NCBI GenBank assembly: GCA_003166475.1
Contig: PMVV01000141.1
Span: 1-33,552 of the forward strand
Length of the DNA stretch: 33,552 nt
Direction of reading: 5' to 3'
DNA from: Bryobacterales bacterium
Lineage (GTDB): Bacteria; Acidobacteriota; Terriglobia; Bryobacterales; Bryobacteraceae
Shown here: positions 1 through 33,552 of the stretch, in pieces
Numbering within the stretch: position 1 is the stretch's first letter
Layout of the letters: every line of letters starts with the position of its first letter
The notes under the pieces: generated by a model
What the model was told of the DNA's origin: nothing
The model's database searches: none
What the model saw: the letters and a program-made list of their open reading frames with translations, nothing else
Position numbers and translations under genes: made by a program

Positions 1-24
1 CAACTGGTATCCCTACCGCGACCG

Positions 25-41
25 GCGGCCTCCCAGGCCGC
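25..41. repeat. Short GC hairpin upstream of hydrolase gene
   Basis: Seven-base arms GCGGCCT and AGGCCGC enclose a CCC loop. The arms match the first hairpin of the modular repeats at 7982, 10641 and 12181, so this is probably a partial or decayed member of that family. No second hairpin or GCCCCAC tail follows. Confidence 0.5.
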
Positions 42-52
42 ACCTTCCCGTG

Positions 53-58
53 TATATT
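53..58 (+). promoter_or_regulatory. -10 box TATATT, leaderless type
   Basis: TATATT ends six bases before the ATG at 65, so transcription would start at or next to the A of the start codon. There is no Shine-Dalgarno (SD) sequence. This decides for ATG 65 over the GTG at 50, which would lie upstream of the -10 box. Inferred from spacing only. Confidence 0.5.
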
Positions 59-64
59 GGCAGA

Positions 65-868
65 ATGCCGCTGTATCTTCTCGGCCTCGCCGTCCTGGTC
101 TATGGCGCGATCTATTGCGTCGTCAGCCGCCTGATCTTTCGGCCCCTCCGTTATCCCGGCGGCCCGTGGCACACGCAAGGGGAATTGGGCGCGCAAGATG
201 TCTGGCTGCGCACCAGTGACGGCGTCCGTCTGCACGCCTGGCTTGTAAAACCACCGGTGGACGCGCCAGACAACCGCCTGGTCACCATGTACCTCAAGGG
301 CAATGGCACCAATATTTCGAATCGCCCCGGCCACTTGCGCGAGATCGCTGCGGCGGGTTCCTCGGTTCTGATTCTGGACTATCGCGGCTACGGGAAGAGT
401 CAGGGCCGCCCCACCGAACGCGGCCTTTATCGCGACGCCGATGCGGGCTACGATCACCTCATCGGCATGGGCTACCAACCCGCGCAGATCGTGGTGCTCG
501 GCGAGTCGCTCGGCGCGGCGGTGGCGGTGGACTTGGCTCGCCGCCGCCCGTGTGCCGGCGTGATTCTGGAGTGTGCCTTCACTTCCTTCTCCGCCATGGC
601 GGGTACCATCGTGCCGTTGGTGGGGCGGTTCTTCGCCAGCGGTTTCAACTCGCTGCGCAAAATCGCCGGCGTGCATGCGCCCCTGCTGATTATCCATGGC
701 GACCACGATACCTTCGCGCCTTATGCCATGGCGCGCGCCTTATTTGACGCGGCCAACGAACCCAAATCGTTTTGGACCGTCGAGGGCGCCACTCACATCG
801 ACATCGTCCAAGTAGCCGGCCCGCTCTACCGCGCGCGATTGCAGGCGTTTTATGCCGGCCTGATATGA
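65..868 (+). CDS. Membrane-anchored alpha/beta hydrolase (BEM46/ABHD-like)
   Basis: A 267-residue serine hydrolase of the alpha/beta fold, substrate unknown. An N-terminal hydrophobic segment (about residues 2-20) should anchor it in the inner membrane with the catalytic domain outside or at the surface. The nucleophile lies in GESLG (Ser148), the acid in HGDHD (Asp215) and the base in GATH (His244), so the triad is complete. The motif DYRGYGKS near residue 105 is typical of BEM46/ABHD12-13-type proteins. Length is normal for the family. The start at 65 is chosen because a TATATT -10 box ends six bases upstream; a GTG at 50 would add five residues. Its stop overlaps the ATG of the decayed TMEM175 gene, so the two were probably an operon. 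Fold is certain, substrate is not. Confidence 0.85.
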   Translation: MPLYLLGLAVLVYGAIYCVVSRLIFRPLRYPGGPWHTQGELGAQDVWLRTSDGVRLHAWLVKPPVDAPDNRLVTMYLKGNGTNISNRPGHLREIAAAGSSVLILDYRGYGKSQGRPTERGLYRDADAGYDHLIGMGYQPAQIVVLGESLGAAVAVDLARRRPCAGVILECAFTSFSAMAGTIVPLVGRFFASGFNSLRKIAGVHAPLLIIHGDHDTFAPYAMARALFDAANEPKSFWTVEGATHIDIVQVAGPLYRARLQAFYAGLI

Positions 869-1331
869 GCGCTTCCTACAATCGGATCGCCGGCCAAAGC
901 GTGGAGCGTCTGGCTGCTGGATCTGCGCGCTCCCGCCGTGGAAGCGGTCCACCACGAGCGGGACCTGTGTCTGGCGCTGGGCGCCATCGCACCGCGGTTC
1001 ATTATGTGCGCCATGACTTTCATGACCTGACCAGCTCCGGCCGCGGCCTTTCGTGGATTCACATCTTTTTCCTGTTCGCGGTCTCCATGACGCCGTGTTG
1101 CTGCTGGGCGGTACGCTGTGCTTCACCTGGGTGTGCGCGCTGGGTCTCGGCCTGGTGCGGGAAGACATCCCTCCCGCGGTGGCCGCCGCCATCAAGCGCC
1201 GGATTGCGATCGCGCAGGCGCTCTATGCCTTCGGCGCGCTGCTCTGTCTGGTGAACACCTATGTGAGCATCGGATTCATCGTGCTGGTGCAACTGAACTA
1301 CGATCCGGCCAGGCCGATCCGGCGCGCAAGG
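865..1331 (+). pseudogene. Decayed TMEM175-family (DUF1211) potassium channel gene
   Basis: No single frame is open, but pieces in different frames read in order like one TMEM175/DUF1211 protein. NRIAGQSVERLA follows the ATG at 865. WLLDLRAPAVEAV through IAPRFIMCAMTFMT follows in a second frame and ends at a TGA near 1030. LSWIHIFFLFAVSM comes next. Finally VREDIPPAVAAAIKRR and IAQALYAFGALLCLVN lead to GFIVLVQLNY near 1303. Segments between these are missing, including the residues after the first helix and the middle helices. At least two frameshifts plus internal deletions are needed, so this is a real pseudogene rather than one sequencing error. Intact members are small multi-helix cation channels. 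The family call rests on my recall of the conserved motifs. Confidence 0.75.
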
Positions 1332-1359
1332 TGCACCAGTGTGGTGCACCTGTTATCAT
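1329..1359 (+). promoter_or_regulatory. Palindromic operator and -10 box for RHH gene
   Basis: Two copies of the self-complementary 8-mer GGTGCACC lie at 1330-1337 and 1343-1350. Together they form a perfect 9-bp inverted repeat with a 5-bp spacer. TATCAT at 1354-1359 follows directly and ends six bases before the ATG at 1366. A pair of short palindromes abutting the promoter is the usual operator layout for RHH autorepressors, so self-repression by the downstream gene is likely. Binding is inferred. Confidence 0.65.
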
Positions 1360-1365
1360 AAGGGC

Positions 1366-1671
1366 ATGAAAAGCCGGTCCAAGACTAACACTCGAAGCGC
1401 ATCGTCAGTCCGTCAGAGTGTCACTATTCCGGCGCAACTCGCGATTGAAGTCGAGCGTGTAGCCAGGAAGAAACATTTGACCATGAGCCGGGCTTTGGTG
1501 GTCCTCGCGCAGCGCGGGGTAGATGCTGAAATGGCCGCCCGCGATAGTCTCAATGCGACCTATCGCCGGTTCATGTCCGAGGCCGATCCCGAACGCAAAG
1601 GCGAAGCTGGGAAGGATCTGATCCGGGCAATTTTCGGAAAGGACGCGATTGCCGAAGATTCGATTCTCTAG
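1366..1671 (+). CDS. Ribbon-helix-helix (CopG-like) regulator, probable antitoxin
   Basis: A 101-residue protein. Residues about 15-55 fit the RHH fold: a beta strand (SVTIPA), then a helix (LAIEVERVARKKHL), then a helix starting TMSRALVVLAQRG. The C-terminal half is charged and could hold a partner. Start 1366 follows the TATCAT box with six-base spacing; the alternative GTG at 1339 lies inside the operator palindrome and is unlikely. The gene overlaps the next by 23 bp, so the two are translated together. By layout it should be the autorepressing antitoxin of a small two-gene module. Function of the pair has not been seen by me in any named TA family. Confidence 0.75.
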   Translation: MKSRSKTNTRSASSVRQSVTIPAQLAIEVERVARKKHLTMSRALVVLAQRGVDAEMAARDSLNATYRRFMSEADPERKGEAGKDLIRAIFGKDAIAEDSIL

Positions 1672-1894
1672 TCTTCCGCGGCCACTCTGGGAACACATTC
1701 TTGCGCGCGTCGCGCAGCGTCAGATCTCTCTCCAAGACCTTCGCCACTTGCAGGACTGGGTGAATGCCGGTCCATGGGCGCCCGACGGCGACTGGTACAA
1801 GGACTTCGGCACATTCATCGTTTGCGGCCATGGCGACCTTCCAAGAACGGTCTTGCGAAGGGGCATGGCGCCGCTTGGCACGCGAATAGACTAG
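1649..1894 (+). CDS. Small uncharacterised partner protein of RHH gene
   Basis: An 81-residue protein starting at a TTG that overlaps the RHH gene by 23 bp. Two stretches look conserved in type. A helical N-terminal part runs MPKIRFSSLP to LQDLRHLQDWV. A C-terminal part has DGDWYKDFGTFIVCGHGDLP followed by a TVL(R)RGMAP segment. I recall similar acidobacterial hypotheticals with a WYKDFG..CG.G..P.T pattern beside small regulators, but no function is known to me. No signal peptide or membrane segment. It may be the toxin or effector of the RHH module. Its stop overlaps the stop of the CoA-transferase gene on the other strand by a few bases, so the two units converge. Confidence 0.6.
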   Translation: MPKIRFSSLPRPLWEHILARVAQRQISLQDLRHLQDWVNAGPWAPDGDWYKDFGTFIVCGHGDLPRTVLRRGMAPLGTRID

Positions 1895-2694
1895 CGGCCG
1901 TCGAAGGGCGTGCGGCTATGCGCCCAGGCGGGCCCGGCAGTAATCTCCGCAGTCCGCGCGTGCAGGGCGCGCAGCACTTCCAACTCCCCGGGAGCCGGCG
2001 GGGCAGTCTCATCCACCGCCGGCGCAAATCGCACGTCCCAGCCGGTGCTCTCCCGAATCTGCGCGCGCGTCACGCCGGGATGCATGCTGCTCACCACCAT
2101 CTCCTTCGATTCCGCCTCCGGCCGCATAATGCAAAGATCCGTGACCAACAGCGTGGGACCCTTTGTCGGGATGCCCAACTCCCGCCGCTCGCGGCCCGTC
2201 CGCCCATGTCCCAGCGTGGTCAGAAAATCCAATTGCGCCACAAAACTCCTGGGGTTCTGCGGCATGACGATGAAAATCTGCCCGCAGCCCGTCGAGATCT
2301 CCGACGCCCCGCCGCTCCCCGGCAGCCGCACCTTGGGCCGCGCGTACTCGCCGATCACCGTGCTGTTCAGATTCCCGAACCGGTCCACCTGCGCGCCGCC
2401 CAGAAATCCCACGCTGATGCGGCCGCCCTGCAGCCAGTACCGAAACAACTCCGGCACCGACACGGTAGTCAGCGCGGTTTCGCAGAGTTCTCCGTCTCCG
2501 ATCGAGAGCGGCAGCGCGGCGGGCCGCGTCTCCAGCGTTCAAGATTCGTAAATCAGCGTCACCGACGGAGCGTGCGTGAGCCGCGCCAGGTTGCACGCCG
2601 CCGAAGGCAGCCCGATACCCACGAAGCAGATGTCTTCGCTGCCCAGGGCGCGCGCCGCGGCCACTGTCATCATCTCCGCCGCTCGGTAACTCAT
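1891..2694 (-). pseudogene. CoA-transferase subunit B (GctB/IpdB-like), in-frame stop
   Basis: Class I CoA-transferase beta subunit, which with subunit A would move CoA between acids. Translation from the ATG at 2694 gives MSYRAAEMMTVAAARALG, then FVGIGLPSAACNLARL, then LIYES at residues 47-51, then a TGA at 2541-2539. Beyond it the same frame continues as TLETRPAALPLSIGDGEL and the full C-terminal domain (GFLGGAQVDRFGN, ending GRTPFDGR-like). The family has Gly after ES (ESG, carrying the catalytic Glu, here Glu50), so one base change turned GGA into TGA. Total length with readthrough, 267 codons, is normal. The start overlaps the stop of subunit A as ATGA. The product would end just after the catalytic residue and be inactive, unless this is a sequence error. 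Confidence 0.85.
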
Positions 2695-3512
2695 CGGCCG
2701 CCCTCCGTCCTATCCAGCACGTGCATCCGCATCCACGCCTGGAACGATTCCCGCTCCCGCGAAATCGTGTCCCATGCGATGTAGAAGGCGTTGTCGCGCG
2801 TGTAGTATCCGTGCGCGTAAGAAGGATGCGCGCCTCGTGGCGCGACGCACACCGCGGCAATCGTCCAGGCCGGCAGGATCACGGCGTTCGCGCCCTGGCC
2901 GCTGAAATCGTTCACGATTTCTTCCACCGTCACGATGGCCCGCCGCGCTGCCAGTGCGGCTTCTTTCTGCACGCCGACGATCCCCGCGAACAACACATTG
3001 CCCCGGCGGTCGGCCTTCTGCGCATGCACGATGGTTACGTCCGGCCGCAGCGCCGGTACCGCAGCCAGCTCTTCGCCGGTGAACGGGCAGCGCACGAAAC
3101 GGATGTCGGGGTTCACCCGCGGCAGATCCGTCCCCCGGTATCCGCGAAAGAACGCGCACGGCAGGCCCGCCGCCCCGGCTTCGTAGGCATGCGCCATCGC
3201 GCTATGGCTGTGCTCCACAATCTCCAGCGGCCGCGGCCACCCGCGCTCCACCGCGTCCCGCAAGCGGTGCAGCGATCCGACTCCGGGATTGCCGCCCCAC
3301 GAAAAAACCAGCTTCCGCGCCGTCCCCATGCCAATCATCTGGTCGTAGATCAGGTCGGGCGTCATGCGGATCAACGTCAGGTCGCGCCGCCCCTGCCGGA
3401 TGATTTCGTGCCCGGCGGCGAATGGGATCAGATGGGTGAAGCCCTCCAGCGCGACTTGATCTCCGTCGTGAACGTAGCGCGCCACCGCCTCGGACAGGCT
3501 CAGAAATTCCAT
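2691..3512 (-). CDS. CoA-transferase subunit A (GctA/IpdA-like)
   Basis: A 273-residue alpha subunit of a class I (glutaconate-type) CoA-transferase. Conserved blocks run in the expected order: GDQVALEGFTHLIPFAAGHE, IRMTPDLIYDQMIGMG, FSWGGNPGVGSLHRLRD, HSAMAHAYEAGAAGLP, CPFTGEELAAVPALRPDV and IVTVEEIVNDFSG. The start at 3512 gives MEFLSLSEAVARY and sits two bases after the upstream stop; a longer start at 3551 would run back into that gene. Its stop overlaps the ATG of subunit B. Likely substrates are CoA esters in acid or ring degradation, but the acid cannot be named. Because subunit B is interrupted, the enzyme may not be made. Confidence 0.85.
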   Translation of the reverse strand: MEFLSLSEAVARYVHDGDQVALEGFTHLIPFAAGHEIIRQGRRDLTLIRMTPDLIYDQMIGMGTARKLVFSWGGNPGVGSLHRLRDAVERGWPRPLEIVEHSHSAMAHAYEAGAAGLPCAFFRGYRGTDLPRVNPDIRFVRCPFTGEELAAVPALRPDVTIVHAQKADRRGNVLFAGIVGVQKEAALAARRAIVTVEEIVNDFSGQGANAVILPAWTIAAVCVAPRGAHPSYAHGYYTRDNAFYIAWDTISRERESFQAWMRMHVLDRTEGGR

Positions 3513-3514
3513 GG

Positions 3515-4170
3515 TCAACGCTGGTCGATGTGGCAGGCCTCCATATCGCAACGCATATGCCAGCGATCGAGACCCAGCCGCTTCAGTACACTGCGCGCCG
3601 GTTCGTGGTGGGCTTCAAACGAGATCATTTCCAGGCCCCAGGGAATACCCGCCACCGCGCTCTGGCAACAGGATACGCGCAGCCCGGTTTGCTTTGAGAG
3701 TTCGTTCACCATCAACTCCGCGTTTTCGTGAATCGCTCTGCGGCCGGGCGGAATATCGACGGGCCGGTCGAGTAAAGGAGTGACTGCGATTACGCGCCCC
3801 TGCGCATCGTGAGTCTGTGTAGCGACAAAAGAATAGGAGTCGTCCGCGGCAGGAGATCGCGAAAATCGCGCGGCGATCCGTTTGCGTCGACCGGAAAATC
3901 GACCTCGAGTTTTTGCCTCTTCGGCACAAGGGTGCCGGGCTTGAGCCTCGGCACTTCGGCCGAAATGTCCATCATGTCGCCGCGGAACATATAAAACGGG
4001 TCTTCGTAACCGACGCCCAGCGCTGTTGCGACGGCATCCAATGGACGAGGTGTATTCGCGGTAATAGTGGCATGATCGCCGTGCCGCACGATGGTGGCAT
4101 CGTCGGACGATTGTGCCGAGGCAGCCAGACCGGCAACCACCCAAAGAACGATCATTGGCGCCGTCGTCAT
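3515..4170 (-). pseudogene. Secreted protein of unknown function, single frameshift
   Basis: The first frame starts at 4170 with MTTAPMIVLWVVAGLAASAQ, a clear signal peptide, and runs through TPRPLDAVATALGVGYEDP and FPVDANGSPRDFRDLL. Near 3850 the sense shifts to another frame, which continues DDSYSFVATQTHDAQGR, TPLLDRPVDIPPG and ends MRCDMEACHIDQR at 3515. Inserting one base after GATCTCCT rejoins them into one protein of about 218 residues, so a 1-bp deletion is the simplest event. The mature protein would be periplasmic or secreted, with paired cysteines near the end. I do not recognise the family. It sits between the VOC gene (22-bp gap) and subunit A (2-bp gap), so all four genes look like one operon. 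Confidence 0.7.
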
Positions 4171-4192
4171 GTCATCTCATATTGACCGCGCC

Positions 4193-4615
4193 CTAAGTCT
4201 TCGCGGTCTTCAATAGCCCGATGGTGTTCCCGTCCGGATCCGTGAACCAGGCAAACGTACCGGTCGGAATCGGGATCGGCCCGACCACCTTCTTGCCGCC
4301 CAGTTCGACGGCCTTGTCGAGCGCGGCCTGCACGTCCTCGACGTCCACGTAGAACATGATGTAATGCTCCGGCTCGTGGCCCAGGGAGGTGATGTGGCCC
4401 GAGATGCCCTGCGGACTCCCGGTTTGAATATTCGACGCGGGCCCGGCGGCCGTGATCTGCCAGCCGAACAACTTCGAATAGAAATCGCCGGTCTTGGCGC
4501 GGTCGCGGCATCCGATCTCAAAATGAACAACTGGTCGTCCCATGGTTTTCTCCCCCTTTTGACCGAGTAACGGTGGCGCCGCTGCCGCCAATAAGAGCGC
4601 CGAGCGGCGTGTCAT
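4193..4615 (-). CDS. Exported VOC-superfamily (glyoxalase-like) protein
   Basis: A 140-residue protein. Residues 1-20 (MTRRSALLLAAAAPPLLGQ) form a hydrophobic export signal with a twin arginine, so export by Tat or Sec is likely. From VVHFEIGCRDRAKTGDFYSKLFGW to WFTDPDGNTIGLL it is a single vicinal-oxygen-chelate domain, with His, Glu and the DPDGN turn in the usual places. Such proteins include glyoxalases, dioxygenases and binding proteins; no substrate can be assigned. Start 4615 is preferred over 4621 because a TATTCT -10 box ends seven bases before it and leaves 4621 inside the promoter gap. MGRP at 4543 would give a cytoplasmic version. First gene of the minus cluster ending at 1891. 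Confidence 0.8.
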   Translation of the reverse strand: MTRRSALLLAAAAPPLLGQKGEKTMGRPVVHFEIGCRDRAKTGDFYSKLFGWQITAAGPASNIQTGSPQGISGHITSLGHEPEHYIMFYVDVEDVQAALDKAVELGGKKVVGPIPIPTGTFAWFTDPDGNTIGLLKTAKT

Positions 4616-4622
4616 AGCCATT

Positions 4623-4628
4623 AGAATA
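4623..4628 (-). promoter_or_regulatory. -10 box TATTCT, leaderless type
   Basis: On the minus strand TATTCT ends seven bases before the ATG at 4615. No SD sequence is present. Predicted to drive the VOC-CoA-transferase cluster as a leaderless mRNA. Confidence 0.45.
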
Positions 4629-4639
4629 TCCTAGCGCAG

Positions 4640-4671
4640 GCAGGCCACGAAAAACGATGGCCTGCCCCACA
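4640..4671. repeat. Palindromic repeat, long-loop type
   Basis: Arms GCAGGCCA (4640-4647) and TGGCCTGC (4658-4665) enclose the 10-base loop CGAAAAACGA and are followed by CCCACA. Related long-loop hairpins occur at 21146-21217 and 27893-27970. It lies between the VPS10 stop codon at 4673 and the VOC gene, so it may shape the 3' end of the VPS10 transcript. Confidence 0.7.
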
Positions 4672-4672
4672 G

Positions 4673-7600
4673 CTAACGGCCCGGTGTCCAAGGCGCGCCG
4701 GCCGTATCCAAGGCCTGTTCGAGCGCCTTCAGGTCCGCCTCCACCAGCGTTCGCAGCTTCTCCCGCTCGGCGGCGAACTCCTGGCTGGCAATCGCAAACG
4801 CTTGCACATCGCTGCCCGGCGGGCGCTGCAGGGAGGCTCCCTCGTCGTTGACGATGGTCTCGACGCGCTCCACGATAGCCACTGGCACATTCTCGTTGCG
4901 CCGCGCCAGGGTCACATCGCCGCGCAGCGCCCGCAGAATCTCGTTGTTCTTTTTCTCCAGCGCGCGCGCCGCGTCCGCCCATTTCCGATCCATCGCCGGG
5001 GTGGCGTCAATGGCTTCCTTGATCTTGCCGATGCGCGTGTTCAACTCGTTGGCGCTAGCGAGCGTGCTCAAAACCGCGCGCTCCAGCCTGGCGACTTTTT
5101 GCTGGAATTCGAACAGCTCTTTGCGCGCGGCTTCCTCGCTGGCCTCGCCTTTCTCGGCCTCCACCGTGAATTCCCGCGCGGAAACCAGCGGCGTCACCAC
5201 GCCATCCACCCTTTTCGAAAGCGACACGCTGTAACGTCCCGGCGCGACCAGCGTGCCCGACGGTTCTTCGTAAAACAGATCGTCGTCCACGTCGGCAGGC
5301 CGCGGTCCAGGCAACTCCGCGGCAGGCTCGCGCAGGTTCCAGCTCACGCGATGGATGCCCTTGGTCACCGGACCGGTCAGCGTGCGCAGCGCACGCCCGG
5401 ACGCATCGGCGATGGTCAACAGCAACGCCGGAGCTTCCTCCTCGCCTTCCGCCCGCAGTTCCGCAGCGCTCGGATAAACGATCGCGGCCTTCTTCTTTTC
5501 CGCTTCCTTTTCGGCGTCGCGCCGCTGCTGCTTCCTGGTCTTGATTTCGTCCTTCAGGTAGTAGGTGAACTGCGCGCCGTATGGCGGGTTGTCCGCCGTG
5601 AAGAAAGACTCGCCCAGGAACGCCTTGCCGCGCAGGCCGAACTGCCGCGTCTCGATGTACAGCAACGCATCCTTGACCGCGAACAGCGCGACATCCTGCG
5701 TCAGCGTTTCCGGCTTCAGATCGCGCAGCGGCGTATAGTCGTCGAGAACGTAAATGCCCCGGCCGAAGGTGCCCACCACCAGGTCGTTCATGCGCTTCTG
5801 GATGGCCAGGTCGCGCACCGCGATGGTGGGCATGCCCCCCTTCAGTTGAGTCCACTTCTTGCCGCCGTCGACCGAGAAGAACAGCCCGAACTCGGTACCC
5901 GCGAACAGCAGCCGCGGATTTACGTGATCCTCCGCGAGCGCCAGCACGGGACCGTTGGCCGGCAAGTCGCTCTGAATCGCGGTCCAGGTGCGCCCGGCGT
6001 CGGTGGTCTTCAGCAGATAGGGCGCGAAGTCGGATGCCTTGTGATGGTCGAACGCGGCGTAGGCCGTGCCCGCCTCGTGCTGCGAAGCCAGGATGCGGCT
6101 CACATAGGTGCCATCGGGCACGCCCGGAAACTTGTCGATCTTGCGCCACTCTGCGCCACCGTTTTCGGTCACCTGAATGAGGCCGTCATCGGTGCCGGCA
6201 TAAATCACCCCTTCCTTTTTCGGCGACTCCGCCAACGCCACGATGTTGTCGTAAAACGAAGTCGAAACGTTCTTCGCCACGGCGTCCGGGTTCCAGACTT
6301 TGCCCATCACCGGCAGCGTGTTGCGGTCGATCTGGCGCGTCAGGTCGCCGCTCACGGCCTTCCACGAATCGCCGCGGTCGTCGCTGCGGAACAGCTTGTT
6401 GGCGGCGAAGTACACGCGCGTGTGCGAGTGCGGGCTGATCGTGAGCGGCGAATCCCAGTTCCAGCGCAGCGGCGGTTCGCCCAAGCCGGGCTGCGGCTGG
6501 ATGCCCACCGATTGCCCTGTGCGCCGGTCGTAGCGCACCAACCCGCCGTACTGCGACTCCGAGTAGATGGTGTCGGGGTCCTGCGGATCGACGCGCGATT
6601 GGAAACCGTCGCCGCCCGCCGTCACGTACCAATCGCCATTGGCGATGCCGTGGACGCTGCGCGTGCGCGCCGGTCCGCCCAGCGAGAAGTTGTCCTGCGT
6701 GCCGCCGTAGACGTGATAGAAGGGCGCGGCGTCGTCCACCGCGATATCGTAGAACTGCGTCACGGGCAGGTTGGCCTTGAAAGCCCACGTGGCGGCGCGA
6801 TCGAAGCTCTCGTACACGCCGCCATCGCAACCCACCAGATAGTGGCTGGTATTGTCGGGATCGATCCAGATTTCGTGATTGTCCACGTGCTTAAACCGCT
6901 CGCCCAGATTGTGCAGCGTCTTGCCGCCATCGTCGGAAACCTGCAGAAACACCCACATCACGTAGATGCGGTCGACATTCTTGGGGTCGGCGACGATGTG
7001 CGCGTAATACTGTCCCTGGTCGTCGTGTTCGCTGCGCCGCTCCCAGGTGGCGCCGAAATCGGTGGAGCGGAAGATGCCGCCCTTCTTGTCGATGGATTCG
7101 ATGCTGGCGTAGATCACATCGGGATTCGCTGGCGACATCGCGAGGCCAATGCGCCCCAGATCTTCGCTGGGCAGGCCGGATTTCACCTTGTTCCAGGTGG
7201 CCCCTGCGTCGGTGGATTTGTAAATGGCGCTCTCCGGACCGCCGTCGATCAGCGTCCACACATGCCGGCGGCGCTGATACGCGGCCGCCAGCAGGACGTC
7301 GGGATTGCGCGGGTCCATCGCCACGTCGGTCACGCCGGTGTTCTCGCTAATCGTCAGCACGGCTTTCCAGGTCTTGCCGCCATCGGTGGTCTTATACAAT
7401 CCGCGGTCGCCGCCCGGCCCCCACAATGGCCCTTGCGCGGCGACGTAGACAGTGTTGGAATCCCGTGGATCGATGGCGATGCGCGCGATGTGCTCGGACT
7501 TCTTCAGGCCCATGTTCTTCCACGATTTGCCGCCGTCGTCGGACCGGTACACGCCATCGCCATAGGACACGCTGCGCTGGCTGTTGTTCTCGCCCGTGCC

Positions 7601-7933
7601 GACCCACACCACGTTGGGATTCCTAGCGTCTACGACCACCGTGCCGATGGAGTAGGAGCCTTCGCCATCGAACACCGGCGTGAATGAGGTGCCGGCGTTG
7701 ACCGTCTTCCACACGCCGCCGGATGCCGACCCGACGTAGTAGGTGCTTTTGTCTTTGGGGTGGACGGCGAACGATCCCACGCGGCCGGAAGTCACGGCAG
7801 GACCGATTGACCGGAGCTTCAGTCCGGCGAAGGCGTCCGCCGGCGTGGAGCCGGAAGGCTTGTCAGCCTCCTGCGCCGACAGCGGCGGGAGCGCGATCAG
7901 AAGACAGGCGAAAAGGGCGGAGCGTAATGGCAT
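4673..7933 (-). CDS. Secreted VPS10/sortilin-like BNR-repeat propeller protein
   Basis: A 1086-residue exported protein. Residues 1-20 (MPLRSALFACLLIALPPLSA) are a signal peptide. About nine Asp-box/BNR repeats follow, e.g. YRSDDGGKSWKN, YKTTDGGKTWKA, FRSTDFGATWER, FRSDDRGDSWKA and LKTTDAGRTWTA, ending near RGIYVLDDYTPLRDL. They form one or two beta-propellers like the VPS10 or WD40/YVTN-glycosyl-hydrolase class. The C-terminal third has a charged helix (EKEAEKKKAA), a beta domain with IHRVSWNLREP, and a helical tail. Often annotated as glycosyl hydrolase, but I see no catalytic motif that proves it; binding or peptide processing are alternatives. Start 7933 is chosen from the signal peptide and a TATACT box nine bases upstream; a start at 8050 would read through the repeat region. 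Confidence 0.88.
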   Translation of the reverse strand: MPLRSALFACLLIALPPLSAQEADKPSGSTPADAFAGLKLRSIGPAVTSGRVGSFAVHPKDKSTYYVGSASGGVWKTVNAGTSFTPVFDGEGSYSIGTVVVDARNPNVVWVGTGENNSQRSVSYGDGVYRSDDGGKSWKNMGLKKSEHIARIAIDPRDSNTVYVAAQGPLWGPGGDRGLYKTTDGGKTWKAVLTISENTGVTDVAMDPRNPDVLLAAAYQRRRHVWTLIDGGPESAIYKSTDAGATWNKVKSGLPSEDLGRIGLAMSPANPDVIYASIESIDKKGGIFRSTDFGATWERRSEHDDQGQYYAHIVADPKNVDRIYVMWVFLQVSDDGGKTLHNLGERFKHVDNHEIWIDPDNTSHYLVGCDGGVYESFDRAATWAFKANLPVTQFYDIAVDDAAPFYHVYGGTQDNFSLGGPARTRSVHGIANGDWYVTAGGDGFQSRVDPQDPDTIYSESQYGGLVRYDRRTGQSVGIQPQPGLGEPPLRWNWDSPLTISPHSHTRVYFAANKLFRSDDRGDSWKAVSGDLTRQIDRNTLPVMGKVWNPDAVAKNVSTSFYDNIVALAESPKKEGVIYAGTDDGLIQVTENGGAEWRKIDKFPGVPDGTYVSRILASQHEAGTAYAAFDHHKASDFAPYLLKTTDAGRTWTAIQSDLPANGPVLALAEDHVNPRLLFAGTEFGLFFSVDGGKKWTQLKGGMPTIAVRDLAIQKRMNDLVVGTFGRGIYVLDDYTPLRDLKPETLTQDVALFAVKDALLYIETRQFGLRGKAFLGESFFTADNPPYGAQFTYYLKDEIKTRKQQRRDAEKEAEKKKAAIVYPSAAELRAEGEEEAPALLLTIADASGRALRTLTGPVTKGIHRVSWNLREPAAELPGPRPADVDDDLFYEEPSGTLVAPGRYSVSLSKRVDGVVTPLVSAREFTVEAEKGEASEEAARKELFEFQQKVARLERAVLSTLASANELNTRIGKIKEAIDATPAMDRKWADAARALEKKNNEILRALRGDVTLARRNENVPVAIVERVETIVNDEGASLQRPPGSDVQAFAIASQEFAAEREKLRTLVEADLKALEQALDTAGAPWTPGR

Positions 7934-7942
7934 CACGCGAGC

Positions 7943-7948
7943 AGTATA
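7943..7948 (-). promoter_or_regulatory. -10 box TATACT
   Basis: Minus-strand TATACT ends nine bases before the ATG at 7933. No SD sequence is visible, so the mRNA would have almost no leader. Confidence 0.45.
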
Positions 7949-7981
7949 ACAAGTCGCTGTAGGGCACACACAACCAAGAGA

Positions 7982-8022
7982 GGCGGCCTGAGAGGCCGCC
8001 GCAGGCCGAGGGCCTGCCCCAC
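7982..8022. repeat. Double-hairpin repeat with GCCCCAC tail
   Basis: Hairpin 1 is GGCGGCCT, loop GAG, AGGCCGCC (7982-8000). Hairpin 2 follows with no gap: GCAGGCC, loop GAG, GGCCTGC (8001-8017), then CCCAC. The architecture matches 10641 and 12181, but the second stem has a paired change (GCC/GGC instead of GCT/AGC). The stop codon of the next minus-strand gene lies in its right edge. Confidence 0.85.
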
Positions 8023-8603
8023 TAGGGATTGGGCGGCTGTGGTTCGTCACTGAAATGCTCCACCTTCTTGCCGTACTCCGACCGGTAGAAGATGTCGCGC
8101 TCGCCGGTCTCGGGATTCACCCAGCCTACCTGGAACTTGGGGGCCAGATGGTCTTTTGAATGGTCCGGCTTGGATTCTTCCGGGCGTTTCTGGCGGGCGG
8201 CCTTGATGCGCTCCAACTCCTTGTAGGCCTTGAAGTAGGCACGTTCCAAGCGGCCCTGGATCTGGGTCAGACGGTCGAAGACAGGGACGCGTCCTTCGGG
8301 GGGCAGGCCCGCGGCGAAGCAGTCGGCTTCCAGGACTTCCACGCGTACCAGCTTCCACTGGGCGATGGCAGCCTGGTCAACGAGGTATTGCTCGGCCTGG
8401 TCTTGGGGCTGGTAGAGGTTTTGGAGGCCGTCGTGGATGTGGTCGAAGTCCTCCTGACGTTCGCCGGGCAGGATGATTTTGCTGGCGCGCAGGCCGTGGC
8501 GCAGCGAATTCATGGAGGCGGTGGCCTTCCCCTGAGGAGTCTTAGGACCGGTTGCGTGCCGTGCGTTGCGGCGATTTGCCGCGATTTGTCTCTTTGTTGC
8601 CAT
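8022..8603 (-). CDS. Short hypothetical protein of an acidobacterial multicopy family
   Basis: A 193-residue soluble protein without signal peptide. It begins MATKRQIAANRRNARHATG with PKTPQGKATAS, then MNSLRHGLRAS. This lysine/arginine/asparagine-rich start is one I recall in many acidobacterial hypotheticals that occur in several copies per genome. The rest is helical (ILPGERQEDFDHIHDGL; WKLVRVEVLEADCF) and ends in a polar tail. Start 8603 is supported by an AGAGGT SD seven bases upstream; the ATG at 8624 lies before it. The TAG stop is provided by the hairpin repeat at 7982-8022, and another hairpin pair lies 59 bases before the start, so the gene is bracketed by repeats. Function unknown; the basic N-terminus could bind nucleic acid. 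Confidence 0.75.
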   Translation of the reverse strand: MATKRQIAANRRNARHATGPKTPQGKATASMNSLRHGLRASKIILPGERQEDFDHIHDGLQNLYQPQDQAEQYLVDQAAIAQWKLVRVEVLEADCFAAGLPPEGRVPVFDRLTQIQGRLERAYFKAYKELERIKAARQKRPEESKPDHSKDHLAPKFQVGWVNPETGERDIFYRSEYGKKVEHFSDEPQPPNP

Positions 8604-8661
8604 ACAGTTACCTCTTTGTGTCAAGCGAAGCCAATTGGCGGGCGGGGGAGCGTTCGGAAAG

Positions 8662-8704
8662 CGCGAGCTTTGCTCGCGAAAGCGGGGCTGAGAGCCTGCC
8701 CCAC
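8662..8704. repeat. Hairpin repeat, apparently recombined form
   Basis: Hairpin 1 is CGCGAGC, loop TTT, GCTCGCG (8662-8678). Next comes GCGGGGCTGAGAGCCTGC (8682-8699) and a CCCAC end. The left arm GCGGGGCT belongs to the stem type at 16694 and the right arm AGCCTGC to the type at 10670, so the arms do not pair fully. A deletion between two GCTGAGAGCC cores of a double hairpin would give exactly this. Confidence 0.7.
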
Positions 8705-8878
8705 GAGGGGCCGCGAGGTCTTCTTAGCCACACGATAGCACGCGCGTGGCTGGCGGGACCCCGCCGGGTGGCGCGGGTGGGGGTGGAGAGGGGCTGTAGG
8801 TGATTGAGGGATTGGGGGAAAGCGGGCGGGGCGGTTTTTTGGGGAGATGTGTGACTGGGGCGGACCCCGGGAGGCGGG
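8705..8878 (+). other. G-rich spacer, no gene seen
   Basis: The top strand from about 8765 to 8868 carries many G runs: GGGTGGGGG, GGGG, GGG, GGGGG, GGGCGGGG and GGGG. Spacing would allow G-quadruplexes on the plus strand. No convincing reading frame is present. It separates the 8022-8603 gene from the HTH-PIN operon. Confidence 0.5.
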
Positions 8879-9085
8879 TTGGCGCTCTTACTGGTAATTC
8901 GGAAGGGACTTCACGATCTGCGCGGTGGCCACGCTTACGTGGACCACCTGGCCCACAAGGCGCTGGGCAAAATGGGCGGGAAGGCGAGTGCGAAGCGCGG
9001 GCCGGAGTACTTCCGCAAGATTGCCGGGATGCGGAAAACGCGGGCTGGGGCAGACCGCGCCGAACAGGTCAGCCTCAGTGCATGA
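8879..9085 (+). CDS. Possible small basic protein or gene remnant
   Basis: A 68-codon frame from a TTG. Its middle (KALGKMGGKASAKRG with PEYFRKIAGMRKTRAG) resembles short acidobacterial proteins with repeated LGGKA/GGKARA motifs. The N-terminus has no SD and the last residues look unlike the family, so the gene may have lost its 5' end and have a changed 3' end. It overlaps the 3' end of the PIN gene on the other strand by 11 bases. Treat as tentative. Confidence 0.3.
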   Translation: MALLLVIRKGLHDLRGGHAYVDHLAHKALGKMGGKASAKRGPEYFRKIAGMRKTRAGADRAEQVSLSA

Positions 9086-9614
9086 TAATAAGCTCTGAGA
9101 GTGATGGAACGTGCTTTGAGATCAACCGCGGCAGTGTCCATCCGATATCCCTTGCCTGCTCTATAAGAATGCCGATAAAGGCATCTGGGTCAAGATGATA
9201 CTGGTGCCTCATGAAGTCGTCTGCCGTTAAACACTCCAAGCCGTAAGGGACCAAGGCTTCCTTCGGAAAATGTTTCGTGTTGTCGCTCACGATTGAATGA
9301 GCACCGCATTTGACGGCGGTCGCCAGCACATGCCTGTCCTTTGGTTCGTTAGTCATCGCGGAAATCAAGCTCTCGTATCCAGCGACGATGGCGTCTGGGA
9401 AGGCGCTCTCCATCTTTCCGATTCTCCGCTCAACCTGCTCATGCGAATAACCAAACTTGTTTTGCAGTGTCCTGCGAAGCTCTTGCAGGATGCTGGCAGA
9501 CCATTTGGGTGTGTAGAAGGCAGGCTCCTCCGCCAATCGGAGGAGCGTATCCACAATAGGCATCGGGGCCAGGACGCAAGCATCCAGGACCGCTATGTAA
9601 CGGCTAATCCTCAT
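9075..9614 (-). CDS. PIN-domain toxin (PIN_3 type RNase)
   Basis: A 179-residue PIN-domain protein, expected to be a Mg-dependent RNase toxin. Acidic residues occur at the expected places: Asp in AVLDACVLAP near the start, Glu in LQELRRTL, Asp in NEPKDRHVLATA and Asp in SDNTKHFP. Start 9614 (MRISRYIAVLDAC) fits the family. It overlaps the upstream antitoxin gene by 11 bp, so the two are translationally coupled. The upstream gene encodes an excisionase-like HTH protein, the usual partner for this PIN subtype. Reading frame and all four acidic positions look intact, so this is one of the few complete TA modules in the window. Confidence 0.88.
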   Translation of the reverse strand: MRISRYIAVLDACVLAPMPIVDTLLRLAEEPAFYTPKWSASILQELRRTLQNKFGYSHEQVERRIGKMESAFPDAIVAGYESLISAMTNEPKDRHVLATAVKCGAHSIVSDNTKHFPKEALVPYGLECLTADDFMRHQYHLDPDAFIGILIEQARDIGWTLPRLISKHVPSLSELIIMH

Positions 9615-10098
9615 CGGCGGCCATGGCCGTCCGGTCGTAGATCCCGTCACTGGCTTCCGCTTGCGCCAGTTCGCGAATGGCCTTGTGACGCTGCTCGTCC
9701 CTTCTGGCTCTGTATTGGAATAGGTCTTGTGCGTACATGCGGCGATGCGTTCCTACCATGTGGTATGGAATCTCTCCTTTTTCTAACAGATTGACCAAAA
9801 ACTGCCGCGATACGCCGAGGATGGATGCGGCCTCCATCGTCGTCAGCTTGGCCTGATTCTGGACGATCATGACGGACTTCCCTTCATTCAGAAGGCCGAT
9901 CAGTTCAACCAGAAACGAATAGAGCGATTCCGGTAGCAGGCGGGCTTCTCCATTAGGGGCTACAAGCTTCGCCTTGCCACGTCTAAACGCGAGATATAGC
10001 TCTTCAATTTCTCTGCGATCCGTATCCGAGACTGGAACCCGCCGATCCATGTCTGCAGGCTGCAACGGGCTGTCATGTTGTGCCGTTGCTCTAGGCAT
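9604..10098 (-). CDS. Excisionase-type HTH antitoxin of PIN module
   Basis: A 164-residue protein. The winged-helix/excisionase HTH lies at about residues 85-130: LTTMEAASILGVSRQFLVNL followed by LEKGEIPYHMVGTHRR, with the RRMYAQDLFQY end typical of HTH_17. The N-terminal part is a polar domain of unknown role. It should bind operator DNA, repress its own operon and neutralise the PIN toxin encoded next. Start 10098 has GGAGG ten bases upstream. Directly before this lies a run of five 9-bp units (10116-10160), the likely operator. Assignment rests on the HTH motif and on the gene pair. Confidence 0.82.
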   Translation of the reverse strand: MPRATAQHDSPLQPADMDRRVPVSDTDRREIEELYLAFRRGKAKLVAPNGEARLLPESLYSFLVELIGLLNEGKSVMIVQNQAKLTTMEAASILGVSRQFLVNLLEKGEIPYHMVGTHRRMYAQDLFQYRARRDEQRHKAIRELAQAEASDGIYDRTAMAADED

Positions 10099-10115
10099 TG
10101 CTCATCGTCCTCCCT

Positions 10116-10160
10116 TTCGCTGTATGCGCTATATACGCTACAATAGCTACATACACTACA
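10116..10160 (-). promoter_or_regulatory. Five 9-bp iterons, operator of HTH-PIN operon
   Basis: Read on the minus strand the units are TGTAGTGTA, TGTAGCTAT, TGTAGCGTA, TATAGCGCA and TACAGCGAA with no gaps, then AGGGAGG. Consensus TGTAGCGTA. The exact 9-bp phase and position just before the SD of the antitoxin gene point to repeated binding sites for the HTH antitoxin. TATATA-like steps inside the array could also serve as the -10 region. Seen directly; binding inferred. Confidence 0.65.
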
Positions 10161-10221
10161 GACGATGGTAGTCTGGAAAGGGTTGCCAGTCAAGGAGATT
10201 TCATCGCTCTAGGGGTATTTT

Positions 10222-10526
10222 GATGAAATCGGCGACTGCTACAACTGGGTTGCGATGGACCGTCCCACCAAGCTGGTGCTGGCCTTCGTGTGCGGGCGGC
10301 GCACGGGTGAGAACGCGAAGGAGTTGATGCGGAGTTGAAGACCTGCGCAGGACCCCAAGGGGACGAACGACGCTACTCCCCGGCAGAATGCACCGGAGCG
10401 GTAAAGGTCGTTATCAGCGGGAGTCCCGATGCAGCGAAGATTTGCACCAGCCACGTGGAGCGGCAGAACCTCACCATGCGGATGCAGATGCGCCGGTTAA
10501 CCCAGCTCAGGTCTGGAGATCTTTGA
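10222..10526 (+). pseudogene. IS1-like transposase relic
   Basis: Two pieces of one DDE transposase remain. The first (10222-10338) reads DEIGDCYNWVAMDRP then TKLVLAFVCGRRTGENA and stops. The second, from about 10350 in another frame, reads ERRYSPAECTGAVKVV then ISGSPDAAKICTSHVERQNL and TMRMQMRRLTQL, stopping at 10526. This matches the order of IS1-family transposases, in which a catalytic Asp lies in the D..GDCY..VA(M/I)D part and SHVERQNL.MRM.MRR.TRL near the end. About 40-60 residues between the pieces and both ends are missing. No terminal inverted repeats were found. Dead element. Confidence 0.75.
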
Positions 10527-10640
10527 GATACGTCCCGATCAGCGAATCGTTTGCGGCGAGGTTAAGCATCGGCTCATGAGTATGGTATCAGGCGTTGGTT
10601 TGGAACAAGGAGGCCAGAACAGCATGGCCGCAACCAAAGA

Positions 10641-10681
10641 GGCGGCCTGAGAGGCCGCCGCAGGCTGAGAGCCTGCCCCAC
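10641..10681. repeat. Double-hairpin repeat with GCCCCAC tail
   Basis: GGCGGCCT, GAG, AGGCCGCC (10641-10659), then GCAGGCT, GAG, AGCCTGC (10660-10676), then CCCAC. Identical over 41 bp to 12181-12221. The two copies bracket the DUF1080-PHP gene in direct orientation. The 10527-10640 stretch before it shows nothing else. Confidence 0.88.
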
Positions 10682-10698
10682 GAAAATCGGCTTCGCGC

Positions 10699-10704
10699 TA
10701 TACT
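10699..10704 (+). promoter_or_regulatory. -10 box TATACT, leaderless type
   Basis: TATACT ends seven bases before the ATG at 10712. No SD. It fixes the start of the DUF1080-PHP gene; the longer frame from 10595 would read through the hairpin repeat. Confidence 0.5.
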
Positions 10705-10711
10705 CAACCCG

Positions 10712-12190
10712 ATGACAAAGTCCGAAATCACGCGCCGTGCATTTGTGGGAACAATGACCGCTCTAGGGCTCCCCGCGGCGGACGACGGCTGGGTGGATCT
10801 CTTCGATGGACGCAGTCTGGAAGGTTGGCGGCCTAGCGAAAACAAGAACTCCTGGAAAGTGGTGGAGGGCCATCTCGCGGCCGACGGTCCCAGATCGCAC
10901 CTGTTCTATACGGGGCCGGTCAACGGCGCGGATTTCCGCAACTTCGAGCTCGAGGTGGAAGTGCTGGCGCGTCCGGCGTGCAACTCCGGAGTCTACTTCC
11001 ACACCGCGTATCAGGAGCGCGATTTCCCGCGCAAGGGCTTCGAAATCCAGATCGATAACACAGCGACCGGCGAAGGAGGTTACCGCGAGCGCAAGAAGAC
11101 CGGCTCGCTCTACGGACTGCGGAACGTGTACAAGCAATTCGTGCCCGACGACCAGTGGTTCAAGATCCACGCGGCGGTGCGCGGCAAGAATGTGCAGATC
11201 CGGTTGAACGGCATGCTGGTGGTGGACTACTCGGAGCCTGTGCCGCCGGTGATTCCGGACGGACCGGAAACAGGCCGGTTCCTGGATCGCGGCACGTTCG
11301 CGCTGCAGTGTCACAATGACGGCTCCAAAGCGCGATTCCGCAGCGTTCGGGTGCGGCCGTTACCGGACGGCACGCCCACGCCGGGCGGCCCCGCGCCGGT
11401 GGCGGACGAAGTCTTCAAGGAGATCGTCAACCTGGGCCGGCGCAACGTTCCCATGGCCGATTTTCACGTCCATCTGAAAGGCGGGCTGACACTCGAACAG
11501 GTGCTGGCGAAGTCGCGGCGCGATGGCATTGAGTACGGCATCGCGGCCAACTGCGGCAAAGGGAATCCGGTGCAAAACGACCAGGACGCCCTCGCCTACC
11601 TGGAGAGCCTCCAAGGCCAGCCATGTTTCATTGCCATGCAGGCGGAAGGGCGCGAGTGGACCGGGATGTTCTCGCGTGGCGTGGCCGCGCGCTTCGACTA
11701 CATCTTTACCGACGCCATGACCTGGACCGACAACCGCGGTAAGCGCATGCGGCTCTGGCTGCCGGACGAAGTGGGAACCATCGCGGACCCGCAGGAGTTT
11801 ATGGACACACTGGTCGACCGGACCGTTGGCATCCTGGACCACGAACCGGTCGATATCCATGCCAACCCTACGTTCCTGCCGGACTCGCTCGCCCCGGACT
11901 ACGAGCGTCTTTGGAGCGAACCACGGCGCAAGCGAGTGATTGAAGCCGCGGTGCGCAATAGCGTGGCCATCGAGATCAACAATCGGTACAAGCTGCCCAG
12001 CCCTTCGTTCATCCGCATGGCGAAGGCCGCTGGCGCGAAGTTCACCTTCGGCACCAATAATTCCGGTCCCGGCGATCTGGGACGGTGCGAATATGGGCTG
12101 CGGATGGTCGAGGAGTGCAAGCTAGTCTGGCAGGATTTCTTCGTCCCGCTATCGGGGCCCAAAGCCATCGAGCGAAAGCCGGCGGCCTGA
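10712..12190 (+). CDS. Exported DUF1080 (3-keto-disaccharide hydrolase-like)-PHP fusion
   Basis: A 492-residue two-domain protein. It starts MTKSEITRRAFVGTM, a twin-arginine-type signal (Arg8-Arg9). Residues about 24-215 form a DUF1080 jelly-roll domain (WVDLFDGRSLEGW, NSGVYFHTAY, FEIQIDNT, GSLYGLRNVYK, WFKIHAAVRGKNVQIRLNG), a family that includes 3-keto-glycoside hydrolases. Residues about 247-480 resemble the PHP metal-dependent phosphoesterase fold, with DFHVHLKGG (Asp250, His252, His254), a DIHANP segment and FTFGTNN near the end. Fusion of a sugar-active domain with a PHP domain suggests breakdown of a modified or phosphorylated sugar outside the cytoplasm, but this is inference. The TGA stop lies inside the loop of the hairpin repeat at 12181. 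Confidence 0.82.
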   Translation: MTKSEITRRAFVGTMTALGLPAADDGWVDLFDGRSLEGWRPSENKNSWKVVEGHLAADGPRSHLFYTGPVNGADFRNFELEVEVLARPACNSGVYFHTAYQERDFPRKGFEIQIDNTATGEGGYRERKKTGSLYGLRNVYKQFVPDDQWFKIHAAVRGKNVQIRLNGMLVVDYSEPVPPVIPDGPETGRFLDRGTFALQCHNDGSKARFRSVRVRPLPDGTPTPGGPAPVADEVFKEIVNLGRRNVPMADFHVHLKGGLTLEQVLAKSRRDGIEYGIAANCGKGNPVQNDQDALAYLESLQGQPCFIAMQAEGREWTGMFSRGVAARFDYIFTDAMTWTDNRGKRMRLWLPDEVGTIADPQEFMDTLVDRTVGILDHEPVDIHANPTFLPDSLAPDYERLWSEPRRKRVIEAAVRNSVAIEINNRYKLPSPSFIRMAKAAGAKFTFGTNNSGPGDLGRCEYGLRMVEECKLVWQDFFVPLSGPKAIERKPAA

Positions 12191-12221
12191 GAGGCCGCCG
12201 CAGGCTGAGAGCCTGCCCCAC
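12181..12221. repeat. Double-hairpin repeat with GCCCCAC tail
   Basis: Identical over 41 bp to the copy at 10641. The last codons of the DUF1080-PHP gene (AA, then TGA) are read from the left arm and loop. It lies between the two convergent genes ending at 12190 and 12227, so it could end both transcripts. Confidence 0.88.
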
Positions 12222-12226
12222 AAGCG

Positions 12227-13333
12227 TCACATCTTCCCTTCGAATAAGAACACCAGCTCGATCACCAGAATCACCACTACCATCAGCTCCAAGACGAACG
12301 CGCGGCCCTGCTGAAACTGGTCCATCATGAACTGGTATAGATCGCCGGCCGTGTGCAGTTTCTCGTCCACCAGCCGGCGGTAGTCTGTCACGCCCACCTT
12401 CCCCGCTGCCAGCCGGTAGACGCGCGCGGAATACATATCGCTCAGGAACTTGATGGAATTGTCCATGCGCTCGGTCAGTTCGCGCACATCCAGCCGGATG
12501 GTGTTAAGCCGCCCGGCCTCCCGCGCCAGACGCCAGCGCGCCAGAGCTCCCGTCCCCTTTTCGAGTGACCGGTACACACCGGCGAGCAGCCGCGTCAGCA
12601 TTTCGTCGTAATAACGGAACTCGATCAATTGCGAATTGGCATACTCCAGCAGTTGCATCACCGGCAGCGCCCCTTCCGGCGTGTCATAGACCAGCGCGGC
12701 GGTCCAGCCGATCACCACCAGGTCGTCCGGATAATAGGACCGGCGCGTTTGCAGGATCTCGGTCCGCTCGTCGTCGGCCAGCCGCTTCTCTTCTCCGCGT
12801 ACCACCTGCGCGATCTCTTCGCCGCGCTCCGCGATCAATTCCGCCGCCGTCACCGGGCTGCCGTCGCCCTTCATCATCGGGCGGAGCTGGATGATGTAGT
12901 AGTCTTCCGTCAGCCAGTCGGTGTACGGTTTCACCAACGCCGGGCGGGCGCGCGCCAGGCTGCGCCGGACGCTGTCGGCCGCCTGCTTCTCGATCTCCGG
13001 CGCCGCGATCGATCGGCTCGACAGGCGCATCAATTCCCGCCAATCGAACTCGAAGGGCAACTGCAGCTCGATCGACACCACGCCATATTCGTAGTAGTGC
13101 ATCTGGGCTTGCAGCCGCTCGCCGCTTTCGAGCCGCAATGGTTCCAGGTACTCCACCACTGGCGGCTTCTCAAACCGCACGTATTCCGGTGTCGGCCGCC
13201 GGAAACTGGGTTCGCGTCCGGCCGGCTGCACCCCCAGGATCGCGCGCAATTCCTCCAGCCGGATCGCCTCGCACACATCGTAGAGGAACAGCAGCCAGAA
13301 CGTGCCGGAGAGACGATCGGTGGACGCGGGCAT
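12227..13333 (-). CDS. RMD1/DUF155-like protein with C-terminal membrane anchor
   Basis: A 368-residue protein without signal peptide. The C-terminal region resembles the RMD1/DUF155 family. It has DDLVVIGWTAALVYDT, then EYANSQLIEFRYYDEML, a long helical stretch with LTERMDNSIKFLSDMY and YRRLVDEKLHTAGDLYQF, and a last hydrophobic helix (VLELMVVVILVIELVFLF) as membrane anchor. The N-terminal third holds a mixed alpha/beta domain with FEFDWRELMRLSS. Eukaryotic relatives act in mitochondria; bacterial members are uncharacterised. The family link is a moderate-confidence motif match. The gene lies downstream of the S41 peptidase gene in the same direction, with a hairpin repeat between them. Confidence 0.7.
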   Translation of the reverse strand: MPASTDRLSGTFWLLFLYDVCEAIRLEELRAILGVQPAGREPSFRRPTPEYVRFEKPPVVEYLEPLRLESGERLQAQMHYYEYGVVSIELQLPFEFDWRELMRLSSRSIAAPEIEKQAADSVRRSLARARPALVKPYTDWLTEDYYIIQLRPMMKGDGSPVTAAELIAERGEEIAQVVRGEEKRLADDERTEILQTRRSYYPDDLVVIGWTAALVYDTPEGALPVMQLLEYANSQLIEFRYYDEMLTRLLAGVYRSLEKGTGALARWRLAREAGRLNTIRLDVRELTERMDNSIKFLSDMYSARVYRLAAGKVGVTDYRRLVDEKLHTAGDLYQFMMDQFQQGRAFVLELMVVVILVIELVFLFEGKM

Positions 13334-13344
13334 GGTTTAAGTTG

Positions 13345-13383
13345 GCGGGGCTGAAGCCCCGCGCGGGCTAAAGCCCACCCTCC
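13345..13383. repeat. Double-hairpin repeat, CCTCCA-ending variant
   Basis: GCGGGGCT, GA, AGCCCCGC (13345-13362), then GGGCT, AA, AGCCC (13365-13376), then ACCCTCCA. The same variant occurs at 30805-30842. It lies between the S41 gene stop and the RMD1-like gene start. Confidence 0.85.
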
Positions 13384-13386
13384 AGC

Positions 13387-16300
13387 TTACTTCTTCTGAT
13401 AATCGGGATACGGCGGCCGCTTCAACACCGGCGGCGGATTCTCCCGCAGTTCCTGCATCACCACCTCGATGGCCTTGTCCAACTGCGGGTCATGCCCCTG
13501 CCGCACCGCCGCCGGATCCAATTCCACTTCGAAATCCGGCGCGACGCCGTGGTTCTCCACGTCCATAGTTCCATTGGGATTCCAGATCGCCCAGTTGGGG
13601 GCCATCACCACTCCGCCGTCCATCAAATCGGGAAATCCGCTCAGTCCCACCAGTCCGCCCCAAGTGCGCTCGCCGACCAGTTTGCCCACCCCCGCGCGGT
13701 GGAAGTACCAGGGCATGGCGTCGCCGCCCGAGCCCGCGAATTCATTGATGATCATCACCTTCGGGCCGAAGATCGCCCCTTGCGGCTGCAGGGTGTCCGC
13801 GCCGTCGCGTGTGGTGGCCACACTCATCACCTTGCGCTGTAGATACTCGATGATGTCGGTGGCCAACTTACCGCCGTGATTGAAGCGTTCGTCGATGATC
13901 CACCGCGTCCTTATCCACCTGCGCGAAGAAGTAGCGCATGAAGCTGGTGTAGCCGCCGAACGAGGTATCGGGCATATGGACGTACGCCACGCGCCGTCCG
14001 GTCATTTGATCGACCTTGCGGCGGTTGTCCTCAATCCACGCCAGGTGCCGCAAGCCGGATTCATCGTCTACCGGCACCACTTTCACTTCGCGCGCGTTCG
14101 CCCCGGACGGGTCCGGCCCCACCTTCAGCAGCGTCGTCTTCCCGGAGGTCGCCTCAAAGAAACTGTAAACGCTGTCGTTGGCGTGCACTTCCCGGCCATT
14201 CACCGCCAGCAGATACTCGCCCGCGGTCACGTTCACCCCAGGCTGGGTCAGCGGCGCTTTCAGGTCGGGATTCCAGTTCTCGCCATCGTAAACTCGCGCG
14301 AAGCGGTAGCGTCCATTCTCGATCTTGTAGTCCGCCCCGAGCAACCCGGTGCGAACCTTCTTCACCTCCGGCCGGTCGCCGCCGCCCAGAAACATGTGTC
14401 CCACGGTCATGTTGCCCAACATCTCCGTAAACAGGTAGTTCAAATCGTCGCGCGACGCGAGGCCGTTCAGGTACACGCCGTAGCGCTCTTCGGCAGCCTG
14501 CAGATCGAGCCCATGATAGTGCGGATCGTAAAAGAATTCGCGCTCGATGCGCCAGACTTCATGAAAGATCTGCTTCCACTCCGCCGGCGGGTCGACTTTC
14601 ACTTCCAGATCCTGAGTCTTGAGCGTCTTTTCGTTCCCCGGTTTCGGTGGCGGCCCATCGGGGCTATCGGGCATGGGAGGCGGTTCGGCGATGGTCCATT
14701 TGTCGTCCTGCTGGTACAGCATCTTTTCACCCGTGAACGACACCTGGAATTGCTTGACGCCGCCGATGACCACGTCCGTCTTGCGCTTGCTCAGATCGAA
14801 GCGATGTACCGTGAAGACCGGCTGCGCCTGCGGCGAAAACGCCGGCCTTTCGATGGCGTAGACGACTCCCGCTTTGCCCGCCTCAAGCCCCACGTAGCGG
14901 AGGGCCGGCATGGGCAGGGCCAGTACGCGCTGGCCGATTCTCTCCAGATCGACCTTGACCTCCACCTTCTCGGCGCTCTTGTCCTTGTCGTCCTTCTTGG
15001 CGTCGTCCTTCTTCGCGTCGTCTTTCTTGGCGTCGTCCTTCTTCTTTTCGTCGTCGCTTTCCGGCGCCAGCGGAGACGCCTCGCTGGCGGCCAGCACAAC
15101 CACGTATATGCTCGCCGTCACCGGCCGCGCAAAGCTCTCGACATCCTGCTGCATGGCGGCGCCCGAATTGGTGCTGGCCGTAAAGTACAGGTATTTGCCG
15201 TTCTTGTCGAACACCGGATTCTCGGCATCGCTCATCCCGTCGGTCACCTGCGTGTTTTTGGCGCCAGCCAAGGAGTAGAGGTAGATCGCCTGCATGTAGC
15301 TCTTCAAGGTCTTCGAGTATGCCAGCCATTGGCTGTCCGGCGACCACGCGGGCGCCAGGCCGGTGCCGTTGGCGTAATAGTCCGTCTCCACCAGCACCGG
15401 CTTCTTTGCCGCGATGTCCACGTAAAACAGATGCGTGTGGTTGTCCAGGTAGGCGATCTTCTTGCTGTCCGGCGACCACCGTGGCGTGGTATAGAACGCC
15501 TTGCCGCCGAGGGAAATCTTGGTCACGTCGCCGGTGCCGTCCTGGTTGCGGACGTGCAGCGCGTATTCGCCCGATTCGTCCGAGAAGTAGGCGATGCTCT
15601 GCCCATCGGGCGACCACACCGGCTCGCGCTCCATCACCGCCGTGCTGTTGGTGAGGTTGCGCGGATCGCCCTTCTCCGCCGGCACCGTCAGGATCTCGCC
15701 GCGCGCCTCGAACACCGCCCGCGCGCCCTTCGGCGAAATATCGGCATTCCGCAGCCGCTTGGCGACGTTCACATAATGCGGCCGCAACTCGGGCAGATCG
15801 CCCGCCAGCGTCACCGCCACCGCCTTGGTCTGCCCGGTCTTCAGGTCATACAGGTGCAACTCGCCGAACTGCTCGTACACGATCGCGCCGGGCCCCGCGG
15901 AAGCCGACTTGAAGTCCAGCCCGGTGTTGGCAATGGCGCGCGTGACCTTATTCGTCCTGGTGTCGTAATAGAACAGCGTCACCGGCCCTTCCCGGTCGGA
16001 GAGGAAGTAGATGCGGTCGCCGATCCACATGGGGTTGAAGTCGTTGGAATTGTCCCGCGGAATCTTGACGATGCTCGAATCCGCCAGGTTGGCGATCCAG
16101 ATCTTGCGCGTCTGCCCGCCGCGATAGCGCTTCCACGCTTCCTGCCACTGGAACAGCGGCACGTAAGCCAGGTGCGAGCCGTCGGCGGAATACGATCCCT
16201 GTAGCGCAATCGGCAGCGGCAATTCTTCGGGCAGCCCGCCGCCTTCCACCGGCAAGGTGTATAGCCTGGCGCCATCGTTGGGGATCGCGCGCGCCGAGAC

Positions 16301-16660
16301 GAAAAGCACGCGCTTGCCGTCCGGCGTCCAGCCCACGGCTTCGTCACGGCCCGGATGATAGGTCAGCCGCCGCGGCACGCCTCCCGCCGCAGGCATGACG
16401 AAGACATCCACGTTGCCGTCATATTCGCCGGTGAAGGCAATCGTCGATCCATCCGGCGAAAACACCGCGTCAGTCTCCACCCCCGGCGCCGTGGTCAGCC
16501 GTTTGGCTTCGCCGCCTTCGCGCGGGACCGTCCAAAGATCGCCCGCGTACGAAAACGCAATCTGCGTTCGGCTGAGCGCCGGTTTCCGCAAAAGCAGGTG
16601 CCCGGTCTGGGCGCCAGCGAAAGGCGTCAATAGGAGGAACACGCATGCGATTCGATGCAT
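13387..16660 (-). pseudogene. TolB/tricorn-type S41 peptidase, single frameshift
   Basis: Start 16660 (MHRIACVFLLLTPFAGAQ) gives a signal peptide. Two propeller-like regions of PD40/TolB repeats follow (AVFSPDGSTIAFTGEYDG, EPVWSPDGQSIAYFSDESG, TPRWSPDSKKIAYLD). A charged linker with three AKKDD units lies near residue 545. The tricorn-type domain begins VWRIEREFFYDPHYHG near residue 700, followed by a PDZ-like segment. At 13900 an extra base breaks the frame: GCGGTG then ATCATCGACGAACGC should read V-IIDERFNHGGKLA. The second frame continues to 13387 and contains EFAGSGGDAMPW, where the nucleophile Ser of this family is expected. The shifted product therefore loses the catalytic serine. Total length, about 1090 residues, is normal. 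One-base error in a CC pair is possible, so the gene may be intact in the organism. Confidence 0.85.
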
Positions 16661-16667
16661 AAGGTCT

Positions 16668-16673
16668 AGTATC
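16668..16673 (-). promoter_or_regulatory. -10-like GATACT, leaderless type
   Basis: Minus-strand GATACT ends seven bases before the ATG at 16660, the same spacing as other boxes in the window. The first base deviates from TATACT. No SD sequence. Confidence 0.35.
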
Positions 16674-16693
16674 GCAAGAGTGTCAGGCGAAGA

Positions 16694-16734
16694 GCGGGGC
16701 TGAGAGCCCCGCGCAGGCCGGGGGCCTGCCCCAC
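16694..16734. repeat. Double-hairpin repeat with GCCCCAC tail
   Basis: GCGGGGCT, GAG, AGCCCCGC (16694-16712), then GCAGGCC, GGG, GGCCTGC (16713-16729), then CCCAC. It sits between two divergent genes, so it cannot be only a terminator here. Confidence 0.85.
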
Positions 16735-16774
16735 TTAACATGCGCGTTTTGGTCCCGCCGTTCGTCTTTATCTC

Positions 16775-19700
16775 TTGGACGCCACTCCAAAGATTTGCCT
16801 CCGTGCCGCGGTTGTGGCCGCCGCGCTGTTGTTCTGCCGAGCCCTGTGCCCGGCCGCGACCGTTCAACCCCTGGCCGTGCAGCAAACCCGCTACGAAGTG
16901 AGCGTGGGCGAACCCGTACAAATCGCCGTGCCGCCGGAAACGCTCGATTTCCTGCTGAAAGCCAAGACCCTGCGCCTGGCTGTAGACGGCGACATCGACG
17001 GCGCACAATCGAGCGCCCTTTTGGTTGGGCCTAACCGCGCCCGCGACCGGGTGCTACTGGCGGCGTCGCTCCGCATCAGCCCCGGCGAGTATCGAGCCAA
17101 GCTCTCCGCCACTAGCGAAGCGGGTGAGGAGCGCGTCACCACATTGGCGATCGTCGTGAAGCCCAGGACAACGGTGCCATCGAGCGCCACCCGGCCTCCC
17201 GTGGTGTTGCTGAATGGATGGGAAACCGGCGTCACCGGCGCGTGCAACGCATCTGCCGCGTCGGATACCTTTGGGAATCTCGCCGGGTATCTGATCTCCG
17301 ACGGCGTCCCAGTGGTATATTTCTTCGATAACTGCGCCATCGATGCTAACCAAACCATCGAAACGTTAGGCAACGAATTGGGTACCTACCTGAATTCCAT
17401 CACATACGACAATGGCGACCAGGTGCCCCAGATCGATCTGGTAGCGTTCAGCATGGGCGGCCTGATCGCCAGGGCCTACCTGGCAGGACTGCAAACCACC
17501 GGGACAGCCACGCCACCCGTTACCCCATTGGTGCGCGACCTGATCTTGATTGCCACGCCGAATTTCGGCTCGTTCGTGGCCGGCAACTATGCCATCACCC
17601 TTTCAGCTTTGTCCGGGACGCAGGACGCCGAGTTGATCCCGGGCAGTTCCTTTTTATGGAACCTGGCCACCTGGAACCAGCGCGGCGACGATCTCCGCGG
17701 AGTGAACGCGCTGGCCATTGTGGGCGACGCCGGCCCTTACCTGGCAAGCTTGTCGGCGACCACCCAACTGAACAACGCCAGCGATGGGCTTGTCTCGGAG
17801 ACTAGCGCCGCGCTGGGCTTTGGCCTGCCGCCGAACACCTACCCGACCCAGGTTGTCCCCTACTGCCACGTGGACCCGTCGGTTTTCACCAACACCATCT
17901 TCACATTCGACTGCAATGCCGCGGGAATTGCCAACGTCACCAGCACCACCCAGGAAACCGGCGTGATCGTGCGTTCCTTTCTGGCGGGCAATTCGAACTG
18001 GCAGTCCATCGGCGTAACCGCCGCTAAGGATCCCTGGTTGTCGATCGACGGCGGGATGTTCTTCGCCATGGAGAATCAGACCGGCAGCTATGTTACGGAT
18101 TTGACCGGCGTCGTATGGGGAACGGTTGAGCTGACTCCGGGCGGCGATACCGATATCGTGTACTACACCGACTTCGTCAACGGAACGGGCGATTACCAGG
18201 CCACCAGTACATCGCTGAGTACCATCAACTGTGGCACGCTCGCCGAAGCTCTGGGCTACTTCTCATCGCCGCGCTGTAAGCTCGATACGGCCATTTATGA
18301 CGTGACTCCCCACGGCGCGCCCGGATGGACCGTGACTTCGGGTTCTACCATCACCATCACCGGCAACGACTTTGGCTCCCAATGCACCAGTTGCCAGGTA
18401 TTGGCGATTCCGGTGGGCTCCAGCACGCAAACGGCGCTGCAAGTGTCGTCGTGGACGAATGGGGCGATTTCCGCGGCGCTGCCTGCGACGCTCACCGGTC
18501 TAATCACTATCCAAGTGAACGCCACGCCGGGGACCGATGCCATCACCATCATGGCGTCGCCTCTCGCCGCCTCCCCATCGAGCCTGCAATTCGCCTACAC
18601 GCTGGGTGGCGACGTTCCCGCGGCGCAGTCCATTCAGCTCGCCAACAACGGAAGCGCAACGGTGACCTGGAGCGCAACCGTAAGTGAGTTATGGCTGAGT
18701 CTGTCGCCGGCGTCGGGCACCCTGCCTTCGACTCTTTCGGTGTCTGTCTCGCCCGCGTCCCTAACCGCTGGGACTTACACCGCCACCGTTCTGATCACTC
18801 CCTCGGGTACGTCCAACAGCCCGCTGATGGTTAACGTCACTCTAACGGTGGCGGCGGTGTCCGGTGCGGCGTTGGCGGTAACGCCGCAGGCGCTCACTTT
18901 CAACTACGCGCCGGGCGGCACAACGCCGGCCGCACAAACGATATCCATCGCTAACACTGGCTCGGGCACGCTTTCCTGGATTGCCTCCTCCAGCGTGCCG
19001 TGGGCCACCTTGTCCGCCGCGTCCGGCACCGCGACCGCAAGCGCGACCGCTAAGCTATCGGTGTCCGTAAACCCGGCCAGTCTGGCGGTCGGAAGCTATA
19101 CCGGCAACGTGCAGATCGCCGCGGCCGGGGCGTCCGGCAGTCCGGTGTCTGTCTCCCTGACGCTCGTTGTTGGGGTCGCGCAGCCTGCCGGCGTCATCAC
19201 CGGCGTGGTGAACGGAGCAAGCTTCGGGGCCGGTTTCGCATCGGCCACCTGGGTCTCCATCTTTGGCACGAACCTGTCCGCGAGTACCCAAATCTGGGGC
19301 GCCAGCGACTTCGTCAATGGGGCGCTGCCGGTCTCGCTCGATCAGGTGTCAGTCACCATCGACGGCAAACCCGCCTACGTGGAGTACATCAGCGCCACGC
19401 AAATCAACGTCCTGGCTCCCGACGATGCAACCACCGGCAACGTCCAGATCCAAGTAACCGCGGCCGGTCAGACGAGCAATAGCTTCACGGCGCAGAAGCA
19501 GCCGTATGCGCCGGCGTTCTTCACCTTTGACAATGGCAAGTATGTGGCGGCGGAGCATTCCGACTACACCCTGCTGGGCGCTACCGGTCTGATCGCCGGA
19601 GTGACCACTACGCCAGCCCAGCCGGGAGAGGTCGTCCTGCTGTACGGGACCGGATTCGGCCCCACCAGTCCGGCAACCCCGACCGATCAATTGGTTACCG

Positions 19701-19903
19701 CCGAAGCCTCGCTGCCCGCGAATTCCGTTCAGATCACCATCGGCGGTATCGCGGCGGCGGTGCAATTCGCCGGGCTGACCGGGTCGGGACTCTATCAGTT
19801 CAACGTGACGGTGCCGAGTAGTCTGCCCAGCGGCGATGCCCCGGTACTGGCGACCATCGGTGGCCTATCCACACAGTCCGCAGTTTCCATCACGATCCAG
19901 TAG
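16775..19903 (+). CDS. Secreted lipase-like hydrolase with BACON repeats and TIGR03437 domain
   Basis: A 1042-residue surface or secreted protein. A hydrophobic signal lies at about residues 7-28. An alpha/beta-hydrolase domain starts at VVLLNGWETG, with the nucleophile in AFSMGGL (Ser226) and a lipase/PGAP1-like neighbourhood (RAYLAGLQ, LILIATPNFGS). An IPT/TIG-like stretch follows (GSTITITGNDFG). Two BACON-type repeats are at about 594-692 and 700-798, each with APxGG..PAAQ, a TWS/SWI strand and VSV.PASL..G.Y. The C-terminal 240 residues (GVVNGASFGAGFAS to SAVSITIQ) are the domain typical of Solibacter proteins. The start is a TTG; no ATG is available in frame before the signal. Role: probable ester or lipid hydrolysis at the cell surface, carbohydrate or mucin-like attachment through BACON repeats being possible. 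Confidence 0.85.
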   Translation: MDATPKICLRAAVVAAALLFCRALCPAATVQPLAVQQTRYEVSVGEPVQIAVPPETLDFLLKAKTLRLAVDGDIDGAQSSALLVGPNRARDRVLLAASLRISPGEYRAKLSATSEAGEERVTTLAIVVKPRTTVPSSATRPPVVLLNGWETGVTGACNASAASDTFGNLAGYLISDGVPVVYFFDNCAIDANQTIETLGNELGTYLNSITYDNGDQVPQIDLVAFSMGGLIARAYLAGLQTTGTATPPVTPLVRDLILIATPNFGSFVAGNYAITLSALSGTQDAELIPGSSFLWNLATWNQRGDDLRGVNALAIVGDAGPYLASLSATTQLNNASDGLVSETSAALGFGLPPNTYPTQVVPYCHVDPSVFTNTIFTFDCNAAGIANVTSTTQETGVIVRSFLAGNSNWQSIGVTAAKDPWLSIDGGMFFAMENQTGSYVTDLTGVVWGTVELTPGGDTDIVYYTDFVNGTGDYQATSTSLSTINCGTLAEALGYFSSPRCKLDTAIYDVTPHGAPGWTVTSGSTITITGNDFGSQCTSCQVLAIPVGSSTQTALQVSSWTNGAISAALPATLTGLITIQVNATPGTDAITIMASPLAASPSSLQFAYTLGGDVPAAQSIQLANNGSATVTWSATVSELWLSLSPASGTLPSTLSVSVSPASLTAGTYTATVLITPSGTSNSPLMVNVTLTVAAVSGAALAVTPQALTFNYAPGGTTPAAQTISIANTGSGTLSWIASSSVPWATLSAASGTATASATAKLSVSVNPASLAVGSYTGNVQIAAAGASGSPVSVSLTLVVGVAQPAGVITGVVNGASFGAGFASATWVSIFGTNLSASTQIWGASDFVNGALPVSLDQVSVTIDGKPAYVEYISATQINVLAPDDATTGNVQIQVTAAGQTSNSFTAQKQPYAPAFFTFDNGKYVAAEHSDYTLLGATGLIAGVTTTPAQPGEVVLLYGTGFGPTSPATPTDQLVTAEASLPANSVQITIGGIAAAVQFAGLTGSGLYQFNVTVPSSLPSGDAPVLATIGGLSTQSAVSITIQ

Positions 19904-19930
19904 TGCTGTGGGGCGGGCGTCCACGCCTGC

Positions 19931-20005
19931 AGCGGGTCTCCAGACCCGCTCGGGGCCGATTAACAATCGGCCTGCAGGTTGCCAACTGTTGCCAACCTGC
20001 CCCAC
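19931..20005. repeat. Triple-hairpin repeat with GCCCCAC tail
   Basis: Three stems in a row: AGCGGGTCT, CC, AGACCCGCT (19931-19950); GGCCGATT, AAC, AATCGGCC (19954-19972); GCAGGTTG and CAACCTGC around an 11-base loop (19974-20000); then CCCAC. A partial copy of the first stem (GGTCTCCAGACCCGC) follows at about 20010-20024. Stem sequences differ from the other repeats, but layout and tail agree. It follows the stop at 19903. Confidence 0.8.
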
Positions 20006-20034
20006 AGTTGGTCTCCAGACCCGCCTTCCTCGGC

Positions 20035-20040
20035 TATCAT
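20035..20040 (+). promoter_or_regulatory. -10 box TATCAT
   Basis: TATCAT ends eleven bases before the ATG at 20052, giving a leader of only a few bases. No SD. Confidence 0.4.
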
Positions 20041-20051
20041 AAATAGCGGAT

Positions 20052-21011
20052 ATGCAAACCAAGCAATTAGGCAACAGCGACATGCACCTCACGCCCATCG
20101 GCATCGGCGCTTGGGCCATGGGCGGCGGCGGTTGGGCGTTCGCCTGGGGACCGCAGGACGACGACGAATCCGTGGCGGCCATCCACGCCGCGCTGGACGC
20201 GGGGCTGAACTGGATCGACACGGCCGCGGTCTACGGCCTGGGCCATTCCGAAGAAGTCGTGGCCCGCGCGCTCAAAGGCCGATCTCGCAAACCGTTCGTC
20301 TTCACCAAGTGCGAACGCGTGTGGAACGACCGCCGCGAAATTGGCAAGAGCCTGAAGGCGGACTCCATCCGCCGCGAAGTCGAGGCCAGCCTGCGCCGTC
20401 TTCAGTTGGACACCATCGACCTGTACCAGATTCACTGGCCCGAACCGGATGAGGATATCGAGGAAGGCTGGACGGCGATGGCGCAGCTTCAGCGCGAGGG
20501 CAAAGTGCGCTGGATCGGAGTATCCAATTTCAATGTGGACCAACTGCGCCGAGCGCGGGCCATCGCGCCCATCACCTCGCTGCAGCCGCCCTATTCGATC
20601 GTTTCGCCTGAAATCGAGGAGGCCCTGCTGCCGTATACCCAGCAGCATGGCATCGGCGTGATCGTGTATTCGCCCATGAAATCGGGACTGCTGTCGGGCG
20701 CCATGACGCGCGAGCGCGTCGCCGCCATGCCGTCGGACGACCACCGCCGGCGCATGCCTCATTTCCAGGAGCCGCGGCTTACCCGCAATCTGGAGTTGGC
20801 CGAATTGCTGCGCGCGATCGGGCGGCGCCACGGCCGCACTCCTGGCGAAGTGGCCATTTCATGGACGCTGCGCAATCCGGCGGTGACCGCGGCGATTGTC
20901 GGCATGCGCTCGGCCAAGCAGGTGGAGGGTGTCATCGGCGCCGCGGAGTTTCGGCTCAGTCCGGAAGAGGTGGGGGAGATCGAAGGCTTTGTGCAGGCAG
21001 GCGCGGCTTAG
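20052..21011 (+). CDS. Aldo/keto reductase
   Basis: A 319-residue NADPH-dependent TIM-barrel oxidoreductase, cytoplasmic. The catalytic tetrad is visible: Asp56 and Tyr61 in WIDTAAVYGLGHSEE, Lys86 in VFTKCERVW and His128 in LYQIHWPEPDED. Cofactor-binding segments include GVSNFNVDQL and VGMRSAKQVEGVIGA. Length and order of motifs are normal for the AKR11/12-like group. Substrate unknown. Part of this gene (20523-20587) and its last bases (20995-21010) recur in diverged form at 21678-21758, which suggests a former second copy. Only a short hairpin-rich spacer precedes it; it looks monocistronic. Confidence 0.92.
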   Translation: MQTKQLGNSDMHLTPIGIGAWAMGGGGWAFAWGPQDDDESVAAIHAALDAGLNWIDTAAVYGLGHSEEVVARALKGRSRKPFVFTKCERVWNDRREIGKSLKADSIRREVEASLRRLQLDTIDLYQIHWPEPDEDIEEGWTAMAQLQREGKVRWIGVSNFNVDQLRRARAIAPITSLQPPYSIVSPEIEEALLPYTQQHGIGVIVYSPMKSGLLSGAMTRERVAAMPSDDHRRRMPHFQEPRLTRNLELAELLRAIGRRHGRTPGEVAISWTLRNPAVTAAIVGMRSAKQVEGVIGAAEFRLSPEEVGEIEGFVQAGAA

Positions 21012-21141
21012 GGGGCTTAACAGCAGTGGGGCAGCCGCCGGCAGGGTCCGCGGAGGTGCTTAGCCGGTCTGGGGAAACCGCTCCGTCGACGGCGACGGGG
21101 AAGCGCCCTAGGCGCAATGCTGTTCACTTAATGATGCTTCG

Positions 21142-21222
21142 GTGGGGCAGGCGATCGTTTTATGTCGCCTGCCAACGCTCCCCGCAGGCGGCAGACCACA
21201 AAGTGCGATGGTCTGCCCCACC
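21142..21222. repeat. Two long-loop palindromic repeats
   Basis: GTGGGGCA leads into stem GGCAGGCGA (21146-21154) and TCGCCTGCC (21165-21173), loop TCGTTTTATG. A second stem follows: GGCAGACCA (21190-21198) and TGGTCTGCC (21209-21217), then CCACC. Both loops are ten bases, as at 4640. The coding sequence of a DUF4160 gene begins abruptly at its right edge. The 21012-21140 stretch before it holds nothing recognisable. Confidence 0.8.
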
Positions 21223-21224
21223 AA

Positions 21225-21311
21225 GGGGTGGAAATCGGACGAATCGAAAGGCTGGTCGCGGAAAACGCGGACCTGTTGTTGAGGGCATGGCATGAGTGCT
21301 TCGGGGACTGA
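21225..21311 (+). pseudogene. DUF4160 gene, only the C-terminal end left
   Basis: The frame reads GVEIGRIERLVAENADLLLR then AWHECFGD and stops at 21311. This is the usual C-terminus of DUF4160 proteins (EI.RI..LV.EN...LL.AWHE.FGD), which are about 80-90 residues long. The first 50-60 residues are absent and the sequence before is the palindromic repeat ending at 21222. The end overlaps the DUF2442 start by 20 bp, the normal arrangement of this TA-like pair. So the presumed toxin partner is dead. Confidence 0.75.
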
Positions 21312-21600
21312 ACTCAGGGAAGCATTCGCACAGAGTGTAAGTGTAAGCAATGATGCGCTGGTTGTGGACTTGGCGGACGGCAGGACAATCACGGCGCCAC
21401 TCGCATGGTTCCCGCGCCTGGCGCACGGGACCGCAACCGAGCGCACCAACTGGCGTCTCATTGCGGGCGGCGAGGGGATCCACTGGCCGGAACTCGATGA
21501 AGATATCAGTGTGGAGAGTCTCCTTGCGGGCCGCGGATCTGGTGAAACGCAGGAGTCTCTTCGCCGGTGGCTCGAGCGGCGGGAAACGGCCGCACGATAA
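21292..21600 (+). CDS. DUF2442 protein, orphan partner of DUF4160
   Basis: A 102-residue protein. The DUF2442 signature is clear: LVVDLADGRTITAPLAWFPRL, ATERTNWRLIAGGEGIHWP and ELDEDISVESLLAGR. DUF2442 genes usually lie next to DUF4160 genes, in a pair regarded as TA-like. Here the DUF4160 gene keeps only its last 28 codons, and the two overlap by 20 bp. The DUF2442 frame itself is intact. It may persist as a solitary regulator or immunity gene. Confidence 0.85.
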   Translation: MSASGTELREAFAQSVSVSNDALVVDLADGRTITAPLAWFPRLAHGTATERTNWRLIAGGEGIHWPELDEDISVESLLAGRGSGETQESLRRWLERRETAAR

Positions 21601-21604
21601 CGCC

Positions 21605-21676
21605 GCCCCGCGTCGCTGTATAAGGCGGCCCGCTGCGCTCCCTGCCATAGCGGCGCAAAGCCCGCCGCGGGACTGT
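21605..21676 (+). pseudogene. Relic of DUF1549 cytochrome gene, promoter plus heme motif
   Basis: Bases 21605-21623 repeat the promoter region of the downstream DUF1549 gene (23397-23416, including CGCGTCGCTGTATAA). Bases 21627-21676 then repeat its heme region (23535-23584), with two mismatches, and still encode RCAPCHSGAKPAAGLS. About 115 bp between these parts is missing. It is a deletion-shrunken copy of the gene at 23438. Confidence 0.75.
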
Positions 21677-21762
21677 CGAGTCTCCGATTTCAACGTGGAC
21701 CAACTGCGCCGCGCGCGAGCCATCGCGCCCATCACCTCGCTTGCAGGCAGGCGCGGTGTAGT
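21677..21762 (+). pseudogene. Relic of aldo/keto reductase gene
   Basis: Bases 21677-21743 repeat 20522-20587 of the aldo/keto reductase gene with about five mismatches and encode VSDFNVDQLRRARAI then APITSL. Bases 21741-21759 then match the last bases of the same gene (20994-21011), GCAGGCAGGCGCGG and the TAG. About 410 bp in between is lost. The two relics join directly at 21676/21677. Confidence 0.75.
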
Positions 21763-21884
21763 GCGCTCCCGCCGCCTGCGACTGCGGCGTTACTCGCGAT
21801 TGACACCCGGAGTGAAACCTGCCACCTTGGCATTTGCGCACGGGCCGGCTTGTTGCGGCGAAACCGCCGTGCGCCAAAATGGCC

Positions 21885-23306
21885 ATGCGGACCCTGGAGA
21901 TTCTGACCTTGATCGCGCTGGCGCCGCCGATCGTCGGCCTCGCCTTTCGGCCGATGCGCCGCCCCGGCTGGCTGCGCGCTCTGGCGTGGACCGCGGTGGC
22001 TCTGGCGCTGCTGCAGCTTGTCATCGAGGGATACCGCTGGCAAATGATTCCGGCGTATCTTTTGGTGGTTTCGGGTTGTCTCCGCACGCGGAAAGCTGCC
22101 GGCGGAGCGGCCCAGGAATCACGCTGGCGGACAGCCGTGCGCCTCGCTCGCGCGGCCGTAGAGGTGGCGGCTTGGATGGTGGCGCTGTTCTTGGGACTGG
22201 GGACTCCCGTGTTCCGGGATCCCACACCTACGGGGCACTATCCGGTGGGTACGGCGCGGCTGTATTTTTCGGACGACTCGCGCCAGGATCCACTCGCCCC
22301 CTATCCCGGCACACCGCGCGAATTGCTAGTGGTGGCCTGGTATCCCGCGCACGCAACTCCAGGCGCGCCGACCGAACGCTTTTGGCCCGACGCGCCAGTC
22401 AGCGTACCGCGGCTGGCCACGCTCGTTCACCTGCCGGCGTTCAATTTCGCGCAGCATCTGCGTTTGGTCCAGTCGCACTCTTCTCCGAACGCGCCGGTGG
22501 CTCGAGCGCAGTCCCGGTACCCGGTCCTGCTGTTCTCGCACGGATATGGCTCGACGCCCTGGCAGAACACGGTACAGATGGAAGAGCTTGCCAGCCACGG
22601 CTTTATCGTCTTCAGTATCGGGCACACTTACGAAAGCGCGGCGATTCGCTTTCCTGACGGCCGCGTCGCGCCCATGAACCAGTCGCGCCTGCAAGCGGTA
22701 GGCGGGGATCGCTCGAAACTAAAAGAGCTTATCGCCCAGAGCCTGAGCGTCTGGGTGGCGGACACCGGGTACGTATTCGATGAGTTGGTCAAGATCGACG
22801 CGGAGGGCGCTAGCCGCTTTAGCCACCGCCTCGATCTCACCCGCGCGGGGGTGTTCGGAATGTCCTTCGGCGGAGCGGCGGCGGGCGTATTCTGTGCTCA
22901 AGATCCGCGCTGCAAGGCCGGAATGAACATGGACGGCTTCCAGCACGGCGCTTTCGCCGAACATCCGCTGACCGTGCCGTTCTTGTATTTCGCCGCCGGA
23001 GAAGGCGCCCACGAGAACGATGCGATCTATGCCGGTTCGCGAGGCGATTTCTACAGCGTGCAGATCCGCCATGCGGAGCACGCCGACTTTTCCGATGCGA
23101 GCCTGGTCGCGCCGATCCTGAAGTATGTTGGCGTCCTTGGATCTATCCGTGCCGAAAAAATGGAAAGAATTCTGAGCGCTTATTCGTTGGCATTTTTCCA
23201 GAAGTACGTGCAAGGGAGATTGGCGCCGTTGCTTGACGGGCCGCCCCCTGCGGGCCAGTATTCCGAAGTGGTTTTCAGAGCGCGTAAAGGCTCTTACCCG
23301 CCGTAA
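21885..23306 (+). CDS. PAF-acetylhydrolase-like membrane serine hydrolase
   Basis: A 473-residue protein. The N-terminal third has about four hydrophobic helices (TLIALAPPIVGLAF, WTAVALALLQLVI, AYLLVVSG, AAWMVALFLGLG). The rest is an alpha/beta hydrolase of the platelet-activating-factor acetylhydrolase II type: YPVLLFSHGYGSTPW, then GFIVFSIGHTYESA, then the nucleophile in VFGMSFGGAAAG (Ser327). An Asp in MNMDGFQHG and a His in HAEHADFSD fit the triad. Such enzymes cleave short acyl chains from phospholipids or polyesters. Start may be 21879 or 21885. Just before it lies the relic patch 21605-21762 and 120 bp with no feature. Confidence 0.82.
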   Translation: MRTLEILTLIALAPPIVGLAFRPMRRPGWLRALAWTAVALALLQLVIEGYRWQMIPAYLLVVSGCLRTRKAAGGAAQESRWRTAVRLARAAVEVAAWMVALFLGLGTPVFRDPTPTGHYPVGTARLYFSDDSRQDPLAPYPGTPRELLVVAWYPAHATPGAPTERFWPDAPVSVPRLATLVHLPAFNFAQHLRLVQSHSSPNAPVARAQSRYPVLLFSHGYGSTPWQNTVQMEELASHGFIVFSIGHTYESAAIRFPDGRVAPMNQSRLQAVGGDRSKLKELIAQSLSVWVADTGYVFDELVKIDAEGASRFSHRLDLTRAGVFGMSFGGAAAGVFCAQDPRCKAGMNMDGFQHGAFAEHPLTVPFLYFAAGEGAHENDAIYAGSRGDFYSVQIRHAEHADFSDASLVAPILKYVGVLGSIRAEKMERILSAYSLAFFQKYVQGRLAPLLDGPPPAGQYSEVVFRARKGSYPP

Positions 23307-23343
23307 GAATGATGGGTGCGGGACGGTTTTGGGGAGACCCCTG

Positions 23344-23404
23344 CCGGCCTACGGCCGGTGGACCGGCGAGGGCGCCGGTCCGCGGGCGAGGGCGCCCGCC
23401 CCGC
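23344..23404. repeat. Triple-hairpin GC repeat
   Basis: Stems CCGGCC/GGCCGG (23344-23358), GACCGGC/GCCGGTC (23361-23380) and GCGGGCG/CGCCCGC (23382-23399) stand in tandem and end in CCCGC. AGGG motifs occupy the loops of the second and third. Layout agrees with the other repeats, sequence differs. It directly precedes the promoter at 23412. Confidence 0.7.
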
Positions 23405-23411
23405 GTCGCTG

Positions 23412-23417
23412 TATAAT
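23412..23417 (+). promoter_or_regulatory. -10 box TATAAT
   Basis: Consensus TATAAT, 20 bases before the ATG at 23438. A short leader of about 14 bases would result. The same CGTCGCTGTATAA string recurs in the relic at 21610-21623. Confidence 0.5.
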
Positions 23418-23437
23418 TGTGGACCAGCACTCATCAC

Positions 23438-25756
23438 ATGCATCTTTCCCGCACCATCTGCGCGGCAGCTTTGCTCGCATTGCCGTGTCTGGCTCAAGCG
23501 GTGGACTTCGCCGCCGAAGTGCATCCCATTCTGGCGGCGCGCTGCGCCCCCTGCCATAGCGGCGCAAAGCCCGCCGCGGGACTGTCGCTCATCAGCCGCG
23601 CGTTGATGCTCGCCGGCGGCGCAAGCGGCCCGGCGATTGTGCCTGGCGCGAGCGGCGCCAGCCTGCTGATCGAGAAGATCTCCGGACAGCGCGGCGCCAT
23701 CATGCCGGCTTCCGGCGAGCCGCTGGCGGCGGCCCAGATCGCCACTCTACGCGCCTGGATCGACGCGGGCGCGGCTTGGCCGGAGACTGCACCGATTCCT
23801 TCGGGCTGGGTCGCCCCCATTGCACCCAGCCAACCCAATTTGCCCGCAGGCGGCGAACCGCATCCCGTCGATCGTTTCATCGCGGCTTACTTCGCGAAAT
23901 ATGCGCTGGCCTTCCCCGCCGTAGCCCCCGATGCGCGATTTGTCCGGCGCGTCTATTTCGATTTGTGGGGATTGCCGCCCACGCCGGCGCAACTGGAAGC
24001 CTTCCTCAACGACCGCGACCCCGCCAAGCGGGCGCGCCTGATCGATGCGCTGCTCGGCGATTCCGAGCCCTACGCGGAACATTGGATCAGTTGGTGGAAC
24101 GACCTGCTGCGCAACGACCAGGGCGGCGAGTACGCGGGCGAGCGCAAGTCCATTACCGATTGGCTGCTCGGCGCGCTCCAACACAACCTGCCTTACGACA
24201 AGATGGTCGCCGCGCTGGTGAACCCGGTGGAGTCGAGCGACCCGAACGGCTTCCTGATCGGCGTCAACTGGCGCGGCGATATCAACGCCAGCCAGACCCC
24301 CTACATGCAAGCGGCCCAGAACACCGCGCAGATTTTCCTGGGGATCAATCTGAAGTGCGCCTCCTGTCACGACAGTTTCATCAACCGCTACAAGCTGCGC
24401 GAGTCGTATGGCATGGCGGCGCTGTTTGCGCCCCAGAGCCGGCTGGAGTTGGTGCGTTGCGACGTCAAGACGGGCGCCTACACGGGCCCGCAACTGCTCT
24501 ATCCCGAGTTAGGCATGGTGCCCGAGGATGCCCCGCTCGCCGATCGACACGCCGCCGCCGCGCGATTCTTCACCGATCCGCGCAACGGCCGCGTGGCGCG
24601 CACCATCGTCAATCGCTACTGGCAGAAACTGTTCGGGCGCGGGTTGGTGGAACCCGTCGACGAAATGGATGGCGAGCCCTGGAACGCGGACCTGCTCGAC
24701 TGGCTGGCGTCCGACTTCACGGCGCACGGCAGCGATCTGAAATACCTGCTGCGGCTGCTGATGAATTCGAAAGCGTATCAACTGCAGGCTGCCGTCAGCC
24801 CCGAGCAGCCCGAGAAGCCGTACGTGTTTCGCGGACCTCAGGTGCGGCGGCTCTCCGCCGAGGAGTTCGCCGATACCGTGTCGGCCATCACCGGCGAATG
24901 GCGTTTGGTCGAAAGAGACAAGGCGGCCATGCCGGCACGCGACTGGCAGTTCAAGGCGTCGCCACTCGCCCTGGCGTTGGGCCGGCCCATTCGCGACCAG
25001 GTCTTCACTACGCGCGATAATCGCCCGACCACGTTCCAGGCGCTGGAACTGGCCAACGGCGCGAGCCTGGAGAACATGCTACGGCGGGGCGCGCTGCGAT
25101 TGCTGGGTCAACTGCCGGCCGCATCGGAAAACCTGTTCGATAGCGGCAGGCTGCGCAAAGGCGCGGCCGATTTCGATATCGACATCTCCGGCCTGAAGCG
25201 GTTGTGGCTGCTGGAGCAGGATGCCGGCTCCTACGATCCCACGCGCACCGTGGCGGGCTGGATCCACGTGGAGTTTTTCGGTCCGCAAGGCGTGAAGGAT
25301 CTCGCCGATCTGGCGCCGGCCACCTTCGCGCGGCAGCGGGTGACCTCCAACAAGGAACCCGCCGGGGAGGCCGTTACCATGCCGCCGGGCACGCGCCTGG
25401 TGCTTCCGATTGACGGCCTCGGGTACGTACGGATGCGTGGCCGCGTGGCTCTCGACGACCGCTCCCTGCCCGACGATATCGAGGGCGCCGTGCGCTTCTT
25501 CATTTTCGGCGCGGAGCCCGATCCCGAGCGGCTGGTGCGCGTCTCGGGATCGCGGCCAGTGCCCGCGCCGCCGCCTTTGGCTAGCGTCGATGAGGCGGGA
25601 CGGCGGCTATATTTGCAACTTTTCGCGCGCGAGCCGAACTCCGAGGAGGCGCGCATCGTAAGGAACTATTTTGCGGGCGGTAAACTTGCGCCGGCGGCTT
25701 TGGAGGATCTTCTGTGGAGTTTATTGCTGCACCCCGAGTGTCAATACTTGTATTAG
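23438..25756 (+). CDS. Secreted planctomycete-type cytochrome c DUF1549/DUF1553 protein
   Basis: A 772-residue exported protein. Signal peptide about 1-21 (MHLSRTICAAALLALPCLAQ). A PSCyt1-type heme domain follows, with CAPCH at residues 36-40 and a distal MPASGEPL. Then DUF1549 (HPVDRFIAAYF, RRVYFDLWGLPPTPAQLEAF, NDLLRNDQGGEYAG, and a second CASCHDSF) and DUF1553 (FFTDPRNGRVARTIVNRYWQ, LFGRGLVEPVDEM, LLRLLMNSKAYQ, RRLSAEEFADTVSAITG), ending at LLHPECQYLY. The family is common in Planctomycetes and Acidobacteria. Members usually pair with a DUF1501 gene; here that gene is 2.8 kb downstream. The next gene overlaps by 43 bp. Role in periplasmic polysaccharide oxidation or degradation is suspected, not proven. 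Confidence 0.9.
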   Translation: MHLSRTICAAALLALPCLAQAVDFAAEVHPILAARCAPCHSGAKPAAGLSLISRALMLAGGASGPAIVPGASGASLLIEKISGQRGAIMPASGEPLAAAQIATLRAWIDAGAAWPETAPIPSGWVAPIAPSQPNLPAGGEPHPVDRFIAAYFAKYALAFPAVAPDARFVRRVYFDLWGLPPTPAQLEAFLNDRDPAKRARLIDALLGDSEPYAEHWISWWNDLLRNDQGGEYAGERKSITDWLLGALQHNLPYDKMVAALVNPVESSDPNGFLIGVNWRGDINASQTPYMQAAQNTAQIFLGINLKCASCHDSFINRYKLRESYGMAALFAPQSRLELVRCDVKTGAYTGPQLLYPELGMVPEDAPLADRHAAAARFFTDPRNGRVARTIVNRYWQKLFGRGLVEPVDEMDGEPWNADLLDWLASDFTAHGSDLKYLLRLLMNSKAYQLQAAVSPEQPEKPYVFRGPQVRRLSAEEFADTVSAITGEWRLVERDKAAMPARDWQFKASPLALALGRPIRDQVFTTRDNRPTTFQALELANGASLENMLRRGALRLLGQLPAASENLFDSGRLRKGAADFDIDISGLKRLWLLEQDAGSYDPTRTVAGWIHVEFFGPQGVKDLADLAPATFARQRVTSNKEPAGEAVTMPPGTRLVLPIDGLGYVRMRGRVALDDRSLPDDIEGAVRFFIFGAEPDPERLVRVSGSRPVPAPPPLASVDEAGRRLYLQLFAREPNSEEARIVRNYFAGGKLAPAALEDLLWSLLLHPECQYLY

Positions 25757-27522
25757 CGAGTTGCGCGGGGGCCTTTGCCCAAAATGGCGATACTGGCGAG
25801 GCGGTTTACCAGAAGCATTGCGCCCAGTGTCACGACAAAGGCGTAGGGCGCGCACCGCAACTACTGACGCTGAGCCTGTCCACTCCCGAGCGCGTCCTGG
25901 CCGCGCTGACCAATGGCAAGATGGCCGAACAGGGCAAGGCGTTGACCCCCGCGGAGGCGCGCGCCGTGGCCATGTTCGTCACTGGTGGCAAGTCCTTCGG
26001 CGCCGAAGAAGCCAAGCAGGGCGCATGCCCCGAGCCTGCGCCAGCTTTCGATAAGCCGTTCGCCGGCCCTTACTGGAACGGCTGGGGCGTGGATTCGGCG
26101 AACCGCCGCATGCAACCGGCGGCCATGGCGGGCCTGCGCGCGGACCAGGTACCGCTGTTGAAGCTGAAGTGGGCCTTCGGCTTCCCGGGAGTCGGCAAGG
26201 CAAACGCGCAGCCCACCGTGGTGGGAGGGCGCATCTTCGCCGGCAGCGACTCGGGCAAAGTCTATTCGCTGGACGCCGGCACCGGCTGCATCTACTGGAC
26301 TTTCAATGCCGGCCGGGCGGTGCGCAGCGCCATCGGCATCGGGCCGGTGGGCGCGAAGTGGGTGGCATATTTCGGCGATCAACACGCGCAAGCCTATGCG
26401 GTGGATGCCGCCACTGGCGCGCTGCTGTGGAAGGTACACGTGGACGAGCATCCCGCCGCTATGATCACCGGCGCTCCCGCGCTCTGGGATGGCCGGCTGT
26501 ATGTGCCAACCTCGTCGTACGAGGAAGTGACCGGCGCCGCGCCCAAATACGAGTGCTGCAAGTTTCGCGGCGCAGTCACCGCCCTGGATGCCGCCACCGG
26601 CAAGCAGATCTGGAAGAGCTACACCATTGCGGAGGCGCCCCAGCCGGTGCGCAAGAACAAGCAGGGCACGCAGCTTTGGGGGCCGTCGGGCGCGGGGGTG
26701 TGGTCGTCGCCCACTATCGATCCGAAGAAGCGCGCGGTTTATGTGACCACCGGCGATGCCTACTCGGATCCGCCCGCGCGCACCAGCGACTCATTTCTGG
26801 CATTCGACATGGACACCGGGAAGCTGCTTTGGTCGCGCCAGATGACTGCGGGCGACACTTACCTGGTTGGCTGCCCCAGCGGCGACAATTGCCCGGAGAC
26901 CACGGGTCCCGACTTCGATTTTGGCTGCTCGCCGAACCTGGTGGATCTGCCGAACGGCAAGCGTGCGCTGGTGGCCGGGCAGAAGTCCGGCATGGTGCAT
27001 GCGCTCGACCCGGACCAGCAGGGCGAAGTGTTGTGGAGCGTGCGCGTGGGCAAGGGCGGCCCGCTCGGAGGAGTGCAGTGGGGCAACGCATCGGATGGCC
27101 AGAATGTCTATGTGGCCGTCTCGGACCACTACGCCACAAAGAATGTCAAGGAAGGTGGCGGGATGTTCGCGCTGAAACTGGCAACGGGAGAGCGCGTGTG
27201 GTCTACGCCGCCGCCCGGATGTGGCATGCCGTATTGCAGCCCCGCGCAATCGGCGGCCGTGACGGCGATTCCGGGAGTAGTCTTCTCGGGCTCGGTGGAC
27301 GGCCACTTGCGCGCCTATGCGACTGCCGATGGGCGCATCGTCTGGGACGTGGATACCGCCGTGGAATATCAGTCCGTGAACGGGGTGAAGGCCAAGGGCG
27401 GCTCACTCGACGGTCCCGGGCCGACGGTGGTGGGCGGGACGTTGTACGTGAACTCGGGTTATGGGCAGTTCGGGGAGATGCCGGGGAATGTGCTGCTGGC
27501 GTTTTCGGTAGATGGGAAGTGA
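25714..27522 (+). CDS. Cytochrome c-PQQ-type beta-propeller dehydrogenase-like protein
   Basis: A 602-residue exported protein. Start is a GTG inside the previous gene, with GGAGG seven bases upstream. LASC at 14-17 fits a lipobox, so it may be a lipoprotein; otherwise cleavage follows Ala22. A cytochrome c domain has CAQCH at 36-40. An eight-bladed PQQ-type propeller then runs from LKLKWAFGFPG to YGQFGEMPGNVLLAFS, with blades such as GKVYSLDAGTGCIYWTF and GAVTALDAATGKQIWKS and paired cysteines (CPSGDNC, CGMPYC). Such proteins oxidise polyols or alcohols, passing electrons to the heme. Translational coupling with the DUF1549 cytochrome suggests one periplasmic redox pathway. Substrate and actual PQQ use are not provable from this. 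Confidence 0.87.
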   Translation: MEFIAAPRVSILVLASCAGAFAQNGDTGEAVYQKHCAQCHDKGVGRAPQLLTLSLSTPERVLAALTNGKMAEQGKALTPAEARAVAMFVTGGKSFGAEEAKQGACPEPAPAFDKPFAGPYWNGWGVDSANRRMQPAAMAGLRADQVPLLKLKWAFGFPGVGKANAQPTVVGGRIFAGSDSGKVYSLDAGTGCIYWTFNAGRAVRSAIGIGPVGAKWVAYFGDQHAQAYAVDAATGALLWKVHVDEHPAAMITGAPALWDGRLYVPTSSYEEVTGAAPKYECCKFRGAVTALDAATGKQIWKSYTIAEAPQPVRKNKQGTQLWGPSGAGVWSSPTIDPKKRAVYVTTGDAYSDPPARTSDSFLAFDMDTGKLLWSRQMTAGDTYLVGCPSGDNCPETTGPDFDFGCSPNLVDLPNGKRALVAGQKSGMVHALDPDQQGEVLWSVRVGKGGPLGGVQWGNASDGQNVYVAVSDHYATKNVKEGGGMFALKLATGERVWSTPPPGCGMPYCSPAQSAAVTAIPGVVFSGSVDGHLRAYATADGRIVWDVDTAVEYQSVNGVKAKGGSLDGPGPTVVGGTLYVNSGYGQFGEMPGNVLLAFSVDGK

Positions 27523-27576
27523 TCCTCGATTTACACCAGGAATGGAAAGCCGCGTAGTGGCTAGGAGCACGCACCC

Positions 27577-27843
27577 ATGAACGTCTCGCTTACCCCAGAA
27601 CTCGAACAGTTCGTCAGCGCCAAAGTTGAATCGGGCCGCTACAACTCTGCGAGCGAAGTCGTCCGCGAGGCCCTTCGCCTTCTGGAAGAAAACGACTCCG
27701 CCCGGGCCGAGCAACTGGCGCAATTCAACGGCGAACTCGGCCGCCGCCTAGCAGCCCTCGATCGGGGCGAAACTGTCGACCCGGCCGCGGCGCGCGCCAG
27801 GTTGCGGCGCAAGTCCGAGCAGCGCCGGAAGCCGCGCCCGTGA
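27577..27843 (+). CDS. parD: ParD-like RHH antitoxin, now without its toxin
   Basis: An 88-residue antitoxin of the ParD (CopG/Arc/MetJ) type. MNVSLTPELEQFVSAKVESG then RYNSASEVVREALRLLEEND is the classic RHH N-terminus, and the charged C-terminus (PAAARARLRRKSE) would wrap the toxin. It binds its own promoter and inhibits ParE. A weak AGGAG lies about 12 bases upstream. Its stop overlaps a GTG that begins ParE, but the toxin gene breaks off after about 17 codons. The antitoxin itself looks intact. Confidence 0.9.
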   Translation: MNVSLTPELEQFVSAKVESGRYNSASEVVREALRLLEENDSARAEQLAQFNGELGRRLAALDRGETVDPAAARARLRRKSEQRRKPRP

Positions 27844-27893
27844 GCGATTGCATTCTCGGTCCCGGTGCGGATCTCGACCTCAGCAGATTCGCT
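27840..27893 (+). pseudogene. ParE toxin stub, cut by palindromic repeat
   Basis: From a GTG overlapping the parD stop the frame reads VSDCILGPGADLDLSRF, matching the N-terminal strand and first helix of ParE/RelE toxins (xxLxPxADxDLxEI). At about 27893 it runs straight into GTGGGGCA, the start of the palindromic repeat. The remaining 75-80 residues of a normal ParE are absent. The open frame continues to 28040 only through repeat sequence. Confidence 0.75.
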
Positions 27894-27974
27894 GTGGGGC
27901 AACCCATCGTTTTTCGTGGCCTGCCGAGTTCGAGCACGGTGCGCAGACGACAAACAACGATCGTCTGCGCCACG
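27893..27974. repeat. Long-loop palindromic repeat
   Basis: A degenerate first unit (GTGGGGCA, then ATCGTTTTTCGTGGCCTGCC) is related to 4640 and 21146. A perfect second stem follows: GCGCAGACGA (27941-27950), loop CAAACAACGA, TCGTCTGCGC (27961-27970), then CAC. It replaces the body of the parE gene. Confidence 0.78.
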
Positions 27975-27999
27975 CCGGGCACCGGAACTGTACAGTTAA

Positions 28000-28036
28000 T
28001 TTGCGGACACTACACTAGTATCCGCAAACAGCGGAT
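28000..28036. repeat. Nested inverted repeats before hicB
   Basis: TTTGCGGA (28000-28007) pairs with TCCGCAAA (28021-28028) over a 13-base spacer. The second arm can also pair with the following sequence: ATCCGC (28020-28025), AAACA, GCGGAT (28031-28036). The two hairpins exclude each other. It lies 66 bases before the hicB start. Role unknown; operator, terminator or attenuator are possible. Confidence 0.55.
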
Positions 28037-28101
28037 TTGACGGCTTCGTCCTATCGCGCGTACACTGAAAGCGGTATCGAACACCATCCTTAGTAACACG
28101 C

Positions 28102-28377
28102 ATGAAGATCTACAACTTCAAGGTGATCCTGGAACCCGACGAGGATTTCGACGGAAATCCGTCGGGCTGGCATGTCTACTGTCCTGCACTCAAAAAGCTG
28201 GGCGGCTCGACGTGGGGCGAGACTTGCGAGGAAGCACTCAAGAACATCAGCGAGGTCGTTCACATGATCGTGCAGGAATTCAAGGAGGAAGGGAAGCCAT
28301 TGCCCGAAGGCCCGGGCGACTGGGTGGAGGTTGAGGAGATTTCCCGGGAGCGACCCCATATCGCGGTCACGGTTTAG
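28102..28377 (+). CDS. hicB: HicB-like antitoxin, now without its toxin
   Basis: A 91-residue protein of the HicB N-terminal type. MKIYNFKVILEPDEDFDGNP then GWHVYCPALKKLGGSTWGET and EEALKNISEVVHMIVQEF form the partial RNase-H-like fold of HicB. It has no C-terminal DNA-binding domain, as in the short HicB class. It would neutralise HicA, the dsRBD-like mRNA interferase encoded next. hicA begins five bases after the hicB stop but is cut after 27 codons. No SD before the ATG; a TACACT sits at 28060-28065. Confidence 0.87.
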   Translation: MKIYNFKVILEPDEDFDGNPSGWHVYCPALKKLGGSTWGETCEEALKNISEVVHMIVQEFKEEGKPLPEGPGDWVEVEEISRERPHIAVTV

Positions 28378-28382
28378 AGATC

Positions 28383-28463
28383 ATGGCCATCGACTACCGG
28401 GGTCTGCGGTCGCTCAGCGCGCGGGAACTTATCGCAGCCCTCACGCGCGACGGATTCGGTAGT
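28383..28463 (+). pseudogene. HicA toxin stub, cut by double-hairpin repeat
   Basis: The frame reads MAIDYRGLRSLSARELIAAL then TRDGF, the first helix of a HicA toxin (SARELIAAL.RDGF). Normally an FxLxRQRGSH stretch with the catalytic His follows. Instead, from about 28461 the sequence becomes the hairpin repeat. The catalytic His and about 60 residues are missing. The frame stays open to 28532 only through repeat sequence. Confidence 0.78.
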
Positions 28464-28515
28464 GGGGGCTGCAAGCCGCCTGAAAGGCGGCTGCGGGCAA
28501 GATTGCCCGCCCCAC
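28464..28515. repeat. Double-hairpin repeat with GCCCCAC tail
   Basis: AGCCGCCT, GAA, AGGCGGCT (28474-28492), then GCGGGCAA, GA, TTGCCCGC (28493-28510), then CCCAC. It fuses to the truncated hicA at its left and lies 10 bases before the -10 box of the DUF1501 gene at its right. Confidence 0.85.
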
Positions 28516-28524
28516 AGGAAGTAG

Positions 28525-28530
28525 TAACAT
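28525..28530 (+). promoter_or_regulatory. -10 box TAACAT, leaderless type
   Basis: TAACAT ends seven bases before the ATG at 28538. No SD. Confidence 0.4.
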
Positions 28531-28537
28531 AGATCCC

Positions 28538-29965
28538 ATGAACGGCGCGATTTTAACCGGTTTTTCCCGCCGCGGCTTTCTGCGCGCCTCGGGCGCGGCC
28601 GCCCTCGCCGCGCTGGCGGGTTCCGAGGCGCGCCTGCTGGCCAGCGCCACGAAAATTGCGCCGCGGGCCGACAGCCTCATCCTGCTCTGGATGGCCGGGG
28701 GCATGGCTCAAACCGAGACCTTCGACCCGAAGCAGTACACGCCGTTCGAACCGGGCATGGAGTCGAAGCGCGTGCTGAGCACCTTTCCCGCGATCGACAC
28801 CGCGGTCGATCACATCAAGATCTCCGCGGGCCTGGAGCGCATCTCCAAGATCATGGACCGCGGCACGTTGATCCGCTCCCACCGCGTCGGCGATTTGGGA
28901 TTCATTCTGCATGCGCGCCACCAGTTTCATTGGCACACCGGATATGCGCCTCCGCAGTCGGTGGCGGCGCCGCACATGGGCGCGGTCATATCGCGCACGC
29001 TCGGGGCGCGCAATCCGGAGATTCCGGCGTTCATCGACATCGGCCAGAATCTGGAAATCGGCGGCGAGAGCGACGCGGTGAAGGCCTTCCATACCGCCGG
29101 CTTTCTGGGCAGCGAACATGCGCCTTTCCTGATCGCCGATCCCCGCGATGCGGTGTCGCGCGTGCGGCCTTCCGAGCACATCGGCCCGGCCCGCTTCTTG
29201 AGCCGCTACGAGGAATACAAGAGACTGGTAGCCGCCAGTCCGGTGGGCCAATATGGCAGCGACTTCCAACGCCAGAGCCTGCTGCGGTCGCTCGACAACG
29301 CGCACCGCCTGTTGAGTTCGCCCGCCGCAAAAGCCTTCGACCTGAGCCTGGAGCCCAAGGCCACTTACGATGTTTACAACACCGGACGGTTCGGGCTGGG
29401 CTGCCTGCTGGCGCGCCGCCTGATGGAGTCCGGCGCGCGCTTCATCGAGGTGACCACGGAATACATCCCCTTCCGTTACTGGGACACTCACGAAAACGGG
29501 CACAAGCGCGCCATCGGCATGAAGGAAACGATAGACGCGCCGGTCGCGCAGTTGATTCTCGACCTGGAAGAGCGCGGATTGCTGGACCGCACCCTGGTGG
29601 TGCTGGCCAGCGAATTCGGCCGCGACATGATGACCGAGGGCAAACCCGGCGCGGAAGTGAAGGCGCAAGTGAAGCAGCCGGATATCATGACCGAGCCGCA
29701 GCACTACGGCATGCACCGGCATTTCACGGAAGCCTGCTCGGTGCTGATGTTCGGCGGCGGCACGCCCAAGGGCAAGCTGTACGGACGGACCGCGGACGAA
29801 CGCCCGTGCCGCATCGTCGAGAATCCGGTGACCATCGAGGATCTGCACGCCACCATCTACGCCGCGCTGGGCATCGCGCCGGACACCGCGTACGAGGTCG
29901 AGAAGCGCCCCTTCTACGTCACCAAGGATGGCAAGGGGAAGGCCGTCGCGGCGTTGGGGGCGTGA
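28538..29965 (+). CDS. DUF1501 Tat-exported sulfatase/phosphatase-like protein
   Basis: A 475-residue protein. SRRGFLR at residues 10-16 is a twin-arginine signal, followed by a hydrophobic stretch rich in Ala. The DUF1501 domain shows DSLILLWMAGGMAQTETFDP, RGTLIRSHRVGD, HWHTGYAPPQ, GRFGLGCLLARRLMESG, RYWDTHENGHKR, VVLASEFGRD and HYGMHRHFTEACSVLMFGGG. The fold belongs to the alkaline-phosphatase/sulfatase superfamily. Members usually follow DUF1549/DUF1553 genes and are thought to act in the periplasm. Here the ParD/ParE and HicB/HicA remnants separate them. A role in processing sulfated polymers is guessed from context. Confidence 0.9.
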   Translation: MNGAILTGFSRRGFLRASGAAALAALAGSEARLLASATKIAPRADSLILLWMAGGMAQTETFDPKQYTPFEPGMESKRVLSTFPAIDTAVDHIKISAGLERISKIMDRGTLIRSHRVGDLGFILHARHQFHWHTGYAPPQSVAAPHMGAVISRTLGARNPEIPAFIDIGQNLEIGGESDAVKAFHTAGFLGSEHAPFLIADPRDAVSRVRPSEHIGPARFLSRYEEYKRLVAASPVGQYGSDFQRQSLLRSLDNAHRLLSSPAAKAFDLSLEPKATYDVYNTGRFGLGCLLARRLMESGARFIEVTTEYIPFRYWDTHENGHKRAIGMKETIDAPVAQLILDLEERGLLDRTLVVLASEFGRDMMTEGKPGAEVKAQVKQPDIMTEPQHYGMHRHFTEACSVLMFGGGTPKGKLYGRTADERPCRIVENPVTIEDLHATIYAALGIAPDTAYEVEKRPFYVTKDGKGKAVAALGA

Positions 29966-30788
29966 CGCGGCGCGTAGATTTTCGGGTGCACGATGCTGGC
30001 CAGAATCTCCAGCGATTCGACTAACCGCGGTCCAGGGCGATTGAAGTATCGATTGCCGTCCGCCACGTAAACCCGGCCGTTGCGCACAGCTCGCAGTTCA
30101 GCCTAACCGGCGCGGCCAGTGAGCCAGTGCATTTCGCTCACCGTACGTTCCAGGTCGAAGCCGCACGGCATCGCCAGGATGATGTCCGGATCGGCAGCCG
30201 CCAGATCGTCCCAAGTCTGCCACGCCGCGCTCTCCGCACCGGCCATCTCAACCAGCTCGGGCATCCAGTTGGCGGTAGCCATCAACGGCTCGATCCATTC
30301 GATGCAGGCGAGTCGCGGGCGCGGCCGGGCGGCACGGACGGCATCCACAATCGCTTGCATGCGCGCCTGCAAGTGCGCCACCAGTTGCTCGCCGCGCGCT
30401 TCGATGTGGAGCGACTGCGCCACCCGCCGGATATCTTCCCACACCTCCGGCAGCGAACTGGGCTGCAGCGAAACGATCGCCGGCCGGCTGGCCAGACGCG
30501 CGGCCACCGAACGCTCCACATCGCGCAGGCTCACCGCGCAGACCTCGCAATGGACCTGCGTCAGGATGTGGGTGGGTTGCAAGCGCTCCAGCACATCGTC
30601 AAACACTTGGTAGACGGAGATCGATTCGGCTCGCGTTTGCCTGACCATGCGGTCGATTTCGCGGCTGTCGCCATCGACGGCGAAGCGCGGCGCTCGCATT
30701 CGTGCGAGCGGCCCACCAGCCACGGCAGCGCGCCCAGCGCATGCACAATTTCGGTAGCGCTCGAGATCATGGAAACGATGCGCGGCAT
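29966..30788 (-). pseudogene. Cobalamin-binding BtuF-like protein, frameshift and stop
   Basis: Last gene of the minus cobalamin cluster. The first frame from 30788 reads MPRIVSMISSATEIVHALGA then LPWLVGRSHECE. Near 30690 it shifts to a frame reading APRFAVDGDSREIDRMV, with about a dozen residues of the usual SHECD(YP..)-PRF spacer missing. The second frame continues through THILTQVHCEVCAVS and WIEPLMATANWMPELVEMAG to LTGRAG and a TAG at 30105-30103. After it, AELRAVRNGRVYVADGN then RYFNRPGPRLVESLEIL continues in the same frame; relatives have Trp at the stop position, so TGG became TAG. Two independent lesions make this a real pseudogene. Intact homologues lack a signal peptide and bind B12 or a precursor. 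Left boundary approximate. Confidence 0.8.
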
Positions 30789-30804
30789 GGGGTGGTTAGT
30801 TAGC

Positions 30805-30842
30805 GGGGCTTAAGCCCCACGCGGGCTAAAGCCCGCCCTCCA
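30805..30842. repeat. Double-hairpin repeat, CCTCCA-ending variant
   Basis: The palindrome GGGGCTTAAGCCCC (30805-30818) precedes GCGGGCTAAAGCCCGC (30821-30836) and CCTCCA. Same variant as 13345-13383. The TAG stop and last codons (MEGGL) of the PP-loop gene are read from this repeat. Confidence 0.85.
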
Positions 30843-31533
30843 TTGAAGGCAGCAGATCCGCGAAGACGAAGCCATCCGCATCGCGCAATTCGCCCGCGGC
30901 GACCGGTATCGGATGTTGGAACATAGGTCCGGCGTACGCGAACGTGTGGAACTCGCCGTTCTCGCCGCACGGATCGGCCTGCGGTGGCAGGTCCGCCAGC
31001 AACGCCTCGTCGAACTCGCGGCCGGCGAATCGCGTGTCCAGCGCCTTCTTATCCACGCAGGTGATTCTGGCGCGCAGTCCGCCGCGGATCATTTCCCGCG
31101 CCAGGTCGCGCGTGGGAATCTCCCAGAGCGGAAACAGCGGCTCCAGCCCGGTACCGGCCAGCTTCCGTTCGCGATATTCACGGACATCGCGCAAGAACAA
31201 ATCGCCAAACACAACGGCGTCGAACCCATCCGCGACCGCGGCCCGGCATGCTTCAGCCATCCTGGATTCGTACTCTTCATTGGAACAGGGCCACGGAAGC
31301 TCAACCGCGCGCAACGGCAGACCGGCCGCGGCGGCCTGCGCCTCCACTAACGTACGGCGGACGGCATGCATGGCGACGCGGTCGGCAACTTGGTTGAAAG
31401 TGGTGAGCAGCCCGGCAATCTCCACACCCATGATGCCCGATTGCAGGGCGTGGCTTCGCATCCGGTGCAAGGCCCAGGCGCTATCCTTGCCGCTCGACCA
31501 GGAAAGCAGCGCGCGTTTCAAGCTCTGCTTCAA
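30826..31533 (-). CDS. PP-loop ATP-pyrophosphatase (diphthine-ammonia ligase-like)
   Basis: About 231-235 residues, cytoplasmic. The ATP-binding PP-loop is LLSWSSGKDSAWALH at the N-terminus. Further family marks are GDLFLRDVREYRERK, TCVDKKALDTRFAGREF and CGENGEFHTFAYAGP. In archaea and eukaryotes the family amidates diphthine, but bacteria lack diphthamide; bacterial members are often linked to cobalamin genes. The start is a TTG, either at 31533 (overlapping the DUF6580 stop as TTGA) or at 31521. The gene is third in the PduO-DUF6580-PP-loop-BtuF operon, which suggests a role in cobalamin or corrinoid use. C-terminal residues come from the repeat at 30805-30842. Confidence 0.82.
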   Translation of the reverse strand: MKQSLKRALLSWSSGKDSAWALHRMRSHALQSGIMGVEIAGLLTTFNQVADRVAMHAVRRTLVEAQAAAAGLPLRAVELPWPCSNEEYESRMAEACRAAVADGFDAVVFGDLFLRDVREYRERKLAGTGLEPLFPLWEIPTRDLAREMIRGGLRARITCVDKKALDTRFAGREFDEALLADLPPQADPCGENGEFHTFAYAGPMFQHPIPVAAGELRDADGFVFADLLPSMEGGL

Positions 31534-32057
31534 GCGATCGCAGGAACCCGCTCGGCGTTGCGCAGCGTGCGGCTCAACCATGCGTGCAGGCCGAACAGAA
31601 CGCCGGAGTAGACCAGATCGCCGGCCAGCGTGCGCCCAAAGAACGGAATGGCCTGCGTGAAGCACAGCGCCAGTCCGGCCCAAGTATGCGGGTACCAGTG
31701 GCCCAGCCAGGTGCCGAAGTTGGAGATGACGAAGAACTGCGCGCTACACACCAGGCACGCAGCACCGATGCGCAGCGGGCTCTCGGTCGATTGCAAACGC
31801 CGGCCGATCCACACGCTGATCATGAAACTGAGATAGATGAACGGCGTCGCGGTGGAATAGCCGCCCAACAGCGGGTCGGTCACGGCCATCAACAACAGCG
31901 GCAGCGCGAAGGCCTGCCAGCCCCGCAGGCGCGCCCCCGCGTACAGGCTCATGCCGCCCACCGGCGCGAAGTTCGGCGGATGCGGCGCCAGACGGGCGAC
32001 CGCTCCCAGTATCGTCAGGCTCAAGGCCAAAGGCCGAACATTGTTTGCTCGATCCAT
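31530..32057 (-). CDS. DUF6580 integral membrane protein, putative transporter
   Basis: A 175-residue membrane protein with about five helices. APHPPNFAPVGGMSLYAGA near the N-terminus is the recognisable family signature, followed by AFALPLLLMAVTDPLLGGY, FIYLSFMISVWIGRRL, an FFVISNFGTWLGHWYP loop and AGDLVYSGVLFGLHAWL. Size and topology resemble S-components of ECF vitamin transporters, but this is not proven. SD AAGGAG lies about seven bases before the ATG, and the PduO stop is nine bases upstream. Between a B12 adenosyltransferase and a B12-binding protein, a role in uptake of a corrinoid or precursor is a reasonable guess. Confidence 0.78.
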   Translation of the reverse strand: MDRANNVRPLALSLTILGAVARLAPHPPNFAPVGGMSLYAGARLRGWQAFALPLLLMAVTDPLLGGYSTATPFIYLSFMISVWIGRRLQSTESPLRIGAACLVCSAQFFVISNFGTWLGHWYPHTWAGLALCFTQAIPFFGRTLAGDLVYSGVLFGLHAWLSRTLRNAERVPAIA

Positions 32058-32066
32058 GTGCTCTCC

Positions 32067-32714
32067 TTATTCAGATAGTGTACCGCCGCTCGGTGGGGTT
32101 CCGCTTGCCGCGCGGTTGGGTTCCCACAGCGTCTCCGGCGCGCCGCTTTGGTGGCTGGCCCAGCGGCTCCAGACAAAGAACGCGTCGCTGAGGCGGTTCA
32201 AGTATTTTACCGCTTCCGCGGGGACCGGCTCCTCGCGTGCGAGCGCGGTGACGATGCGCTCCGCGCGGCGGCACACGGTCCGGCAAACGTGCAACTCCGC
32301 GTTGAGCCGCGAGCCGCCCGGCAGCACGAACGATCGCAAAGCCGGCAGGTCCGCATTGGCCCGATCCATCTCCGCTTCCAACTGGGCGATTTCCGCCTCC
32401 GTGATGCGCGCCTGCCGCGGATGCACGTCTGCGGGCAGCGTGGCCAGGATGGATCCCAGGTTGAACAGTTCGTGCTGCACACGCAGAAGAATGGCGGCCA
32501 GCGCGACTAATTCCAACTGCGCCGGGTCGCCCGCAGCGGTTTCGCGCGCCAGCCCCACGAACGCGTTCAACTCGTCCACCGTGCCGTAGGCTTCGATGCG
32601 CCGCGAATCCTTGGGCACACGCTGCCCGCCGGCCAGGCTGGTTTCCCCCGCGTCGCCCTGGCGCGTGTAGACGCGGTTGATGGCCAAACGCGGTTCGTCG
32701 AATTTTGACTCCAT
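32067..32714 (-). CDS. Cob(I)alamin adenosyltransferase, PduO type
   Basis: A 215-residue enzyme that transfers the adenosyl group of ATP to cob(I)alamin, forming coenzyme B12. Family motifs: RVYTRQGDAGETSLAGGQRV (ATP site), EAYGTVDELNAFVGLAR, QHELFNLGSILA, RSFVLPGGSRLNAELHVC, RTVCRRAERIVTAL and LNRLSDAFFVWSRWA. All are intact. Start 32714 (MESKFDEPRL) follows a TATCCT box by six bases; a start at 32729 would lie upstream of the box. First gene of the minus cobalamin operon. The proline- and serine-rich end is variable in the family. Confidence 0.93.
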   Translation of the reverse strand: MESKFDEPRLAINRVYTRQGDAGETSLAGGQRVPKDSRRIEAYGTVDELNAFVGLARETAAGDPAQLELVALAAILLRVQHELFNLGSILATLPADVHPRQARITEAEIAQLEAEMDRANADLPALRSFVLPGGSRLNAELHVCRTVCRRAERIVTALAREEPVPAEAVKYLNRLSDAFFVWSRWASHQSGAPETLWEPNRAASGTPPSGGTLSE

Positions 32715-32720
32715 GCATGC

Positions 32721-32726
32721 AGGATA
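32721..32726 (-). promoter_or_regulatory. -10 box TATCCT, leaderless type
   Basis: Minus-strand TATCCT ends six bases before the ATG at 32714. It would drive the four-gene cobalamin operon from an mRNA starting at the ATG. I see no B12 riboswitch in the short upstream region. Confidence 0.45.
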
Positions 32727-32784
32727 CATCGCGCGCCGGTCTCGCTGTTATGATGAAAACGACCTCCGCCAAGATGGGTAAGCC

Positions 32785-32997
32785 ATGAACATTGACGACC
32801 GCCTCGAAAAACTCGCCGAACGGCATGAAGCGCTGACGCAGGCCGTGGATCTTTTGGCTTCCATGCTTCAGGAAAACGAGCGACGCATGGCGCAGGTGCT
32901 GGATGCCATCAACCGCCTGGCGAATATCGCGGAAGCGCACGACGTTCGGCTTGACGATCACGAGCACGCTCCGGACGATCCGTCCCGCGCGGCATAA
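32785..32997 (+). CDS. Small coiled-coil protein of unknown function
   Basis: A 70-residue protein, almost entirely helical: IDDRLEKLAERHEALTQAV, then LASMLQENERRMAQVLDA, then INRLANIAEAHDVRLDDHE. Heptad spacing of Leu/Ile/Ala suggests a coiled coil. No signal peptide or membrane segment. I recall similar short helical proteins in acidobacterial genomes without known function. A TATGAT lies at 32749-32754, about 30 bases before the ATG. Divergent from the cobalamin operon. Confidence 0.72.
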   Translation: MNIDDRLEKLAERHEALTQAVDLLASMLQENERRMAQVLDAINRLANIAEAHDVRLDDHEHAPDDPSRAA

Positions 32998-33111
32998 GCG
33001 GGACGCGCCCTTTGAGCCTGTAGCCTGCCGCCACGCCAAGTGAGCAGGGCGCCGCCGAGGGCGGAGCGGTAGGGACTTGGGAGCGGCAAACCGGTAGCGC
33101 CCATCGGGAGG

Positions 33112-33438
33112 TCAATTCGCTTTGGTTGGGGACGGCGAAATAGCGGCGCCCGAGCCAGTACCTTCGCCCGTAGAGCCAGTGGTTATCGACGATACGGAAG
33201 ACGGACCGGCGGCCGACGGCAGTGTAGCGCCGCCCGAACCCACGCCCGCGCGTCGCTCACCTTCCCGGGCAACGGCCCTACCTATGCCCTGAGATGACAC
33301 GTACCCCGCGATTCCGCCGAGCAATGTGGAAACGGTATTCTCGCCGATCGTTTTGGGGATCGCGAGAGCTACGATGATGACCAGCAAGATCATTACTGTA
33401 GGGAACTGGATCATCTGTCCGGACGTAATCAGCTCCAT
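33112..33438 (-). CDS. Small single-pass membrane protein, unknown function
   Basis: A 108-residue protein. The N-terminal hydrophobic helix (FPTVMILLVIIVALAIP) is followed by a Gly-rich segment (TLLGGIAGYVSSQGIG) that could be a second membrane-associated stretch. A tail rich in Gly, Ser and Thr (TTGSTGEGTGSGAA) completes it. The start may be 33438 or the later Met at 33411. Not recognised; layout is compatible with a holin-like or envelope protein, but no phage genes are near. The flanking stretches 32998-33111 and 33439-33552 show nothing clear. Confidence 0.5.
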   Translation of the reverse strand: MELITSGQMIQFPTVMILLVIIVALAIPKTIGENTVSTLLGGIAGYVSSQGIGRAVAREGERRAGVGSGGATLPSAAGPSSVSSITTGSTGEGTGSGAAISPSPTKAN

Positions 33439-33552
33439 CTTGCAGGTCCCTATCGTATTTCGTTAGTCCGATGAACATCACAACGGCAAAAAGACATACG
33501 ACTATTGAGCGTCGCGTAATACGGTGACGGTTTTCGCGAGAAATGTGCCCCT

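Follow-up and report, generated by a model that had tools for sequence, protein, structure and literature searches.

The window analysed in this study (the whole stretch of 33,552 nt; contig C227 of a 497-contig, 7.56-Mb MAG of a soil bacterium with 5.1% contamination) probably holds three decayed toxin-antitoxin (TA) modules in a multiply deleted region, within which the neighbouring repeats are opportunistic rather than toxin-seeking and the decay of toxins is mostly repeat-free. The genomes used for comparison are relatives above the genus level, with no same-genus genome and no empty or pre-deletion site among them. The gene order PSD1-PQQ-DUF1501 was found in no relative compared, the nearest DNA relative at the parDE site (L144, with a PQQ gene 84% identical) continues into unrelated sequence downstream, and an Rfam search of the whole window returned no match.

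Toxin remnants and their junctions

The features of the three modules and of the repeats beside them are the following:

21115-21224, + strand: family A element, with left terminal repeat CAATGCTGTTCACTT present and the right one missing after CACCAA (terminal-repeat scan)
21225-21311, + strand: DUF4160 remnant of approximately 28 codons from the end of the gene, continuous with element A (PF13711 positions 45-65 of 65, E 0.2, weak; position)
21292-21600, + strand: DUF2442 gene, intact, the partner of DUF4160 (PF10387, E 1.9e-22)
27577-27843, + strand: parD antitoxin gene, intact, 88 aa (PF03693, E 6.5e-11; homologues in the family 66-91% identical)
27840-27881, + strand: parE remnant of 14 codons from the start (MSDCILGPGADLDL), which overlaps the stop codon of parD (compared as DNA and as protein with the parE of relatives)
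27881 to about 28018, + strand: family B element without its left terminal repeat, with two REP-like hairpins and a right terminal repeat ending ...AACTGTACAGTTAATTTGCGGACACT, then CTAG
28102-28377, + strand: hicB antitoxin gene of 91 aa, apparently intact (weak PF15919; the homologous DNA in L016 has an intact hicA)
28383-28457, + strand: hicA remnant of 25 codons from the start, ending at DGF (comparison with HicA of L016)
28462-28518, + strand: REP-like element of family C with two nested hairpins (own-genome matches and fold)

The intact ParD of the original prediction was confirmed by the match to the ParD antitoxin family. Directly 3′ of parD, the place of a full-length ParE is taken by 14 codons without a Pfam match, and the remainder of the gene of approximately 100 codons is gone from the window; the window parDE is a degraded ParDE and not a functional member of that system. 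Alignment with the parE of relatives, which had been proposed as a means of mapping the junction base by base, placed the boundary between parE and element B at 27880/27881. The window ParE resembles its relatives only as far as MSDCILGPGADLDL, after which the relatives read DEIWEYIAADS..., and the bases that follow the junction, CAGCAGATTCGCTGTGGGGCAACC..., are those of a dispersed element of approximately 140 bp. The match to ParE thus stops at the repeat, as had been claimed, although at a point 13 bp upstream of GTGGGGCA (27894), where the break had been put. The intervening CAGCAGATTCGCT (27881-27893) is common to other copies in the genome (CAGCAGATTAGCT), and the residues "SRF" are therefore encoded by the repeat and do not belong to ParE. 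A microhomology-driven deletion from parE into element B was considered and dropped on the strength of the single base shared at the junction.

Similar junctions had also been claimed for hicA and the DUF4160 gene, and both indeed adjoin repeats. The window HicB scores under the Pfam gathering cut-off (PF15919, E 5e-4) and is homologous to the HicA-paired HicB of L016; the window HicA agrees with the intact HicA of the same locus up to MAIDYRGLRSLSARELIAALTRDGF, save one residue, and then diverges, so that in place of a full-length HicA there are 25 codons with the repeat next to them, the remnant stopping 4 bp upstream of the family C repeat at 28462. The DUF4160 stub lies directly 3′ of repeat A and overlaps the start of the DUF2442 gene; its Pfam score is weak, and the assignment leans mainly on position. 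This gene lost its N-terminal part; in parE and hicA it is the C-terminal part that is missing.

Immediately downstream of the DUF2442 gene, positions 21603-21741 form a patchwork in which 21603-21623 equals 23396-23416 (100%), 21624-21678 equals 23533-23587 (96%) and 21678-21741 equals 20518-20581 (92%). Its sources are a nearby PSD1-type gene and an aldo-keto reductase, and no repeat lies there; it looks like the remains of a tandem duplication scarred by deletions. Elsewhere in the window, an apparently intact TA-like pair is present at 9075-10098 (- strand), where a PIN-domain gene is overlapped by an HTH_17 gene.

Three repeat families

The original prediction had assigned the repeats at all three genes to one family. 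They fall instead into three distinct families, A (21115-21224), B (27881-28018) and C (28462-28518), which share a plan of GTGGGG with a hairpin, a spacer, and a hairpin with CCCCAC or similar. The window copy of family A has its best genome match at 97% identity over 21108-21224, that of family B has 43 scored matches in its own genome (fold z -2.9; copy alignment and terminal-repeat scan), and the family C stretch has 45 matches in 0.98 Mb of its own genome (fold z -3.9). The half-site GTGGGGCAGNCNATCG gave 222 matches genome-wide vs. 0 in the reversed control, so the repeats are certainly real. The own-genome sample consisted of 60 stretches (0.98 Mb) selected for holding repeats, and repeat densities from it are therefore inflated. 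Additionally, scaffold NN joins and contig ends recur inside REP-like repeats among the stretches L084-L142, making the MAG assembly fragile at such repeats.

Families A (at DUF4160) and B (at parE) carry terminal inverted repeats (TIRs). Complete B copies read AGTGTCC..GAA.TAACTGTACAG, two hairpins and CTGTACAGTTAATTCGCGGACACT, with CTAG at the ends; complete A copies run from CAATRCTGTTCACTT to AAGTGAACAGYATTG, with apparent target site duplications (TSDs) around YTAR (in the copies L085, L122, L125 and L130). The B copy of the window is without its left TIR, on the side facing parE, and the A copy is without its right TIR, on the side facing DUF4160. One or both ends are missing in 51 of the 59 copies that could be scored (31/33 for B and 20/26 for A), and one-sided truncation is therefore the usual state of these elements, whatever their neighbour.

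The sampled DNA placed 173 of 211 REP-like intervals in intergenic positions, though only approximately 14% of the sequence is noncoding, with a median distance of 10.5 bp to gene 3′ ends (n=200) vs. 102 bp to 5′ ends (n=157). The TAG stop of a large gene at 4673-8050 (- strand) is supplied by a B-family REP core at 4639-4676. Known REP, BIME and REPIN elements, which are associated with RAYT transposases, are palindromes tagged with GTAG or GTGG (PMC3733652, PMC3116915); they are extragenic and close to gene 3′ ends, where they sometimes give the stop codon (PMC3733652). A, B and C resemble them as short, high-copy, extragenic palindromes in inverted pairs near 3′ ends, with GTGG at the beginning of the hairpins. 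They differ from classical REPs in that A and B have extra TIRs and that complete A copies have apparent target duplications; TIR-type repeats, including the TIRtrons of Acidobacteria and others, have been described (PMC3733652). A and B are also like MITEs in being non-coding and approximately 110-140 bp long with TIRs, in the apparent TSD around YTAR of complete A copies and in the CTAG at B ends, and unlike them in that the majority of copies have lost one end or both. The three families are accordingly filed as REP/BIME-like, A and B with MITE features too. The genome has four Y1_Tnp genes, one of which, in L027 (1401-2053), has a GTGGGGCAGGCTCTCAGCC... repeat on either side, the two in inverted orientation and from a sister family that is none of A, B or C. 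A Y1_Tnp gene with repeats on both sides is termed a REPtron (PMC3733652), and this RAYT-like gene with its inverted repeat pair is such an arrangement.

ParE loss and ParD persistence in the family

The survey of the family covered 69 ParD loci (L211-L279; 24 close and 45 more distant), with ParD as the query. ParE was intact at 26 of them, broken or partial at 29 and without a match at 14, some of these last being cut by contig ends. Among the close ParD relatives, 11 of 24 have an intact ParE, and the rest have frameshifts, stops, an internal deletion, truncations or no ParE match. The lesions are diverse and apparently independent across the 69 loci, and no hairpin beyond the level of intact loci was found at ten truncation-type ParE breaks in relatives. 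L211 and L214, from different genera, share a frameshift at nearly the same spot of parE (codons ~65-70, the FWPxGAYL region). On the best reading of these data, toxin loss is common and tolerated in this ParD family; the suggestion that it may even be favoured also fits them.

The strongest alternative goes further and holds that orphan ParD is kept by selection, e.g., for anti-addiction against incoming ParE, with toxin loss favoured and the repeat now marking where the antitoxin transcript ends. Broken ParD is rare (a single in-frame stop in the approximately 150 matches listed), the REPs of the genome typically lie just 3′ of genes, and omega for ParD is as low in the orphan set as in the paired set (0.080 vs. 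0.084), although these values come from subset fits that mix orphan branches inseparably with branches possibly older than the toxin loss. That ParD is intact where ParE is broken is also partly expected, since a toxin left without its antitoxin does harm and the search started from ParD, which biases the set toward intact ParD. Many ParE lesions look young, so that neutral persistence suffices to account for the orphan ParD. Selection for an orphan ParD is thus possible and unproven, and the scenario as a whole is judged unlikely. A more specific version, in which ParE of this ParD lineage has been repeatedly and independently inactivated in the Bryobacteraceae while purifying selection maintains ParD as an anti-addiction antitoxin that stands alone, REP-type elements being one mutational route and then a new 3′ end for the antitoxin, appears distinctly unlikely.

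Orphan antitoxins have been described before, many of them traced to degraded TA pairs, and an anti-addiction role has been proposed (Klebsiella survey, PMC7192599; review, PMC7354431). The window parD resembles them in being an intact antitoxin without a functional toxin; beyond those cases, the ends of the toxins were mapped here to the base at repeats, and counts of the asymmetry were obtained for a single ParDE lineage within one acidobacterial family.

Repeats, toxin genes and the assembly

The coincidence of three toxin remnants with repeats in 7 kb had been read as more than chance, with repeats inserting in toxin genes or mediating their deletion. By our own estimate, the average density predicts approximately 0.15 repeats per dead 300-bp gene; three repeat-bordered dead TA genes within 7 kb exceed this, so that local targeting may have played a part. 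The repeats are real and the cluster is noteworthy as locally unusual, but it was recognised post hoc and is not mirrored genome-wide. Across the neighbourhoods of the other TA loci of the genome (213 kb), REP density was 0.080/kb vs. approximately 0.064/kb implied genome-wide, and 3 half-sites were observed where approximately 6 were expected; no enrichment was found there. A Pfam screen of genes at repeats found mostly domains that are complete as far as the repeat (GHMP, YdjC, DivIC, HTH_37, HepT, NikR, Response_reg), including two HepT toxins complete at 10 and 32 bp from repeats; this screen, a partial census of truncated non-toxin genes, also found a damaged-looking VOC/bleomycin-type gene (L095) and, in L138, a CoxS-like gene from which a segment is missing. 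In contig C339 of the same genome, ParE is truncated with no repeat. In contig C126 (L189, 1381-1708), a C-terminal stub of hicA is followed by a hicB antitoxin cut at an A-family element.

These observations bear on the idea that insertion of the elements, or deletions born from them, are the main cause of inactivation and hit toxins preferentially. Both TIR-bearing copies of the window have lost the TIR on the toxin side and the hicAB module of C126 adds a fourth TA module cut at an element, but the gene cut there is the antitoxin and one-sided truncation is normal for A and B. Approximately half of family ParE is broken by stops, frameshifts and deletions, and the ten truncation breaks and other lesions inspected were repeat-free. 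With REP density not higher near TA loci and intact HepT toxins beside repeats, targeting of toxins by the repeats is not supported, and repeat-driven loss as the main cause is very unlikely. More improbable still is an assembly artefact in which short-read contigs misjoined at repeats would make the truncation of parE, hicA and DUF4160 only apparent: the number of contigs, the contamination and the many breaks at these repeats speak for it, but the window is without any N, three independent misjoins would be needed in 7 kb, each inside a TA gene, and most copies elsewhere also lack a TIR on one side.

The preferred reading is that of decayed modules with opportunistic repeats. Toxin function would first have been lost or become dispensable, and an element may then have inserted into the toxin gene or next to it; a subsequent deletion would have removed the greater part of the toxin along with the toxin-side terminal repeat of the element, whose loss was observed for A and B, and would have left the antitoxins as orphans. 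Deletion is the likely means by which the toxin bodies were lost, because parE and DUF4160 are joined to the inside of elements without a TIR on that side. This much of the original reading is retained; a special link between repeats and toxins is not, given the repeat density, the HepT genes and the hicB of C126. Dead or dying toxin genes would then be neutral DNA that gathers both repeats and deletions, the repeats being occupants and possible deletion endpoints.

This study provides base-level junctions for toxin loss beside REP/MITE-like elements and measures, within one family, how unequally toxin and antitoxin are preserved. It also carries a warning that repeat-bordered truncations in MAGs do not equal repeat-driven inactivation unless a genome-wide control is included. 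Of most interest is this asymmetry itself, with ParE intact at 26 of 69 loci and hardly any broken ParD among the loci that could be detected; it opens to testing the question of whether selection retains orphan antitoxins or whether these simply persist longer than their toxins.

Follow-up and report, generated by a model that had tools for sequence, protein, structure and literature searches.

Solitary hicB genes are mentioned in parts of PMC10865869, where class 1 HicB proteins are described as lacking a DNA-binding domain. REP elements that lie near, overlap, or sit inside genes are the subject of passages in PMC3733652. Section 13 of PMC6006769 treats double-foot REPs, which carry a GT[AG]G foot together with its complement; inverted dimers that lose their central part are named there as a possible source. 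In a limited search of open-licence PMC papers, nothing that joins RAYT/REPIN systems with hicA truncation was found, and little was returned on REP/RAYT systems in Bryobacteraceae.

Both REPs in genes and solitary hicB genes are hence already described, and the locus presented here is a further example of these known kinds. Its HicB appears without a working HicA, as solitary hicB genes do, and has no recognisable DNA-binding domain, in which it resembles the class 1 HicB proteins in the relevant parts of PMC10865869. Unlike the solitary hicB genes mentioned there, it keeps a clear hicA stub, and the breakpoint is exact. As with the REPs covered in passages of PMC3733652, the repeats reach into or sit in coding sequence, where they can contribute to an open frame. 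In those passages the genes are interrupted by the repeat, whereas hicA has lost its downstream portion altogether.

The locus lies in a window, meaning the whole stretch of DNA analysed, of 33,552 nucleotides (C227:1-33552). The assembly (G000) is a draft MAG of 7.56 Mb in 497 contigs, 95.7% complete and with 5.1% contamination; the junction between hicA and the repeat is located well inside a contig of 41.5 kb.

Architecture of the truncated hicBA locus

The locus comprises the following features.

28037..28066, forward strand: probable hicB promoter (TTGACG, 18 nt, TACACT)
28102..28377, forward strand: hicB antitoxin gene, an intact ORF of 91 aa, no C-terminal DNA-binding domain recognised
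28383..28457, forward strand: hicA remnant, 25 codons covering the first helix region
28383..28532, forward strand: fused open frame of 49 aa, running from the hicA remnant across the repeat
28462..28515, no strand assigned: REP-like double hairpin of the compact B subtype, 54 bases with inverted ends GTGGGG...CCCCAC

The hicB frame is open and of full length, as claimed in the original prediction. Its product matches PF15919 (HicB_lk_antitox) weakly in Pfam, with an E value of 5e-4 that lies under the curated cut-off, and it is homologous to hicB genes that have an intact hicA next in line, e.g., L025 and L006. Identity to its eight best matches is 58 to 69%, the upper value being found with L004, L005, and L025, and close homologues occur in Bryobacterales, Bryobacteraceae, and Terriglobia genomes. 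The first half of HicB looks closer to L021/L027 and the second half closer to L025; HicB (28102-28377) may thus be a mosaic, judging from these comparisons. In hicBA modules, HicB can autoregulate via a DNA-binding domain, which class 1 HicB proteins lack. No such domain was matched in the present HicB by the Pfam scan; hence, an experiment to show that it binds the hicB promoter would probably fail. The probable promoter is the sole sigma-70-like match between 27500 and 28700, and upstream DNA homology starts (blastn) at 28061 in comparison with L025 and at 28057 in comparison with L026.

The hicA gene is reduced to about 25 residues, again as predicted. Residues 1 to 25 share 84% identity with the intact HicA of L025 (tblastn, E 1e-9), and nothing matches past residue 25. 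When the window is aligned by blastn with five hicBA loci, the alignments end at 28456 (L025, L005, and L026) or 28457 (L006 and L002), meaning that homology to the hicBA loci of relatives stops sharply after codon 25. About the last 58 codons, or the last two-thirds of the gene, are lost. This missing 3' part is absent from the window (best tblastn E 0.06) and from the genome, where HicA matches strongly at no place other than the remnant itself and two paralogous loci; a hicA tail nearby or elsewhere was thereby ruled out. HicA activity depends on a catalytic histidine. The predicted loss of this residue agrees with the absence of its region. With residues 1 to 25 as all that is left of HicA, the toxin would be dead, having lost its catalytic-histidine region.

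The claim that hicA runs into hairpins ending in GCCCCAC stands. Four bases (28458-28461) lie between the end of hicA and the GTGGGG of the repeat. A fixed point would come to lie no more than 5 nt from the end of an element with a chance of about 0.8% at the density of the window, or 0.13% if only the 444 pattern-matched copies are counted. With these values, a REP positioned exactly at the joint is unlikely to be a coincidence. The fused frame ends at a TAG (28530-28532), and neither its 49-aa product nor the 25-codon stub has a Pfam match.

The 25 codons of hicA are conserved at the protein level. In comparison with L005, L025, and L026, their pN is 0.02 to 0.07 at a pS of 0.58 to 0.62; with the more distant L002 and L006, pN is 0.15 to 0.18 and pS 0.50 to 0.51. 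HicB, with a pN of 0.17 to 0.21 in comparison with L005, L025, and L026, is more diverged than the remnant. Since the remnant is still conserved, the cut appears to be recent relative to the divergence, and these substitution values indicate that the start of the toxin was under selection for most of it.

The REP-like element and its family

The element at 28462-28515 consists of two hairpins, with loops of 3 and 4 bases, within an outer stem, and its terminal GCCCCAC ends at 28515. It folds strongly as DNA (z = -4.1), and the RNA fold of 28450-28545 has z = -3.1. A pattern built from the second hairpin and the end has 444 matches in G000 and 0 in a reversed control; 42 of the 91 genomes have at least one match, G000 having the most. 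The element itself has 43 other genome matches among the matches listed. Of the first-look repeat candidates, 40 of 296 were scored. Given a family of hundreds of copies, a chance hairpin was ruled out, as was a known Rfam RNA, there being zero Rfam matches in the window. No target-site duplication was seen at the element, and the scan for terminator-like sites gave no hit there. The original prediction placed a promoter directly 3' of the repeat, which did not hold up: within 27500-28700, only the hicB promoter was detected.

Three subtypes were distinguished by eye, namely A (GAG loops, most copies), B (including the hicA copy), and C (long loops; copies in the window at 4639-4670, 21142-21221, and 27894-27975). 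Among 39 stretches of the B subtype, also judged by eye, about 10 form a full inverted dimer and 5 have a compact left end like that of the hicA copy. Many B-subtype copies end in CTCCA rather than CCAC. The compact B form fits the central deletion of an inverted dimer outlined in section 13 of PMC6006769.

The family is very probably REP-like. It consists of short palindromes at high copy number in one genome, and the hicA element begins with GTGG and ends with CCAC, i.e., a GT[AG]G foot and its complement. Herein it resembles the REP/REPIN (BIME)-RAYT (TnpA-REP) systems and especially their double-foot REPs, which are short hairpins with a GT[AG]G-type foot and the complement on the opposite side. 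Many copies, inverted dimers, compact forms, and a RAYT-type gene between inverted copies are further shared traits. Unlike in REP/REPIN systems, each half here carries two hairpins, and the ends are GTGGGG or TGGAGGG instead of just a tetranucleotide.

Four Y1_Tnp matches are present in G000 (L059, L060, L061, and L062). The RAYT-type gene of L059 (1402-2052) is an open frame located between inverted A-subtype elements; it contains NHVH and YIEYNP, which we take to be the HUH and tyrosine motifs. The RAYT-type gene of L061 (1472-2033) also lies between inverted repeats and is cut at one of them. At both loci the repeats have the inverted form GTGGGGC...GCCCCAC, and at L060 and L062 no flanking elements were found by the patterns used. 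The family is probably moved by the RAYT-type Y1 transposases of the genome. Across the four Y1_Tnp loci, A was the one subtype seen paired with a RAYT gene, and no such pairing involved B-subtype elements; the element at hicA belongs to the B subtype, a further difference from REP/REPIN systems.

Other possibly broken toxin genes in the window

Two further features lie just upstream of hicB.

27577..27843, forward strand: parD antitoxin gene (PF03693, E 6.5e-11)
27894..27975, no strand assigned: C-subtype long-loop repeat dimer, located 3' of a possible parE start and compared with 21142-21221

Behind parD, about 17 codons that may be the start of parE run into the C-subtype dimer (27840-27975); the DNA comparison of this start, at 27840, with other parD loci is too short to prove it as parE. 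At 21142-21311, a C-subtype dimer (21142-21221) is followed by just the last 27 or so codons of a DUF4160-like gene, beginning at about 21231. The DUF4160-like piece matches L073 (tblastn E 0.004) and L075 (E 0.045), and the first part of the gene was not seen upstream of the dimer. The original assignment of the hicA repeat to the short-loop kind, and of the parE and DUF4160 pieces to long-loop hairpins, was confirmed, and more than one subtype is indeed found at broken toxin genes.

The junction as the edge of a block

The B repeat forms the right edge of a larger block, a point that the original prediction overlooked.

25757..28537, forward strand: block of 2.78 kb, from the end of a DUF1553-type gene (25756) to DUF1501
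28538..29965, forward strand: DUF1501 gene (PF07394, E 3e-72)

The gene at 23417-25756 is presumably of the DUF1553 type. The block contains, in order, a PQQ/cytochrome gene (PQQ dehydrogenase, the listed start of which overlaps the DUF1553-type gene), parD, the possible parE piece, the C repeat, hicB, the hicA stub, and the B repeat. Between the end of the B repeat and the DUF1501 ATG there are 22 nt. Of 29 DUF1501 loci examined, one has no upstream flank and was left out; in all 28 relatives with a readable upstream flank, a DUF1553-type homologue is located 8 to 209 nt upstream of DUF1501. The truncation of hicA hence coincides with what, by this comparison of gene order, is a rearrangement junction at the right end of the block. 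No homologues of parD, hicB, the DUF1553-type gene, or DUF1501 were found in the available flanks of 29 PQQ homologue loci; the block is thus not conserved as a unit. There is no REP at its left end. None of the relatives compared has an empty site or an unbroken cassette at the same place that would reveal the order of events.

Toxin decay in relatives

For comparison, 28 hicB loci were fetched; the copy of the window itself and L028, which is the same place as L020, were dropped, leaving 26. At these 26 other distinct loci, hicA was judged by eye to have a full frame in 16 and to be damaged or absent in 10. A hicA that is naturally as short as the remnant was ruled out by the 16 full-length frames. 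The damage comprises frameshifts (L002, L003, L005, L015, and L016), deletions (L004, internal, and L026), and an altered end (L010); at L020 and L023, hicA was not found. Some of the frameshifts could be assembly errors. Both hicB paralogues of G000 (L002 and L003) are without an intact hicA, and the damaged loci mostly lack a REP of the window type. At the parD loci, an open ParE frame is present in 3 of 8, the window included, as judged by eye. Toxin decay is thus common at these loci and mostly proceeds without need of a window-type repeat. Because the hicA and parE counts take the antitoxin as their starting point, they are no measure of whether toxins decay more often than antitoxins.

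Several of the decayed loci have features of their own. L020/L028 (G064) has no hicA at all, and about 11 bases past the hicB stop there begins a palindrome, CCGCTCCC...GGGAGCGG, that is unrelated to the window repeat. At L026, HicB is open and hicA has lost in frame a stretch with conserved Ser-His residues; from this loss, the toxin looks dead. In L002 and L005, which belong to different genera, a single base is missing near codon 59 of hicA, at both loci within an AAAACCC-like stretch in the same position, and this puts the last part out of frame; the cause may be decay at the run, assembly error, or something else.

Origin of the truncated locus

The locus is probably the product of a recent and ordinary toxin loss at a REP-marked breakpoint that left a solitary antitoxin behind. 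A REP would have landed in or beside hicA, probably by means of the RAYT-type Y1 transposases. A deletion or recombination ending at this REP, e.g., with another REP copy ahead of DUF1501, would then have removed the tail of hicA. As an outcome, the cassette would have been joined to DUF1501, with the toxin dead and a harmless solitary HicB remaining. The absence of hicA in G064, with its unrelated palindrome just after the hicB stop, is counted for this explanation.

Compatible with toxin loss at the REP is a second idea, which we entertain tentatively, namely that DUF1501 was rewired and that the operon swap keeps hicB and the junction in place. Since the frame of the stub stays open across the repeat and the hicB promoter is the sole one predicted, DUF1501 may be read from this promoter by transcripts that cross the repeat. 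DUF1501 has lost its usual upstream neighbour, the TAG of the fused frame lies 5 nt ahead of its ATG, and no terminator-like site that would end transcription was detected in the repeat. On the other hand, hairpins as strong as these could just as well keep transcripts from passing.

It is rather unlikely that a REP simply inserted into an already dying hicA, the 3' part of which was lost later by unrelated small deletions with no involvement of the repeat. REPs inside genes are described in passages of PMC3733652, and hicA is broken without a window-type repeat at many of the loci above, through the five frameshifts and the internal deletion of L004. Such a course would sit poorly with the far side of the repeat, where there is no trace of the hicA 3' part and where the immediate 5' region of DUF1501 begins, 22 nt from the ATG.

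A broader reading, in which deletions in Bryobacteraceae would end again and again at REP-like elements and would preferentially take apart toxin genes beside antitoxins, is very doubtful. Its basis is that hicA, probably parE, and DUF4160 all abut such elements within one 33-kb window. Targeting of toxins by the repeat is not indicated: in the genome and its relatives, hicA and parE are frequently broken where it is absent, and the RAYT gene of L061 is also cut at such an element. If this reading were true, the host would have a way of disarming TA cassettes that come in, with the antitoxin kept as an antidote. That HicB acts with a functional peptide of 25 or 49 residues, or that the repeat-coded tail was adopted, is scarcely credible in spite of the open frame through the repeat and the conserved 25 codons, as such conservation is expected anyway if the cut is recent, none of the 26 other hicB loci was seen to end after codon 25, and the 49-aa product, with its repeat-encoded tail, has no Pfam match and lacks the catalytic-histidine region.

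Taken as a single case, toxin loss at the REP amounts to ordinary gene decay with an unusually clean breakpoint. It offers a clean example of what appears to be the recent loss of a toxin tail at a REP-marked junction with the antitoxin intact. If the pattern held over many REPs, a repeat system of domesticated transposases would be tied to the turnover of toxin–antitoxin genes.
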